DNA of 64,000 bases, taken from Sulfurivermis fontis (GTDB lineage Bacteria; Pseudomonadota; Gammaproteobacteria; Thiohalomonadales; Thiohalomonadaceae). A model generated the notes under the pieces. That model had not been told where the DNA came from and made no database searches. It worked only from the letters and a program-made list of their open reading frames with translations. The stretch spans positions 736,501 to 800,500 of the forward strand of contig NZ_AP018724.1 of assembly GCF_004001245.1 (NCBI RefSeq), in the 5' to 3' direction. Both the position numbers and the translations under genes were made by a program. How positions within the stretch are numbered: position 1 is the first letter of the stretch; each line of letters starts with the position of its first letter. This document shows, one piece after another, positions 1-64,000 of this stretch.

Positions 1-281
1 GCGGCGATGTGCTCCACGTCCAGATTGTTGTAGCCGCCGACGCGCGGGATCTCGCGCGCTTGCGGCGGATAGTCGCTGTAGCTCACTGCACCGACGATGC
101 GTGTGCCGAGACCGGCGGCGTAGAGGATTTCGGTGGCGTGCGGCGCCAGGCTGACGATGCGCTGTGCCGGTTGTGCCAGGGTCACGCTGTGGCCAAGGTC
201 GTCGGTTACGGTGAGCGGCGCAGCCTGCGCGACAACAGCGAGGCAGCACAGCAGCGCGACAATCAGGCGGTGCGTGTTCAA
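1..281 (-). CDS. periplasmic substrate-binding protein, BtuF-like (partial, N-terminal part)
   Basis: Reading the minus strand from a TTG at 279-281 gives 93 codons that stay open to the window edge, so the C-terminus is missing. The first 20 or so residues form a typical Sec signal peptide (MNTHRLIVALLCCLAVVAQA). The mature part begins with a segment about a dedicated corrinoid/iron-chelate binding-protein fold, including the words RIVSLAPHATEILYAAGLG and VGGYNN. This matches the start of the periplasmic-binding proteins that feed BtuCD-type ABC importers (vitamin B12 or ferric siderophore). The TTG overlaps the cobO stop codon (TTGA), which fits translational coupling in the B12 operon. The role in corrinoid uptake is inferred from the operon; the permease and ATPase would lie outside the window. 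Confidence 0.75.
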   Translation of the reverse strand, partial: MNTHRLIVALLCCLAVVAQAAPLTVTDDLGHSVTLAQPAQRIVSLAPHATEILYAAGLGTRIVGAVSYSDYPPQAREIPRVGGYNNLDVEHIA

Positions 282-880
282 AACTCGACCCCCACCTGCG
301 CCTTGATGCCGGCCTTGAAGGCATGCTTCACCTCGCGCATCTCGGTGACGGTGTCGGCCAGTGCGATCAGTTCATCCGGCGCGCCGCGTCCGGTGATGAT
401 CACATGCTGCATCGCGGGACGTTGCTGCAAGGCGATCAATACCTCATCCAGCGGCAGGTAGCGGTACTTCAGCACGATGTTGAGTTCGTCCAGCACCACC
501 AGGTCGATGGCCGCATCGCGCAACAGGCCGGCTGCGATCTCCCATCCCTTGCGCGCCGTTGCCTCGTCCTGGGTGCGGTTTTGCGTGTCCCAGGTGTAGC
601 CGTCGCCGGTGACGTGAAACGGCGCGGCGGTGTGCTGCCTGAAGAACATCTCCTCGCCGGTGGCGCCGCGTCCCTTGATGAACTGGACGATGCCCACCTT
701 CATGCCGTGGCCGAGGGCGCGCAGGGCCAGGCCGAAGGCGGCCAAGCTCTTGCCCTTGCCGTTGCCGGTGTTGACGACGAGCACGCCGCGCTCGCCGGTG
801 GCCTGGGCGATCCTTTCCTCCACCACGGCCTTCTTGCGCGCCATGCGTTGGTTATGGCGCTGGTCGTCAGCGTGGCTCAT
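278..880 (-). CDS. cobO: cob(I)alamin adenosyltransferase, CobO/BtuR type
   Basis: This 200-residue protein attaches the adenosyl group of ATP to the cobalt of reduced corrinoids, a cytoplasmic step of adenosylcobalamin synthesis and salvage. The P-loop NTGNGKGKSLAAFG lies near residue 35, followed by VGIVQFIKG and the LVVLDELN strand with the acidic Walker B-like residues; length and motif order match CobO/BtuR. A longer upstream reading exists, but ATG at 878-880 (MSHADDQRHNQRM) is preferred because it overlaps the stop of the upstream binding-protein gene as ATGA. It belongs to the riboswitch-led operon that also holds a second, unrelated adenosyltransferase at 1693-2247. Confidence 0.95.
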   Translation of the reverse strand: MSHADDQRHNQRMARKKAVVEERIAQATGERGVLVVNTGNGKGKSLAAFGLALRALGHGMKVGIVQFIKGRGATGEEMFFRQHTAAPFHVTGDGYTWDTQNRTQDEATARKGWEIAAGLLRDAAIDLVVLDELNIVLKYRYLPLDEVLIALQQRPAMQHVIITGRGAPDELIALADTVTEMREVKHAFKAGIKAQVGVEF

Positions 881-1686
881 CGGCGGTTCCACAGGTGCTG
901 TTGTTGTTGCAGTTCGGCCAGGCCTTCCAGCAGCACCGGCGCCGGGTGGAGAAACTTTTCGCCGTCCAGGTGCACGATCTGCAGCGGGGTCTGCGGCATG
1001 ATCAGGGCGCACTGCCTGCTTTGCGTGCGCTCGAACACGAACAGCAGCTCCGGTTGCAGCGTGTCGATCAGTTCATTGAGCGTGGCGACCTCCTCACCCG
1101 GTTTGATATGGCGGATCGTCGCTGCCGTTTCGACGTTGACGAAACCGGCGTGGCTGAACAGGTCGGAGAGCCAGCGCTTGCGGCCGAAGGCGTAGGGCGT
1201 GCCGGAGCAGGCGGAGAGCAGCAGGATCTTCTTGCCATGGCCGTTTATTGCCGCGGCCTGTTCCTGCCATCGACGGTGAAAGGCGCTGACGCGCTGCTCG
1301 ATGTCGCCCATCCCCGCTGCGTGGCCGATGAGGCGCAGGTTGTCCTCGATCTGCGCCATGCTCTCGAAGCCGCCGAGGCGGAAGCCGCGCGCGCCCGGCG
1401 GTGTTGCCGCGGCCAGTTTTTCCGCCGTGGTCCAGTCCGAGGTGAACAGCAGGTCCGGCGCCAGGGTGTGGATGGCGGCGGCATCCGGATCGAGTATGCC
1501 GCCGGTGTGCGGGCGGTCGAGGCTGTCGTAGCGGCTGACGCCGACGATGCACGGCTCCAGACCGAGCCACTGCAGCGTCTTGGTGATGTAGGGCGACTGG
1601 CTGACGATGCGCGGGCAGTCGTGGGGGGCGCCGCTCGCGGCGGCGGTGAACAGTGACAGGGCGAGGGCGAGCAGTAGATGGCGCAT
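877..1686 (-). CDS. periplasmic cobalamin/iron-chelate binding protein, BtuF-like
   Basis: The 269-residue product starts with a cleavable signal peptide (MRHLLLALALSLFTAAASGA) and continues as a class III periplasmic binding protein. Visible hallmarks are PRIVSQSPYITKTLQWLGLE, IHTLAPDLLFTSD and a late helix-rich lobe with LIDTLQPELLFVFE. Such proteins deliver corrinoids or ferric chelates to an inner-membrane BtuCD-type importer. It sits between the PduO-type adenosyltransferase and cobO, overlapping the latter by four bases, so a role in B12 uptake is the simplest reading. The ligand cannot be told from sequence alone, and no btuC or btuD is visible here. Confidence 0.8.
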   Translation of the reverse strand: MRHLLLALALSLFTAAASGAPHDCPRIVSQSPYITKTLQWLGLEPCIVGVSRYDSLDRPHTGGILDPDAAAIHTLAPDLLFTSDWTTAEKLAAATPPGARGFRLGGFESMAQIEDNLRLIGHAAGMGDIEQRVSAFHRRWQEQAAAINGHGKKILLLSACSGTPYAFGRKRWLSDLFSHAGFVNVETAATIRHIKPGEEVATLNELIDTLQPELLFVFERTQSRQCALIMPQTPLQIVHLDGEKFLHPAPVLLEGLAELQQQQHLWNRR

Positions 1687-1692
1687 GACGGG

Positions 1693-2247
1693 CTATTCGG
1701 GCTTGGGTTTCGGCTGCCACAGTACCTCGCTGCCATGCTCGAAACGCGCCAGCACGCGGGCGATGACGAACAGCAGATCGGACAGGCGGTTGAGGTAGGC
1801 GAGACTGTGCGGGTTGACGGCGTCGCTGCGCATCAGGCTGTAGACGCGGCGTTCGGCACGGCGGCAGATGGTGCGTGTCAGGTGACAGTGGGCGGTGGCG
1901 CGACCGCCGGCCGGCAGGATGAATTCCTTCAGCATCGGCAGGGCGGCATTGTGCTGATCGATGTGCCGCTCCAGCGCCGTGACATCGGCGGCATCGATGA
2001 TGGTGTAGCCGGGTACCGACAGTTCGCCGCCGAGGTCGAACAGGCGGTGCTGAATCTCGCCCAGCAGTTCGTCCATGCCCGCCGGCAGGGTTTCCGCGCG
2101 CACCAGGCCGATGGCGCTGTTGAGTTCGTCCACCGTGCCGAAGGCCTCGACGCGGATGTGGTCCTTGTCGACGCGGCTGCCGTCGCCCAGGCCGGTTGTG
2201 CCCGCGTCGCCGGTGCGGGTGTAGATCTTGGAGAGGCGGTGTCCCAT
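1693..2247 (-). CDS. pduO: cob(I)yrinic acid a,c-diamide adenosyltransferase, PduO type
   Basis: This 184-residue protein has the conserved N-terminal ATP-binding segment of PduO/MMAB adenosyltransferases (TRTGDAGTTGLGDG near residues 10-23, followed by KDH), the EAFGTVDELNSAIG motif and the C-terminal RTICRRAERR element with the key arginines. It catalyses ATP-dependent adenosylation of cob(I)alamin in the cytoplasm. It is not homologous to CobO, which is encoded two genes downstream, so the operon carries two independent enzymes for one reaction. It lies immediately after tonB in the riboswitch-controlled operon. Confidence 0.95.
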   Translation of the reverse strand: MGHRLSKIYTRTGDAGTTGLGDGSRVDKDHIRVEAFGTVDELNSAIGLVRAETLPAGMDELLGEIQHRLFDLGGELSVPGYTIIDAADVTALERHIDQHNAALPMLKEFILPAGGRATAHCHLTRTICRRAERRVYSLMRSDAVNPHSLAYLNRLSDLLFVIARVLARFEHGSEVLWQPKPKPE

Positions 2248-2248
2248 C

Positions 2249-2947
2249 TCAGCTTTCCTCCAGGCGGTAGACGACCGGCAGTTGCAGGTCGAGGGCGGCG
2301 CGCAGCCGGCCGCTGTCGAGGGCGATCCTGTGCACCTTGCTCAGGGCACCGAGGGCGGCACGATCGAGCAGCGCATGGCCCGAGCTTTGCGCGATGTGTA
2401 TGGCCTCGATGTCGCCGTCGATGCCGATGCGAAAGCCGAGCAGCACGATGCCCTGCCAGCCGCGCCGCACGGCTTGGGGCGGATAGTGGAAATGGCGCGC
2501 CAGCTCCAGGTTGATGCGCGCGGCGATGGCGGCGCTGTCGTCGGACTCGTGGTGAGCGGTGGCTACGGCGGCTTCCGCTGGCGGCGCTATTCCGGTGTCC
2601 GTGGTGGCTGTTGTCTGTGTTGCAGCCGCGTCCACCGTTGCGGTGGTGCGGCGTGATGGCGGCGCCGGTTGTTTCTGTGTGGCGGGTTGTGGCGGTGTTG
2701 CCGCGGTATGCCGGGGTGGCCGCACCGTCGGCGTGGAAGTCGGCGCTGGCGCTACAGGCTGCGTGCGCCGCTGCGGTGCCGCCAGGATGACGGCGATGTG
2801 TTGCGGGGCGGCACCGAGATCCGTTTCCGGCAGCGCACTGCGCCCGCCGGCGAGCAGCAGGCCGTGCAGCAGCAGCGACAGCAGCACGCTGCCGCCCAGC
2901 ACCATGTGCGGGCGGGCGTGGCGGTCGGTGCTGCTGCCGTTGCGCAT
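2249..2947 (-). CDS. tonB: TonB energy-transducing protein
   Basis: The 232-residue product has a short cytoplasmic tail, one N-terminal membrane anchor (about residues 16-34, VLGGSVLLSLLLHGLLLAGG), a long Pro/Thr/Ala/Gln-rich periplasmic spacer and a C-terminal TonB domain (FHYPPQAVRRGWQGIVLLGF, then the IDGDIEAIHIAQSSGHALLDRAAL region). TonB couples the proton-motive-force complex ExbBD to outer-membrane receptors. The start ATG at 2945-2947 overlaps the btuB stop as ATGA, which makes it the dedicated partner of that receptor. No exbB or exbD is visible, so those must come from elsewhere. An in-frame longer reading runs antiparallel into btuB and is not used. Confidence 0.93.
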   Translation of the reverse strand: MRNGSSTDRHARPHMVLGGSVLLSLLLHGLLLAGGRSALPETDLGAAPQHIAVILAAPQRRTQPVAPAPTSTPTVRPPRHTAATPPQPATQKQPAPPSRRTTATVDAAATQTTATTDTGIAPPAEAAVATAHHESDDSAAIAARINLELARHFHYPPQAVRRGWQGIVLLGFRIGIDGDIEAIHIAQSSGHALLDRAALGALSKVHRIALDSGRLRAALDLQLPVVYRLEES

Positions 2948-4761
2948 CACGGCCGGTAGCTGACGCCGACGAACAGGGTGCGACCGGCGGTGTTGTAGCC
3001 GCTCACTTCCTGATAGGGCTGATCGAGCAGGTTGTCGACGCGCGCCTCCACGCGCCAGTCCTGTTCGATGTCGTAATGCAGCGCGGCATTGAGCACGCCA
3101 TAGCCGGCGACCTCCTGCGTGTTGGCGGCATCGGCATAGCGCCGGCCGACGGCCCGCCAGTCGAGGCGGCTGTGCAGGCGGCCGTGCTGACGCTCCAGCA
3201 CGATGCGGGCGCTCTCGCGGGCGCGGTTGGGCAGGCGCGCATCGGTGGCGCTGTCGCGGGCGTCGGTGAGGTCCAGCGTCACGCCGAGTTGCCATGCGCC
3301 GAGCATGCCGCTGACGCCGCATTCCAGGCCGTCGATGCGGGCCTTGCCGACGTTGTTGGGCTGCCAGGTCCACGGCGCGATCTGCACCCATTGGATCAGA
3401 TTGTCGATGGTGGTGCGGTAGGCGCGCAGTTGCCACTGACCGCCGGGAAACGCATTCTGCACACCGATTTCACTGGAGGCGGACTGTTCCGGTTTCAGAT
3501 CCGGATTGCCGTTGGAACCCCAGGCATCCTGATAATAAAGGTCGTTGAAGGTGGGCGCCTTGAAGGCCGTGCCATAACTGGCCGTAAGGCGCGTGCCGTC
3601 ATCCAGGCGGTAGCCCCAGGCGAGATTGCCGGTGGTGTGGGTGCCGTAGGCGTCGTTGTCGTCGCGGCGCAGGCCGAGCAGCCAGTTGGCCCGTCCCTGT
3701 TCCAGTTGTCCCTGGGCGAACAGGGCGCTGTTGTCGCGGCGGGTGCGGCTGTAGGTCGCGGTGGTTTCCACCTTGTCCACCATGTGATCGGCGCCGAGGG
3801 TAAGCAGCAGGCTGTCGCCGGCCTGCACGTCGTGCTGCCAGCTCACCTGGTTGCGGCGGGTGCGGAATTCATCACCGGCCACGCCGGCGCTGAAGTTGCG
3901 CGATTCATCGCGGCTTTCCCCCACGCTCAGCCGGCTGTACCAGATGTCGCTGAGGGCGATGTCCCAGCGGGCGTTCAGCGCCTGCTGCACCGATTCGCTG
4001 GTATAGCTCTGGCTGGCGAGCCAGCCGTCGTACTCGTTGTAGCCCTCGCTGCGCAGGGCGCTGACGCTGAGGCTGTGGTCGGGGGTGTAGTGGTGATCGA
4101 TGCGCGCACTTGCCGCAGTGCGGCGGTAGCCGTCGCGATCCGGATCGTTGCCGTCGATACTGTTGAAGCCCTGCGTGGTGAGGCGGCTGACATCCAGGGC
4201 ATAACGGGTGTTGCCCTGTTTGCCGTCGAGGCCGGCGCTGGCGCGGTAGGTGTCGTGACTGCCGCTGCCGACGGCGGCGCGCAGGCGCGGTGCGCCCTGG
4301 CCGCCGCGGGTGAAGATCTGGATCACGCCGCCGATGGCATCGGCGCCGTACAGGCTGGAGCGCGGGCCGCGCACGATCTCGATGCGCTCGATGGAGTCCA
4401 ACGGCAGGTCTTCGAAGCTGACACTGCCCATCGTGGCCGAACCGATGCGCATGCCGTCGACGAGCACCAGCACATGATTGGCGTTGGTGCCGCGCAGGTG
4501 GACGCTGCTGCTCTTGCCGTAGCCGCCGTTACTGGTGACCTGCACGCCGGGCAGACCGGCCAGCAGCTCGGTGACGCTGCGCGCCTGGCTGGCCGCGATG
4601 GCCTCGCGGTCGAGCACGGTGACGGCGGCGAGGCTGTCGTCGACGGTCTGCGCGGTGCGTGTGGCGGTGACGATGACCGGCGCAATGGTTTCGCTGGCGT
4701 GGATGGATACGGATGTGCCGCCGGCAAGCAGTGCCGCGGCCAGTGATAGTGTGCGTTGCAT
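2947..4761 (-). CDS. btuB: TonB-dependent vitamin B12 outer-membrane receptor
   Basis: The 604-residue protein has a signal peptide (MQRTLSLAAALLAGGTSVSIHA), a TonB box (APVIVTATRT) directly after it, a plug domain (LLAGLPGVQVTSNGGYG, HLRGTNANHVLVLVDG, IERIEIVRGPRSSLYGADAIGG) and a 22-strand-type beta-barrel that ends in an aromatic-rich last strand. Length and plug sequence are typical of BtuB. It imports cobalamins across the outer membrane using TonB. Assignment to B12 rather than siderophores is strongly supported by the cobalamin riboswitch directly upstream and by the corrinoid genes downstream in the same operon. Confidence 0.95.
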   Translation of the reverse strand: MQRTLSLAAALLAGGTSVSIHASETIAPVIVTATRTAQTVDDSLAAVTVLDREAIAASQARSVTELLAGLPGVQVTSNGGYGKSSSVHLRGTNANHVLVLVDGMRIGSATMGSVSFEDLPLDSIERIEIVRGPRSSLYGADAIGGVIQIFTRGGQGAPRLRAAVGSGSHDTYRASAGLDGKQGNTRYALDVSRLTTQGFNSIDGNDPDRDGYRRTAASARIDHHYTPDHSLSVSALRSEGYNEYDGWLASQSYTSESVQQALNARWDIALSDIWYSRLSVGESRDESRNFSAGVAGDEFRTRRNQVSWQHDVQAGDSLLLTLGADHMVDKVETTATYSRTRRDNSALFAQGQLEQGRANWLLGLRRDDNDAYGTHTTGNLAWGYRLDDGTRLTASYGTAFKAPTFNDLYYQDAWGSNGNPDLKPEQSASSEIGVQNAFPGGQWQLRAYRTTIDNLIQWVQIAPWTWQPNNVGKARIDGLECGVSGMLGAWQLGVTLDLTDARDSATDARLPNRARESARIVLERQHGRLHSRLDWRAVGRRYADAANTQEVAGYGVLNAALHYDIEQDWRVEARVDNLLDQPYQEVSGYNTAGRTLFVGVSYRP

Positions 4762-4883
4762 GTTTCCCTCTCGCGCTCACCCGCGCGTGATTGAAGTGGG
4801 TGTAAACCCAGTGCGTGAGGGGGGGGAGAGTCGAGAGGTTCGGCTCGCCATGCCGCCCGCCGCAGCACTGGAACGTGACGCGT

Positions 4884-5085
4884 CAGGCCGGTCTCCGGGC
4901 TCGCGGTGTGGGACGTCATCCCCGGACAGGCCGCCTTCCCATGTCGTGCGACACAGTGGCACTGTGGCCCGCCCTCACCGCCTACCGTTGCGGGGGCAGC
5001 GCCGGAATTGCAGACCGGGAAGGTCTGCGCACCGGCTTCCCGTTTCATCCCCGCGGACGCTCGTCCGCGGGAACACCTGAAACGT
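4884..5085 (-). promoter_or_regulatory. cobalamin riboswitch
   Basis: On the minus strand, the 5' region of btuB holds the conserved adenosylcobalamin aptamer pieces in order: CAGGTGTTCCCGC, GGGATGAAACGGGAAGCCGG, GCTGCCCCCGCAACGGTAGG, a CATGGGAAGGCGGCC stretch and the B12 box GAGCCCGGAGACCGGCCTG at 4884-4902. The aptamer ends about 120 bases before the btuB start. Binding of adenosylcobalamin is expected to reduce expression of the whole operon. No other feature is seen in the rest of the 4762-5199 gap apart from the start region of tamA. Confidence 0.95.
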
Positions 5086-5199
5086 GGGCGCACTTTACGC
5101 GCCGCGGCCGGCGCCGGTCAAGACGATGCAGGGGCCGTGGCGCGCCCATCGCCGCTATGTTCTTGCTACGATAGGCAAACTTCCCGGCAGCGCTGACTC

Positions 5200-6930
5200 A
5201 TGGCCCGTCTTCGCGTTTTATTTTCCCTGTTGCTGTTCCTTCCTGTCGCGGCCTGGGCCGCGCTGACGGTGGAGGTGCGCGTGGAGGGTATCGACGGCGC
5301 GTTGTACGACAATGTGATGCAGCATCTCACGCTGGCGGCGGAGCGCGAGCATCCATTGCTGGAGCCGCATCGTCTGCAACGCCTGCACCAGCGCGCCGCG
5401 GAGGAGATCCGCCGGGCCCTGCGGCCCTTCGGCTATTACAGGACGGAAGTGACGGCGGAGCTGGGCGAGCGTAACGGTGTCTGGCTGGCGCGTTATCGGG
5501 TGGCGCCGGGGCCGCCGGTGCGGGTGCGCGAGTTGGTGTTGGAGTTGGAAGGCGCCGCAGCCTCCGATCCGGCCTTCCTCACCTGGCGCGAGTCCTTTCC
5601 GCTGCGCGAGGGCGATGTGTTGCAGCATGCGCAGTACGAGCGCGCCAAGCGCGACCTGCTGCAACTGGCGCGCGATCGCGGCTATTTCGAGGCGCGGCTG
5701 GTGCAGCAGGCGCTGGAGGTGCGGCTGGCGGACGACAGCGCGCGGGTGGTGCTGCATCTGGCGAGCGGACCGCGCTACGACTTTGGTCCGGTCAGCTTCG
5801 AGGCGGTGGCGCTGAACGAGGAGCTGCTGCGCCGCTATCTCACCTTCCGTCCCGGCCAGCCCTTCGAGGCGGAGCGCCTGTTCGAGCTGCAGCGCGCCCT
5901 GTCCGACAGCGACTATTTCGAGTTCATCGAGGTGCGTGCCGGGCCGGAAACCGCCGTGGCGGGCCGCGTGCCGGTGGAGGTGCGCCTGCGCCTCAAACCG
6001 CCCACCCGCTATACCTTCGGCCTCGGTTACGGCACCGATACCGGGCCGCGCCTCAGCCTCGGTCTGGAGCGGCGGCGCGTCAACAGCGCCGGCCACCGCT
6101 TCACTGCCGAGGCCACGGTGTCGCAGATCCAGACCGGCGTGCGCGGCGTGTACCGTATCCCCCTGCAGCGCAATCCCAATACCGACTTCCTCTCCTTCAG
6201 CGGCGGCTGGGAGGAGGAGGTTCTCGATACCAGTCACCGCGAGACTCTCACCGTCGGCACCGGCCTGACCATGCAGCTGGGGCGCTGGCAGCGCACCTAT
6301 GCCCTGACCATGCAGAAGGAACGCTACAGCGTGGCCGACCAGCAGGACACCACCACCCTGGTACTGCCCAGCCTCAACCTGCTGCGGGTGGAGGCCGACG
6401 ATCGCCTGTTCCCGCGCGAAGGCTGGCGCCTCGGCGCCGAGCTGCGCGGCGCCAGCGAGACCCTGGGCTCCGACGCCAGCCTGCTGCAGGGCATCCTGCG
6501 CGCCAAGGCGGTGCTGCCCCTGGCCGGCGGGCGCTTCATCACCCGTGCCGACCTCGGCGCCAGCCAAACCCCGGACTTCGAGCGCATCCCCGCCTCGCTG
6601 CGTTTCTTCGCCGGCGGCGACAACTCCATCCGTGGCTATGCCTACAAATCCCTCGGCCCGGTCAACGCCGACGGCGAGGTGGTGGGCGGCCGCCATCTGC
6701 TGGTGCTGTCCGGCGAGTACGAGTACTACTTCGGCCCGATCTTCGGCGCGGCCCTGTTCTACGACGCCGGCAATGCCTTCGATGACGGTGACTACGACTT
6801 GAAGCGCGGCGCCGGCGCCGGTCTGCGCTGGCGCCTGCCCTTCGGCGCCCTGCGCCTGGACGTGGCCACCCCGGTCGGCGGGGGGACGACAGACTGGCGG
6901 CTGCACCTGACCGTGGGGCCGGACCTATGA
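5200..6930 (+). CDS. tamA: autotransporter assembly factor TamA (Omp85 family)
   Basis: The 576-residue protein carries a signal peptide (MARLRVLFSLLLFLPVAAWA), three POTRA-like domains over roughly residues 22-260 and a C-terminal Omp85/BamA-type 16-strand barrel. The barrel contains the conserved RFFAGGDNSIRGYAYKSLGP motif (the VRGY/F loop signature) and ends in a strand with an aromatic-rich terminus. TamA works in the outer membrane with inner-membrane-anchored TamB in outer-membrane protein assembly and phospholipid transport. tamB follows directly on the same strand after a palindromic repeat element. Confidence 0.95.
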   Translation: MARLRVLFSLLLFLPVAAWAALTVEVRVEGIDGALYDNVMQHLTLAAEREHPLLEPHRLQRLHQRAAEEIRRALRPFGYYRTEVTAELGERNGVWLARYRVAPGPPVRVRELVLELEGAAASDPAFLTWRESFPLREGDVLQHAQYERAKRDLLQLARDRGYFEARLVQQALEVRLADDSARVVLHLASGPRYDFGPVSFEAVALNEELLRRYLTFRPGQPFEAERLFELQRALSDSDYFEFIEVRAGPETAVAGRVPVEVRLRLKPPTRYTFGLGYGTDTGPRLSLGLERRRVNSAGHRFTAEATVSQIQTGVRGVYRIPLQRNPNTDFLSFSGGWEEEVLDTSHRETLTVGTGLTMQLGRWQRTYALTMQKERYSVADQQDTTTLVLPSLNLLRVEADDRLFPREGWRLGAELRGASETLGSDASLLQGILRAKAVLPLAGGRFITRADLGASQTPDFERIPASLRFFAGGDNSIRGYAYKSLGPVNADGEVVGGRHLLVLSGEYEYYFGPIFGAALFYDAGNAFDDGDYDLKRGAGAGLRWRLPFGALRLDVATPVGGGTTDWRLHLTVGPDL

Positions 6931-6931
6931 A

Positions 6932-7062
6932 GCCAGGTACGAGGTGCGGGATAAGCGGTGCGAGGAGCGGAGTGCGCTGCGCGCACGGCTGTTTACACAA
7001 CAACAATGTGAGCCGGAAGGGTTCGTCCCGCCGTACCTCGCCCCTTGCCCCTCGCGCCTGGC
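6932..7062 (+). repeat. palindromic ACGAGG-word element between tamA and tamB
   Basis: The element starts one base after the tamA stop codon. Its ends are a GCCAGG/CCTGGC pair (6932-6937 and 7057-7062). The arms carry degenerate words of the form TACGAGG/TGCGAGG on the left and CCTCGTA-like complements (GTACCTCG, CCCCTCGCG) on the right, around a loop with GTTTACACAACAACAATG. The same word family recurs upstream of leuS (47185-47364) and inside leuS (48133-48207). Confidence 0.65.
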
Positions 7063-7084
7063 GGCCTGCCGCCCGGGGGACGCG

Positions 7085-10000
7085 ATGAGGCTCAGGCGCC
7101 TGCTCTGGTTCGTCCTGGCCCTGGTGCTGCTGGTGGCCAGCGGCGCGGCCTGGTGGCTGCTGGCCAGCGAGGCCGGCCTGGCCTGGGCCTGGGGCCGGGC
7201 GGTGGCGGCGCTGGAGGGACGGCTGGCGGCGGAGCGGGTGCGCGGGCGCCTGCTCGGACCGGTGCAGGTGGCGGGGCTGCGGCTGGAACGCAACGGCGTG
7301 CGCCTGGAAGTCGATGAACTGGCGCTGGACTGGCAGCCGGTCTGGCTGCTGACGGGGCGCCTGGCCCTGCGCGATGTGACCGCCCGGGGCGTGCGCGTGG
7401 AGGTGATGCCGGTGGACGGGGCGCCGTCCGCGCCGCAGTCCGTGGTCCTGCCGCTGGCCCTGTCGGTGGAGAACGCGCTGCTGCGCGAGTTGACCCTGCG
7501 GCGGCCGCAGGCCGGGCCGCTGCAGGCCAATGAGCTGCATCTCACCGCCAGCTGGCGCGGTACGCGGCTGCGGCTGGCGCCGTTGCAGCTGCGCGGCCCC
7601 TGGGGTGAGCTGTCCCTCGACGGCAGGCTCGCCACCGGCCCCGGCCGGACGTCGGACCTGAAGGCGCAGTGGGCGCTTGCGCTGGCGCCGGAACGGCTGG
7701 GGCTGGCGCCCGGCGCTGCCGTGGCCGTGAAGGGGGCCGGCCGTATCGACGGCACCTTCCGGGAGCCGCACCTCACGCTGCAACTGGAGACTCCCGCCGC
7801 CTTCAGCGCCAGCGCCACCCTGGCCTGGCAGGAGGCGCCCCTGCGCTGGCAGGCGCAGTTCGAGTTGCCGCCCGTCGACCCGTCCCGCCTGCACGCCGGC
7901 TGGCCGGCCATGAGCCTGGGCGGCCAGGGACAGGTGACGGGCAGCGGCGGCGGGATGGCCGTGGTGCTGGAAGGCACGGCGGCACAGGCGCAGGCCGGGC
8001 GCTGGGCCTTCAACGGCGCGGCCGGTTACGGGGCCGCGGGGTTGCAGCTGGAGCGGCTGGTGCTGCGGCCGCTGGACGGCGCGGGCGAGGTGCGGTTGCA
8101 GGGGACCTGGCCCGGCGGCGCGGCGGCGGCCGAGGTGACGGCGCAGTGGGAGGGGCTCGTTCACCCGCGCCTGTCCGGTTGGCGCAGCAGCGGCCGGCTG
8201 GAGGCGGCCGGCCTGCCCGGCGACTATCGCGGCAGGCTCAGTCTGGAGGCCGTGGCGGCCGGCATGCCACCCGCCAGGGTGAGCACTGACTTCGCCGGTG
8301 ATCTCGCCGGGCTGAGTTTTTCATCCCTGGCCGGGCAGTGGCTGGCGGGCGACTGGCGCGGCGAGGCCACGCTGGGCTGGCGCGACGGTCTGGCGTGGCG
8401 CGGCCACCTGCGGGCCGACGGGATCGACCCCGGCCAGCTGGATGCCCGCTGGTCCGGCCTGTTCGCCGCCGAGGCGGAGGTGAGCGGTCACTTGCGTGAC
8501 GGGCCCCAGCTGAGTGTGGCGCGCCTGGAGCTGCGTGGCGGTGGTGCCCGTTTCAGCGCCCGCGGCGGGGTCGGCAAGGCCTGGGACCTGCGCTGGCAGC
8601 TGGAGGCGGCGGACCTGGCGAGGTTGTGGCCGCAGGCGGCGGGGCGGATCGCCCTGAGCGGCCGGGTGGAGGGGGCGGAGCGGACGCCGCGCCTGCGTAT
8701 CGAGGGCGAGGGCGCCGCCCTGCGCTGGGCCGGGACCGCCCTCGCCGCAGCGGACGTACAGGCGGATATCGATCTGGCCGGTGCCCACCCTTGGCGGCTG
8801 GAGGCACGGCTGGCCGGGTTGGAGCGCGGCGGCCGGCAACTGGATACCGCCCGGTTGCAGGCCCGCGGCAGCGCCGCGCAGCATGACATCGACCTCTCCC
8901 TGCAGGGGGCGGGCAATACGCTGGCGGTGGCGGCCCACGGCCGCTGGGCCGACGGGCGCTGGGAAGGTACGTTGCAGCGCGCCCGCCTGGCCGCGGCACG
9001 GCTGGGTGTATGGCAGGCGGCGCCCGCCGCCCTGCACTGGGGGAGCGGGGGCGGCTACCTGCAGCCCTGGTGCTGGAAGGGCGAGGGTGAGATCTGTGTC
9101 GGCGCCGAGGGTAGCGCCGGGGAATGGCAGGCCAGCGGGGCGCTGGCCGAGGTGCCGCTGGCCCTGCTGGAGCCCTGGCTGCCGCGCAGCGACCTGGCGG
9201 TGAGCGGCCGGGTCGGCGGGGCGGTGGTGGTGACGGGGAGCGCCGGCGAGGTGCGGCAGCTGATCGCCCGTCTCGGCACCGCGGAGGCCCGCCTGCGCTA
9301 TCGCCTGCCGGAGGGCGCGGTGGAGACCGCACTTTCCACCCTGCAACTGGACGTGGACGGCGACGCGGCGGGGCTCGGCGCCCGTTTGCAGGCCGCGGCG
9401 GCGGACGGTGGTGGCGAGCTGCACCTGAGCCTGCCCGGCTGGCTGCCGGGACAGGCGCTGAGCGAAAGGCAGCCGCTGCGCGGTCGCCTCGACCTGGCGG
9501 CCGAGCGGCTCGACTGGCTGACCTATCTGGAACCCAACCTGTTGCGTCCGGCCGGCCGGCTGGAGGTGCATCTGCAGCTGGCGGGGACCCTGGGCGACCC
9601 GGCGCTGCGCGGCGAGCTGGGGCTGCGCGACGGCAGCGTGCTGTTGCCCGCGGCCGGCACGCGCCTGACCGATATCACCTTGGAGGGACGCTCCAGCGAC
9701 GGCCGCAGCCTGACCCTGCGCGGCAGCGCCCGTTCCGGGCCGGGGCAGCTGACGGTGGACGGGCTGCTGGTGGCCGACCGCCTGGACCGTTGGCGCGTGG
9801 AGCTGGGCCTCGAGGGCGAGCGCTTCGAGCTGGTGCGCCTGGTGCAGGGGCGCGCCCTGGTGTCGCCGGACCTGAAGGTGGTGCTGGAGGCGGGCGGTAC
9901 CGGGCAGCGCGGCGTCGCCGGGCAGATCACGGTAACCGGCCGCCTCGAGGTGCCGCAGGCGGACATCAACCTGCCGCGCCTGCCCACGGTGGTGGACGTG

Positions 10001-10762
10001 TCGCCGGACGAGGTGATCGTGGACGCCGTCGAAGAGGAGGCGGCGCTGCGCCGCTGGCGCCTGGCCCTGGACCTGCGCCTGGTGGCCGGCGAGCGCGTGC
10101 GCCTGGAGGGCTACGGCTTTTCCGGCCGCCTGGCCGGTGCGGTCAGCCTGCGCGGCGAGACGCCGGGGCTGACCCGCGCCCAGGGCGAACTCAACGTCCA
10201 TGACGGCCGTTACGAGGCCTACGGCCAGAATCTGGTGGTGGAGCGCGGCCGTCTGCTGTTCGTGGACAGCCCGCCGGACAATCCGGGGCTGGACGTGCGC
10301 GCGGTGCGCCCGCTGCCGGAGCAGACCCAGGTGGTGGGCGTCGAGGTGGGCGGACGGCTGAAGGACCCGCGCCTGCGCCTGTTCTCGGAGCCGGTGCTGG
10401 AGGAGAGCGAGACCCTGGCCTGGCTGGTGCTGGGGCGTCCGCTCACCGCCACCTCGCGTACCGAGGCCGATGCCCTGTACCGCGCCGCCTTCGCCCTCGG
10501 CGGCGAGCGCGCCGCCCGCGGCATCGCCCTGCAGTTCGGTCTGGACGAGGTCACCCTGGAGCAGGGGGCGAGCAGCGACGATGCCTCCGTGGTGCTGGGC
10601 AAATATCTCAGCCCACGGCTATACCTTCAATATGCGGTGGGGCTGTGGGAGACCGCCAACCGCCTGCGCCTGCGCTACCAGCTCTCTTCCCACTGGAGCC
10701 TGAAGATGGAACAGGGGGCCGAGCAGAGCGGCGCCGACCTGCAGTACGTCATCGAGCGCTGA
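7085..10762 (+). CDS. tamB: translocation and assembly module protein TamB
   Basis: The 1225-residue protein has an N-terminal signal anchor (MRLRRLLWFVLALVLLVASG), a very long repetitive beta-rich middle part of AsmA/TamB type, and the conserved C-terminal TamB (DUF490) domain with phrases such as DVRAVRPLPEQTQVVGVEVGG, LAWLVLGRPL and SPRLYLQYAVGLWETANRLRLRYQLS. TamB bridges the periplasm as a hydrophobic groove and partners TamA. ATG at 7085 was chosen because it directly precedes the membrane anchor; the open frame extends further upstream, but that part lies in the repeat element. Confidence 0.95.
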   Translation: MRLRRLLWFVLALVLLVASGAAWWLLASEAGLAWAWGRAVAALEGRLAAERVRGRLLGPVQVAGLRLERNGVRLEVDELALDWQPVWLLTGRLALRDVTARGVRVEVMPVDGAPSAPQSVVLPLALSVENALLRELTLRRPQAGPLQANELHLTASWRGTRLRLAPLQLRGPWGELSLDGRLATGPGRTSDLKAQWALALAPERLGLAPGAAVAVKGAGRIDGTFREPHLTLQLETPAAFSASATLAWQEAPLRWQAQFELPPVDPSRLHAGWPAMSLGGQGQVTGSGGGMAVVLEGTAAQAQAGRWAFNGAAGYGAAGLQLERLVLRPLDGAGEVRLQGTWPGGAAAAEVTAQWEGLVHPRLSGWRSSGRLEAAGLPGDYRGRLSLEAVAAGMPPARVSTDFAGDLAGLSFSSLAGQWLAGDWRGEATLGWRDGLAWRGHLRADGIDPGQLDARWSGLFAAEAEVSGHLRDGPQLSVARLELRGGGARFSARGGVGKAWDLRWQLEAADLARLWPQAAGRIALSGRVEGAERTPRLRIEGEGAALRWAGTALAAADVQADIDLAGAHPWRLEARLAGLERGGRQLDTARLQARGSAAQHDIDLSLQGAGNTLAVAAHGRWADGRWEGTLQRARLAAARLGVWQAAPAALHWGSGGGYLQPWCWKGEGEICVGAEGSAGEWQASGALAEVPLALLEPWLPRSDLAVSGRVGGAVVVTGSAGEVRQLIARLGTAEARLRYRLPEGAVETALSTLQLDVDGDAAGLGARLQAAAADGGGELHLSLPGWLPGQALSERQPLRGRLDLAAERLDWLTYLEPNLLRPAGRLEVHLQLAGTLGDPALRGELGLRDGSVLLPAAGTRLTDITLEGRSSDGRSLTLRGSARSGPGQLTVDGLLVADRLDRWRVELGLEGERFELVRLVQGRALVSPDLKVVLEAGGTGQRGVAGQITVTGRLEVPQADINLPRLPTVVDVSPDEVIVDAVEEEAALRRWRLALDLRLVAGERVRLEGYGFSGRLAGAVSLRGETPGLTRAQGELNVHDGRYEAYGQNLVVERGRLLFVDSPPDNPGLDVRAVRPLPEQTQVVGVEVGGRLKDPRLRLFSEPVLEESETLAWLVLGRPLTATSRTEADALYRAAFALGGERAARGIALQFGLDEVTLEQGASSDDASVVLGKYLSPRLYLQYAVGLWETANRLRLRYQLSSHWSLKMEQGAEQSGADLQYVIER

Positions 10763-10936
10763 GCGGGAGGCGGGCGGCCTGTGAGCCGCATCTCGGCGCC
10801 GGCCCGGTGCTTCGGGGTAGAATTATCCTTGGAGAAAAAATCAAGGAATATGTTAAAGTTACAGCCACGAGTTGTCGTAATGGTTTAGGTGTGGCTCGTA
10901 ACTATGGACAGAGTGTCGCGGATTATGGAACAGGGC

Positions 10937-11650
10937 ATGCCGACAGCATTGCGTGGCGCTACCCAGCCGGTGGGGCGGCTGGCCGGCCTTGCTTCGCCGG
11001 TGCGCCAGTTCCTGGTGATCAACGCCAAGGGCGGCTGCGGCAAGACCACCATCGCCACCAACCTCGCCAGCTACTACGCCCGCCAGGGCCGCGGCACGGT
11101 ACTCATCGATCACGACCCGCAGGGCTCCTCCATGCAGTGGCTGTCGCTGCGCAGCAACGAGGCCAAGCCGATCCACGGCGTCTCCGCCCACCGTCCGGTG
11201 GTGTCCGGTGTCACCCGTTCCTTCCTGCTGCGCATCCCCGACGGCGCCGAGCGCGTGGTGCTCGATGCCCCGGCCGGCGTGCAGGGGCACCAGCTCATCG
11301 AACTGATGCGTGAGATCGACGCCATCCTGATCCCGGTGCTGCCGTCGCCCATCGACATCCATGCCGCCTCGCGCTTCATCCAGGACCTGCTGCTGGTGGC
11401 CAAGGTGCGGGCGCGCAACATCCGCGTCGGCGTGGTGGCGAACCGCGTGCGCGAGAACACCAAGGTCTACCAGTCGCTGGAAAAATTCCTCAACTCCCTC
11501 AACATCCCCTTCGTCGCCCGCCTGCGCGACACGCAGAACTACGTGCGTGCCGCCGAACTGGGACTCGGTATCCACGACCTCAAGCGTGCCGGCGTGAACC
11601 AGGATCAGCGCCAGTGGGAGGCGCTGATCCGCTGGCTGGAGCACGGCTGA
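10937..11650 (+). CDS. orphan ParA/MinD-family ATPase
   Basis: The product carries the deviant Walker A motif of ParA-type ATPases, INAKGGCGKTTIATNLA, followed by VLIDHDPQGSSMQWL (switch I) and VVLDAPAG (Walker B-like). The later segment with VANRVRENTKVYQSLEKFL also fits ParA. Three ATGs (10904, 10925, 10937) and a GTG (10889) share the frame; 10937 is preferred because GGA stands seven bases before it. No parB gene or parS-like repeats are visible nearby, so a role in chromosome or plasmid partition is not supported. Related orphan ATPases position protein complexes in the cell. A short AT-rich stretch (10815-10865) upstream could hold its promoter. Confidence 0.85.
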   Translation: MPTALRGATQPVGRLAGLASPVRQFLVINAKGGCGKTTIATNLASYYARQGRGTVLIDHDPQGSSMQWLSLRSNEAKPIHGVSAHRPVVSGVTRSFLLRIPDGAERVVLDAPAGVQGHQLIELMREIDAILIPVLPSPIDIHAASRFIQDLLLVAKVRARNIRVGVVANRVRENTKVYQSLEKFLNSLNIPFVARLRDTQNYVRAAELGLGIHDLKRAGVNQDQRQWEALIRWLEHG

Positions 11651-11656
11651 AGCAGG

Positions 11657-11983
11657 TCAGCGCGGATAACCGCCGGGCCGTGGCGGCCGGTGGCGGTTCT
11701 GATACGCCGCGAACTCCTCACGGCTGAGACGGCCGTCGCCGTTGCTGTCGATATCCTTGAATTCTTCCACCTGCGCCAGACCGCGCATCGGCCGTCCTTC
11801 GCCGGCGCGTGCGGCGATGCGCTTGTTGCGCGCATCGACGAACTCCTGCTCGGTGACGGCGCCGTCGCCGTCGGCATCGAACTCGGCGAAGGTGGGCATG
11901 GGCGGCTGCGGTGGCAGCGGTGGCTGCGCGGCGGCAGGGAAGGCGATGCACAGCAGGAGAAGGCAGGGTATGGTCTGTTTCAT
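11657..11983 (-). CDS. exported EF-hand protein
   Basis: A 108-residue protein with a signal peptide (MKQTIPCLLLLCIAFPAAAQ), a Pro-rich linker and two EF-hand loops: DADGDGAVTEQEF and DSNGDGRLSREEF, both with the D-x-D-x-D-G pattern and the closing Glu. It is therefore expected to bind calcium in the periplasm or outside the cell. The ATG at 11981-11983 is chosen because it begins the signal peptide. It converges with the ParA gene, with six bases between stop codons. The physiological role is unknown. Confidence 0.85.
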   Translation of the reverse strand: MKQTIPCLLLLCIAFPAAAQPPLPPQPPMPTFAEFDADGDGAVTEQEFVDARNKRIAARAGEGRPMRGLAQVEEFKDIDSNGDGRLSREEFAAYQNRHRPPRPGGYPR

Positions 11984-12067
11984 GATCGCAACTCCGGTAG
12001 AGGGGAATCCCAAGTATGGCCGGATAGGCGCCGGCAGGCTTTGTCGGCGATCAACTGGCGGGCAGAT

Positions 12068-12517
12068 TCAGGCGCTGCGGCCGCGCTTGCGCGGCACATA
12101 ACCGACCACGCTCTTGACGATCTCGCTGTAGGGCAATGCCGCCAGCCCGCCGAAGTCCGCGGCGGCGGCGGTGACCAGGCTGTAGACATCGGTGACCGGC
12201 CCTTCGGCGGACGGCTCCTGTGCCGTGCGCAGGCCGAGCAGGCCACCGCACTGCACCTTCATCTCCTTGCCGTGCGGCAGCGGGCCTTCCACGTGGGTCA
12301 GCTTGAGTGCGAACAGCGCCTTGCTGCGCAGCAGCGGCAGCAGTTCCAGGCATTGCCGACGGGCGGCCTCGGACGTGCACGCCATGGCCTCGCGCTCGGC
12401 GATGTTCACCTTCTGCGCGCGCGAACAGCCGGCGCAGCGCGACAGCAGCGCCTTGGCGAAGACGCAGGGGCTGTCGTTGTAGTTGCGGTAGGTGGCTTTG
12501 AATTCGGTTTCGTCCAT
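12068..12517 (-). CDS. conserved hypothetical protein with N-terminal cysteine cluster
   Basis: A cytoplasmic-looking 149-residue protein, with no signal peptide or membrane segment. The N-terminal part has the spacing C-x11-C-x2-C (CVFAKALLSRCAGCSRA), followed by further cysteines in EAMACTSEAARRQCLEL. This could be a metal or Fe-S site, but no known family motif is recognised. The C-terminal half contains TDVYSLVTAAAADFGGLAALPYSEIV and a basic tail. ATG at 12515-12517 is chosen over an upstream in-frame ATG that would read into the adjacent TGACAAG repeat. The function is unknown. Confidence 0.7.
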   Translation of the reverse strand: MDETEFKATYRNYNDSPCVFAKALLSRCAGCSRAQKVNIAEREAMACTSEAARRQCLELLPLLRSKALFALKLTHVEGPLPHGKEMKVQCGGLLGLRTAQEPSAEGPVTDVYSLVTAAAADFGGLAALPYSEIVKSVVGYVPRKRGRSA

Positions 12518-12526
12518 TATTAAAAC

Positions 12527-12631
12527 CAGTTGCAAGTGACAAGTTGCAAGTTACAAGTTACAAGAAGAGGCAAACAATCCTGCTTGTCACTTGTCACTTG
12601 TCACTTGTCACTTGTCACTTGTCACTTGTCA
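12527..12631 (+). repeat. palindromic TGACAAG heptamer element
   Basis: The right arm, 12583-12631, is seven perfect tandem copies of CTTGTCA (49 bases). The left arm, 12527-12566, contains degenerate reverse-complement words (TTGCAAG, TGACAAG, TTACAAG). The short loop holds AGAGGCAAACAATCC. On the minus strand the stop codon of the slipin gene (12629-12631) is the first TGA of the repeat, so the element begins exactly at the gene end. The same words recur at lptE and queA. Confidence 0.85.
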
Positions 12632-13378
12632 CTTCAACTTTTTCAGCAGCGGCTCGATGAGGTCCATGGGCAGCGGGAAGACGATGGTGGTGTTCTTGTC
12701 GCTGCCGATCTCGTTCAGGGTCTGCAGATAGCGCAGTTGCAGCGACTCGCGCTGGGTGGCGAGGATCGTCGCCGCCTGGCGCAGCTTCTCGGCGGCCTGC
12801 TCCTCGCCCTCGGCCAGGATCACTTTGGCGCGGCGCAGGCGTTCGGCCTCGGCCTGCTTGGCGATGGCGCGGATCATGCTCTCGTCGATGTCGACGTGCT
12901 TGATCTCCACGTTGGCCACCTTGATGCCCCAGGCGTCGGTCTGTTGATCGAGGATGCGCTGGATGTCGGCATTGAGCTTGTCGCGCTCGGCCAGCATGTC
13001 GTCCAGCTCGTGCTGGCCCAGCACCGAACGCAGCGTGGTCTGCGCCAGCTGCGAGGTGGCCTCGTAGAAGTTCTCCACCTGGATGATCGCCTTCTCCGGG
13101 TCCATGACGCGGAAGTAGATCACCGCGTTGACCTTGACCGAGACGTTGTCGCGCGAGATCACGTCCTGGCTTGGCACGTCCATCACGATGGTGCGCAGGT
13201 CGACGCGCTCCATGGTCTGGATCACCGGGATGACGATGATCAGGCCCGGTCCCTTCACCTTCCAGAAGCGGCCCAGCAGGAACACCACGCCGCGCTCGTA
13301 TTCGCGCAGCACGCGGATCGCCGACAGCAGCAGGATGGCGATGAAACCGAACAGCAGATAACTGAAGTAGCCGATCAT
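12629..13378 (-). CDS. slipin (stomatin/prohibitin-like SPFH protein)
   Basis: The 249-residue protein has an N-terminal membrane hairpin ([19 protein letters not shown]) and an SPFH domain with [27 protein letters not shown], followed by [23 protein letters not shown], the typical coiled-coil oligomerisation segment of bacterial slipins. Slipins assemble into membrane rings or microdomains. The neighbouring nfeD encodes the partner protease, a pairing seen widely in bacteria and archaea. The two genes are three bases apart and form one transcription unit. Confidence 0.93.
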
Positions 13379-13381
13379 GGT

Positions 13382-14719
13382 TCAATCCTCCGTTGCTTTC
13401 CGTTCCGGCACCACCCGCAGGGTGAGCCCGTCGCGCCCGGTGACGCGCACCTTGTCGCCGGCGTGCAGCGGCACGTTGCTCTGCGCCTGCCACAGCTCGC
13501 TGTGCACGCGCACCCGTCCGCTGGCGTCGATCACCTCGCCCGCAGCGCCGAGCATCTCCTCGGCGCCGCTCACCACCGGCCGGCGCCGCGCCTTGAGCGC
13601 CATGCCGATCACCAGCACGAACAGGCCGGCGGAGAGCAGGGCGAAGGCGCCGATGAGCGGGCGCGCGATGGCGAGGCCGGGGATGTCGCTGTCGAACAGC
13701 ATGATCGAGCCGATGACGAAGGCCGCCACGCCGCCGAGGCCGAGGGCGCCGAAACTGGGCACGAAGGCCTCTGCCACCATGAGGGCGACGCCGAGCAGGA
13801 TCAAGGCCAGGCCGGCATAGTTCACCGGCAGCACCTGGAAGGCAAACAGCGCCACCAGCAGGCAGATGGCGCCGGCCACGCCGGGAACGATGGCGCCGGG
13901 ATTGGCGAATTCGAAGATCAGGCCGTAGATGCCGATGAGCATCAGGATGTAGGCAATGTTGGGGTTGGTGATGGCGGCAAGCAACTGGTTGCGCCAGTCG
14001 GGTGCCACGGTCTCCAGCGCGATGTCCCGCGTATTCAGCGTGCGCGCGCCGTCCGGCAGTTGCACCGTGTGGCCGTGCAGCTGGCGCATCAGCTCGTCCA
14101 CGTCGGCGGCGATGATGTCGATCACCCGGAGCCTGAGCGCCTCCTGCGCCTCCAGGCTGGCGGCCTGGCGCACCGCCTCTTCGGCCCAGTCGGCGTTGCG
14201 GCCGCGCAGCGAGGCGAGGCCGCGGATATAGGCCACCGCGTCATTCACCACCTTGCGCTCCATGGCGCCGCCCGCGGGGGCGTTGTCGTCCTTGCCCTTG
14301 TCTTCCCCGGGACCGGGCGGGGTGACGCCGGCCGGGGCGATGGACACCGGCGTCGCCGCGCCGAGGTTGGTGGCCGGCGTCATCGCCGCCACGTGGCTGG
14401 CATAGAGCAGATAGGTGCCGGCGCTGGCGGCGCGGGCGCCCTTGGGATGCACATAGGTCACCACCGGCACCGGGGAGGCGAGGATGTCCTTGATGATGTC
14501 GCGCATCGCCGAGTCCAGCCCGCCCGGCGTATCCAGCCGCAGCAGCACCAGCTCGACCCGTTCTTCCGCTGCCCGTTGCAGGGCGCGCTGCACGTAGTCC
14601 ACCGTGGCCGGGCCGATGGCCCCGTCCACATCCAGGCGCAGGCCCTGCGGCGCCGCTACGGCGGGCAGGGCGGCCAGCATTAGCAGCGAACACAGCAGGC
14701 GGAGCAGCAGACGGGGCAT
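13382..14719 (-). CDS. nfeD: NfeD-family membrane serine protease
   Basis: The 445-residue protein has a signal peptide (MPRLLLRLLCSLLMLAALPAVA), a ClpP-fold protease domain (LVLLRLDTPGGLDSAMRDIIKDIL; the ASAGTYLLYASH segment with the probable nucleophile Ser; a following basic segment with MERKVVNDAVAYI that may supply the Lys), four to five membrane helices around residues 230-370 and a C-terminal OB-fold NfeD domain (GAAGEVIDASGRVRVHSELW). It is the long form that cleaves the C-terminus of its slipin partner. The start at 14719 is chosen because the signal peptide begins there. Confidence 0.92.
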   Translation of the reverse strand: MPRLLLRLLCSLLMLAALPAVAAPQGLRLDVDGAIGPATVDYVQRALQRAAEERVELVLLRLDTPGGLDSAMRDIIKDILASPVPVVTYVHPKGARAASAGTYLLYASHVAAMTPATNLGAATPVSIAPAGVTPPGPGEDKGKDDNAPAGGAMERKVVNDAVAYIRGLASLRGRNADWAEEAVRQAASLEAQEALRLRVIDIIAADVDELMRQLHGHTVQLPDGARTLNTRDIALETVAPDWRNQLLAAITNPNIAYILMLIGIYGLIFEFANPGAIVPGVAGAICLLVALFAFQVLPVNYAGLALILLGVALMVAEAFVPSFGALGLGGVAAFVIGSIMLFDSDIPGLAIARPLIGAFALLSAGLFVLVIGMALKARRRPVVSGAEEMLGAAGEVIDASGRVRVHSELWQAQSNVPLHAGDKVRVTGRDGLTLRVVPERKATED

Positions 14720-14846
14720 GACGCGCACCTCGGGCCAGGTCTCGTTCCAAGCATAAACGTAGCCCCGCGGCGGTGCCACCGCGGGGAGTTCCGCTGTAAC
14801 GGCGGCGCGGCTAAAATGCCCGCCTCGTCCATAAGGGGATAGCATC

Positions 14847-15410
14847 GTGAGCAAGAAACTCGAACATGCCGTGGAAGTGATGATCTTCAACAGCCGCTGG
14901 TTGCTGGCACCGTTCTACCTCGGTTTGGTGATCGGCATCGCCATGTTGCTGGTGAAATTCGGCCAGGAGTTCTTCCACCTGCTGCCCCATGTGCTGGAGT
15001 ACAAGGAAGCCGACTTCATCCTCGCCCTGCTCACCCTGGTGGACATGTCGCTGGTGGCCAACCTGCTGCTGATCATCGTGTTCAGCGGCTACGAGAACTT
15101 CGTCTCCAAGATCAATACCGCCGGCCACGAAGACCGCCCCGACTGGATGGGCAAGGTCGACTTCTCCGGCCTCAAGGCCAAGGTGATCGCCTCCATCGTC
15201 GCCATCTCCGCCATCGAACTGCTCAAGGCCTTCGTGCACATCGGCTCCGGCGGCGCCGGCGCCGAGACCGCCGCCTGGGCCTGGACCGAGCAGGACAAGG
15301 CGCTGGCGTGGAAGGTGGTGATCCATGTGGTGCTGGTGATCTCCGGTGTGCTGTTTGCGGTGATGGACAAGATCGGTGCGGCGGCGCATGGGAGTGATGC
15401 GGGGCATTAA
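14847..15410 (+). CDS. yqhA: YqhA family inner-membrane protein (UPF0114)
   Basis: The 187-residue product has the UPF0114 pattern: an N-terminal MSKKLEHAVEVMIFNSRWLLAPFYLGL segment leading into a first membrane helix, a second and third helix (DMSLVANLLLIIVFSGYENFVSK, then KAKVIASIVAISAIELLKAFVHI) and a fourth one near the C-terminus. The function of the family is unknown. The last codon and the TAA stop coincide with the TTAA terminus of a miniature inverted-repeat element (15407-15566), so the element may have inserted at the stop codon and could have trimmed the original C-terminus. Confidence 0.9.
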   Translation: MSKKLEHAVEVMIFNSRWLLAPFYLGLVIGIAMLLVKFGQEFFHLLPHVLEYKEADFILALLTLVDMSLVANLLLIIVFSGYENFVSKINTAGHEDRPDWMGKVDFSGLKAKVIASIVAISAIELLKAFVHIGSGGAGAETAAWAWTEQDKALAWKVVIHVVLVISGVLFAVMDKIGAAAHGSDAGH

Positions 15411-15566
15411 GGAAGCTCTGAATAAGTTCAGAGCTTCCGCGGCACAGGGATGTGCCGCCATTTTTCAACGACGATAAGTCGTTGAAAAATGAAGCCAAGC
15501 GAAAATCACACTTTTCGCTTGGCGTGGTCTGAAAAGTCCAGATGGACTTATTCAGACCTTCCTTAA
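15407..15566 (+). mobile_element. miniature inverted-repeat element, copy 1 (short form)
   Basis: A 160-base nonautonomous element bounded by TTAA on both sides, with terminal inverted repeats GGAAGCTCTGAATAAGT (left) and ACTTATTCAGACCTTCC (right). Inside are three hairpins, including one around CAACGACGATAAGTCGTTG and one with AAGCGAAAA/TTTTCGCTT. Copies 2 (25263-25476) and 3 (44673-44914) carry about 55-65 extra bases (CACGGA to GAGCGAC) that this copy lacks. It encodes no protein. The autonomous partner is not in the window. Confidence 0.85.
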
Positions 15567-15652
15567 GCGGCGTTGCACGCAGGCATTGTAGTTCCCTCCT
15601 TTAGTTACACCTCAATTATCCCGGCCCTCCCCACGCTGTGGGGAAGGGCAGC

Positions 15653-15723
15653 GTAGGAGCGGCTATGCCGCGATTCGGCGTGTCGCCCGGCTTGACGTTT
15701 CATCGCGGCAGAACCGCTCCTAC
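15653..15723 (+). repeat. REP-like palindrome (GTAGGAGCGGC type)
   Basis: GTAGGAGCGGCTATGCCGCGA at the left and its near-complement TCGCGGCAGAACCGCTCCTAC at the right face each other, the layout of a paired REP element (BIME) known from Pseudomonas and other gammaproteobacteria. A related copy is nested in the repeat at 37625-37808. The bases just before it (15625-15648) form another hairpin around CCCTCCCCACGCTGTGGGGAAGGG. Confidence 0.75.
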
Positions 15724-15794
15724 ATGGAGTGCAAGGTGGGTCGGCGTAGCGCATCTATCGGTCAGATAGTCCAGGGACATAGGTAACACCTGCG

Positions 15795-16130
15795 GGTGTG
15801 GTGCGCTGCGCGCGCTGGATTTTTTGCGGGGAGCCGCCCCGCGCGCGGGTCACTTTCTTTGTCCCGCCAAAGAAAGTAACCAAAGAAAGTCGGCCCCGAT
15901 GTCTCGCCGCTATCGCGGTTCCCTGCGCTACTCGCCCGAGGCGGGTTCTTCCGACGGCACGTCCATGTGCCGACGGAAGAATGCGCGCCATCCATGGCGC
16001 GCCCCCTGCGAGCTATTCCGCCTCGGGCTGCGTTGCTCGGCGAGCCAAAGGGGATAAAAGACAAACCCGGCTCGCCTGCGGCATCGCGCGGGTGGCGTGC
16101 GCTTCGCGCACGCACAAAGAACCCGGAATG
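15795..16130 (+). repeat. dispersed noncoding repeat with CTTTCTTTG palindrome, left copy
   Basis: This stretch contains GCGGGGAGCCGCCCCGCGCG followed by CACTTTCTTTGTCCCGCC and AAAGAAAGTAACCAAAGAAAG, then several short palindromes. The same sequence occurs in opposite orientation at 25520-25785, on the far side of the two-partner secretion genes. Short open frames in it are products of the repeat and show no protein family. The rest of the 15567-16279 gap holds the REP palindrome and a CCCAACA/TGTTGGG hairpin near 16150-16185; no gene is seen. Confidence 0.7.
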
Positions 16131-16279
16131 CGGGTTGTGAGGTACGAGGCCCAACAAAACAGCCGCCGTGTCCGCGCTGTTGGGCTACCTGCGTCAGCCC
16201 AACCTTGTATTGTGACCGAGCAGTTGATGTACTCGGCTTTTCCCGAGGGAAAGACTGGACGCCGCGCCCAACCTGCCAA

Positions 16280-16752
16280 ACTGACCACAACGCCGAACCG
16301 CACCCCGCTATCGGCCAGTATCTTGTGCAGGCGGTTCTTCTCCGAGGCCAACTGACAGACCAGTTTCTGCCACTGCCTGGCGATCAGGCGCAACTCGCGC
16401 ACATTCGCCGGTGGTACATACGAGCCGCGCAGCAGACCCGCCCATACAGCATCGCCAGCCAATGGATGGGTATCGCCAACATCCGCCTTGCATCCCAACA
16501 CATTCTTGGCGTGCTGTGCATTCATCACCTTCGCGAGTATGCCCATCGTCTCCAGTATCGCATACGGGCTTTTCCAGTAGATGCCGGTACTTTCCACCAC
16601 GGCTTCGTCGGGCTAAGCGAGGCAGCCCAATTCGCCAACTCCCGTCGATCCCGCTTGAACGCACAGAACTGTCTTTGCTCGATACGCATGCTGCCATCGG
16701 CATCCTCGAACAGCGTGCGCTCTCCATGGAAGCAATTCGGGGTGCGAGTCAA
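16280..16752 (-). pseudogene. IS110-family transposase remnant
   Basis: Two minus-strand frames together give the middle part of an IS110-type transposase. The upstream frame (about 16752-16605) carries EQRQFCAFKRDRRELANWAASL. A frameshift near 16600 leads to ESTGIYWKSPYAILE, NAQHAKNVLGCKADVGD and LLRGSYVPPANVRELRL, up to NRLHKILADSGVRFGVVVS. The N-terminal catalytic start and the C-terminal helix-hairpin-helix part are absent, so the gene is broken and truncated. It is a different lineage from the intact IS1111-type copies at 45.6 and 56.1 kb. Confidence 0.85.
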
Positions 16753-16917
16753 TCCGGCGGGTCATGTTAGGCCGGGGGCCGAGCCGCCAAAAACTATCAC
16801 GACCTTCAGTCGTTACCTTCCACCCCAAAGTCTCATTCGTCTTCTGGGTGGCGCCAACCACCATGATCGTTAGGCGATTTCGATACACCTCCCGACAGTG
16901 TCCGTTACGGAGGAGGC

Positions 16918-18564
16918 TCAGAACCGCCAGACGAGGCTCACCCAGCCATGCGGGTTGGTGTCGCGGGTGTCGGACTCGGGTTTGCCGCCGTGCGTGCGCC
17001 AGGCGAGCGCCGCATCGAGACTGTAGGCGCCGCTGGCATAGCGGATGCCGAAGCCTGAGCCTGCGATCGAGCGCGTGTTGTCGGCCAAGGGCGCGGCGAG
17101 CCTGCCGTTGTCGGCATTGATGCGCACCTTGCCGGCATCGTAAAAGAGATACGGCTCGGCGCTTCCCAGCCGGTAGCGCGCCTCGAGCTGCACGAGATAG
17201 CCCTCGTCGCCGTTGCCCTCGCCCACCGGATAGGCGCGCACGCCGTTCGGGCCGCCCAGGAGGAAACTCTCCGAGGAGTCGAGGTTCTTGTTTGCCCACT
17301 GGGCCGAGAGCCGCCCATAGAGGTTGAAGTTGGCAATGGGCGTCGTCTGCAGCCGGGCGAGGTCGAGGTTCCACTTGGCGAAATGCCCGCGGCTGTCCAT
17401 GCCGCTGGCGATGTCGGCCGCTTCGAGCGCGGCATCGAGTTCGAGATCGCCGACGGTGTAAGCCAGACTGCCCCAGGTCACGCCCGCGCTATCCCGCCGG
17501 TCGAACTGCACGGTAAGCGGCACGACATCGCTTGTCTTGTCGTTGCGGGTCGCGGTCGCATCCTGCCGGTCTTCCAGATTCTTGTGCTGGTATTGGATGC
17601 CGATGGCGAGGTTGGCCTGCTGGCCGCGCAGGACGGGATAGGACAGTCCCGCGCTCGCCACCTTCGCCGTGCCGTGGGCGTCGAGGTTGGCGAAGTCCTC
17701 GCCCAGTTCGTAGTAGGTATGGCTGTAGCCCACGTTCGCCCGCAGCCCCGAGCCGCCCAGGGGCAGGCCGTAATCGAATGCGCCCTGCCAGGTGCCTTCC
17801 TCGCTTGCAATCGCGCGCAGGGCGAACCGGTCGCCCAGGGTGAAGGGGCTGTCGAGAGAGAGGTTGGCCCGCCCACGAATCTCGCCGCTGTAGCGGTTGC
17901 CGTGGTTGTCGAGGCCCACATCGCCGCGCCATGCCCGCTCGCGCTGGACTTCGACGACGAGATCGCCGGTGCCCAGTTCCTGACCGGGGCGCAGGATGGG
18001 AGAAACCTTGACGCCCGGCTGGTCGCCCAGGAGAAGCAGGCGGCGCTCGAGCGGCGCGCCTTCGATCATGGCGCCGGGTTCGAGGCCGGCAAGAAACGCC
18101 TGCGCCGCCTCGTCGCCTTGAACGTCGATCCTGCCATAGCGCCCTTCGATCACTCGAATGGTAAGCACGCCATCCTCGAAGCGCTGCGCCGGGATGAGCG
18201 CCCGGGCGAAGGGGTAGCCGGCTTCGCGGTAGTGGCGGGTGATGCGGGCGGAAAGTTCCCTGAGTCCCGCGAGGTCGTAGGTCTTGCCTTTGACGTCGCC
18301 CAGCAAGGCGAGGAGTTCGGCCTCATGAAAGACCGTGTTGCCTTCGATCTTCACGCCCGTGAGCGCGACCGTGGCCCCGCCGGGCAGGACTTCGCCCTCG
18401 GCAGGCGGGGCGAGGCCCAACTCGCGTTGCGGCAGAGGCGCGGGCTGTGCCGGTTGCGTTTCCTGCAAAAGGCGCCCGGCGTCGGGGACGGGCTGCGCAA
18501 GTGCGGAAGAAGCGAAGACCACGCACAGCGCGGCGGCAAGCGGAGAGAGGTGCAGGTGTTTCAC
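16918..18564 (-). CDS. two-partner secretion outer-membrane transporter (TpsB/ShlB family)
   Basis: The protein (548 residues from the GTG at 18562-18564) begins with a signal peptide (KHLHLSPLAAALCVVFASSALAQP), then a POTRA_2 domain (LTGVKIEGNTVFHEAELLALLG), a second POTRA and an Omp85-type barrel. The conserved LLGGPNGVRAYPVGEGNGDEG motif (the TpsB version of VRGY) is present, and the chain ends in WVSLVWRF with a terminal Phe. It secretes the TpsA protein encoded immediately upstream on the same strand. The GTG was chosen because AAGGA precedes it; a GTG at 18615 would add 17 residues in front of the signal peptide. Confidence 0.93.
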   Translation of the reverse strand: MKHLHLSPLAAALCVVFASSALAQPVPDAGRLLQETQPAQPAPLPQRELGLAPPAEGEVLPGGATVALTGVKIEGNTVFHEAELLALLGDVKGKTYDLAGLRELSARITRHYREAGYPFARALIPAQRFEDGVLTIRVIEGRYGRIDVQGDEAAQAFLAGLEPGAMIEGAPLERRLLLLGDQPGVKVSPILRPGQELGTGDLVVEVQRERAWRGDVGLDNHGNRYSGEIRGRANLSLDSPFTLGDRFALRAIASEEGTWQGAFDYGLPLGGSGLRANVGYSHTYYELGEDFANLDAHGTAKVASAGLSYPVLRGQQANLAIGIQYQHKNLEDRQDATATRNDKTSDVVPLTVQFDRRDSAGVTWGSLAYTVGDLELDAALEAADIASGMDSRGHFAKWNLDLARLQTTPIANFNLYGRLSAQWANKNLDSSESFLLGGPNGVRAYPVGEGNGDEGYLVQLEARYRLGSAEPYLFYDAGKVRINADNGRLAAPLADNTRSIAGSGFGIRYASGAYSLDAALAWRTHGGKPESDTRDTNPHGWVSLVWRF

Positions 18565-18636
18565 TTGTTTCAATTTCCTTCTTGTTAGAGATTCGTTGGA
18601 GCACGGCAAAACCACCAGGAAAGAGGCAAGACATCT

Positions 18637-21600
18637 TCACTTGCGCCTCCACTCCTCGTCATCGGGCAGGATGCCTTCCGGCAACCGGATGCCGCCGGCG
18701 ATGACGAGCAGATTCGGCGAAGCGCCAAAGGCTCTGCTGCCGAGCCCCGGTGCATCGCTGACGTTATCTGCCGCCGTCTGTACGCTGACGAGCGCCGTCT
18801 CGAAGGATTGGCCCAAACTGCCACCTGAGCCGCCACCACCCGAGCCGCCACCACCCGAGCCGCCACCACCCGAGCCGCCACCACCCGAGCCGCCACCACC
18901 CGAGCCGCCACCACCCGAGCCGCCACCACCTGACGCCGTGATGCTAAGATCGGCACCCACATAGCTGATGGCGTAGTTGGGGTTGCTGGCATCGGTCACC
19001 GTGCCCTGCTGGATGGCATAGCTGCCCACGGCTTCGCCGGGGTCGCGCGCGAGGCTGCCGGTAAGAGTTTCCCCTGTAACCAGGCCGCAGTTGGTCGTCT
19101 GCCCCGCCGCGCAGCCGGTCGTATAGGTGAGCGCCGGATCGAGTTGGCCTTCGGTCTTGCTCTTGGCATCCGCTGTCACCACGACAGGACGCGGCGTGAT
19201 GTCTGCACTGGCCGTGTCGGTGGGGTTTTGCAGCGCGTAGTTGCCGGCATCCGCCCCGGAGAGCGCACCGCCGGAGACAGTCACCGTCTTGCCGGTACCG
19301 GCGTTCTTGTCGGTAAAGGTGCCGCTGGCAGCGATCATCACTGTATCGCCCGTGACAATATCGCCGCTCGTGGCATTCACGGTGGCAGCGGTGGTGCCGT
19401 CATAGACCTTGTTGCTTGCCGTATAGCTCGCGGTGAGTGCCTTGGGTGTGATGTCGGCGGTCAACCCCGTGGGATCGGTGACGGTGTAGTTGCCAGCGTC
19501 CGCGCCGCTGAGCGTGGTGCCGCTGACGGTGACGCTCTTGCCCGTGCCGACGTTCTTGTCGGCAAAGGCCCCCGTCGCACCGCTGAAGCTCACCGTGTCG
19601 CCAGAGATGACGCCATCGAGACTGCCGCCCGAAAGAGTGGCGCCCGTCGTGCCGTCATACACCTTGTTCTGCGCCGTCATGCCGCTGATGGTCAGCGCCT
19701 TGGCGGTGATGTCAGCGGTGAGCGTTTCGTTAACCAGCGTGTAGTTTGAGGCAAGTCCGCCGTTCGCGCCGTCGGCCAGCGTATAGATGACGCTGACGTT
19801 CTTGTTCGTGCCGGCATTTTTGTCGGCGAATGCGCCAGTCGCCGATACCCCGAGCGTCTCGCTACCTACCAAGCCAGAAAGCATGCCCGGCGTCACTGTG
19901 GCGTTGGTCGTGCCATCATAGGTCTTGTCCGCCGCACTGCTGCCAGAAATCGTCAGCACTTTGGGAGTAATGGTCAGCGTGCCGTCGCCCAGGCTGTCGA
20001 CCCAGACGGGGCCGCCGTCGGCATGGGCGAAGGCGAGGACGTTGGCATCGGCGAGGTTGTACACCGTGCCGGCGTTCGCCGTGGGCGTGACGGCGCTGCC
20101 CCAGCTCGCGGTGAGGTCGGCGAGCCGCGCGCCGGTCATGGCGAGGCCGGTGGCGGCGGTGTCGGTGCTGCCGTAGGCGCGGCCGAGGTTCTGGCCGTCG
20201 CTCACCCGCACGTAGGCCGAGTAGAGGGTCTCGTTGGGCTGCAGATCGCGCAGGACCATGTAGCCGCCGTTGACGCCGTCGTGGAGCGCCTTGGCCCAGA
20301 CGCCGTCGAAATCCCAGCCGTCGTCGATGAAGCTGAAGGGGTTTTGCATCCCGGCGGTGGAAAGCCCGGTGGCCGAGAAGGTGCCGTCCACGGCGCCGCC
20401 GCCGTAGCCGTTGGACTGGCCGGTCGTGACCGTATCCCAGAAGCTGTGGGTGATGCCACCAAGGGCGCTGCTTGAAGTTTCCTGAACGCCCACCAGCCCG
20501 CCGGCGATCGTACCCGTCACGGAGCCGCTGGCATAGGTGTAGGAGACATCGGCAGTATGGGCGAAGTTGCTCCCGATCAGCCCGCCGGCCTGGTAGCCCG
20601 ATACGTTGCCGGTCGCATGGGCGTTGCGGATGACGCCACCGTTCGCGCCGGCCAGCCCGCCGGCGGCGCTGGTGCCGCCACTGGCGGATACGTTGCCGGT
20701 GGCGTAGGCGTTTTCGATTCGCGCGTCACTGGTTACGGTCCCGACCAGCCCGCCCACCGCGGCAAACTCGCCGCCGCTGGACACCTCGGCGCCGGCCCAG
20801 GCATTGCGGACGGTGCCGCTGTTCATCCCGACCAGCGCGCCGACTTTGCCGGTGACATTGCCGCCCTTGACCTGGCCGCCGTCGATGCCGACGTTCTCGA
20901 TCACCACGCCGGCATCGCGGGTCATCCCGAACAGGCCGACGTGCTCCAGGTCGGGGCGGTCGATGTAAAGGCCCGAAACGACATGGCCGCGGCCGTCGAA
21001 GCGGCCGCCGAACTGGAGCTCGGGATGCTGCGTACAGCCCCCCGGCCCGCAGCCCGTCTCCACGAACTGCCCGATGGGCGAGAAGCCGGGGCCTTGCGGG
21101 TTTCCGCCGCCGTCCAGCCCGGTAGCCCAGATGTTGGCGCGGCCCTCGCGCTGGAAATACGCATCGAGCTCGATGTCGTTGGCCAGCACGTAGCTTGCGT
21201 CCTGATTCATCGCCATCAGTTGCAGCTGGTGGGCGTTGGCGATGGTGTCGCTCCACTCCATGCGCAGCAGCGGGCGGAAGTGGCCGTCCTGGTCGAGCAT
21301 GAACCAGGTGTTCGCGAAGTCGAAGCCGGCATAGCTCGCCTTTTTCAGGGCATCGGCGGTGGTAAGGTCATGGTCGTCGCAAGAGCCGCTCGAGATGAAG
21401 TAGCCGCAGCCCATCGGCGGAATAAGGCCGAGGGGATCGCGGCTGACGAGTCCGGCGGTCTCGCTGTCCCAATAGCTTTCGCTGAGCGAGGCGCCATGGG
21501 CCACCACGCCGACCAGCCCGCCGACGCCGCTTAGATTGCCCGTACCCGTCACCTTGCCCGAGGACCAGGCGCGGCTGATGCTGGCGAGCGCGCCCCAGTT

Positions 21601-23955
21601 TCTGCCGGCGATGCCGCCGACGGCATCGTTGCCGGTCACGTCGCCGGTGGCATAGACGTCGCTGACGACGCCCCAGTTCTCGCCCATCAGGCCGCCCGCC
21701 GCATCGCCGCTGGCGGTGACGTTGCCTTCGGCGTAGGCTTGGCTGATGCTGCCGTAGGTGACGCCGCCGGACTCCACCGCGTCGGCCTGGCCGACCAGTC
21801 CGCCGACGTGGTGGTGGCCGCTGACGTTGCCGGCGGCCCAGGCGCGGGTGATGTCGGCGTAAGTGCTCCGGCCCACGAGTCCGCCCACATAGGCGGCCTC
21901 GTAGCTCGCATCGGCGATGACCGCGCCGGTGGCGTGCGAGTCGGCGATCAGGGCCGTGTCGGCCGGGCCGGATCGTCGGAAATTGCCGACGAGGCCGCCG
22001 ACGTTCCAGACGTAGCTCTCGATGCCATTGAAATTGCTGGCTTGGACACGGGCGGCGGACGAGGCGTTCTGGACCGTGCTGGAGATCAGCGTGCCGGCCA
22101 GTCCGCCGACGTTCTGGAGAACATCGGACCCGGCGGCCTCGACGAGCACGGCGCTGCCCGCATCGACCGACACGCCGTCGAGGGTGACCCGCAAGCCCTG
22201 ACCGATCAGGCCGCCGACGTGATCCGCCGTGCCGCGCACGCTGCCGTCGACGAGATGGACGTTGGTCACGGCAGTATCCTGCGCATAGCCGATCAGCGCG
22301 CCGACATTCCTCTCCCCGGCGATGTCGAGCCCGCCGAGCGTCAGGTTGCGGATCTGCGCGCCCTGCGTCTGGCCGAACACGCCCACCTTGTCGCGGGTGC
22401 CCAGCATCTCGATGGACAGGGCGCTGATGGTGTGGCCCAGGCCGTCGAAGCGGCCGGTGAATTCGGCCGTGCTTCCGCCCGCCGCATGTCCGCCCAGGGG
22501 CGTGAAGGTGGTGCCCGCCTGCCAGACGTATTCCACATCGGCGCCGAGGGCGTAGTTGCCGGCGAGATCGCCGTTGATGTTCTGCAGGGCGGCGATGTCG
22601 GTGATGACGGTGTAGGTCGCGGCCGCCTCGCTCCCTTTCTGCGTCTGGAACAGCGAACCGGCGGCGAGGTTGACCGGCGCGTCGATGGTGTAGTCGCCGC
22701 TCGCGGTGGTCTGGGCGTATTGCAGGCGCAGGCCGTCGTTGGCCGTCGCGCCCGTCGAGGTCAGGGCCGCCCGGATGGCGATGTCGTCGTCGGCGCGCAG
22801 GGTGAGGACATGGCTGGACCAGGCGATCGGCGCGCCGACCGTGATGTCGCCGGCATCCGCGCCCGCCCCGGCCGTGGAGACGGTCACGTCGCCGCTTTGC
22901 AGGCCGGTCTGGATCGCGGCGGCCGCGGCCGCGTCGATCTCGACATCTACCGGGTCGATCAGCCAGGCGCCGCCCTGGGTGTCCACCTCGAGGTCCGGGG
23001 CGAGCGCGACCTTGGCCGCCGAGGTCTCGACGAAAGCGGCCTTCAACGCGCCCGCCGCGTTCGTCTGTCCAGTCTTCATGTCGGCAAGCAAGATGATTTC
23101 GCCCTGCTCGCCGGTGGCCAAGGTCTTCGCTTCGGTGATCCCCGTGTGGTTGATGACGGCGGCGGTGAGCTCATCGGCGGCCTGGGCGGTCAAGAGCACC
23201 CGCCCGCCGTCGGCGAGGATCGCGCCGCCCTGTGCGATCAGCGCATCGAGCGCCCCTTTCTCGACTTCGAGCTTCACCGGCCCGCCGAGATCGAGCCGCA
23301 CGGTATCGGCCGCGGCCATGAGCACGTTGCCTTGCGGCGCTTCGATCCGCCCGACGTTCTCGATCCTGGCGGCGATGAAGGCCGCCGTCCCGCCGGGACT
23401 GACTTTGATGTCACCCTCGTTGCGGATGGCGGCATTGCCACTGCCGCTGAAGCGATAGTTGCCTGCCATGAAGTCTTCCACCGACAGGTCGCGCGTGGAG
23501 GCCACCAAGCCCCCGACCTCGACCCGGGCGGTGGGGCTGAAGAGCACGCCGTTGGGGTTGACGAGAAACACCTGGCCGTTGGCGGTGAGGCTGCCCTGGA
23601 TGCGGGAGACGTCGGAACCGAGCACGCGGTTGAGCGCAATGGCGGAGGAAGAAGGCTGCACGAAGTTGACCGCATAGCCCTGCCCGATGGAGAAGCTCTG
23701 CCAGTCGGCGGCCAGGCGGTCGGTGCTCTGGCTCACCGTCATGGTGTTGCCGGATTGCGTGATGCTGCCCGATCCCGCGACGATCCGGCCGCCTTCGGGG
23801 AGATTGGCGGCAAGACTCAGTCCCGGCAGGACGGCGATGAGGCCAGCGGCGAGGACGGCAGAGGAGGCCCGCTTGCCGCGGGCGCGGGCGAATTCGGCGA
23901 CGGCGACGAAGGCGCGGAGACGATCGCTCCAGACAAGGCGATAAGCGCGGTTCAT
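18637..23955 (-). CDS. TpsA filamentous-haemagglutinin-type secreted adhesin
   Basis: A 1772-residue exoprotein. Residues 1-32 form an extended signal peptide region ([20 protein letters not shown]), followed by the signal peptide proper. A TPS secretion domain follows, with the NPNG motif ([15 protein letters not shown]) near residue 135. The middle part (about residues 480-1200) consists of GLUG-type repeats (variants of VGGLVGxN). Three YDG domains (NKVYDGTT motifs) and one MBG-like domain come next. Near the C-terminus lies a run of seven GGGGS units, then a short tail ending in [15 protein letters not shown] before the ATG sets the start. It is exported by the adjacent TpsB. Target surface or ligand is unknown. 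Confidence 0.93.
18825..18935 (-). repeat. 15-bp tandem array encoding (GGGGS)n in tpsA
   Basis: About seven perfect copies of a 15-base unit (GGCGGCTCGGGTGGT on the coding strand) encode consecutive GGGGS pentapeptides. The copies are identical at the DNA level, including third codon positions, which points to recent expansion by slippage or recombination. Copy number is expected to vary between strains without breaking the frame. Confidence 0.9.
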
Positions 23956-24077
23956 GGTTCCCTCCCATGCCATGGATTGACAAACGGCAGGATTGAAACC
24001 GATCCGCGATGCGCGCGGTTTGCGGCGCCATCGCGTTTCTTTGCCGCGGCATCGCGGCGAGGGAGGTGGAAGGAAAG

Positions 24078-25049
24078 TCAGCGGACCGCCGAGGGCGGGT
24101 GGCCGAAATGACGCCGATAGGCGCGGCTGAAGGCCGCTTCGCTCGCATATCCGACACGGTGCGCCGCGAGCTGGACGGGCAGGCCGTCGGCGAGCAGCGT
24201 GCGCGCCGCTTCCAGCCGCGCGACGCGCAGGAATTCATAGACCGGCAGACCGAAGCGGCGGCGGAAGGCCTCGCGGAAGGCCGTGAGCCCGAGGCCCGCT
24301 TCCCGTGCGAGTGCCTCTATGGAAGGCGGGTCGGCCATCTGCGCGAGGAGCCGGTCACGCGCCCCGTCGAGGCGGCTGCGCACGAGCGGCACCAGCGACG
24401 GGCCCGGAGCGGTGCGCGGCGCATTCCACTCGTGCAGCAGCAAGGCGATCAGTTCCAGCGTCTTGCCCTCGCGATAAAGCCGTCCTTCCGGCCCCCAGGC
24501 GAGCGAGGCGGCCAGTTCGCGGGCGATGTGTTCGTACACCGGCAGCAGCGGCCAGGTAGATTCCCGCGGCGCGACCACGCCGGCGGCCGCGAGCGATGCG
24601 AGCGGCGGCGGCAGGGCGCCTTCTTCATACAGACGCTCGAGTCCGCGGCGGCCGATGGAGATGTCCACGGCAAAAAACGATTCCTCGCCGTTGCAGACCC
24701 GCGCCTGCGTCTGCTCCGGCGTGCCGAGAAAGATCTTCAGCTCGCCGCGGTTGAAGTGGATGCCATCCCCCCGGGTCTGACGGTAATCGCAGACACCGGA
24801 CAGCGACAGGACGATGTTCACCGGATCGGCCTCCGGCCCGCCGGCGAGCCAGCAATCGCCTTCCAGCCAATGAGCGCGCGGCAGGGCGAGCGACAGACAG
24901 GCCACCGCGCCGCCGAGCGCGCCCGCCTGCAAGCGCAGGTCGCAAACCGGCGGCGCGGCCAAACCGGGATTCATCGGCCGCCCGCGGTCATCGACGATGC
25001 GGAAAGGCGCGTCGAGGGGCTGGGGATAAACGGCGGAACGGGAAGACAT
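24078..25049 (-). CDS. AraC-family transcriptional regulator
   Basis: A 323-residue regulator with an N-terminal effector part of unknown ligand and a C-terminal double helix-turn-helix. The DNA-binding domain contains PSIEALAREAGLGLTAFREAFRRRFG (first HTH) and VQLAAHRVGYASEAAFSRAYRRHFGHPP, the conserved second-HTH signature. The arrangement resembles PchR-type regulators that respond to small molecules. It lies 122 bases upstream of tpsA on the same strand, so it is a good candidate for controlling the secretion pair. ATG at 25047-25049 is chosen since residues upstream lack family character. Confidence 0.9.
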   Translation of the reverse strand: MSSRSAVYPQPLDAPFRIVDDRGRPMNPGLAAPPVCDLRLQAGALGGAVACLSLALPRAHWLEGDCWLAGGPEADPVNIVLSLSGVCDYRQTRGDGIHFNRGELKIFLGTPEQTQARVCNGEESFFAVDISIGRRGLERLYEEGALPPPLASLAAAGVVAPRESTWPLLPVYEHIARELAASLAWGPEGRLYREGKTLELIALLLHEWNAPRTAPGPSLVPLVRSRLDGARDRLLAQMADPPSIEALAREAGLGLTAFREAFRRRFGLPVYEFLRVARLEAARTLLADGLPVQLAAHRVGYASEAAFSRAYRRHFGHPPSAVR

Positions 25050-25262
25050 GCGGCGATTATCCCGCAGGGACGATGCCTCGGAAAGCCCCGGATCGACTGC
25101 GCAGTCGACGCGCAAACATAAGAATTCGAGACTGCAATCAGTATCGACTTTCAATATCGCATCATGGCGTGAAAGTCATAATCGCCTCCGCGCATCGCGG
25201 CGGACGGCATTCCCGCCCAGGGTGCTGAATTTCGAGTCATCTTCCCAGTCCGTTAAAGCACG

Positions 25263-25476
25263 TTAAGGAAGCTCTGAAGTAAGTTCAGAACTTCCGCGGC
25301 ACAGGGATGTGCCGCCAATTTTCAACGACGATAAGTCGTTGAAAATTGAAGCCAAGCGAAAATCACACTTTTCGCTTGGCGTGGTTTTGTCCACGGAAGG
25401 ACTTATGTCGCGCAGCCCAGGGAGGGGCGGGAGCGACCTGAGAAGTCCAGGATGGACTTATTCAGATATTCCTTAA
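25263..25476 (+). mobile_element. miniature inverted-repeat element, copy 2 (full form)
   Basis: A 214-base element flanked by TTAA on both sides, in the same orientation as copy 1 on the other side of the secretion island. It starts with GGAAGCTCTGAAGTAAGTTC and ends with ACTTATTCAGATATTCC. It includes the internal segment with TTTGTCCACGGAAGGAC that copy 1 lacks. There is no open frame of note. The 25050-25262 stretch upstream is the 5' region of the AraC gene and is relatively AT-rich (ATAAGAATTCGAGACTGCAA), so it may hold its promoter. Confidence 0.85.
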
Positions 25477-25519
25477 AGGGTTCAGTACCCTTAAATCCAT
25501 TCCAAAAGGTAGCCGTGTG

Positions 25520-25785
25520 CGCTGGCGTACACCACCCGCGCGATGCCGCAGGCGAGCGCCGATTCGGGGGAGACAAATCGGCAGGATTGCCGATTTGCAC
25601 AGCCGCAGGCTGCCCGAAGGGTGAGGCACAGGGATGTGCCGAATGAAGCGCAGGGGACCGCGATAGCGGCGCGGGAGTCGGACCGACTTTCTTTGGTTAC
25701 TTTCTTTGGCGGGACAAAGAAAGTAACCCGCGCGCGGGGCGGCTCCCCGCATAAAATCCAGCGCGCGACAGCGCACCACTCCCAC
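25520..25785 (-). repeat. dispersed noncoding repeat with CTTTCTTTG palindrome, right copy
   Basis: The central part reads GACTTTCTTTGGTTACTTTC, then TTTGGCGGGACAAAGAAAG and CGCGGGGCGGCTCCCCGC. It is the inverted counterpart of the copy at 15795-16130. Additional small palindromes with GATTTGTC/GGCAGGATTGCCGATTTG lie at 25560-25620. The stretch contains no recognisable gene. Together with the miniature elements, these repeats frame the island from 15.4 to 25.8 kb. Confidence 0.7.
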
Positions 25786-25837
25786 GCGCCCCCTCCCGGC
25801 CTCCCCCATATGCATGGGGGAGGAGAAGGCCCCTTCG

Positions 25838-26479
25838 CTACACCTGCTGCAACACGTCCAACGCTTCCCCCGCTATCTCCCTCACATCCCCATTCTCATC
25901 CTCCAGCCGCGCCCGCAACAACGGGACCGCCTCCGCACTGCCGCTGAGACCGAGGTAATGACAGGCATCGGCGCGCACGCTGTGATCAGTTGCGCGGCTG
26001 AGTTCGCCCAGCGCGGGCACCAGCGCCTGCAATTCCGCGCTGCCGGCCTGGCCTTCGATCAATGCACCGACACCGACGCGCACCTGCATCGGCGTGTCGG
26101 CCTGGGTGAGCAGAGGCAGCAGGTGTGCCAGCCAGTCGGGGTGGCGGGCGAGTTGCTGTTCGGCGCGGGCGAGCTGGCCGTCGCGCAGCAGTTGTTCCAG
26201 GTAGCGGGTGATGCCGTCGGACTGGCCGGCCAGCTCCAGCCAGCGGCGCAATTCCTGCGGCGTTTGTGCGCCTTCCAGTTCGAAGGGGCCGAGGCGGGTC
26301 CAGGGGGCGGCGCGCACGCCGAGTGCGGCGGCCTGTTCGGGATGGGCGGCGGCGTTGATGACCTCGAGGCGGCCGATGCTGCCCTGTTTCACCATTTCGC
26401 TCAGGGCCTGCAGCACGACCGGGCAGTGCGGGCAGCCGGGGGCGATGAACAGCAGGGCGTCGGGGGGCGTGGCGGGCAT
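25838..26479 (-). CDS. thioredoxin-fold protein fused to HEAT-like repeats
   Basis: A 213-residue protein without signal peptide. The N-terminal part is a thioredoxin-like fold with the active-site motif CPHC (FIAPGCPHCPVVLQALSEM) and the conserved cis-proline strand (VRAAPWTRLGPFELEG). The C-terminal part contains HEAT/armadillo-like helical repeats (ADTPMQVRVGVGALIE, DHSVRADACHYLGLSG, NGDVREIAGEALDVL). HEAT repeats usually bind proteins, so this may be a redox protein with a docking module. GGAAAACCCC before ATG at 26477-26479 supports the start. The substrate is unknown. Confidence 0.85.
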   Translation of the reverse strand: MPATPPDALLFIAPGCPHCPVVLQALSEMVKQGSIGRLEVINAAAHPEQAAALGVRAAPWTRLGPFELEGAQTPQELRRWLELAGQSDGITRYLEQLLRDGQLARAEQQLARHPDWLAHLLPLLTQADTPMQVRVGVGALIEGQAGSAELQALVPALGELSRATDHSVRADACHYLGLSGSAEAVPLLRARLEDENGDVREIAGEALDVLQQV

Positions 26480-26619
26480 GGGGTTTTCCGGGTTGAATTG
26501 GATAGGCGCAAAATCATTGCGGGTTATGGTTTTGATTTCACAGTATAAGGCTTTGGGATGGCGGCCGCATGTGGGGTACACTGCCGGGCAATGACGCGGG
26601 ACTTCCCCCGCCGGAGAAC

Positions 26620-26916
26620 ATGATGAGCAACGAAACCCGCAGCAAAGAAGAACAGATCCTGCGCGCCGTGAAGATGACGCTGACCGGCGTGATCAAGGAC
26701 ACCGCCACCGCGCCGGGCATGAAGCATCCGCTGTCCGACCGCACCATCGAGGATCTGCGCCAGTGTCTGGTGCTGATCAGCGCGCGCGAGCAGGAGCTGG
26801 CCAGCGAGGCCGGGCGCAGCATGGACCTGCGGCCGCAGATGCCGGGCGATGTGAAGCCCAAGGCCGAGGTGGTGGTGCCGCTGCATCAGATTGGCCGCAG
26901 CAAGAAGGATCAGTAG
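26620..26916 (+). CDS. conserved hypothetical small protein
   Basis: A 98-residue (or 97, two adjacent ATGs) soluble protein with the segments LRAVKMTLTGVIKDTATAPGMKHPLSDRTIEDLRQCLVLISAREQELA. It seems helical, with no membrane segment or metal motif. Similar small proteins seem common in gammaproteobacteria, but no function is recognised. GGAGA stands before the ATGATG. It precedes the DUF2835 gene on the same strand with a 43-base gap, and diverges from the thioredoxin/HEAT gene. Confidence 0.75.
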   Translation: MMSNETRSKEEQILRAVKMTLTGVIKDTATAPGMKHPLSDRTIEDLRQCLVLISAREQELASEAGRSMDLRPQMPGDVKPKAEVVVPLHQIGRSKKDQ

Positions 26917-26959
26917 GGTTCCACTGTCAGGGCGTTTCCGTCGCCCCGCCTCACGCGGT

Positions 26960-27178
26960 ATGCCGACCGTCCGTTTTCACCTCAATATCCCGCCGGAGCG
27001 CTATCTCGCCTATTACCAGGGGGCGGCGCACAGCGTCATCGCCACCGGCCGCGACGGCCGTCGCGTGCAGTTTCCCGCCGAGCGGCTGCGGCCCTTCGTC
27101 ACCCATGACGGGGTGCGTGGCGAGTTCGAGCTGGAGTTCGACGCCAACCACAAGTTTGTCGCCTTGCGGCGGATTTAG
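26960..27178 (+). CDS. DUF2835 family protein
   Basis: A 72-residue protein whose whole length matches the DUF2835 pattern: FHLNIPPERYLAYYQGAAHSV at the start, VQFPAERLRPFVTHDGVRGEF in the middle and a final LEFDANHKFVALRRI. The ATG at 26960 is chosen because the family starts there; an upstream in-frame start would overlap the preceding gene. The function is unknown. It converges with the patatin gene, only three bases apart. Confidence 0.88.
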   Translation: MPTVRFHLNIPPERYLAYYQGAAHSVIATGRDGRRVQFPAERLRPFVTHDGVRGEFELEFDANHKFVALRRI

Positions 27179-27181
27179 TCC

Positions 27182-28123
27182 CTATTTGCGCAGCCGTTCC
27201 AGCGCCTGCCGCAGCTGCGGCAGCTGGCGCTTGACGCAGGCGACGCCTTCGTCGATGGCCTCGTTGGCGCGGTCGAATTCCAGCAGGCCGAGCTGGCCCA
27301 GTTGCGGCGACAGCAGGATATCGGGTGGATCGCCGGCCATGCGGCTCTTGGTGATGCGGTCCTGCATGATGTTGATGGAACTGGCCAGTACCTCGAACAG
27401 GCCGGGCGGCGCCTCGGCATCTTTGCGCTCGCGGCGCCAGGCATTCATCGCACGTTCGCGCAAGCCGCTGTTGAGCTGCTTGAGCAGTTGATCGAACAGG
27501 TCACGGCGGCCTCCTTCCTCTGCGGCGGGCGTTTCCTTTTTGCGCTTGCCCTTCGGTGCCAGATGGCGGCCGACGATGTCGCTGTTGAGGTTGACGGCGA
27601 TGATGAAGTCGGCGCCCATGGCCCGGCACAACGAGATCGGCACCGGATTGACCAGGCCGCCGTCCACCAGCCATTGCGCATCGATGCGGGTGGGCGAGAA
27701 CAGGCCGGGGAGGGCGATGGAGGCGCGCACGGCCGGCAGCAGCGGGCCTTGCTGCAGCCATACTTCGTGGCCGCTGCCGAGGTCGGTGGCGACGGCGGCG
27801 AAGGGCAGGTCCAGCTGTTCGATATTGGTGTCGCGGATCTTGTCGCGGAAGGAGTCCATCAGGGTGACTCCCTCGATGAGGCCGCCCTGCATCTTGATGT
27901 CGAGCAGGCGCACCACGTCCCAGAAGGTGAGGGGGCGGACCCACCGCTCCAGCACGTCGAGGTTGCCGCTGGCATAGGCGGCGCCGACCAGGGCGCCGAT
28001 GGAGCTGCCGCAGACGATGTCCGGCTCGATGCCGGCGTCGGCGAGGGCGCGGATCACGCCGATATGGGCCCAGCCGCGCGCCGAGCCGCTGCCGAGTACG
28101 AGACCAATCCTGCTGGCTGTCAT
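27182..28123 (-). CDS. rssA: patatin-like phospholipase, RssA family
   Basis: A 313-residue protein with all patatin hallmarks: the oxyanion-hole motif GSGSARGWAHIGV near residue 12, the nucleophile elbow GSSIG (catalytic Ser) near residue 40 and the DGG motif (VDGGLVNPVP, catalytic Asp) near residue 153. It probably hydrolyses acyl esters of phospholipids. A charged insertion (KGKRKKETPAAEEGGRRD) follows the catalytic core. AGGGAG in front of ATG at 28121-28123 sets the start; the in-frame extension upstream is not coding. RssA naming rests on length and motif spacing. Confidence 0.9.
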   Translation of the reverse strand: MTASRIGLVLGSGSARGWAHIGVIRALADAGIEPDIVCGSSIGALVGAAYASGNLDVLERWVRPLTFWDVVRLLDIKMQGGLIEGVTLMDSFRDKIRDTNIEQLDLPFAAVATDLGSGHEVWLQQGPLLPAVRASIALPGLFSPTRIDAQWLVDGGLVNPVPISLCRAMGADFIIAVNLNSDIVGRHLAPKGKRKKETPAAEEGGRRDLFDQLLKQLNSGLRERAMNAWRRERKDAEAPPGLFEVLASSINIMQDRITKSRMAGDPPDILLSPQLGQLGLLEFDRANEAIDEGVACVKRQLPQLRQALERLRK

Positions 28124-28246
28124 GATGCTCCCTGTGAGGCGGTTGTACTGTCGTGCAGTGTAACCCTGCGGCGCGTCGGTGTTAATGTGCATCGCTGCGG
28201 GGCTTCGGGTAACATCGGTACTCGTCATCCCCGCCGGAGTCCGTGC

Positions 28247-29290
28247 GTGAAACAACACCTCGCCATCCTCGCCCTGTTGCTGTCCTGCGCCCTGGTCGGT
28301 GCGCCGCCGCTGCAGGCGGCGCCGGAGGATGATTTCGAGTCGCTGTCTTTTGATGATGCGCCGCTGGACGAGTCCTTCGAACATCCGGACTGGTTCAAGC
28401 TCAGTTTTCTCAACCTGCGCGAGGACCTGGAGGAGGCGGTGCAGGACGGCAAGCGCGGCATCATCGTCTACTTCGGGCAGAAGCATTGTCCCTATTGCAA
28501 GAAGCTGATGACGGTGAATTTCGCCAAGAGCGACATCGCCACCTACACCCGCACCCATTTCGATTTCATCGCCACCGATATCTGGGGCGATCGCACGGTG
28601 ACCGATTTTACCGGCGCACAGATGACGGAAAAGGAGTTCGCCGAGCGGCAGCAGGCCACCTTCACGCCGACCCTGCTGTTCTTCGATGCCGACGGCAGGG
28701 AGGCGCTGCGCCTGCGCGGCTACTACCCGCCCTACCGCTTCCGCGCCGCGCTGGAGTACGTGGCCGACGGCCACTATCGCAAGGAAACCTTCCGCGAGTA
28801 TCTGGAGCGCGCAGAACCGTTGCCGCGCTTCGAGCCGGACGACCTCAACGAGCAGCCGTTCTTCATTCCGCCGCCCTACGTGCTGGATCGCAGCCGCATC
28901 GCCGGGCAGCGCCCGCTGGCGGTGTTTTTCGAACAGGGCGACTGCCACGCCTGCGACGTGCTGCACAGCGGGCCGCTGAAGAATGAAGTGATCACCGGCC
29001 AGTTCGCCATGCTCGATGCGGTGCAGCTGGATATGTGGTCGGATACCCGGGTGGTGACGCCCGCCGGTCAGCGCACCACGGCGCGGCGCTGGGCCGACGA
29101 ACTGGGACTGTTCTATGCGCCGACCCTGATCTTCTTCGACCGGCACGGCAAGGAGATCATCCGCGTCGATTCGGTGGTCAACTTCTATCGCCTGCGCAGC
29201 GTGCTGGATTATGTGCTGAGCGGCGCGCACCAGCGTGGCCTGTCGTTCCAGCGCTGGCGGCAGAATCCGATGCCGCGGACGGATCAGTAA
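28247..29290 (+). CDS. exported protein with two thioredoxin-fold domains
   Basis: A 347-residue periplasmic protein starting at GTG 28247 after CCGGAG, with a signal peptide (KQHLAILALLLSCALVGAPPLQA). The first thioredoxin domain carries CPYC (YFGQKHCPYCKKLM) near residue 80 and a TFTPTLLFFDADG cis-proline strand. The second carries CHAC (FFEQGDCHACDVL) and FYAPTLIFFDRHG. Each resembles the thioredoxin_2/SoxW-type fold. Two tandem domains suggest a disulfide reductase or shuttle, substrate unknown. It ends 26 bases before mazG. Confidence 0.85.
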   Translation: MKQHLAILALLLSCALVGAPPLQAAPEDDFESLSFDDAPLDESFEHPDWFKLSFLNLREDLEEAVQDGKRGIIVYFGQKHCPYCKKLMTVNFAKSDIATYTRTHFDFIATDIWGDRTVTDFTGAQMTEKEFAERQQATFTPTLLFFDADGREALRLRGYYPPYRFRAALEYVADGHYRKETFREYLERAEPLPRFEPDDLNEQPFFIPPPYVLDRSRIAGQRPLAVFFEQGDCHACDVLHSGPLKNEVITGQFAMLDAVQLDMWSDTRVVTPAGQRTTARRWADELGLFYAPTLIFFDRHGKEIIRVDSVVNFYRLRSVLDYVLSGAHQRGLSFQRWRQNPMPRTDQ

Positions 29291-29316
29291 AACATCTGCG
29301 GCCAAGATTTCATGCA

Positions 29317-30093
29317 ATGAGCATCGATGAACTGATCAAGGTGATGGCGACCTTGCGCGACCCCGAGCAGGGCTGTCCGTGGGATCGTGAGCAGACCTTC
29401 GCCACCATCGCCCCCTATACGCTGGAAGAGGCCTACGAGGTGGCCGACGCCATCGCCCGGCAGGACATGGCGGAACTGCGCGAGGAGCTGGGCGACCTGC
29501 TGTTCCAGGTGGTGTTCCATGCCCAGATGGCGCGCGAGGCGGGACAGTTCGATTTCAATGACGTGGTGCAGGCCATCGTCGACAAGATGGTGCGCCGTCA
29601 TCCCCATGTGTTCGCCGACGTGCCGGTGGCCGATGCCGCCGAGCAGACCGCGCGCTGGGAGGCGCAGAAGGCCGCCGAGCGTGCCGCCCGGGCGGAGCGG
29701 CAGGCGCACAGCGCGCTGGATGGCGTGGCGGTGGCGCTGCCGGCGCTGGTGCGCGCCGAGAAGATCCAGAAGCGTGCCGCCCGCGCCGGTTTCGACTGGC
29801 CCGACATCGCCGGGCCGCTGGCCAAGGTGCGCGAGGAGGTCGACGAGGTGGCGGCGGAGCTGGCGGCCGGTGCCGCGCAGGAGGTCGTGGCCGCCGAGAT
29901 CGGCGACCTGCTGTTCGCCACGGTGAATCTGGCGCGCCATGCCGGGGTCGATGCCGAGACGGCGCTGCGCGAGGCCACGCGCAAGTTCGAGCGCCGCTTC
30001 CGGGCCGTGGAGGCGGGGCTGGGCAAGCCGCTGGCCGAGGCGAGCCTGGCAGAGATGGATGCGCAGTGGGCGGCGGTGAAGCGGGCGGAGTGA
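29317..30093 (+). CDS. mazG: nucleoside triphosphate pyrophosphohydrolase MazG
   Basis: A 258-residue protein with two MazG domains. The first contains LRDPEQGCPWDREQTF and the metal-binding EEAYEVADAI and EELGDLLFQVVFHAQMA motifs (E-x2-E and E-x2-D). The second has KVREEVDEVAAEL and EIGDLLFATVNLARHAG. MazG hydrolyses NTPs, including aberrant ones, to NMP and PPi, and can lower (p)ppGpp. The length and dual-domain form match the gammaproteobacterial enzyme. The ATG at 29317 is the family start. Confidence 0.95.
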   Translation: MSIDELIKVMATLRDPEQGCPWDREQTFATIAPYTLEEAYEVADAIARQDMAELREELGDLLFQVVFHAQMAREAGQFDFNDVVQAIVDKMVRRHPHVFADVPVADAAEQTARWEAQKAAERAARAERQAHSALDGVAVALPALVRAEKIQKRAARAGFDWPDIAGPLAKVREEVDEVAAELAAGAAQEVVAAEIGDLLFATVNLARHAGVDAETALREATRKFERRFRAVEAGLGKPLAEASLAEMDAQWAAVKRAE

Positions 30094-30139
30094 AGCGGCC
30101 GCGGCATTGCCCCGAGATGGATCGCCGCATCCCTTGTGG

Positions 30140-30154
30140 GCACCGCATTGGTGC
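30140..30154 (+). promoter_or_regulatory. NtrC-type binding site upstream of amt
   Basis: GCACC-N5-GGTGC forms a perfect dyad about 80 bases upstream of a sigma-54-like promoter. This is the consensus layout of NtrC enhancer sites. A second, weaker dyad (GCACA-N5-GGTGC) lies at 30211-30225 and overlaps the -24 element. Control of an ammonium transporter by NtrC is well established in other proteobacteria; here it is inferred from the sites only. Confidence 0.6.
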
Positions 30155-30219
30155 AATGCGGGGACGGTCGGGAGCCGTCGGTGTCGTTAAGCCGTTGATT
30201 TTTATTTGAGGCACAACAA

Positions 30220-30234
30220 TGGTGCGGTTCTTGC
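30220..30234 (+). promoter_or_regulatory. sigma-54 (-24/-12) promoter of amt
   Basis: TGGTGCGGTTCTTGC has the GG-N10-GC spacing required for RpoN promoters, with a near-consensus -24 half and a TTGC -12 half. Transcription would start near 30246, leaving a 26-base leader with the SD GAGGAG before the amt ATG. Together with the NtrC-like dyad it suggests nitrogen-limitation control. Confidence 0.6.
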
Positions 30235-30271
30235 TCTACGTTGCGGCAGATTGCCGCTACGAGGAGCCAAG

Positions 30272-31468
30272 ATGGAACCCAACACTGCACCAAACGATGT
30301 CCTGTTCGTCCTCCTGGGCGCCATTATGGTGCTCGCCATGCACGCCGGTTTCGCCTTCCTGGAGGTGGGCACGGTACGGCGCAAGAACCAGGTCAACGCC
30401 CTGGTCAAGATCATCTCCGACTTCGCCGTTTCCACCATCGCCTATTTCTTCATCGGCTACGCCGTGGCCTACGGCGTCAGCTTCTACAGCGCCGCGCCGA
30501 CCCTGGCCGACAAGAGCGGCTATGAGCTGGTGAAGTTCTTCTTCCTCCTCACCTTCGCCGCCGCCATCCCGGCCATCGTCTCCGGCGGCATCGCCGAGCG
30601 TGCCAAGTTCCAGCCGCAGCTCGCCGCCACCTTCGTGCTGGTGGCCCTGGTGTATCCCTTCTTCGAGGGGATGGTGTGGAATGCCCGCTACGGTCTGCAG
30701 GACTGGCTCACCGCCGCCTTCGGCGCCGCCTTCCACGACTTCGCCGGCTCGGTGGTGGTGCATGCGGTGGGCGGCTGGATCGGTCTCGCCGCCGTGCTGC
30801 AGCTGGGGCACCGCAAGGGCCGCTACGGCAAGAACGGCGAGGTGTACGCCCACCCGCCCTCCAGCATTCCGTTCCTCGCCCTGGGCGCCTGGATCCTCAC
30901 CGTGGGCTGGTTCGGCTTCAACGTGATGTCGGCACAGACCCTGGCGGGCATCTCCGGCCTGGTGGCGGTCAACTCGCTGATGGCAATGGTCGGCGGCACC
31001 CTGACGGCCCTGCTGGCGGGCAAAAACGACCCCGGCTTCGTCCACAACGGCCCGCTGGCCGGGCTGGTGGCGGTATGCGCCGGTTCCGACCTGATGCACC
31101 CGCTGGGGGCGCTCGTCACCGGCGGCATCGCCGGCGCCCTGTTCGTCTGGCTGTTCACCCTGGCGCAGAACCGCTGGAAGATCGACGACGTGCTCGGCGT
31201 GTGGCCGCTGCACGGCCTGTGCGGCGCCTGGGGCGGCCTCGCCGCCGGCCTCTTCGGTCTGGAGGCCCTGGGTGGCATGGGTGGGGTGAGTTTCGCCTCC
31301 CAGCTCGTCGGCACCGTGCTCGGCATCGTCATCGCCTTCACCGGCGGTCTGGTGGTATACGGCGCCCTGAAGAAGCTGGTGGGCATCCGCCTGTCCGAGG
31401 AGGAGGAGTTCCACGGCGCCGACCTGTCGATCCACAAGATCATGGCGGAGCCGGAATACGACCGCTGA
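30272..31468 (+). CDS. amt: ammonium transporter, Amt family
   Basis: A 398-residue membrane protein with about eleven helices. Amt motifs are clear: FAFLEVGTVRRKNQVNALVKI in the first cytoplasmic turn, DFAGSVVVHAVGGWIGL (first pore His), and HPLGALVTGGIAGAL plus VWPLHGLCGAWGGLAAG (second pore His). The protein starts without a long signal peptide, and its C-terminus ends in DLSIHKIMAEPEYDR, the cytosolic tail that GlnK contacts in other species. No glnK is adjacent. GAGGAG before ATG at 30272 supports the start. Regulation is probably by NtrC and sigma-54. Confidence 0.95.
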   Translation: MEPNTAPNDVLFVLLGAIMVLAMHAGFAFLEVGTVRRKNQVNALVKIISDFAVSTIAYFFIGYAVAYGVSFYSAAPTLADKSGYELVKFFFLLTFAAAIPAIVSGGIAERAKFQPQLAATFVLVALVYPFFEGMVWNARYGLQDWLTAAFGAAFHDFAGSVVVHAVGGWIGLAAVLQLGHRKGRYGKNGEVYAHPPSSIPFLALGAWILTVGWFGFNVMSAQTLAGISGLVAVNSLMAMVGGTLTALLAGKNDPGFVHNGPLAGLVAVCAGSDLMHPLGALVTGGIAGALFVWLFTLAQNRWKIDDVLGVWPLHGLCGAWGGLAAGLFGLEALGGMGGVSFASQLVGTVLGIVIAFTGGLVVYGALKKLVGIRLSEEEEFHGADLSIHKIMAEPEYDR

Positions 31469-31490
31469 CCCTCTTGCCGGATTGTCTGCG

Positions 31491-31514
31491 AACGGGCCGC
31501 TTGTGCGGCCCGTT
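31491..31514 (+). terminator. probable terminator after amt
   Basis: A perfect 10-base-pair hairpin, AACGGGCCGC and GCGGCCCGTT with a TTGT loop, lies 22 bases after the amt stop and is followed by CCGTTTCC. The T-run is short, so it may be weak or partly Rho-assisted. It separates amt from the MCE transport operon. Confidence 0.6.
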
Positions 31515-31577
31515 CCGTTTCCGCGGCGCGGATTCGGTATAGTGTGCGCACGAGCGCATGCCCCGACCCCCTGACCG

Positions 31578-32387
31578 ATGATCGCCAAATCCCACCTGTC
31601 CCCCGCCGCGCTGGCCGGCCTGATTGGCCGCCGCACCCTGCAGTCGCTGCTGTACGTGGTGGACCTGACGGTGTTCGTGCTGTACGCCATGCGCAGCTGG
31701 GGCGGCCGCCGCGGCCTGTTCAACCGCGCCAGCTACCACGCCGTCATCGCGCAGATGATCTTCACCGGCATCGATGCCCTGTTGTCGGTCACCCTGCTCG
31801 GGCTGGCGGTGGGCGCCGGCATCACCGCCCAGTTGATCCTGCTGTTCCAGGTGGTCGGCAGCGAGGCCGACGTCATCAACGTGCTGACCAAGGTGGTGGC
31901 GCTGGAGCTGGCGCCGCTGCTCACCGCCATCATCGTCATCGGCCGCACCGGTTCGGCCATCGCCGTCGACCTCGGCAACATGAAACTGCACCGCGAGGTG
32001 GAGGGGCTGACCCTGCTCGGCATCGATGTGCAGGACTTCTTCATCAGCCCGCGCCTGGTGGGCGTGGCGCTGTCGCAGCTGATCCTGGCGGTCTATTTCG
32101 CGGTGATCGCCGTGGTCAGCGGCGTGTTCTTCAGCGCCCTGCTGGCGTCGTTCGGCTACCTCAAGTATCTGCTGGCGATCCCGCTGGCCTTCGACCCCGT
32201 CGCCCTGGTCGGTTTTGTCGTCAAGAACCTGATGTTCGGCCTGCTCATCGGCGGCAGCGCCTGTTATCACGGCCTGCGCGTCGGCATTTCGCCCACCGAG
32301 GTGCCGCAGGAGACGCAGCGCGCCATCGTCAACAGCCTGGTGCTGATCTTCCTGCTCGACGGCCTGATGGCGGTGACCCTGTTATGA
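31578..32387 (+). CDS. MlaE-family ABC permease of an MCE transport system
   Basis: A 269-residue membrane protein matching the MlaE/YrbE permease fold: several helices, the conserved central segment VTKVVALELAPLLTAIIVIGRTGSAIAVDLGNM (the ELAP...GR.GSAIAAELG signature) and GLTLLGIDVQDFFISPRLVG. It is the inner-membrane part of a lipid transporter that works with an MCE protein (33142-34161). Its stop overlaps the start of the next gene as ATGA, so the four genes to 35086 form one operon. Lipid type and direction of transport are unknown. Confidence 0.9.
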   Translation: MIAKSHLSPAALAGLIGRRTLQSLLYVVDLTVFVLYAMRSWGGRRGLFNRASYHAVIAQMIFTGIDALLSVTLLGLAVGAGITAQLILLFQVVGSEADVINVLTKVVALELAPLLTAIIVIGRTGSAIAVDLGNMKLHREVEGLTLLGIDVQDFFISPRLVGVALSQLILAVYFAVIAVVSGVFFSALLASFGYLKYLLAIPLAFDPVALVGFVVKNLMFGLLIGGSACYHGLRVGISPTEVPQETQRAIVNSLVLIFLLDGLMAVTLL

Positions 32388-33139
32388 GTGATGAGGTGCT
32401 GCTGCGGGCCGAGGGGCTGGTGCCGGCGGGGCTGGACGCGCCGCCGGCGCTCGATCTGGTCCTGAGCGGCGGGCTGGTGGTGCTGGCCGGTCCGGGGCGG
32501 GAGCGGCTCAGGGCCTGGCTGCATACCCTGGCCGGCCTGGCGCCGCCTGCCGCGGGCAACCTGCTGCTGCTGGGGCGGCCGCTGAACGGGACCGGGGCGC
32601 ACCGCTGGCAGCAGCTGCGCCGGCGCGTCGGCTATGTCAGTCCGGCGGTGCCCCTGCTGTCCATCATGAGCGGCCTGCGCAACGTGATGCTGCCGGCGCA
32701 TTACCACCGTCTGGCGCCGGAGCACGAGGTGGAGCGGCGGGCGCGGACACTGTTGGGCGAGATCGCCTATGATGCCGATCATGACACCCTGCCGGCGCAC
32801 ATGAGCGAGCTGCAGCGGCGCCATCTGCTCATCGCCCGCGCCCTGATCCTGGAACCGCGCGTGCTGCTGCTGGAGCAGCCGCTGGACGGCCTGGATGTGC
32901 CGGCGGCGGAAGCGTTACGCAATTATCTGGTAGAGAAGGTGCGGCCGCGGGTGGAGCTGCTGCTGGTGGCGGCCAATGACGCCCTGCTGGCGCGCCGGGC
33001 CGATGCGGTGTTGTTCGCCAGCCGGCAGAGCGTGCGCCTGTTCGACAGCTGGGCGGCATTGCTGGCCGACCAGGCCGCCGACGTGCAACGCTATCTGGAA
33101 ATGGAGCGCCGCCCCTGCGCGGCGCTGGAGCCGAACTGA
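32384..33139 (+). CDS. degenerate ABC ATPase-like protein of the MCE operon
   Basis: The 251-residue protein occupies the MlaF (ATPase) position and keeps the fold order of an ABC ATPase but has lost the catalytic motifs. The Walker A position reads LAGPGRERLRAW with no GKS/T; the Q-loop position reads GYVSPAVPLLSIMSG with Ser for Gln; the signature reads MSELQRRHLLIARAL instead of LSGGQ; Walker B reads RVLLLEQPLDGLD with Glu-Gln for Asp-Glu; and the switch position reads VAANDALLA with no His. It is unlikely to bind or hydrolyse ATP normally. The frame is intact and overlaps the permease by four bases, so it is probably a maintained structural subunit rather than a pseudogene. Confidence 0.85.
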   Translation: MSDEVLLRAEGLVPAGLDAPPALDLVLSGGLVVLAGPGRERLRAWLHTLAGLAPPAAGNLLLLGRPLNGTGAHRWQQLRRRVGYVSPAVPLLSIMSGLRNVMLPAHYHRLAPEHEVERRARTLLGEIAYDADHDTLPAHMSELQRRHLLIARALILEPRVLLLEQPLDGLDVPAAEALRNYLVEKVRPRVELLLVAANDALLARRADAVLFASRQSVRLFDSWAALLADQAADVQRYLEMERRPCAALEPN

Positions 33140-33141
33140 GC

Positions 33142-34161
33142 ATGGCCGAGCAACGCGTTCATTACATCCATCGCCTCAGCTACAGTGCGCGCGAGCGCCT
33201 GGTGGGCGTATTCGTGCTGGTGGCGCTGGCGGTGGTTTTCGGCCTGATCTTCGTCAACAGCCGTACCTCCCACTTGTTCGAGGAGCGTATCGGCTATCAC
33301 GCCTATCTGAAGAACGCCCAGGGCGTGAGCACCGAATCGGTGGTGAAGATCTCCGGCATCGAGGTGGGGCGCGTCTCCAGCATCGATATCGCGGCGGACA
33401 ACCGCGTGCACCTGGAGCTGTTCGTCTACAAGCGTTTCCAGAATCTGCTGCGCGCCGACTCGCGCGGCGCCCTGTCCAAGCTGTCGGTGCTGGGCAAGGC
33501 GGTGATCGACATCTCCGCCGGTTCGGTCAGTGCGCCGCTGCTGCCGGAAGGGGCGACCCTGCACATCGAGGAGCCCAAGTCGCTGGATGAGCTGATGGCC
33601 GACCTGACGCCGGTGCTGGAGAAGGTGAACCGGATCGTCGACGGCGTCGCCACCCTGGTGCAGGCGGTGGAGCCCGGTGATGTCGCCGCCACCTCGCGCG
33701 AGATGGCGCGTACCCTGGAGAGCCTGCGCGCGATCAGCGAGCAGATCGCCTCCGGCAAGGGGGCCGTCGGCCACGCGGTGTTCAACGCCGATACCGAGCG
33801 CCAGGTCAGCAGTTCGCTGGCGAGTCTGGAATCGCTGTTGCGCAAGGCCGACCAGCGCCTGAGCGAGATGGAGCCGCTGCTGGCCAATGCCGGCGCCATC
33901 ACCGCCGAGGGGCGCACCACCACGAAGGCGCTGTCCGGCCTGGTGGTGGAGGCGAAGGACCTGGTGAACCAGATGAACACCGCCATGGGCACGGTCAACG
34001 TCGAACTGCAGCAGCTGCCCGAACTGGTCAGCCGCATGAAGCTGCTGATGGACTCCACCGATCGCACCCTGCAGGGCATGCAGCGCATCTGGCCGCTGTC
34101 GGCCGCCGTGCCGGCAGACGGCGAGGAAACCCTGATCGAGGCCCAGCCGCGCAATGACTAG
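33142..34161 (+). CDS. MCE-domain protein (MlaD-like)
   Basis: A 339-residue protein with one N-terminal membrane anchor (about residues 20-38, RLVGVFVLVALAVVFGLIFV) and an MCE domain (HAYLKNAQGVSTESVVKISGIEVGRVSSI, then RADSRGALSKLSVLGKAVIDIS). A long periplasmic helical part follows, with repeated Leu and Ser (LESLRAISEQIASGKGAVGHAVF), similar to the tunnel-forming helices of other single-MCE proteins. It would form the hexameric lipid channel of this transporter. The gene ends eight bases inside the next one. Confidence 0.9.
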   Translation: MAEQRVHYIHRLSYSARERLVGVFVLVALAVVFGLIFVNSRTSHLFEERIGYHAYLKNAQGVSTESVVKISGIEVGRVSSIDIAADNRVHLELFVYKRFQNLLRADSRGALSKLSVLGKAVIDISAGSVSAPLLPEGATLHIEEPKSLDELMADLTPVLEKVNRIVDGVATLVQAVEPGDVAATSREMARTLESLRAISEQIASGKGAVGHAVFNADTERQVSSSLASLESLLRKADQRLSEMEPLLANAGAITAEGRTTTKALSGLVVEAKDLVNQMNTAMGTVNVELQQLPELVSRMKLLMDSTDRTLQGMQRIWPLSAAVPADGEETLIEAQPRND

Positions 34162-35086
34162 ACTCTGGCTCCTTCCCCTCGCCGCCGTCCTGCTCGCCGC
34201 CTGCGTCAGCGCCCCGGAGCAGCGCCCGGCGGCCCTGCTGCAGGGTGAGCGCATCCTGGCGATGGGCGTGCAGTCCTTCCGTGCCGATGACTATGCCAAT
34301 GCGGCGACCCATTTCACCCAGGCCCTGGCCCATTATCAGGGGCTGGACCATCAGGAGGGCATACTGCGCGCCCGCATCAACCTGGCCGAGACGGCGCTGG
34401 CGGTGGGCAATGCGGCGGCGGCCGAGCGTCATCTGCTGGCTGCCGCACCCCTGGCGGAGGGCGCGGCCGCGCAACGGGTGCAGTTGCTGCGTTCGTCGGT
34501 GGCCCTGCAGCAGGGGCGGTACGCGGCGGCAGTGGAGCTGCTGACACCGCTGCTGGCGGGAGCGCCTGGCAGCGAGACCGTCTATCGCAGCGCCCTGGCC
34601 AACCGCGCCGATGCCGCCCTGCTGGGCGGGGAGGCCGAGGCGGCCGCCTGGGTGGAGCGCTATGCCGCCGCCGTGGGCGGGGGCGCGGATGGATTTGCCG
34701 CGCGCCTGCACCGTTTCCGGGCCGAGCTGGCGCGCCGCGCCGGCGATCATGCCGCGGCCGCGGCGGCCCTGGAGCAGGCGCTGGCGCTGTACAAGGCCCT
34801 GCCGGATCGACCCGGCACCGCCGCCACCCTGGAGGCCTGGGGTGAGCTGCTGGCGGAGCAGCAGCAGTGGGAGGCGGCCGCCGATCGCCTGGAGCGCGCC
34901 CTGCACATCCGCCTGTGGCTGCTCTCGCGGCACCATAGCGCCGCCGACCTGCAGCGTCTCGCCGCCGTCAACGAGGCACGCGGCCAGCCGCAGCGGGCGG
35001 CGGCGCAGCGCCGCTGGGCGGAGATCGTGGCCGGTGATGGCCGTATCGACTGGGGCGCATTGCAGCGGGAAGTACTTCCCCAGTAA
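34154..35086 (+). CDS. TPR-repeat lipoprotein of the MCE operon
   Basis: A 310-residue protein with a lipoprotein signal peptide (MTRLWLLPLAAVLLAAC, lipobox LAAC) and tetratricopeptide-like helical repeats over the whole mature chain (for example DYANAATHFTQALAHYQ, GDHAAAAAALEQALALY and WEAAADRLERALHIRL). It should be attached to the outer or inner membrane by its lipid. Other MCE systems have an ABC_trans_aux lipoprotein in this position; here a TPR protein takes it. Overlap with the MCE gene suggests a joint function. Its binding partner is unknown. Confidence 0.85.
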   Translation: MTRLWLLPLAAVLLAACVSAPEQRPAALLQGERILAMGVQSFRADDYANAATHFTQALAHYQGLDHQEGILRARINLAETALAVGNAAAAERHLLAAAPLAEGAAAQRVQLLRSSVALQQGRYAAAVELLTPLLAGAPGSETVYRSALANRADAALLGGEAEAAAWVERYAAAVGGGADGFAARLHRFRAELARRAGDHAAAAAALEQALALYKALPDRPGTAATLEAWGELLAEQQQWEAAADRLERALHIRLWLLSRHHSAADLQRLAAVNEARGQPQRAAAQRRWAEIVAGDGRIDWGALQREVLPQ

Positions 35087-35153
35087 AACACTAATAAATG
35101 ACACCGGGCCGGGTTGGTTATAAAATGAGCGCCCTTTTTTGCCGGCCCGTTCC

Positions 35154-36491
35154 ATGACCCGTTCCGTATACATCAAGACCTTCGGCTGCCAGATGAACGA
35201 GTACGACTCGGCGCGTCTGGTGGACGCCCTGCGCGCCGAGTGCGACCTGGTGCCGGTGGACGCCCCGGAGCAGGCCGACGTGCTGCTGCTCAATACCTGC
35301 TCGGTGCGCGAAAAGGCGCAGGAGAAGGTGTTCTCCCAGCTCGGCATGTGGAAGCCGCTGAAGGAGAAGAATCCCGCCCTGGTGATCGGTGTCGGTGGCT
35401 GTGTGGCGAGCCAGGAGGGCGATGCCATCCGCCAGCGCGCGCCCTACGTCGACCTGGTGTTCGGCCCGCAGACCCTGCACCGCCTGCCGACGATGCTGAA
35501 GGCGGTGTGGGCCGAGCATCGGCCGGTGGTGGACGTGTCCTTCCCCGAGATCGAGAAGTTCGATCGCCTGCCCGAGGCGCGTGCCGAGGGGCCGAGTGCC
35601 TATGTCTCGGTGATGGAGGGCTGCTCCAAGTTCTGTACCTATTGCATCGTGCCCTACACCCGCGGTGCCGAGGTGAGCCGCCCCTTCGATGATGTCATCG
35701 CCGAGGTGGCCGGTCTCGCCGCGCAGGGCGTGCGCGAGGTGAATCTGCTGGGGCAGAACGTCAACGCCTATCGCGGTGTGATGCACGATGGCGAGATCGC
35801 CGACCTGGCCCTGCTGATCCACTACGTCGCCGCCATCGACGGCATCGAGCGCATCCGCTACACCACCTCCCACCCGATGGAGATGAGCGACCGCCTGATC
35901 CAGGCCTATGCCGAGGAGCCCAAGCTGGTCAGCTTCCTGCACCTGCCGCTGCAGAGCGGCTCCGATCGCATCCTGGCGCTGATGAAGCGCGGCCATACCA
36001 CACTGGAATACAAGAGCATCATCCGCCGCCTGCGCGCCGTGCGTCCCGACATCTGCATCTCCTCCGATTTCATCGTCGGTTTCCCCGGCGAGACGGAAGA
36101 GGATTTCCAGGCCACCCTGCGCATGGTGGAGGAGATCGATTTCGACCACAGCTTCAGCTTCATCTACAGCCCGCGCCCCGGCACGCCGGCGGCGGACCTG
36201 CCCGATGACGTGCCCCTGGAAGTGAAGAAGGAACGTCTGGCGCGCCTGCAACAGATCATCAATACCAACGCCCAGCGCATCAGCCGGCAGATGGTGGGCA
36301 CGGTGCAGCGTGTGCTGGTGGAAGGCCCCTCGCGCAAGAACGCGCAGGAACTCACCGGCCGCAGCGAGAACAACCGTGCGGTCAACTTCCCGGGCGATGC
36401 CGCCCTCATCGGCCAGTTCGCCGACGTGCGCATCACCGAGGCCCTGCCCAACTCCCTGCGCGGCGAGCTGGTCCGCGCCGCGGCGGCATGA
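35154..36491 (+). CDS. miaB: tRNA-2-methylthio-N6-dimethylallyladenosine synthase MiaB
   Basis: A 445-residue radical-SAM methylthiotransferase. The N-terminal UPF0004 domain has the cysteines of the auxiliary cluster ([35 protein letters not shown]). The radical-SAM motif C-x3-C-x2-C is in [17 protein letters not shown] near residue 157. A TRAM domain closes the chain. It adds the methylthio group to i6A37 in tRNAs reading UNN codons. ATG at 35154 is used; a start five codons upstream is possible. It begins the block miaB-ybeZ-ybeY-ybeX known from E. coli. Confidence 0.97.
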
Positions 36492-36511
36492 TGGTGAAAG
36501 TCAGCAGCCTT

Positions 36512-36601
36512 CAACGCAAAGACGCAAAGGACGCGAAGATCGCAAAGGTTTTCAAAATGAGTTCTTTGCGCCCTTGGCGTCCTTTGCGTCTTTGCGTTTA
36601 A
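36512..36601 (+). repeat. palindromic ACGCAAAGG-word element between miaB and ybeZ
   Basis: The left arm has the words ACGCAAAG-ACGCAAAGG-ACGCGAAG-ATCGCAAAGG; the right arm carries their complements (CTTTGCGCCCTTGGCGTCC, then TTTGCGTCTTTGCGT). The two arms face each other across a short loop (TTTTCAAAATGAGTT), so a long hairpin is possible. The same words appear at 37625-37808 and a remnant near 50665. Confidence 0.85.
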
Positions 36602-36620
36602 CGGCTTTTCCTTAGGAGCG

Positions 36621-37610
36621 ATGCCCGTGAACGCGACGCCTGAATCCGTCGACCTGACCCTGGAACCCGCCGACAACGCGCGGCTTTCCAACCTGGGCGG
36701 GCCGTTCGACGAACACCTGCGCCAGATCGAGCGCCGCCTCGGTGTGGAGGTGAACAACCGCGGCAATGCCTTTCGCATCATCGGCGAGAGCGATTCGGTG
36801 CGCGCCGCGGCGGAGGTGCTGAAGGGGTTGTATGCCGCGACGGCGACGGAAAAGCTGACCGCGGCGCGGGTGCATCTGTTTTTGCAGGAGTCCGGTGTCG
36901 AGGCGTTGCTGGAGCGGCACGAGGCGGAGGAGGTGGACGTCACCATCCGCACCCGCCGCGGCGCGATCCAGGGGCGCGGCCCCAACCAGAAACGCTACCT
37001 GCGCAACATCATCAGCCACGACATCAACTTCGGCATCGGCCCCGCCGGCACCGGCAAGACCTATCTCGCCGTGGCCTGCGCGGTGGAGGCGCTGGAACGC
37101 GAACAGGTGCGCAAGCTGGTGCTGACGCGGCCGGCGGTGGAGGCGGGTGAACGGCTTGGCTTCCTGCCCGGCGACCTGGCGCAGAAGGTGGACCCCTACC
37201 TGCGCCCCTTGTACGACGCGCTGTATGAAATGCTCGGCTTCGAGCAGGTGGCGCGCCTGATGGAAAAGCAGGTCATCGAAGTGGCGCCGCTGGCCTACAT
37301 GCGCGGCCGCACGCTGAACGACGCCTTCATCATCCTCGACGAGGCGCAGAACACCACCACCGAGCAGATGAAGATGTTCCTCACCCGCATCGGCTTCGGT
37401 TCCACCGCGGTGATCACCGGCGATGTCACCCAGATCGACCTGCCGCGCGGCACGCCGTCGGGCCTGCGCCAGGTGATCGAGGTGCTGAAGGACGTGGAGG
37501 GGATCAGCTTCACCTTCTTCCTCGCCAAGGACGTGGTGCGCCACCCGCTGGTGCAGCGCGTGGTCAACGCCTACGAGCGCTTCGATACCCAGGCACCGAA
37601 GCACGAATGA
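36621..37610 (+). CDS. ybeZ: PhoH-family ATPase YbeZ
   Basis: A 329-residue protein with an N-terminal KH-like part and a PhoH ATPase domain. The P-loop is GIGPAGTGKTYLAVA near residue 140; the Walker B is DAFIILDEAQNTT, followed by MKMFLTRIGFGSTAVITGDVTQIDLP. YbeZ binds ATP and cooperates with the endoribonuclease YbeY, encoded next. The start follows TAGGAGCG. Length is normal for the family. Confidence 0.95.
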   Translation: MPVNATPESVDLTLEPADNARLSNLGGPFDEHLRQIERRLGVEVNNRGNAFRIIGESDSVRAAAEVLKGLYAATATEKLTAARVHLFLQESGVEALLERHEAEEVDVTIRTRRGAIQGRGPNQKRYLRNIISHDINFGIGPAGTGKTYLAVACAVEALEREQVRKLVLTRPAVEAGERLGFLPGDLAQKVDPYLRPLYDALYEMLGFEQVARLMEKQVIEVAPLAYMRGRTLNDAFIILDEAQNTTTEQMKMFLTRIGFGSTAVITGDVTQIDLPRGTPSGLRQVIEVLKDVEGISFTFFLAKDVVRHPLVQRVVNAYERFDTQAPKHE

Positions 37611-37624
37611 GGACCGAAAAGATT

Positions 37625-37808
37625 TCAACGCAAAGACGCAAAGGACGCCAAGAGCGCCAAGAGCGCAAAGGGGTTATTGCATCAACGGACCTGTAGGAGC
37701 GTCTGGGGCGATGAGGTGTATGGAAAACCTACGCCCAAGCGCGGCAGTGCCGCTCCTACTCAGGAAGTCTTTGCGAACTATGCGTCCTTTGCGTCTTTGC
37801 GTTTAACG
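37625..37808 (+). repeat. ACGCAAAGG-word palindrome with nested REP-like element
   Basis: The outer arms (37625-37672 and about 37767-37808) consist of ACGCAAAG-type words and their complements. Between them a second palindrome, 37693-37759, has ends GTAGGAGCG and CGCTCCTAC and resembles the REP element at 15653-15723. The REP-like unit thus sits in the loop of the other element. The region separates ybeZ from ybeY, and the right arm ends about 20 bases before the ybeY start. Confidence 0.8.
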
Positions 37809-37826
37809 TCTTTTGACTTTGGTAAA

Positions 37827-38282
37827 ATGGAACCAGTGATCGACCTCGACCTGCAAGTTGCTTCCGCTGCCTCCGGCCTGCCGGCCGAGGATGATTTCCG
37901 CCGCTGGGTGGCGGCCGCCCTGGCGGGGCGCCGCGACGAGGCGGAGCTGACCATCCGCGTGGTGGATGAGGAGGAGAGCGCCGAGCTGAACGGCACCTAC
38001 CGCTACAAGCTGGGGCCGACCAACGTGCTGTCCTTCCCCTTCGAGGCACCGCCCGGCGTGGAGCTGCCGCTGCTGGGCGACATCGTCATCTGTGCTCCGG
38101 TGGTGGCGCGCGAGGCACAGGAGCAGGACAAGACCGCCGCGGCGCACTGGGCGCACATGACGGTGCACGGCTGCCTGCATCTGCTGGGCTATGACCACAT
38201 CGACCCGGCCGAGGCCGAGATCATGGAAAACCTTGAAAGGGATGTGCTCTCTGCCCTAGGCTATGCGGACCCCTACGCCTGA
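37827..38282 (+). CDS. ybeY: endoribonuclease YbeY
   Basis: A 151-residue metalloprotein with the zinc-binding motif [15 protein letters not shown] (H-x3-H-x5-H) near residue 115 and the conserved [20 protein letters not shown] segment. YbeY matures 16S rRNA 3' ends and acts in ribosome quality control. The ATG at 37827 fits the family length; longer readings run into the repeat element. It lies between ybeZ and corC as in E. coli. Confidence 0.95.
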
Positions 38283-38359
38283 AGGCAACGGTCAAAAAAC
38301 AGTCACCCGATTGATTTACTATCGATTCAACCTCTTTATTCCTCTCCGGACTATCCCCT

Positions 38360-39253
38360 ATGAACGACGGTCGACCTAGCGGCGACAGCAATGAACCACG
38401 GCGCAGCTGGCTGGAGCGCCTGGGTCAGGCCCTGCAGGGCAACGAGCCCAAGGACAAGGAAGACGTCATCGAATTTCTGCGTGATGCCCACAAGCGTCAC
38501 CTCATCGACGGCGATGCCCTGGACATGCTCGAGGGGGTGCTGTCGGTATCCGACATGCAGGTGCGCGACATCATGGTGCCGCGCTCGCAGATGGTGGTGG
38601 TGGAGCGCGAACAGGGACTGAACGACTTTTTGCCGATGATCATCGACGAGGCCCACTCGCGCTTCCCGGTGATCGGCGAATCGCGCGACGAGGTGCTCGG
38701 CATCCTGCTGGCCAAGGACCTGCTGCCCTTCGTGGCCCGCGGCGGCGACGGTTTCGATATCCGCGAGGTGCTGCGTCCGGCGGTGTTCGTCCCGGAGAGC
38801 AAGCGTCTCAACGTGCTGTTGCGCGAGTTCCGCACCAGCCGCAACCACATGGCCATCGTGGTGGACGAATACGGCGGCGTCGCCGGCATGGTCACCATCG
38901 AGGACGTAATAGAGCAGATCGTCGGCGAGATCGAAGACGAGCACGACATCGACGAAGACGACATCGAGATCCAGCAGATCGGCAAGGGCCGCCACACGGT
39001 GCGTGCGCTGACCTCCATCGAGGACTTCAACGAGTATTTCGGTTCCAGTTTCTCCGACGAGGAATTCGACACCATCGGCGGTCTGCTGCTGGCGCAGTTC
39101 GGGCATATGCCCAAGCGTGGCGAAGTCGTGGACATGGGCGGACTGCGCTTCAAGGTGCTGCGCGCCGACAGCCGCCGTTTGCACCTGGTGGAAGTCACCA
39201 AGGTGCCGCCGGCAGAAAACGTTGGCGATTACACCGGCGAGGGGATCGCTTGA
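38360..39253 (+). CDS. corC: HlyC/CorC family CBS-domain protein (YbeX)
   Basis: A 297-residue protein with two CBS domains (MQVRDIMVPRSQMVVVE, EAHSRFPVIGESRDEVLGIL and RNHMAIVVDEYGGVAGMVTIEDV) and a C-terminal CorC_HlyC (transporter-associated) domain with TIGGLLLAQFGHMPKRGEVV. The family has been linked to magnesium and cobalt efflux and to ribosome metabolism. It follows ybeY in the conserved gene order, but lnt, its usual next neighbour, is displaced by three genes. Confidence 0.93.
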   Translation: MNDGRPSGDSNEPRRSWLERLGQALQGNEPKDKEDVIEFLRDAHKRHLIDGDALDMLEGVLSVSDMQVRDIMVPRSQMVVVEREQGLNDFLPMIIDEAHSRFPVIGESRDEVLGILLAKDLLPFVARGGDGFDIREVLRPAVFVPESKRLNVLLREFRTSRNHMAIVVDEYGGVAGMVTIEDVIEQIVGEIEDEHDIDEDDIEIQQIGKGRHTVRALTSIEDFNEYFGSSFSDEEFDTIGGLLLAQFGHMPKRGEVVDMGGLRFKVLRADSRRLHLVEVTKVPPAENVGDYTGEGIA

Positions 39254-39311
39254 CGACGGTTTCGTCTCCCTCCACGCTGGCAGTTCGTTCCTATGGCAGC
39301 GGGGAACGTTG

Positions 39312-40112
39312 ATGGACCTGCTGCACGCGCTTCTGCTCGGTATTCTGCAGGGAATAACGGAGTTTCTCCCGATCTCCAGTTCGGCACATCTGATTTTGCT
39401 CCCGGCTTTGGCGGGTTGGGCCGATCAGGGCGTTGCCTTCGATCTCGCCGTACATGTTGGAACCTTGCTGGCAGTGGTGCTCTACTTTCGTCGTGACGTG
39501 CTTGGGTTGACCCGAGATGCCATGGCGTCGGTGCTGCAGCGGCGCCTCGTCGGGCAGGGATGGCTGGCGTGGTATTTGGTCATTGGCACCATTCCGGCAG
39601 CCTTGGCCGGTCTGCTGTTGCTGGATGTGATCGACACCCGGTTGCGCGCGGTCCAGATCATTTTTTTCACTACCCTTGGTTTCGGTCTGTTGCTGGGTTG
39701 GGCCGATTGGCGCCCCAACAGCAAGCGTGCGTTGCGCGGTTTGACTTGGCAGATTGCCATGTGGGTGGGGCTGGCACAGGCGATTTCCCTCATTCCCGGC
39801 ACTTCCCGTTCGGGGGCCACCATCACCGCCGGCCTGCTGTTGGGACTTGGCCGCGAGGCCGCAAGCCGTTTCTCGTTCCTGCTTGCCATCCCCATTACCG
39901 CACTGGCCGCCGGGGCCAAGCTCCTGGATACCGCCGCCAGCGATGCTCGCGTAGACTGGGGGGCCTTTCTGGCAGGCGGCATATCGTCTTTCGTGATGGC
40001 ATTGATTGCCATTCACATTTTTCTGAAATGGCTCAACCGCTTTGGCATGTGGCCGTATGTCCTCTATCGTGTGGCGCTGGCCATGGTGATCTATCAGGTG
40101 TTGATGAATTGA
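39312..40112 (+). CDS. uppP: undecaprenyl-diphosphatase UppP (BacA)
   Basis: A 266-residue integral membrane protein with the family motifs LQGITEFLPISSSAHLIL near residue 12 (with catalytic Glu and Ser) and SLIPGTSRSGATITAGLLLG near residue 160, plus about eight helices. It recycles undecaprenyl pyrophosphate to the carrier lipid used in peptidoglycan synthesis. The start ATG at 39312 gives the standard length. Base composition looks less GC-rich than in the flanking ybeX and lnt genes. Confidence 0.96.
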   Translation: MDLLHALLLGILQGITEFLPISSSAHLILLPALAGWADQGVAFDLAVHVGTLLAVVLYFRRDVLGLTRDAMASVLQRRLVGQGWLAWYLVIGTIPAALAGLLLLDVIDTRLRAVQIIFFTTLGFGLLLGWADWRPNSKRALRGLTWQIAMWVGLAQAISLIPGTSRSGATITAGLLLGLGREAASRFSFLLAIPITALAAGAKLLDTAASDARVDWGAFLAGGISSFVMALIAIHIFLKWLNRFGMWPYVLYRVALAMVIYQVLMN

Positions 40113-40218
40113 ATATGTGGATGCTGTCAGACATTTCGATCCATGTCCTGTCGCTGCGCAGGGTGATGACAGCTTGTGCTGACGGGGGCATTTTGCATAC
40201 CGGATTGGTACCGGCGTC

Positions 40219-41229
40219 ATGAAGTGGCTGATGGTCATCCTCCTGGCGTTTGCCCTGGTTGCCTGCGGGGGCCCTCAAGTGCAGACCCTGAGCGGCTACG
40301 CGCAAGGCACGACCTGGCATGTCGCCATCTGGTCCACTAAACCGGTGGACGTGGTGGACCTGCAGGCGCAAATCAACACCGAATTCGACCGGCTGGATCG
40401 TGTGCTGTCCAACTATCGGCCTGATTCGGTCATCGAGCGTTTCAACCGTTCCGCCACTACGGCCCCGGCGGATGTCGATACGGAAATCGTTACCCTGGTG
40501 CGTATCGCAAACGGTGTCAGTCAGGCCAGCGGTGGCTGCTACGATCTGACTGTCCGGCCATTGTTCGACCTGTGGGGCTTTGATCGTGACACGCTGACAC
40601 CGCCGACACCTGCTGCGCTGGCGCAGGTTCAGGCACATGTCGGGTTCGATAAGCTGACACTGCCGTCCGCTACCCGCTTGCAGAAATCCGATCCCGAAGT
40701 GCGGGTGGACCTCTCGTCCATTGCTCAGGGCTACAGCGTCGGGCGAATCGCCGAAGTCGTTGCAGCAGCGGGAATCGAAAACTATCTGGTGGAGATCGGC
40801 GGCGAGTTACAGACCCGGGGGCGCAAACCTGACGGTTCCCATTGGCGCATAGGTATAGAGCGGCCACTACCCGGTGGTCGTTCCGTGCAGAAGGCTCTGA
40901 CCATTCGCCGTGAGTCACCCACGGCAGTGATGACGTCGGGAACCTACCGTCATTATTTCGATTTGCAAGGCAAGCGCTACAGCCATATCCTGGACGCCCG
41001 TTCCGGCGCGCCGGTCATGCACGATACCGTTTCTGTTACCGTCATCAATGACAATGCCACTTTGGCGGATGCCTGGTCGACCGCATTGTTGTGCATGGGG
41101 CGCGACGCAGGCGTGCATGTTGCACAGCAACATGGTATCGCCGCCCTGTTCATTTCCGATGCCGATGGTACGTTGTACGAAACGGCGACCCCTGCTTGGC
41201 GTGCGATGAAAGACATTGAGGTGAACTGA
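40219..41229 (+). CDS. apbE: FAD:protein FMN transferase, ApbE family (lipoprotein)
   Basis: A 336-residue protein with a lipoprotein signal (MKWLMVILLAFALVAC) and an ApbE domain: GYAQGTTWHV, DRLDRVLSNYRPDSVIERFN, SGGCYDLTVRPLFDLWGF, RVDLSSIAQGYSVGRIA, YLVEIGGELQTRGRKPDG, and THILDARSG-like YSHILDARSGAPV with the Mg-binding later part. It links FMN covalently to a Thr in periplasmic flavoproteins such as Nqr/Rnf subunits. The flavoprotein target is not in the window. It is followed without gap by corA (stop/start TGATG). Confidence 0.93.
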   Translation: MKWLMVILLAFALVACGGPQVQTLSGYAQGTTWHVAIWSTKPVDVVDLQAQINTEFDRLDRVLSNYRPDSVIERFNRSATTAPADVDTEIVTLVRIANGVSQASGGCYDLTVRPLFDLWGFDRDTLTPPTPAALAQVQAHVGFDKLTLPSATRLQKSDPEVRVDLSSIAQGYSVGRIAEVVAAAGIENYLVEIGGELQTRGRKPDGSHWRIGIERPLPGGRSVQKALTIRRESPTAVMTSGTYRHYFDLQGKRYSHILDARSGAPVMHDTVSVTVINDNATLADAWSTALLCMGRDAGVHVAQQHGIAALFISDADGTLYETATPAWRAMKDIEVN

Positions 41230-42182
41230 TGCTTAGGTTGTTCAGTATCGATGGGGGACTGATCCGGGAGATCGTGTGTCCAACGGATGAGATCGGTGAT
41301 TGCCTGGCCGAGGCCGATTGGATCGATGCCTATGAACCCAACGATGCAGAGCGCTTACTGCTCGAGAGCATGCTGCACGCCGATCTGCCGGAATCGGATG
41401 AGGTGGAAGAGATCGAGGCCTCGGCGCGCTGTTTTGTCGATCAGGCGGGGGTCCATGTCCACTCCTTGTTTTTGGTGCAGGCAGAGGGCAGGCACACCAC
41501 TGTTTCCGTGGCCTGCATTCTGCAGAAGGAACGCCTGATAACCATCCGGGAAGATGATCTGGCTGATTTCCGCCTGTTGCGTATGCGCGCGCGACGGGGA
41601 CAGGTGGAGGCACAGTCACCGCAGGAATTGTTGGTGACTTTGTTCGAGCAAAAAGTGGAGAACCATGCCGATACACTCGAAGATATTCACCGCCAATTGG
41701 AAAGCGTCAGCTATCTGGTACTGGAGGATGATAGCTCCGAGTTGGAGGATGCCATCAGCAAGCTGGCAAGGCTGGAGGATAGTAATGGCAAAATCCGTTT
41801 GTGTCTGATGGATACCCAGCGCGATATCTCCTTTCTGTTGCGCCATCTGCGTGTCGAGCCAGGGCAGGCGGAGACGTTGCGTGATGTGATGCGTGACGTG
41901 GAGACCTTGATGTCCCATACGACCTTTCTGTTCGACAAGATCAATTTCCTGATGGATTCGACCCAGGGCTTCATCAACATCGAACAAAACCAGATCATCA
42001 AGATATTCTCGATTGCCGCCGTGGTCTTTCTGCCACCTACGCTCGTCGCCAGCATCTACGGCATGAATTTCGAGTACATGCCTGAGTTGACGTGGTTGTT
42101 GGGCTATCCCTGGGCCATCGGCTTGATGGTGATCTCGGGTATCGCGCCGTACTGGTATTTCAAGCGCAAGGGCTGGTTGTGA
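41229..42182 (+). CDS. corA: magnesium/cobalt transporter CorA
   Basis: A 317-residue protein with the long soluble helical N-terminal domain and two C-terminal membrane helices. The selectivity motif YGMNF follows helix 1 (SIAAVVFLPPTLVASIYGMNF), and the loop holds EYMPEL. The chain ends in YFKRKGWL, a typical cytosolic basic end. It takes up Mg2+ along the membrane potential. It starts on the last base of the apbE stop, so the two genes are coupled. Confidence 0.95.
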   Translation: MLRLFSIDGGLIREIVCPTDEIGDCLAEADWIDAYEPNDAERLLLESMLHADLPESDEVEEIEASARCFVDQAGVHVHSLFLVQAEGRHTTVSVACILQKERLITIREDDLADFRLLRMRARRGQVEAQSPQELLVTLFEQKVENHADTLEDIHRQLESVSYLVLEDDSSELEDAISKLARLEDSNGKIRLCLMDTQRDISFLLRHLRVEPGQAETLRDVMRDVETLMSHTTFLFDKINFLMDSTQGFINIEQNQIIKIFSIAAVVFLPPTLVASIYGMNFEYMPELTWLLGYPWAIGLMVISGIAPYWYFKRKGWL

Positions 42183-42248
42183 CATGACATGGGGCCGGCC
42201 CCCGTGGCTGGCGATTTTTTGTCGGTGCACTGACGGGGATTTGTAACG

Positions 42249-43772
42249 ATGGTCCGCGCGGGGAGGGGGCAAGGTTTATGGGCTGATCTGAGCGCGACCC
42301 TGGCCGGTATGTTTCTGCCGCTGGCCTTTGCGCCGTTCGGCTGGTTTCCTCTCGCGGTGTTGTCTCCGGCACTGTTGTTTTTCTCCCTGTATGCACTGAG
42401 TCCGCGCACCGCGCTGCGGCGCGGTTTTCTGTTCGGTCTCGGCCTGTTCGGTGTCGGCGTGTCCTGGGTGTATGTGGCCATCGCTGACTTCTCCGACAGC
42501 GGCGCCGTCACCGCCGTGATACTCACCGCGCTGTTCGTTGCCGCCCTGGCGGCCTATCCCGCCCTGTTCGCCTATGTCGCCGCCCGTTGGTGGCGGCGGG
42601 GTGCCCTGCCGCTGGCGCTGTGGTATCTGGCGGCCCTGCCGGCGCTGTGGATGGGGTTCGAGTGGTTGCGCGGCTGGCTATTCACCGGGTTTACCTGGCT
42701 GCAACTGGGTTACAGCCAGACGCAGTCGCCGTTGGCCGGGCTGGCGCCGCTGTTCGGCGTCTATGGCGTCGGCCTGGTGCTGGCGGTGAGTGCCGGGGCG
42801 CTGGCCTGGCTGCTGCACAGCGGACGCCGTGCCTGGCCCGGCGTGGCGCTGGCGATGTGTCTGTGGCTGGCTGGCTGGGGGGCGCAACAGATCGAATGGA
42901 CGCGGCCGGTCGGTGAGCCGCTGCGCATGGCGCTGATCCAGGACAACCTGCCGCAGGCTACCAAGTGGGACCCGGCACAGTTCAATGCCCGGCTCGAGCT
43001 GTATGCCCGATTGACGTTGGAGAATCTCGGCGCGGTGGACGCGGTGATCTGGCCGGAGAATGCCGTCACCGTGTTCTATCACGAGTTGAAGGATGACTAT
43101 TTCGACTGGCTGGCGGCGCAGGCGCGGGGGCAGGGCACCGACATCGTCGTCGGGGTGCCGGTGAAGCGGCGTGACGCGCCGGGTTACTACACCAGCCTGA
43201 TGGTGCTGGGGGCGCAGGAGGCCGCGTACCACAAGCACCATCTGGTGCCGTTCGGGGAATTCGTGCCGCTGGAGGGACTGCTGCGCGGCCTGATCAGCTT
43301 CTTCGATCTGCCCATGTCCGGCTTCTCGTCCGGGCCGGCGGCGCAGCCGCCGCTGCCGGTGGCGGGGCAGCGCGCCGCCATGTCCATCTGCTACGAGGAT
43401 GCCTTCGGCGAGGAACTGTTGCACAACTTCCCCGCCGCCACCCTGCTTATCAACGGTAGCAACAACGCCTGGTACGGCGACTCGCTGGCGCCGCACCAGC
43501 ATCTGGAGATCGCGCGCATGCGCGCCGTGGAAAGCGGCCGTCCGCTGGTGCGCGCCACCACCACCGGCATCTCGGCGCTGGTCGATCACCGCGGCCGCCT
43601 GCTCGCCATCGCGCCACAGTTTGTGGAGTACGTGTTGCGCGGCAGCGTACAGCCCATGCAGGGCATGACGCCCTATGCCCGCTGGGGTAACTGGCCGGTG
43701 CTGCTGCTGTTGCTGCTGCTGGCGGGAGTGAACATCGTCGTCCAGCGGCGGGGTCAAGTGATATCCTCATGA
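42249..43772 (+). CDS. lnt: apolipoprotein N-acyltransferase Lnt
   Basis: A 507-residue protein with about eight membrane helices and a nitrilase-type catalytic domain. The Glu-Lys-Cys triad can be seen: WPENAVT (Glu), HHLVPFGEFVPLE preceded by a Lys (YHKHHLVPFGEF) and SICYEDAFGEE (Cys). It attaches the third acyl chain to lipoproteins, an essential step for their sorting. In other gammaproteobacteria lnt directly follows ybeX; here uppP, apbE and corA stand between. Confidence 0.96.
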   Translation: MVRAGRGQGLWADLSATLAGMFLPLAFAPFGWFPLAVLSPALLFFSLYALSPRTALRRGFLFGLGLFGVGVSWVYVAIADFSDSGAVTAVILTALFVAALAAYPALFAYVAARWWRRGALPLALWYLAALPALWMGFEWLRGWLFTGFTWLQLGYSQTQSPLAGLAPLFGVYGVGLVLAVSAGALAWLLHSGRRAWPGVALAMCLWLAGWGAQQIEWTRPVGEPLRMALIQDNLPQATKWDPAQFNARLELYARLTLENLGAVDAVIWPENAVTVFYHELKDDYFDWLAAQARGQGTDIVVGVPVKRRDAPGYYTSLMVLGAQEAAYHKHHLVPFGEFVPLEGLLRGLISFFDLPMSGFSSGPAAQPPLPVAGQRAAMSICYEDAFGEELLHNFPAATLLINGSNNAWYGDSLAPHQHLEIARMRAVESGRPLVRATTTGISALVDHRGRLLAIAPQFVEYVLRGSVQPMQGMTPYARWGNWPVLLLLLLLAGVNIVVQRRGQVISS

Positions 43773-43795
43773 AAAAATAACGCGAAGAAATTCCC

Positions 43796-44641
43796 ATGTC
43801 GTACGCCGCCGTTGCCGATATCACCCTGCCGCCGATGCCGGAATCCCTGCACCAGATCCGTGCCGAGCAGGCCAGGGCGGAACCGGACGTCGAGCGCATC
43901 ACGGCCATCATCGCCGCCGACGTCGGCCTGGCCGCCGAGGTGCTCAAGACCATCAATTCCCCTATGTTCCGCCGCCGCCAGCCGCTCAGTTCGGTGCCCA
44001 AGGCGGTGATGCTGCTGGGGCTTTCCAACGTGCTCAATATCGTCGCCGGCGCGGCCCTGCGCCGCACCCTGGCGTGCGGCTCCAACAATCTGTCCCTCAC
44101 CCGCTTCTGGGATACGGCGGGCGATGTGGCCTATGCGGCGGCGGCGTTGGCCGGCCGCCTGTCCGGCGTACCGGCGGACACCGCCCATACCATGGGGCTG
44201 TTCCACGATTGTGGCATACCCATCCTGATGTGCCGCCACCCCGACTATCTGGATACGCTCAAGAGCGCCAGCCGGCCCGACGCGCCGCTGATCACCACCC
44301 TGGAGCGCCAGCGTCACGGGGTGGACCACGCCCTGATCGGGGCCCGCGTCAGCCGTAGCTGGCTGTTGCCGGAGGCGATCGGCGCGGCCATCGAGCATCA
44401 CCACGAGCTGCCGCGCCTGGTGGCCGGCAATGAGGTGGATGAGATGGTGATTTCCCTGGTCGCCCTGCTCAAGATGGCCGAGCATATCAGTAACGAGTTC
44501 CGCGGCGCCGCCTTCCGCAGCGGCGCCGACGATCGGGAATGGGACGAGGTGGGGGTGATGGCGCTGAGCCACTTTGACCTCGACCCCACCGATTTCGCCG
44601 ACATCAAGGACGATATCCTGGGCGAGCTGGGGCGCCGCTGA
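43796..44641 (+). CDS. HDOD-domain protein
   Basis: A 281-residue protein made of one HDOD domain: MPESLHQIRAEQARAEPDVERITAIIAADVGLAAEVLKTINS at the start, SVPKAVMLLGLSNVLNIVAG, a GLFHDCGIPILM segment in the degenerate HD position and IEHHHELP. HDOD proteins resemble HD hydrolases but usually lack enzyme activity, and act in signalling, often with cyclic-di-GMP networks. It follows lnt by 24 bases, but an independent role is likely. Confidence 0.9.
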   Translation: MSYAAVADITLPPMPESLHQIRAEQARAEPDVERITAIIAADVGLAAEVLKTINSPMFRRRQPLSSVPKAVMLLGLSNVLNIVAGAALRRTLACGSNNLSLTRFWDTAGDVAYAAAALAGRLSGVPADTAHTMGLFHDCGIPILMCRHPDYLDTLKSASRPDAPLITTLERQRHGVDHALIGARVSRSWLLPEAIGAAIEHHHELPRLVAGNEVDEMVISLVALLKMAEHISNEFRGAAFRSGADDREWDEVGVMALSHFDLDPTDFADIKDDILGELGRR

Positions 44642-44672
44642 GGGAGGACGTCGCCGTAAGCAGTCGGCGTAT

Positions 44673-44914
44673 TTAAGGAAGCTCTGAACTTAGGAAGCTC
44701 TGAATAAGTTCAGAGCTTCCGCGGCACAGGGATGTGCCGCCAATTTTCAACGACGATAAGTCGTTGAAAATTGAAGCCAAGCGAAAATCACACTTTTCGC
44801 GTGGCGTGGTTTTGTCCACGGATGGACTTATGTCGCGCAGCCCAGGGAGGGGCGGGAGCGACTTGAAAAGTCCAGGATGGACTTATTCAGACCTTCCCTT
44901 ATTCAGAGCTGCCC
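44673..44914 (+). mobile_element. miniature inverted-repeat element, copy 3 (nested)
   Basis: The inner copy (about 44690-44899) has the full internal sequence seen in copy 2 and its own ends, GGAAGCTCTGAATAAGT and ACTTATTCAGACCTTCC. Extra terminal pieces flank it on both sides: TTAAGGAAGCTCTGAAC on the left and TTATTCAGAGCTGCCC on the right. This is what insertion of one element into another would leave. The rest of the 44642-45079 gap shows no gene. Confidence 0.8.
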
Positions 44915-45079
44915 TGGGATTTCGTTCTGCCTCCCAGGCCCGAGTCCCTGCTGCGCCTTCGTGAGGAGACGGCGCGCGAAACGCCGGGCATGCGCCGTAG
45001 TTTGGCAGGACCGATACAGCGGTAGCGGGCAATGTTCGTTCGCCGGACACCGCTATCGCCCTGGCCGGCCTGATGGTTG

Positions 45080-45601
45080 TTATGTGTCGTCGCGTGATAC
45101 CCGGCGATACACCGTGCCGTGGCACTTGGGGCAGGGCGGGATGTGACCGATGTGGTGGAAGTGCAGTTTCTCGCCGCAGGCCTTGCACTGCAGGGTGCCG
45201 ATGCCGGTGATCTCGCCGCTGTGCCACTCGCCCACGGCGTCGGCGCGTTCCGCCAGCTGGCCCAGTTCGACGCGGGTGTAGTCCACGCTGCCGCGGAACA
45301 GATCGGCCAGTCCCTTTTCCACTAGTTGCAGGTCGAACCTGAGCCATTCCCCCAGCTCGCTGCCGGTGTCGGCGAGGAAGCGGGCGGCATCCTCCAGGTC
45401 GCGCCGCAGGTAGCCGCCGACGCGTTCGGCCTCCTCGCGCGTCAGTTCGCCCAGCTCCGTCGCCGTCTCCTGGGCGCGTTCGATGGCCCGTTCCACCACC
45501 GGCGCCGCCTTGTGCTCGGCGTCTTCCAGCGCCGTCTTCAGGCGGCCCAGCATGCGGTAGTAGGCATCGACCAGGTGCTGTTTCATGCCGGATTCGCTCA
45601 T
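45080..45601 (-). CDS. ybeL: YbeL-like zinc-ribbon protein (DUF1451)
   Basis: A 173-residue protein with a helical, coiled-coil-prone N-terminal part (HLVDAYYRMLGRLKTALEDAEHKAA, then LTREEAERVGGYLRRDLEDAARFL) and a C-terminal zinc ribbon (CKACGEKLHFHHIGHIPPCPKCHG, C-x2-C...C-x2-C). It matches the DUF1451/YbeL family, and its divergent position to leuS matches E. coli. The start is ATG at 45599-45601. An IS1111-type element sits nine bases upstream of the ATG and has cut through its SD sequence (AGGA^GAATTGACATG), so present translation signals come from the IS end. Confidence 0.88.
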   Translation of the reverse strand: MSESGMKQHLVDAYYRMLGRLKTALEDAEHKAAPVVERAIERAQETATELGELTREEAERVGGYLRRDLEDAARFLADTGSELGEWLRFDLQLVEKGLADLFRGSVDYTRVELGQLAERADAVGEWHSGEITGIGTLQCKACGEKLHFHHIGHIPPCPKCHGTVYRRVSRDDT

Positions 45602-45612
45602 GTCAATTCTAT

Positions 45613-45885
45613 ATGGACGCCTCCCGTTTGCCAAGGGCGATTTTGGTGTGTTGGGACAGATAGGCTGCAGTTCTATATCCGGCCTGTTGTGCAGGAATAG
45701 ACCTGCTGGCCCTGATGGAATCCGCTGACCCGCGCCTCATTCTCCTGAAGGACTCGAAGTCCTTACCGCCATACAGGTTTGGCGGGTCACGGTCTGACCT
45801 GTTTGCCATCACACTTTATCGACCTTGCGCAACCTTTACGGCGGCCACTCCTTTCTTCAAAGTGGTTGATACACTCGTCAGGCAC
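45613..45885 (-). ncRNA. candidate guide (bridge/seek) RNA of the IS1111-type element, copy 1
   Basis: The 270 noncoding bases after the transposase lie where IS1111-group elements encode their guide RNA. On the minus strand the stem ACCCGC/GCGGGT (about 45786 and 45729) encloses an internal loop and the tight hairpin AAGGACT-TCG-AGTCCTT. The 3' side of this loop contains AGGAGAAT, which is the core of both insertion targets. About 65 bases later comes ATATAGAA, which equals the junction of the element's own distal end with the target (or of its circular form). The order target word, then donor word, agrees with known bridge RNAs. RNA ends are not determined; expression is inferred. Confidence 0.55.
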
Positions 45886-46911
45886 CTATGCCGGCTGACT
45901 GACGAATCCCTTTTGGTACGTCCGTTCATGGGCGAGCATCGCCCAGATCGTTCGCGCCATCTTGTTGGCCAGGGCCACGACCGCGACATTCAGCGGCCGG
46001 CGCTGGCGTAATTTCGTGACCCACGGGCCGGGGTCTTTGGCGTGGGTCAGCACGGATCGCGCACCGTGAATCAGCAAGGTGCGCAGGTAGGTGTCACCGC
46101 GCTTGCTGATGCCGAGCAGTTTGATGCGCCCACCAGTGCCCACCTGTCGCGGCACCAGGCCGGCGAAGGCGGCGAACTCTCGCCCCGACTTGAAGGCTTT
46201 GGCGTCGCCCATGATGGCGACCGCCGCCGTGGCGGTCAGCGGCCCGACACCAGGAATTTCAGCGATTCGCTTGCAAGCTTCGTCTTGCTTGAGCCACAGC
46301 TGGATGCGCTGCTCGATGGCGGCGATTTCCCCATCCAGCTTCTCGATGCGCGCCCATTGCTCGCGCAACGTATCGATCACCATTGCCGGCAGCCGGTCTT
46401 CCAGTCTGGCCAAAGCCGCAGCAACTCCCTTCCTGACCCCCGCTTTGCCCTGCGGCATCACTTCACCGTATTCGGCGAGCAACCCCCGCAGGCCGTTAAT
46501 CTGCGCGGTGCGGAACTTGACCAACTGGCTCCTCATGCGGTGCAGCGCCAGGATGGCCTGCTGTTCTTCCGTCTTGATCGCCACCGCCTTGACGTGCGGC
46601 TGCTGCACCGCTGTCCAGATCGCCCGCGCGTCCTGCCGGTCGTTCTTGTTGCCGGTGACGAACGGCTTCACCGCCTTGCCTGGCAGGAGCTTGACCTGGT
46701 GGCCCAGCGCCGTGAGTTTCCTCGCCCAGTGCTGCGCACCGCCGCAGGCTTCCATCCCAATGAGGCATGGTTGCCGGTTAGCGAAGTGTTCGAGGAACTT
46801 CTCGCGCTTGAGCTGCAGGCTCACGATCTCTCCGGTCTCCATGTCGATCCAGTGCAACTGAAATACCCGCTTGGCGATATCCACGCCAACGACCGTTTTG
46901 CTACCATTCAT
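45886..46911 (-). CDS. IS110/IS1111-family DEDD transposase (copy 1)
   Basis: A 341-residue recombinase. The N-terminal RuvC-like part shows VVGVDIAKRVFQLHW (first Asp), CLIGMEACGGAQHWARKL (Glu) and TGNKNDRQDARAIW (Asp-x2-Asp). The C-terminal Tnp_20 part has IAEIPGVGPLTATAAVAIMGD and KSGREFAAFAGLVPRQVGTGGRIKLLGISKRGD, with the conserved Ser used in IS110 recombination expected there (AFAGL...GGKxRLGxISKxGD block). GGAGGG precedes ATG at 46909-46911. It differs from copy 2 by at least one residue (Val in RKGVAAAL here, Ile there). Confidence 0.95.
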   Translation of the reverse strand: MNGSKTVVGVDIAKRVFQLHWIDMETGEIVSLQLKREKFLEHFANRQPCLIGMEACGGAQHWARKLTALGHQVKLLPGKAVKPFVTGNKNDRQDARAIWTAVQQPHVKAVAIKTEEQQAILALHRMRSQLVKFRTAQINGLRGLLAEYGEVMPQGKAGVRKGVAAALARLEDRLPAMVIDTLREQWARIEKLDGEIAAIEQRIQLWLKQDEACKRIAEIPGVGPLTATAAVAIMGDAKAFKSGREFAAFAGLVPRQVGTGGRIKLLGISKRGDTYLRTLLIHGARSVLTHAKDPGPWVTKLRQRRPLNVAVVALANKMARTIWAMLAHERTYQKGFVSQPA

Positions 46912-47184
46912 TTCGGACCCTCCGGTTTGCCTGTGAAGACCTTCAGTATCTTCCACCTTGGGCACTTCGATGCCGTCGGCCCGTGAGGGTCCACCTTCAT
47001 CCCACCCACACCGCAAAGCTATCCACGGCGCCGGGCGCCGCAGGTCCCTCCATACCGAAGACGGCCAGCGCGCCGGATAACTCGTGTTCAGCGCTCACGG
47101 GGTGGGAGGCGTCCATTCAATTCTCCTTGATTGGGGATGTGCCCTAGTTTGAACCGAATAGGGGTCAGGGGCCAGGGGAAGAAT

Positions 47185-47364
47185 ACAGGTACGAGGGACG
47201 AGGGACGAGGTACGAGGGACGAGGGACGAGATACGAGGGACGAGGGGCAGGACACGAGGTACGAACAGCCAAGCGTGTCCCCCCTCCCGAACGCTTCGCC
47301 ATACCATCGCAAGCTCGGTGTGGCTACGCATCCCCGTCCCTCGTACCTCGTCCCTCGTACCTGT
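47185..47364 (+). repeat. palindromic ACGAGGG-word element upstream of leuS
   Basis: The left arm (47185-47265) is a tandem series of TACGAGG and GACGAGG heptamers starting with ACAGGTACGAGG. The right arm (about 47328-47364) carries the complements, CCCCGTCCCTCGTACCTCG and TCCCTCGTACCTGT. The loop holds unrelated sequence (GAACGCTTCGCCATACC). The element lies between the IS end and leuS, and its right arm ends 54 bases before the leuS ATG. The remaining part of 47124-47418 shows AGGGGTCAGGGGCCAGGGG and the leuS 5' region. Confidence 0.85.
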
Positions 47365-47382
47365 GTTCTTGTGGTATTCTGA

Positions 47383-50063
<2,681 letters not shown>

Positions 50064-50064
<1 letters not shown>

Positions 50065-50166
50065 TGACAAGTTCCAAGTGGCAAGTGGCAAGTAACAATC
50101 TGCGCCGCGTCATCTCGGGGCACGGTTTTCTTTTCTTGTCACTTGTCACTTGCCACTTGTTACTGA
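50064..50166 (+). repeat. palindromic TGACAAG heptamer element forming the lptE 5' end
   Basis: The left arm (50064-50097) consists of GTGACAA-GTTCCAA-GTGGCAA-GTGGCAA-GTAAC words, and the right arm (50134-50166) of CTTGTCA-CTTGTCA-CTTGCCA-CTTGTTA-CTGAC. The loop between them carries CTGCGCCGCGTCATCTCGGG. The element begins directly at the leuS stop, as the sister element at 12527-12631 begins at the slipin stop. Confidence 0.88.
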
Positions 50167-50660
50167 CGTCCTGCGGCTTCCATCTGCGCGGCGCCGTCGA
50201 GCTGCCGCCGCAACTGGCGCGCACCCAGCTGGTCGGTGTCGATGCGCGCAGCGAACTGGCCGACGAAATCACAGCAGCGCTGGAGGGCGCCGGGGCGCAG
50301 GTGGTGACGGCGGATGCCACCGCGCAGTTGCATGTCAGCGGCGAGCGTGAGAACCGCCGGCTGCTGTCGGTAGGGCGTACCGGCCGCGCCAGCGAATACG
50401 AGGTGACCTACCAGTTCAGCTTCGAGCTGCGCGCGCCGGTGGTCAGCCAGGACAGGGACGGCCAGGCGAAGGTTCATTACCGTGTGCTGGTTCCGCGCCA
50501 GAGTGTAAGCCTCAGTCGTGACTATTCCTTCGATCGCAACAACGTGCTCGGCAAGGGTGAGGAAGAGGATCTGCTGATACGCGAGATGCGCGCCTTTGCC
50601 GTGCGCCAGATGCTGCTGCGTCTGCGCGCCGGGCTGCAAATGAAGGATTCAGAACAATAA
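50064..50660 (+). CDS. lptE: LPS assembly lipoprotein LptE with repeat-derived signal peptide
   Basis: A 198-residue lipoprotein whose mature part, CGFHLRGAVELPPQLARTQL onward, is the LptE pattern, with GRTGRASEYEVTYQFSFELRAP and LVPRQSVSLSRDYSFDRNNVLGKGEEE later. LptE plugs the LptD barrel that inserts lipopolysaccharide in the outer membrane. The start is GTG at 50064-50066 (one-base overlap with the leuS stop). The signal peptide, whose hydrophobic core reads FLFLSLVTCHLLLTSC with lipobox LTSC, is encoded by both arms of a TGACAAG-word palindrome. holA, the usual next gene, is absent; a convergent sigma-factor operon follows. Confidence 0.92.
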
Positions 50661-50827
50661 CATCCAACGCAAAGGGTTTTGTGCCAAGGCTGTTCAACAC
50701 GGAGACACGGTTCCGCAAACCTTGCCCCTTCGCCTTTTTGCATCGGATTGTGGTGTTGACGCGATCACGCGCCCGCGTCCTTGTTCTCGCGCAGGCGGCA
50801 GCCGGCGGGAACCTGTCAGGCGGCGCC

Positions 50828-51001
50828 TCAGCCGCCGCCGATGCGGCGGCAGGCGGTGCGGATGAAGTGCAGCTGTCTTTCGAACTGGGTGCAGCCGCTG
50901 CACATCATCAGGTGCAGGCGCAGACCGATACGCTCCCGCAGGGTGAGCGGCCGGTCCTGGGCCTGGGACATGAGTTTGGTGGCGTGCTTGCAGGTCAGCA
51001 T
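50828..51001 (-). CDS. small zinc-finger anti-sigma-like protein (zf-HC2)
   Basis: A 57-residue protein with the zinc-binding anti-sigma pattern H-x3-C-x2-C (LHLMMCSGCTQF) preceded by CKHATKLMSQAQDRPL. It has no membrane segment. It is translationally coupled to the ECF sigma factor (ATGA overlap at 50998-51001), the normal arrangement for a sigma/anti-sigma pair. It probably binds the sigma factor. The preceding gap (50661-50827) holds a remnant CAACGCAAAGGG word and no gene. Confidence 0.85.
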   Translation of the reverse strand: MLTCKHATKLMSQAQDRPLTLRERIGLRLHLMMCSGCTQFERQLHFIRTACRRIGGG

Positions 51002-51597
51002 CAAGGCTTCTCCCCGTCGAACCAGCTTTCTTCCAGGCACAGACGCAAGCGGGAGCGGGCGCGGTGCAGGATCACCCAGCAGTTGCTTTCGCTGATCGCC
51101 AGCTCCTTGCAGATTTCCGCCGTCTCCAGTCCCAGCATTTCACGCATCATGAAGACGCGTGCGGTGTTTTCCGGCAGGTGATGCAGGCAGGCGTCGAAGA
51201 CCTGCCAGAACTGTCCATTCTCAAGTTCCTGTTCCGGTCGCCCCCAGTCGGTGGGGCGTTCCTCCTTGCGCCAGTAGCCGTGCTCGTTGAATTGACCGTC
51301 CAGCTCGTCGTCAAGGGCGATGCCGTCGTCGTAGCTCTGCACCGGGTGGCGCGCGCGTTCGCGGATGATGTCGATGATCTTGTTGCGCAGGATGGCGAAC
51401 ACCCAGGTCTTGAGCTGGGCGCGGCCGGCGTAGCGTTCCTGTGCGGCACAGGCGGCGGCCATCGCCTCCTGCACGGCATCCTCGGCGGCAGCGGTATCGC
51501 GCAATTGCAGGCTGGCGAAGCGCAGCATGTCGGAGCGCAGTGCGATGATCGCCGCGGTATCGAATGTGCCGTCGGTTGGTGTGATGTCCGGGGACAT
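51001..51597 (-). CDS. RNA polymerase ECF-type sigma factor
   Basis: A 198-residue sigma-70 family factor with region 2 (RSDMLRFASLQLRDTAAAEDAVQEAMAAA, AQLKTWVFAILRNKIIDIIRERAR) and region 4 (LPENTARVFMMREMLGLETAEICKELAISESNCWVILHRARSRLRLCLE). An unusual linker with DDELDGQFNEHGYWRKEERPTDWG joins them; this form is typical of ECF factors paired with a short soluble zf-HC2 protein, which follows. Target promoters and trigger are unknown. Confidence 0.93.
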   Translation of the reverse strand: MSPDITPTDGTFDTAAIIALRSDMLRFASLQLRDTAAAEDAVQEAMAAACAAQERYAGRAQLKTWVFAILRNKIIDIIRERARHPVQSYDDGIALDDELDGQFNEHGYWRKEERPTDWGRPEQELENGQFWQVFDACLHHLPENTARVFMMREMLGLETAEICKELAISESNCWVILHRARSRLRLCLEESWFDGEKP

Positions 51598-51680
51598 GAA
51601 GCTCCTTCCGTGCGGGACGGGCGTTGCGCCGCGGTCGCTACAGACAGAGGATACTGTAATGGCATGCAGTAGCCCATGAG

Positions 51681-52580
51681 TCAGGCCCTTATATTTTCCA
51701 GGCTGGCGGCGGAGGCGCGCACCAGCTCGCCGATGACGTCCAGATCCGCCTCCGCTTCCAGCTCCTGGGCCGTGCCCTTGCGGCCGGTGTGGATGGCGCA
51801 GACGTGGCCGTCCCGGTGCGCCACCGTGGCCTCGCTGCCGCAGTGGCGGCAGTAGACATGTTCGCCGTCACGCTGGCTGCGGCGCACGACGATGGTGGGG
51901 CCGCACACCGGGCAATCCTGCAGGGGGATGCCGTGATCGGTATGGCCGACGATGTGATCGAGGGCGCCGTCGCGGCCGAGGGCGAGGAAGCGGGTGCCGA
52001 GGGCGCGGTCGAATTGGTGGTCGAGGTTGTCCTCGATGATGGCGAGGGCCTGGGCGACGGCCATGCCGCGGCGGTAGGGGCGCGTGCTGGTCATGGCGTC
52101 GAAGGCGTCGCAGATGCCGACGATGCGCGCGTCGATGGGCACGCGCTCGCCCAGGAGGCGGGCGGGATAGCCGGTGCCGTCGGGGCGTTCGTGATGGTGC
52201 AGTACGGCGGCGTTGGCCAGGGGTGCCAGGGGGTGTTCGGCCAGCAGGCGCGCCCCCACCTCCGGATGGGTCTTGATCACCTCGTATTCATCCTCGGTGA
52301 GGCGATCGGGTTTGTTGAGGATGGCGTCGGGCACGCTGATCTTGCCCAGGTCGTGCAGAAAGCCGCCCAGGGTGATGCGCGCCACATCGGCGCCGGGCAG
52401 GCCGGCGTCTTGCGCCAGCAGGCGGCTGTACTGCGACACGCGCCACAGGTGGCCGCCGGTATAGGGATCGCGCGCCTCCACCATCCAGGCCATCACGAAC
52501 AGGCTTTGCAGCAGTTGTTCTGCCGCTGTCTTCTGTCGTGCGGGCAGCCAGCGGCGCAGCAGGGAGAGGGCTGCGTTCAT
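51681..52580 (-). CDS. HD-GYP domain protein with C-terminal zinc ribbon
   Basis: A 299-residue protein. The HD-GYP domain contains ARDPYTGGHLWRVSQYS, FLHDLGKISVPDAILNKP, IKTHPEVGARLL, LHHHERPDGTGYP and ICDAFDAMTSTRPYR, so the metal residues of cyclic-di-GMP phosphodiesterases are present. The C-terminal part has a CPVCG...CRHCG pair, a probable zinc ribbon. It likely degrades c-di-GMP and could oppose the GGDEF protein at 57730. Start ATG at 52578-52580; the stop of the next gene upstream overlaps it as ATGA. Confidence 0.92.
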   Translation of the reverse strand: MNAALSLLRRWLPARQKTAAEQLLQSLFVMAWMVEARDPYTGGHLWRVSQYSRLLAQDAGLPGADVARITLGGFLHDLGKISVPDAILNKPDRLTEDEYEVIKTHPEVGARLLAEHPLAPLANAAVLHHHERPDGTGYPARLLGERVPIDARIVGICDAFDAMTSTRPYRRGMAVAQALAIIEDNLDHQFDRALGTRFLALGRDGALDHIVGHTDHGIPLQDCPVCGPTIVVRRSQRDGEHVYCRHCGSEATVAHRDGHVCAIHTGRKGTAQELEAEADLDVIGELVRASAASLENIRA

Positions 52581-53314
52581 GGGCGGGACTCCTCCAGTTG
52601 TCTGGTCCAGGCGGCGACATCGATGGGCAGGTAGCCGGTGATGTCCAGGCGGCGGTCTTCGAGTATGTCGGTTGCAGGATAGGCCGCGCGCCAGGCGGCG
52701 ACTACCGCGTCGCGGTGGCGCAGCAGCGCCTCGGCGTGGGGACGGAACAGGATCAGCATGGCCGTGATCCAGCGGTTCACCGGCCACGACGGTGCGGCGT
52801 GGTCGATGCGGAAGCGATCCAGCAGGGCGATGGCATCCTCCGCCGCATACCAGGTTTCGCCGGTCACCCAGCGGTTGACCGCAAACAGGCCTATGGGATA
52901 ACCCCAGGCATTCATGGCGATGCCGAGCAGATGGCAGATGGCATCGTCACCCTGGGGCCAGGGCTCCGTGGCCGGCGGATGGTTCACCGGTTTCATACCC
53001 GGCGGCATGCCGCCGGCACGCACGAAGGTATGGAAGTGGCCGTGCTCGCCCGCCTCGGGACGATGGGCATGGTAGTAGTACTGGCTGTGGGTTTCGCGGT
53101 CGAATACGTCATCGTGCGGATAGTGTTCCATCTCGATGAACTCCCCTTGGCCACGCAGCACTTCTCCCACCACGTTGAGGCCGGCCTTCTCCAGCACACG
53201 ATAGCATTCACCGATCTCCCGTGCCGCCGCCAGCAAGCGCGTGCGCTGCGCCGCATCGAGCGTGCGCGCGTCAGGCGGGGCTAGCAGCGGCGGTATGGGC
53301 AACGGTGCCGTCAT
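52577..53314 (-). CDS. conserved hypothetical protein (DUF6969-like)
   Basis: A 245-residue soluble protein rich in His, Tyr and Trp. The central segment reads EMEHYPHDDVFDRETHSQYYYHAHRPEAGEHGHFHTFVR, followed by GIAMNAWGYPIGLFAVNRWVTGETWY and DHAAPSWPVNRWITAMLILFRPH. The His cluster suggests metal binding, but this is inference. I believe it matches the DUF6969 family. The function is unknown. It is coupled to the HD-GYP gene. Confidence 0.75.
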   Translation of the reverse strand: MTAPLPIPPLLAPPDARTLDAAQRTRLLAAAREIGECYRVLEKAGLNVVGEVLRGQGEFIEMEHYPHDDVFDRETHSQYYYHAHRPEAGEHGHFHTFVRAGGMPPGMKPVNHPPATEPWPQGDDAICHLLGIAMNAWGYPIGLFAVNRWVTGETWYAAEDAIALLDRFRIDHAAPSWPVNRWITAMLILFRPHAEALLRHRDAVVAAWRAAYPATDILEDRRLDITGYLPIDVAAWTRQLEESRP

Positions 53315-53317
53315 GGT

Positions 53318-53692
53318 TCACAGGGCCCGGCGCAGCAGCGTGGCGATGGAGCCGCGATTGGTATCTGCGGTGGAGCGGCCTACCTCGCTCTTGCCGCGGA
53401 ACACGATCAGTGTGCTTTGATATTTGACGCCGAACGACTGCACCACATCCCGCTGGCTGTCGAAATCCACGCGCAGCACGGAGTAGTTTGCGAAATCACT
53501 TTCTTTGAGCAGTTCGCCCAGGATGATGTCCTGCTTCTTGCAGGTGGGGCACCAGTCGGCGTGGATGAATACCAGCACAGGACCGCCCTGCTGTTGCAGC
53601 GCGGCAAAGGCCTCAACGCTGAAGGGGCGTTCGGCGGCGCCGGCTGCGGTGGTGAACAGCAGGGCCAGCGAGATTATCAGTGAACGGATCAT
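53318..53692 (-). CDS. periplasmic thioredoxin-like protein
   Basis: A 124-residue protein with a signal peptide (MIRSLIISLALLFTTAAGAA) and a thioredoxin fold: active site CPTC in FIHADWCPTCKKQ near residue 48 and the strand YQSTLIVFRGKSEVGR, in which Ser stands where cis-proline would be. It probably reduces disulfides outside the cytoplasm. It opens a run of redox-related genes up to 55623. Confidence 0.88.
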   Translation of the reverse strand: MIRSLIISLALLFTTAAGAAERPFSVEAFAALQQQGGPVLVFIHADWCPTCKKQDIILGELLKESDFANYSVLRVDFDSQRDVVQSFGVKYQSTLIVFRGKSEVGRSTADTNRGSIATLLRRAL

Positions 53693-53713
53693 GGTGTACT
53701 CCCTGGTGTGGTG

Positions 53714-54190
53714 TCAGTTGTTGCCGGCGGTGGCAACGATACGGGCGAAAATCGGGTCCAGTTCCGCCGCCATGGCATCCAGTTCCATGCTGCCGTAGGG
53801 CGCGAACACGGCGCTGGGGCGACGATAGGTGATGCTCGCCGTGCCGTCGGCATTTTCCGTGACGTACAGGCGCAGCGGCGCCTCGATGCCGGCGGGGACG
53901 CTGGCGGCCAGCATGCGCACGGCATAGTCGTTGCGGAACACCATCAGTACCTCGTTGCCGGGGATGGTAACGCCGCGCTTGGCGGCGCCGCCACTGGCAC
54001 TGGCGCGGGCCACCAGGCCCATGCCGTTGGCGGCGATGGCCCGCTCCAGGCGGTCGATCAACACCGGATAGCTGTGCGGCGTGGTGATTACGACGGTGCC
54101 CGGATAGGGCGTGTCTTCAGCAACACTGACGGCGGGCATGACGCACAGCAGGAACAGCAGTGCCAGCGGGGCGGGTGTATTGGCAGGCAT
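53714..54190 (-). CDS. exported DUF302 domain protein
   Basis: A 158-residue protein with a signal peptide (MPANTPAPLALLFLLCVMPAVSVA) and a DUF302 domain: SYPVLIDRLERAIAANGMGLVARASAS, GNEVLMVFRNDYAVRMLAASVPAGIEAPLRLYVTEN and TASITYRRPSAVFAPYG. DUF302 genes often accompany cytochrome and sulfur-oxidation genes; the function is not established. It follows the cytochrome c gene in the same direction. Confidence 0.88.
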   Translation of the reverse strand: MPANTPAPLALLFLLCVMPAVSVAEDTPYPGTVVITTPHSYPVLIDRLERAIAANGMGLVARASASGGAAKRGVTIPGNEVLMVFRNDYAVRMLAASVPAGIEAPLRLYVTENADGTASITYRRPSAVFAPYGSMELDAMAAELDPIFARIVATAGNN

Positions 54191-54255
54191 GACCGCTTTC
54201 TCCCTGATTCAATGGAACGCCGGCGACGGTTTCCCGCCGCCAGCTAGGCGTGTGG

Positions 54256-54948
54256 CTACCGTGCCGCGCAGGGGTTCTTCGCTGCGCAGGGGTTCTTCGC
54301 CGCGCAGGGGTTGGCCGCTGCCGCCGGCCTGAAGTCTTTCTGCAACGTGCCGACGTAGGCAACGAGCGCGGCCAGCTCCTTCGAATCCCAGGGCAGCGGT
54401 TTGGCAGCCATGGGCTCGGCTAGGCACAGTTGCACCATCTCGTCCAGATGCACCTGTTTCAGGCCGTAGCGATCCTGGGCCATCTGCACGAAGTGCGGAT
54501 AGGGCTGGGCGAAGGTGGCCTGGAAGGCGCCGTGATTGCTGTGGCAGGTGGCGCAGGACATGCCGTTGCTGGAGAGCGTGGTGTCGTGGAACAGATTCCT
54601 GCCGGCGGCGACGAGTTCTTTCATATCTCCTCTGTAGGGACGATAGTTTTTGGGCCGGGTGACCGCGGCGGCATCTTTTACCGCACCGGCGGCACAGGGA
54701 TTCTTCGCCGCGCAGGGATTCTTCGCCGCGCAGGGATTCTTCGCCGCGCAGGGATTCTTCGCCGCACAGGGATTCTTCGCCGCACAGGGATTCTTCGCTG
54801 CACAGGGATTGGTGGCGGCACGGGGCGCACAGGGGTTGCGTGGAGCGCAGGGGGCGGCGAGGGCTGGGCTGCCGCCGAGCGCCAGCGTCAGCACGCTGCT
54901 GGCGGCGAGGGTCAGGATATTGTGATGTGGTGTCGTGTTGCGTTTCAT
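54256..54948 (-). CDS. c-type cytochrome with NPCAAK hexapeptide arrays at both ends
   Basis: A 230-residue exported protein with a signal peptide (LTLAASSVLTLALGGSPALA). The mature N-terminus has nine Cys in Pro-Cys-Ala units, including six NPCAAK and one NPCAAG in a row. A monohaem cytochrome domain follows, with CATCH in SSNGMSCATCHSNHG and a likely axial Met in LAEPMAAKPLPWDSKELAALVAYVGTL. The protein ends with three more NPCAA(K/R) units. The cytochrome should be periplasmic; the regularly spaced cysteines suggest metal binding or cross-linking. The arrays are perfect or near-perfect 18-base DNA repeats. Confidence 0.88.
   Translation of the reverse strand: MKRNTTPHHNILTLAASSVLTLALGGSPALAAPCAPRNPCAPRAATNPCAAKNPCAAKNPCAAKNPCAAKNPCAAKNPCAAKNPCAAGAVKDAAAVTRPKNYRPYRGDMKELVAAGRNLFHDTTLSSNGMSCATCHSNHGAFQATFAQPYPHFVQMAQDRYGLKQVHLDEMVQLCLAEPMAAKPLPWDSKELAALVAYVGTLQKDFRPAAAANPCAAKNPCAAKNPCAAR
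54692..54811 (-). repeat. 18-bp tandem array encoding NPCAAK
   Basis: About six to seven copies of an 18-base unit (AATCCCTGCGCGGCGAAG on the coding strand). Within the array some copies have GCGCGGCGAAG and others GTGCGGCGAAG, so copies form two blocks. A shorter array with the same unit lies at 54258-54312 and encodes the C-terminal three units. Confidence 0.88.
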
Positions 54949-55021
54949 GGCGGTACTCTCCTTGGTGTGTTGTTGTCCGGTTATGTCTTGGTCGTCACGG
55001 CGGGCCGAACCTTACAGTGGC

Positions 55022-55396
55022 TCAGTGGCCGGTCAGATGTTGCCGCAGCCAGGCTTCGCTCACAGCGCCCAGGCGCACCTCTTTCACCCGGCCGTCGCGC
55101 ACCGCAATGAAGCTCGGTGTGGCGGCGATGCCGACGGCCCGCGCCAGCGTCGGGTCGTCGCTCACTTCCACCGCGACGAGGTTGGGGTGAGCAACGCGCA
55201 GCCGTTCCACCAGCGGCTTGATGGCCTGGCAGGGTCCGCAATGGCGCGCGTGGAAGAAATAGATACCGTTGCGTACCGGGGCGGTGGCGGGGAGTACGCT
55301 GCCGGTGCTGCGACGGGCGCGACAGACCAGTGCATACTGGCGCAACAGCAGCAACGCAAATACCAGGCCGGCGGTCAGGGCGATGCTCAGGTTCAT
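55022..55396 (-). CDS. membrane-anchored thioredoxin-like protein
   Basis: A 124-residue protein with an N-terminal membrane anchor (LSIALTAGLVFALLLLRQYALV) and a thioredoxin domain with active site CGPC (FFHARHCGPCQAIKPLVERL) and cis-proline in IAATPSFIAVRDG. The anchor orientation is unclear; a periplasmic domain would fit the neighbouring exported redox proteins. Its start overlaps the stop of the next gene upstream by four bases. Confidence 0.85.
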   Translation of the reverse strand: MNLSIALTAGLVFALLLLRQYALVCRARRSTGSVLPATAPVRNGIYFFHARHCGPCQAIKPLVERLRVAHPNLVAVEVSDDPTLARAVGIAATPSFIAVRDGRVKEVRLGAVSEAWLRQHLTGH

Positions 55397-55623
55397 GGGG
55401 CCTCCTGTGACAGCTGGTGGCGGGCGGCGCTGTAGCTGGCGACGCCGTAGGGCACCAGGAAATTGAGCAGCGCGTGCGCCCAGCGGATGTCGGCGCCGTG
55501 CAGCAGGGCCTCGCCCTGGTTGATCAGGTTGAGGGCGAGACCGACCACCAGGGCGATGCGCACCGCGCCGCGCACGATGGTCGGCGCGCAGGCGGCACGG
55601 AGGATGGGAACAATATCTGGCAT
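55393..55623 (-). CDS. nrtS: small membrane protein, NrtS-like
   Basis: A 76-residue protein with two membrane helices (IVRGAVRIALVVGLALNLINQGEALL and WAHALLNFLVPYGVASYSA). The pattern VGxxLNLINQG...LNFLVPYGVASYS agrees with the NrtS nitrate/nitrite transporter family. Nitrate transport is taken from the family; nothing else here supports it. It is coupled to the thioredoxin-like gene. Confidence 0.75.
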   Translation of the reverse strand: MPDIVPILRAACAPTIVRGAVRIALVVGLALNLINQGEALLHGADIRWAHALLNFLVPYGVASYSAARHQLSQEAP

Positions 55624-55634
55624 GGATGCCTCCC

Positions 55635-56090
55635 TCAGCGGAAGTGAGCGGTGAGGATCTCGCCGGTGAGATGCGCGCGCGACGGATCCTCCAGGTCGTT
55701 CTTGTGCACCACTACAAACAGGTGACCCTTGCCAAGGTCCGCGTGGCGGCGGGTGTCCGGTGCGATTGGAACGAACAGTGGCGACGGCACCAGCGGGGAG
55801 AACGCCGGTTCCAGTTTCTTGCGCGTCAGTTCGAAATCCAGCAGGGTGGCGATCACAACCGGCAGCTGGCGCGACAGCTTGTGTACGGCGCGCAGTACAT
55901 TTTCCTCCGGCTCGGCGGCGGTGATGCTGGTGGAGATGACGGCGCCGCGCACCTCGGTTGCGTTGATGTTGTCGAGTTCGTCGAGCGAGGCCAGTGGCAT
56001 GGCCGCGTAACCCAGTTTGCCCAGCAGGCTCTTCATGCTGGTGGCGATGAAGGGATGCGGGCGGGCGAGCAGGATGCGGTGTTCGGACAT
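55635..56090 (-). CDS. response-regulator-like protein without phospho-acceptor
   Basis: A 151-residue protein whose first half resembles a receiver domain (HRILLARPHPFIATSMKSLLGKLGYAAMPLASLDEL, then VRGAVISTSITAAEPEENVLRAVHKLSRQLPVVIATLLDF). The usual acidic pair and the phospho-Asp are missing: the third strand ends in VISTSIT. No output domain is recognised. It is probably a pseudo-receiver. A second copy of the IS1111-type element lies nine bases upstream of the ATG and has split its SD (AGGA^GAACCGACATG). Confidence 0.65.
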   Translation of the reverse strand: MSEHRILLARPHPFIATSMKSLLGKLGYAAMPLASLDELDNINATEVRGAVISTSITAAEPEENVLRAVHKLSRQLPVVIATLLDFELTRKKLEPAFSPLVPSPLFVPIAPDTRRHADLGKGHLFVVVHKNDLEDPSRAHLTGEILTAHFR

Positions 56091-56101
56091 GTCGGTTCTA
56101 T

Positions 56102-56374
56102 ATGGACGCCTCCCGTTTGCCAAGGGCGATTTTGGTGTGTTGGGACAGATAGGCTGCAGTTCTATATCCGGCCTGTTGTGCAGGAATAGACCTGCTGGCC
56201 CTGATGGAATCCGCTGACCCGCGCCTCATTCTCCTGAAGGACTCGAAGTCCTTACCGCCATACAGGTTTGGCGGGTCACGGTCTGACCTGTTTGCCATCA
56301 CACTTTATCGACCTTGCGCAACCTTTACGGCGGCCACTCCTTTCTTCAAAGTGGTTGATACACTCGTCAGGCAC
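56102..56374 (-). ncRNA. candidate guide (bridge/seek) RNA of the IS1111-type element, copy 2
   Basis: The same sequence as in copy 1, with AGGAGAAT (about 56228-56235) beside the AAGGACT-TCG-AGTCCTT hairpin, and ATATAGAA at about 56160-56167. Both words match the insertion site and the element end here as well. RNA production is inferred from the element group, not shown. Confidence 0.55.
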
Positions 56375-57400
56375 CTATGCCGGCTGACTGACGAATCCCT
56401 TTTGGTACGTCCGTTCATGGGCGAGCATCGCCCAGATCGTTCGCGCCATCTTGTTGGCCAGGGCCACGACCGCGACATTCAGCGGCCGGCGCTGGCGTAA
56501 TTTCGTGACCCACGGGCCGGGGTCTTTGGCGTGGGTCAGCACGGATCGCGCACCGTGAATCAGCAAGGTGCGCAGGTAGGTGTCACCGCGCTTGCTGATG
56601 CCGAGCAGTTTGATGCGCCCACCAGTGCCCACCTGTCGCGGCACCAGGCCGGCGAAGGCGGCGAACTCTCGCCCCGACTTGAAGGCTTTGGCGTCGCCCA
56701 TGATGGCGACCGCCGCCGTGGCGGTCAGCGGCCCGACACCAGGAATTTCAGCGATTCGCTTGCAAGCTTCGTCTTGCTTGAGCCACAGCTGGATGCGCTG
56801 CTCGATGGCGGCGATTTCCCCATCCAGCTTCTCGATGCGCGCCCATTGCTCGCGCAACGTATCGATCACCATTGCCGGCAGCCGGTCTTCCAGTCTGGCC
56901 AAAGCCGCAGCAATTCCCTTCCTGACCCCCGCTTTGCCCTGCGGCATCACTTCACCGTATTCGGCGAGCAACCCCCGCAGGCCGTTAATCTGCGCGGTGC
57001 GGAACTTGACCAACTGGCTCCTCATGCGGTGCAGCGCCAGGATGGCCTGCTGTTCTTCCGTCTTGATCGCCACCGCCTTGACGTGCGGCTGCTGCACCGC
57101 TGTCCAGATCGCCCGCGCGTCCTGCCGGTCGTTCTTGTTGCCGGTGACGAACGGCTTCACCGCCTTGCCTGGCAGGAGCTTGACCTGGTGGCCCAGCGCC
57201 GTGAGTTTCCTCGCCCAGTGCTGCGCACCGCCGCAGGCTTCCATCCCAATGAGGCATGGTTGCCGGTTAGCGAAGTGTTCGAGGAACTTCTCGCGCTTGA
57301 GCTGCAGGCTCACGATCTCTCCGGTCTCCATGTCGATCCAGTGCAACTGAAATACCCGCTTGGCGATATCCACGCCAACGACCGTTTTGCTACCATTCAT
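56375..57400 (-). CDS. IS110/IS1111-family DEDD transposase (copy 2)
   Basis: A 341-residue protein identical to copy 1 except for Ile instead of Val in RKGIAAAL (a C-to-T change at the DNA level). The catalytic VDIAK, MEACGG, KNDRQDA and GVGPLTA motifs are intact, so it should be active. It uses the same GGAGGG SD and ATG start (57398-57400). Transcription from it would run into the pseudo-receiver gene. Confidence 0.95.
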   Translation of the reverse strand: MNGSKTVVGVDIAKRVFQLHWIDMETGEIVSLQLKREKFLEHFANRQPCLIGMEACGGAQHWARKLTALGHQVKLLPGKAVKPFVTGNKNDRQDARAIWTAVQQPHVKAVAIKTEEQQAILALHRMRSQLVKFRTAQINGLRGLLAEYGEVMPQGKAGVRKGIAAALARLEDRLPAMVIDTLREQWARIEKLDGEIAAIEQRIQLWLKQDEACKRIAEIPGVGPLTATAAVAIMGDAKAFKSGREFAAFAGLVPRQVGTGGRIKLLGISKRGDTYLRTLLIHGARSVLTHAKDPGPWVTKLRQRRPLNVAVVALANKMARTIWAMLAHERTYQKGFVSQPA

Positions 57401-57649
57401 TTCGGACCCTCCGGTTTGCCTGTGAAGACCTTCAGTATCTTCCACCTTGGGCACTTCGATGCCGTCGGCCCGTGAGGGTCCACCTTCATCCCACCCACAC
57501 CGCAAAGCTATCCACGGCGCCGGGCGCCGCAGGTCCCTCCATACCGAAGACGGCCAGCGCGCCGGATAACTCGTGTTCAGCGCTCACGGGGTGGGAGGCG
57601 TCCATTCAATTCTCCTCGCAGGGCCCGGTACTACGGGCGTGAGGCTACT

Positions 57650-57691
57650 ATTCCACCGCTGGCTTAATTCACGCTTAAAGAGCGGTGGAAT
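57650..57691. repeat. inverted repeat upstream of the pseudo-receiver locus
   Basis: ATTCCACCGCT and AGCGGTGGAAT form a perfect 11-base inverted repeat around a 20-base centre that itself has TTAATTCACGCTTAA. It lies between the end of the GGDEF gene and the IS, so before IS insertion it stood upstream of the pseudo-receiver SD. It could be an operator or the hairpin end of the upstream gene; no T-run follows. Confidence 0.6.
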
Positions 57692-57729
57692 GCCGGGGTG
57701 GGAAAATCGCCAGACAATGGGGGCGACGT

Positions 57730-60700
57730 TCAGGAGGGGGTGTCGGCAGTGAGCGGCACGTAGACGGCGTAGTTGTTCTTGCCACGGTGCTTGACGGTAT
57801 ACATGGCCTGGTCGGCGTAAGTCACCAGACTCTCCAGGCTGTCGGCGTGCAGCGGGTAGAGGCTGATGCCGATGCTGGTGCCGATGTGCAGCTGATGGCC
57901 GTCGATGTGGAACGGGCTGCTCAGGCTGGCGATGATCTTGCCGGCCACGGCCTCGGCATTGATGGGGGCGCGGATGTTGCGCAGGATGACGGTGAACTCG
58001 TCGCCGCCCATGCGCGCCACGGTGTCGGAGTCGCGCACGCAGCCTTGCAGGCGCTGCGCCACCTCCTGCAACAGGCGATCGCCCATGTCGTGGCCGCAGG
58101 TGTCATTGATTTCCTTGAAGCCGTCCAGATCGAGGAACAGCAGGCCGACCGCGCCGCCGCTGCGCCGCGCCGCGGCGATGGCGCGCTCCAGGCGGTCGAA
58201 GAACAGCGGGCGGTTGGGCAGGTTGGTGAGCACGTCGAAGTGGGCGAGGTGCTCCAGGCGCGCCTCCAGCTCCTTGCGCGCGCTGATGTCGTGTTTGATG
58301 GCCACGTAATGGGCGATGCGGTCCTGGCTGTCGCGTACCGGTGCGATGGCCATGATCTCGGTGTACAGGGAACCGTCCTTGCGGCGGTTGATGATTTCGC
58401 CGCGCCATACCTTGCCGGCGGTGATGGTGGCCCACAGCTGGCGGTAGAAATCGCCGTCCTGATGGCCGCTCTTGAGGATGCTGGGTTTCCGGCCGATGAC
58501 TTCCTGTGCCGTGTATCCGGTCATCTGGGTGAAGGCCGGATTGACGTACTCGACGGTGCCGGCGGGATCGGCGATCACCACCGCCTCGGCTGCCGCCTCG
58601 ATGGCCACGCTGCGGGTGTTCAGTTCCTCGCGGATGCGGCGCTGCTCGGTGATGTCGCGGGTGATGCCGATGATGCCGTTGGGCGTGCCGTCGGCGTCGT
58701 GCATCAGGTTGACCATCACGTCGGTCCAGACGGTGGAGCCGTCCTTGCAAGGCTGTTCCAGCTCCCAGCGGTGCTGCAGCACCTCGCCGGTCTCCAGCAC
58801 GTGGCGGATGCCGACGGCGGCACGCTGCGCCGATTCCGGCGTCAGCGCCTGCTCCACCGGCGCCCGCATCACTTCCTCCGCGGTGTAGCCGCGCAGGCGC
58901 TGCACCGACGGGCTGACGTAGGTGAAATTGCCGTTCAGGTCCATGGTCCAGATGACGTCGAAGGCGTTCTCCGCCAACAGGCGGTAGTGGCGTTCGCTGT
59001 CGCGCAGGGCCTGTTCGATGCGCTTGCGCTCGCTGATGTCGTTGAAAGAGACGAAGGCCGCCGGCTTGCCGTCGTAGGTGGTGAGGGCGGCGGAGAGGTA
59101 GACCCAGAACGTCTGGCCACGGTCCGTCCTGAGCTGGGCCTCGAAATCGGCGACATGGCCGTCGCGGCGCAGCTGCTCCACCATCACCGTGCGTCGCGCC
59201 GGGTCGGCCCAGTAGTCGGGCGCGTGACGGCCGATGGCCTCGGCCTTGTTGAGGTGGAAGTGCTGTTCGGCGCGCTCGTTGAGGTAGAGCACGCTGTCGT
59301 CGATCAGACTGGTGACCACCACCGGGAAGGGGGCGGTTTCGGTGAGCGTGCGGTAGTTTTCCTCCGAACTGCGCAGTTGTTCCTGCAGGCGGTTGCGTTC
59401 GGTGACGTCGACGGCCAGCGCGACCACGCCGCTGAGTTGCCCGTGGGCGTCGTGCAAGGCGGCGTTCATCCACTCGCACAGGATGCGTGCGCCGGATTTG
59501 GTGAGATTCCAGTTGAGGGAGCGGCTGTCCGGCAATGCCCTGACGGCGCGCTGCACGGCACCGAGCACCTGCTCCTGTTCCTCGGCGGGCACCATGAAGT
59601 CGAGGAAGCGGCGCCCCATCACCTCGTCGGCGCGCCAGCCGAAGATTTGTTCAGCCTGGCGATTCCAGGCCGTCACCCGTTGCTGCGCGTCGGAAACGAT
59701 GATCGCCATGGGCGCGTTCTGATACACCACGCGGTAGCGCTGCTCGCTGGCGCGCAAGCGGTGATTGAGGCCCATGATGTAGAAGATGACGGCGCCGCCG
59801 AACAGCGTGACCAGGGCGCCGAGGCCGATGCTCCAGTAGAATAGTCGGAGGTCGGCTTGCTGCGTGGGCTCGAACAGGAAGCCGCTGTAGTCATAGTCGG
59901 CGGGCAGCATGCCGAGGCCCGCGTAGCTGTCGGCGATGTGCTTCCAGCGCAGGGGGTTCATGTAACCCAGCTCCACCAGCTCGGGCAGGATCAGGCGTTG
60001 CATGGCGTGCGCCTCGTACAGCAGGTGCTCGATGTCTTTGCCGCGGTTGTAGCGGCGCTGGATCAGGGCCGCCGTTTCCTCCGGGTGGGACAGGGCATAG
60101 GCCCAGCCGCGCAGGCTGGCATCGCGGAACGCGCGCACCGTTTCCGGCGACAGCCGGGCCAGGCGCTCGCTGGTGAACAGGCTGTCACCGTAGAAGTCGA
60201 TGCCGGCCGAGCGCGGGGTGATCTCGAGATAGTCGATCTTCCGCCGCCGCAGTTCCCAGGGTTCGTCGGTGGAGTAGGCGGCCACAGCGGCGACGCGCCC
60301 GGCCAGCAAGTCGTCCAGGTTGTCGCGGCGCGGTTCCAGCACGAAGTCTTCGGGCGACAGGCCGAGGGCCTGGATGAAGGCGAACAGCTCGTGCTCGTGG
60401 GGAACGATCTGGAGGGGCTTGCCGATGAGGTCGTGCACCGAGTCCACGTCGGGACCGCGCTTGGCCAGCAGGATCAGGGGGGAATGCTGGAAGATCACCG
60501 CCACCGCCACCACCGGCGCGCCCTGGGCGCGGGCCAGGAGCAGTTCCGAGGCGCCGATGCCGAAGTCCGCCTTGCCCGCGGCCACGTCTGCCACCGGGTC
60601 ACGTTCCGGATGGCCTTCGCGGATGGTGACGTCGAGCCCGGCCTCGTGGTAATAGCCCTGCTCCAGCGCGGCGTAGTAACCGGCGAACTGGAACTGGTGA

Positions 60701-60807
60701 TACCACTTCAGTTGCAGGGAAACCGGTTGCAGGGCTGCAGGCTCGGCATGCAGCGGCGCGCCCAGGCAGAGCAGCAGGGGCAGCAGGAGGCGTAGCGCGG
60801 ACGTCAT
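57730..60807 (-). CDS. substrate-binding-domain / PAS / GGDEF signalling protein
   Basis: A 1025-residue membrane sensor. It has a signal peptide (MTSALRLLLPLLLCLGAPLHA), an NMT1/ThiY-type periplasmic binding domain (SLQLKWYHQFQFAGYYAALEQGYYHEAGLDVTI) up to about residue 275, a membrane helix near residues 320-345, then four PAS domains, some with PAC motifs (MPLGI-like DADGTPNGIIGITRDIT), and a C-terminal diguanylate cyclase domain with intact GGDEF in RMGGDEFTVIL near residue 935. It should make c-di-GMP in response to a small periplasmic ligand, perhaps a pyrimidine-like or sulfonate compound. No EAL domain is present. Confidence 0.95.
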   Translation of the reverse strand: MTSALRLLLPLLLCLGAPLHAEPAALQPVSLQLKWYHQFQFAGYYAALEQGYYHEAGLDVTIREGHPERDPVADVAAGKADFGIGASELLLARAQGAPVVAVAVIFQHSPLILLAKRGPDVDSVHDLIGKPLQIVPHEHELFAFIQALGLSPEDFVLEPRRDNLDDLLAGRVAAVAAYSTDEPWELRRRKIDYLEITPRSAGIDFYGDSLFTSERLARLSPETVRAFRDASLRGWAYALSHPEETAALIQRRYNRGKDIEHLLYEAHAMQRLILPELVELGYMNPLRWKHIADSYAGLGMLPADYDYSGFLFEPTQQADLRLFYWSIGLGALVTLFGGAVIFYIMGLNHRLRASEQRYRVVYQNAPMAIIVSDAQQRVTAWNRQAEQIFGWRADEVMGRRFLDFMVPAEEQEQVLGAVQRAVRALPDSRSLNWNLTKSGARILCEWMNAALHDAHGQLSGVVALAVDVTERNRLQEQLRSSEENYRTLTETAPFPVVVTSLIDDSVLYLNERAEQHFHLNKAEAIGRHAPDYWADPARRTVMVEQLRRDGHVADFEAQLRTDRGQTFWVYLSAALTTYDGKPAAFVSFNDISERKRIEQALRDSERHYRLLAENAFDVIWTMDLNGNFTYVSPSVQRLRGYTAEEVMRAPVEQALTPESAQRAAVGIRHVLETGEVLQHRWELEQPCKDGSTVWTDVMVNLMHDADGTPNGIIGITRDITEQRRIREELNTRSVAIEAAAEAVVIADPAGTVEYVNPAFTQMTGYTAQEVIGRKPSILKSGHQDGDFYRQLWATITAGKVWRGEIINRRKDGSLYTEIMAIAPVRDSQDRIAHYVAIKHDISARKELEARLEHLAHFDVLTNLPNRPLFFDRLERAIAAARRSGGAVGLLFLDLDGFKEINDTCGHDMGDRLLQEVAQRLQGCVRDSDTVARMGGDEFTVILRNIRAPINAEAVAGKIIASLSSPFHIDGHQLHIGTSIGISLYPLHADSLESLVTYADQAMYTVKHRGKNNYAVYVPLTADTPS

Positions 60808-60916
60808 TGGGTTGTGTGGCCCCGCGGGAGAAACGGTGTCGGATCAGGCGTCTACTTTACCCGCTTCGGCCGGGAATGTCCGCCGCGGAGGAGGGGGCGG
60901 GCACGGTGTTGGAAGG

Positions 60917-61003
60917 TGGTGCCGAGGGTCGGAATCGAACCGACACGGGGTTGCCCCCGGCAGATTTTGAGTCTGCTGCGTCTACCAGTTTCGCCACCCC
61001 GGC
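60917..61003 (-). tRNA. tRNA-Leu(CAA)
   Basis: The minus strand folds as a class II tRNA of 87 bases: acceptor GCCGGGG/CCTCGGC with encoded CCA, D arm with AACTGGTAGAC, anticodon stem GCAGA/TCTGC with loop CTCAAAA (anticodon CAA), a variable arm TGCCGGGGGCAACCCCGT and the T arm GTCGGTTCGAACCGAC. It reads the Leu codon UUG. Confidence 0.96.
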
Positions 61004-61073
61004 TGGGGAGGGGGCATTATAGGGAAAGGTGTAGGCGGCGGCAAAGCCCCTTTTTTGCTACGATGCGCGGCCC

Positions 61074-63280
<2,207 letters not shown>

Positions 63281-63342
63281 TGCCGGCCGTTTTTTACTGT
63301 CTTAGGTTAGACACAGCCAGCATATAAACGTGGGGAAATGCC

Positions 63343-63669
63343 ATGGGTTTTTTATTTGCTGATGCTTGGGCAGAAACAGTCCACACCACGCAGCAGCCCT
63401 CTCTCTTTGAAGGATTGTTGCCCCTAATTGTTCTTTTCGCTGTATTTTGGTTCTTGTTTGTGCGGCGACGTGGAAAAGCACCAATATCTTTTGACGATTA
63501 CAAGCGTAAGTATCCGAAGCATGTGAGTGAAGGGAAGGTTGGGTGTTATAACTGCGGTGCGCGGGATATTCATATCCAAGTTGCAGAAACTAGCCCACGT
63601 TCTCGAACTAATGTTCATATCTGCCGGCAATGTGGTTCAGAGTTGTATCGCAGCAAAGTAACCCGTTGA
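63343..63669 (+). CDS. YajC-like N-terminus joined to a zinc ribbon
   Basis: A 108-residue protein. The first half (MGFLFADAWAETVHTTQQP, then LFEGLLPLIVLFAVFWFLFV, one membrane helix, RRRGK) resembles the N-terminus of the next gene, yajC (ISDAWAEAVPAA, FVVFYFLLIRPQQK). The second half lacks the YajC domain and instead carries a zinc ribbon, CYNCGARD...CRQCGSELYRS. It sits between tgt and yajC, where most gammaproteobacteria have no gene, and its base composition is clearly less GC-rich than that of the neighbours. GGGGAA precedes the ATG. The function is unknown. Confidence 0.8.
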   Translation: MGFLFADAWAETVHTTQQPSLFEGLLPLIVLFAVFWFLFVRRRGKAPISFDDYKRKYPKHVSEGKVGCYNCGARDIHIQVAETSPRSRTNVHICRQCGSELYRSKVTR

Positions 63670-63704
63670 TTTTATAGAATCTAAATGGTGATTAAGGAGT
63701 TGTT

Positions 63705-64000
63705 ATGAGCTTTTTTATTTCCGACGCTTGGGCCGAAGCCGTACCCGCCGCTGCTCAGCAGGGGAGTCCGTGGGATGTTTTACCGATGTTCGCCATTATG
63801 TTCGTCGTGTTTTACTTCCTGCTCATCCGTCCGCAGCAGAAGCGCGCCAAGGAGCACCGCACCATGGTCGAAAACCTGGCCAAGGGCGACGAGGTGGTGA
63901 CCGGCGGCGGCCTGGTGGGCAAAGTCACCGACCTGGGCGACAACTTCATCGAGGTCGAGGTGGCCGACAATGTGCGCGTCAAGGTGCAGCGCCAGATGCT
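63705..64000 (+). CDS. yajC: Sec translocase accessory subunit YajC (partial)
   Basis: The start of yajC, cut by the window end after about 98 codons. It begins MSFFISDAWAEAVPAA, has one membrane helix (WDVLPMFAIMFVVFYFLLI) and RPQQKRAKEHRTMVENLAKGDEVVTGGGLVGKV, the YajC signature. YajC associates with SecDF, whose genes normally follow. AAGGAG stands before the ATG at 63705. Confidence 0.95.
   Translation, partial: MSFFISDAWAEAVPAAAQQGSPWDVLPMFAIMFVVFYFLLIRPQQKRAKEHRTMVENLAKGDEVVTGGGLVGKVTDLGDNFIEVEVADNVRVKVQRQM

Follow-up and report, generated by a model that had tools for sequence, protein, structure and literature searches.

A conserved MlaE–MCE operon with a degenerate ABC NBD in Sulfurivermis fontis and its relatives: a putative pseudo-ATPase scaffold

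The window analysed here (the whole stretch of DNA, 64,000 nucleotides from Sulfurivermis fontis) carries on its + strand, at 31578–35086, a compact four-gene operon encoding an MlaE-family permease, an ABC NBD, an MCE protein and a TPR lipoprotein. The NBD is best described as a pseudo-ATPase scaffold, in which the catalytic residues have been lost while the fold and the predicted docking surface appear to be under selection; this role is well supported by sequence comparison and a structural model.

The operon and the lost motifs of its NBD

The four genes are as follows.

31578..32387, + strand: MlaE-family permease, 269 aa, no fused STAS domain (PF02405, 1.6e-45)
32384..33139, + strand: degenerate ABC NBD (pseudo-ATPase), 251 aa (PF00005, 1.2e-9, above the curated cut-off)
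33142..34161, + strand: MCE protein, 339 aa (PF02470, 2.1e-14; TIGR00996, 4.2e-22, below its cut-off)
34154..35086, + strand: TPR lipoprotein with lipobox LAAC and Val as the +2 residue (TPR_12, 1.3e-13)

The stop codon of the permease gene and the start codon of the NBD gene share the overlap ATGA, which recurs in three congeners and has a GTGA equivalent in the fourth. The MCE gene starts 2 bp past the NBD stop, and the start of the TPR gene overlaps the end of the MCE gene. An AmtB-like gene lies upstream of the operon, and miaB-like and other housekeeping genes lie downstream, as read from their translations. The solved structures matched by the permease profile are MlaE of P. aeruginosa, A. 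baumannii and E. coli and YrbE1A of Mce1. The MCE protein has one TM helix, a single MCE domain at about residues 52–127 and a long helical C-terminal part at about 148–315 (AlphaFold secondary structure); in the AlphaFold monomer the MCE domain is confident, the overall pLDDT is 64.5, and the helical part beyond the domain is of low confidence. The non-Asp residue at +2 of the TPR lipoprotein suggests that this protein may reside in the outer membrane. Pfam detected no STAS domain in any of the four proteins of the operon.

The intact MlaF of the same genome was used as the motif-by-motif reference for the NBD, with ten positions scored. The alignment places the motif positions as follows.

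32489..32512, + strand: Walker A remnant GPGRERLR (Lys and Ser/Thr lost)
32636..32650, + strand: Q-loop position VSPAV (Gln lost)
32798..32818, + strand: signature position HMSELQR (both Gly lost)
32861..32881, + strand: Walker B position VLLLEQP (Asp-Glu replaced by Glu-Gln)
32966..32980, + strand: switch (H-loop) position VAAND (His lost)

From MlaF to the window NBD, the Walker A motif changes from GPSGTGKTT to GPGRERLRA (Lys to Leu and Thr to Arg), the Q-loop from LFQSG to VSPAV, the signature from ELSGGMAR to HMSELQRR (with Ser retained and the two Gly gone), the Walker B motif from YDEP to LEQP (Asp to Glu and Glu to Gln) and the switch from VSHD to VAAN (His to Asn). Of the ten scored positions, just two are preserved, the D-loop Asp and the signature Ser. 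Judged by its motifs, the protein would not qualify as a functional ABC ATPase, as Walker A, Q-loop, LSGGQ, Walker B Glu and H-loop are all wanting. By descent it is an ABC NBD nonetheless, since PF00005 is matched by all 38 aligned members of its family, in addition to a fold match.

These results bear on a sequence-only reading made earlier of this DNA. Its claim that the Walker A Lys, Q-loop Gln, signature Gly pair, Walker B Asp-Glu and switch His are lost is borne out by the alignment to the same-genome MlaF, and the ATGA overlap and the 2 bp gap confirm that the frame is intact and coupled to the permease and MCE genes. The names it gave to the neighbours (permease, MCE, TPR lipoprotein) agree with the PF02405, PF02470 and TPR matches and with the LAAC lipobox.

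Distribution of the family and graded loss of its motifs

Four congeners also carry the operon, their NBDs being at 82, 82, 71 and 55% identity. All five congeneric species are devoid of the Walker A Lys, the Q-loop Gln, the signature Gly pair and the switch His, and L036 alone among them retains the Walker B Asp. Intact motifs in close relatives, which the sequence-only reading had named as grounds for abandoning its interpretation, were not seen. Three further genera of the same family carry the operon at 34–38% identity. A permease-alignment scan of 84,980 GTDB species returned 24 loci, 23 of which are clear members by their permease, including the RefSeq isolate genomes of Aliidiomarina taiwanensis and A. 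celeris, Methylococcaceae MAGs, a symbiont MAG and relatives of Thiohalomonas. Even sampling of the class Gammaproteobacteria showed the subfamily in 8 of 368 other genomes (strict cut-off, home genome excluded); it occurs in 6/19 and 14/54 genomes of two further orders, and in 9/349 genomes of the order of G729. Judging by gene content, this last order is likely to be Burkholderiales, though this is a guess. The presence of the family is therefore patchy. Most relatives are MAGs and the collections are samples; relatives found in two collections were counted once where recognised.

Members were picked by permease profiles because the scores of NBD profiles do not discriminate, LolD and MlaF reaching ~95–99 bits, equal to distant members. 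A permease threshold of 1e-34 was too lax and was swamped by canonical MlaE. Among the listed class matches, the permease scores leave a gap between 2.4e-84 and 1e-58, and the examined matches at 1e-58 and weaker (L121–L141) have intact NBDs except L125, for which the Walker A pattern did not turn up. Permease matches from 7.5e-77 to 4e-60 in the order of G729 nevertheless include genuine members whose NBDs are dead, so the appropriate threshold depends on the lineage.

Chance or an assembly error at the window is ruled out by the five congeneric species, about 40 further loci, the two RefSeq isolate genomes and the single-contig home genome, and a frameshift or assembly artefact was rejected for the window NBD.

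The four-gene set can be split and rearranged, as seen in a MAG labelled Deltaproteobacteria (L056, 2055–6031), in which the permease and the dead NBD are on one strand and the MCE protein and TPR lipoprotein on the other. In G729 (L111, 3383–8337), a short dead NBD with no P-loop is followed by the MCE and TPR lipoprotein genes and then by a CHASE2/adenylate-cyclase-like gene before the MlaE permease; a cyclase within an MCE gene set is unusual. A symbiont MAG (L040, 2–984) has a second MlaE-like and MCE-like pair close upstream of its dead-NBD operon.

The loss of motifs is graded across the family. Both signature glycines are found in none of the 38 aligned NBDs, LSGGQ occurs in no member examined, and the Q-loop Gln is kept in a single aligned NBD (L042). 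In eight of the 38, the Walker A Lys and Ser/Thr, the Walker B Asp-Glu and the switch His are all kept; the remaining NBDs have lost further motifs, some of them all ten positions. These eight Walker-keeping members point to a stepwise decay in which two or more losses came late. In the permease tree, which has many open forks and long branches, they fall within the same weakly supported group (87/87) as the genus of the window; to fit the starred branches, the degenerate state must have changed at least twice, and by parsimony four times. Assuming that losses are irreversible, the simplest order would be that the signature and Q-loop went first and the Walker motifs later, repeatedly. Another partial decay is seen in the L105–L109 lineage, in which the Walker A Lys and the switch His are kept and the Walker B Asp-Glu is replaced by Asn-Asn. 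Shortened NBDs of ~200 aa in the order of G729 have no recognisable P-loop but mostly keep the motif of the predicted docking groove, in a GGLISNLKxWENxxLP-like form.

The nearest operons with the other permease type (frames of about 370–440 aa) have GxxGxGK[S/T], LSGGM and DEP intact in 20 of 21 cases. Judging from this length, the sister permeases probably carry an N-terminal STAS fusion. The permease–NBD order is kept in these STAS-MlaE-type operons, and an MCE gene was detected after it in most of them. The sequence-only reading is partly supported. Its structural part is right, as the subunit has lost its catalytic residues and is conserved together with the operon, but it missed the whole family and the graded decay, and the nearest intact relatives are the STAS-MlaE/ATPase/MCE operons rather than MlaFEDB. 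The graded series, running from intact sisters through members lacking signature and Q-loop and members lacking the Walker motifs to those with the P-loop missing, allows the order of loss to be read and tested.

Predicted fold, docking groove and selection

The AlphaFold model of the window NBD is a complete NBD with a pLDDT of 94.3 and a pTM of 0.90. Compared with MlaF (6xbd_I), it gives a Z of 25.5 and 2.1 Å over 237 residues, the best Z overall being 27.3. The coupling helix of an ABC transporter sits in a groove lined by the segment that follows the Q-loop. The coupling helix of MlaE is its contact with MlaF (PMC7790496). The corresponding stretch, with groove and docking surface assigned by homology, is the following.

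32651..32707, + strand: PLLSIMSGLRNVMLPAHYH, residues 90–108 of the window NBD, predicted coupling-helix groove, the top-conserved 19-residue stretch in degenerate members

Across the 30 degenerate members, this post-Q-loop groove ranks 1 of 225 windows in conservation (3.10 bits versus a mean of 2.16), and S93, N100, Y107 and H108 are invariant, whereas Walker A is below average, at rank 148 of 235. The 20 intact sister NBDs reverse the ranking, with Walker A at rank 8 and the groove 55th of 225. Given the conserved groove and the intact predicted fold, the protein looks like an NBD kept for docking rather than for catalysis. The proposal of the sequence-only reading that this subunit holds the complex together thus gains support from the extreme conservation of the predicted permease-docking stretch and from the intact predicted NBD fold.

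The dN/dS ratio was calculated by the Nei-Gojobori method for ten pairs within the genus, a simple method in which codon bias is uncorrected. The dead NBD gives 0.16–0.54, similar to its partner genes over the same pairs (permease 0.18–0.35, MCE 0.18–0.32, TPR 0.29–0.41), and the value for the pair of the window and L033 is 0.27 (95% CI 0.18–0.40, bootstrap). The intact MlaF of the same genomes gives 0.08–0.25. The NBD gene is under purifying selection, though the constraint is weaker than that on MlaF. Relaxed selection, the other outcome that would have told against the sequence-only reading, is not borne out, as the ratios are not near neutral. Decay restricted to the home genome is rejected by the losses shared among congeners together with these ratios.

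Possible mechanisms and comparison with known systems

Two open questions are touched by this system: by which route do phospholipids reach the outer membrane, and what is the power source of MCE systems? We propose, with somewhat better than balanced confidence, that the pseudo-ATPase acts as a clamp in an ATP-hydrolysis-independent trans-envelope lipid conduit. The NBD would retain its fold and permease-docking surface and could no longer hydrolyse ATP, to judge from its residues. By analogy with MlaF2E2D6, two NBD copies would clamp the cytoplasmic coupling helices of two MlaE-type permeases, which would be held in one conformation, most likely outward-open and lipid-filled. The MCE ring and its long helical needle would form a hydrophobic tunnel towards the outer-membrane TPR lipoprotein, and lipids would diffuse down their gradient, bridge-like, instead of being pumped. 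Dimerisation, the locked conformation, the tunnel, the lipid cargo and the passive flow are what we infer. The structure of MlaFEDB shows a path running without a break from the MlaE pocket, which is filled with lipid, through the channel of MlaD (PMC7790496), so that a permease locked open could feed an MCE tunnel passively. The passive lipid bridge suggested by the sequence-only reading is plausible, and unproven. As a counterpoint, nucleotide binding may still matter in the eight members whose Walker A, Walker B and switch His are intact.

How else could a permease with a dead NBD be powered? An intact ATPase from elsewhere, canonical MlaF or another NBD, might drive it with the dead NBD as adaptor or regulator. 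The home genome, a single 3.25 Mb contig, has two MCE loci, namely the window operon and one beside intact mlaF, mlaE, mlaD and a STAS protein; the cell thus possesses an ATPase of the appropriate family. However, this is the only clear MlaF in the genome, which rejects a hidden second copy, and the next match, at 36% identity, is about 6 kb away from the mla locus. In a mixed dimer, live Walker motifs would face a dead signature and dead Walker motifs a live one, so that neither composite site would be complete, and the dead NBD keeps its docking groove and would compete with a foreign ATPase for the same site. Recruitment of a separate ATPase, the other option of the sequence-only reading, is thereby weakened, the sole clear MlaF adjoining its own permease, and we regard it as quite unlikely. 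It is the lack of a second MlaF and of a complete site in the mixed dimer that places passive flow first. It is also unlikely, if a little less so, that proton motive force energises an active permease–MCE system in which the dead NBD is a scaffold. For PqiA, passive transport, an unidentified ATPase and proton motive force have all been discussed (PMC10897342), and the permease has the family-specific invariant acidic residues D66, D131 and E241. These residues would nevertheless lie at helix ends or in loops and not mid-membrane, as judged by eye, and no proton-path feature was found.

As a further alternative, the NBD might be a regulatory sensor, and not a motor, that takes up ATP or some other nucleotide in a non-canonical way. 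The eight members that have lost the signature and Q-loop but kept the Walker A Lys and Ser/Thr, Walker B Asp-Glu and switch His would suit such a sensor; in the window protein and its congeners, however, Walker A is gone as well, and its conservation is below average in degenerate members, which makes this reading distinctly improbable. Least probable of all, and already largely refuted, is that the gene is decaying towards loss. One relative (L010/L038, the same genome) has its NBD split over two overlapping frames in a MAG contig (L038, 5615–6534), either a sequencing error or an actual pseudogene, and the dN/dS of the dead NBD exceeds that of the intact MlaF of the genus. The ratio is, however, far below 1, the frame is open in 38 of 38 aligned members, operon coupling is kept, and the family spans several orders plus one MAG labelled Deltaproteobacteria.

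The clamped conduit that we favour resembles several known systems, each in part. With MlaFEDB of E. coli, P. aeruginosa and A. baumannii it shares an MlaE-type permease, an MlaF-like NBD fold (Z 25.5) and an MCE-domain protein. In MlaFEDB, however, MlaF has all catalytic motifs, the gene order is mlaF-E-D, MlaD is short (183 aa) and there is no TPR lipoprotein, whereas the window operon has the order permease-NBD-MCE-TPR, a dead NBD and no MlaB (STAS) partner within the operon. In the canonical mla locus of the home genome (L078, 3215–5767), the STAS (MlaB-like) protein seems to come directly after MlaD, with no obvious mlaC between them. Mpc of Brucella and Hyphomicrobiales (mpcEFDA) is a four-gene MCE operon with Mla and Pqi homologues that has been proposed to bridge two membranes (PMC12436622). 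Its order, inferred from the gene names as permease-ATPase-MCE-lipoprotein, is that of the window operon, and we read the same paper as describing MpcF as an active-type ATPase and MpcA as a PqiC-like lipoprotein (PMC12436622). The dead NBD and the TPR lipoprotein set the window system apart from Mpc, by description and not by sequence. Type I MCE genes are commonly preceded by permease and ATP-binding genes and have DUF330 lipoproteins encoded after them (PMC5561183); the window lipoprotein matches TPR families and not the PqiC-like (DUF330) type.

PqiABC and LetAB likewise carry out MCE transport without an ABC ATPase and bridge the envelope according to the literature. PqiA and LetA are, however, unrelated to ABC permeases, whereas the window system retains an ABC permease (PF02405) and a folded NBD, and its MCE protein has one MCE domain instead of several per chain. 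In Veillonella parvula MlaEFD, the MCE protein is longer than E. coli MlaD and has been proposed as a trans-envelope bridge without MlaA or MlaC; its MlaF closely resembles the model ones, and its MlaD bears an outer-membrane β-barrel (PMC10665443), for which no counterpart is predicted in the window MCE protein. Degenerate NBD motifs are shared with heterodimeric ABC transporters that have one degenerate site, such as TAP, BmrCD and MsRv1273c/72c. These keep one functional composite site, whereas the only NBD of the window operon has lost both halves.

The components are of known kinds, and Mpc, Pqi and Let precede this system in bridge architecture or in ATPase-free MCE transport. In the open-access papers searched, we found no report of a conserved lineage in which the only NBD is dead and a TPR lipoprotein is present, nor of an ABC transporter with a single kind of NBD in which neither half of the catalytic site survives. 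We put forward, tentatively and with less assurance than the conduit itself, that a lineage of ABC-derived lipid transporters gave up ATP hydrolysis, that a homodimeric pseudo-NBD locks the MlaE-type permease open, feeding the MCE tunnel and the TPR lipoprotein for a passive bulk flow of lipids, and that the family would show the steps from pump to bridge. A conserved ABC module with a fully dead motor amounts to a natural experiment, in which what the NBD does structurally can be told apart from what it does energetically; should the system prove to move lipids, the MlaE–MCE conduit would not depend on ATP hydrolysis. Elsewhere in the window, a cobalamin riboswitch was detected at 4869–5095 on the − strand (112.5 bits).
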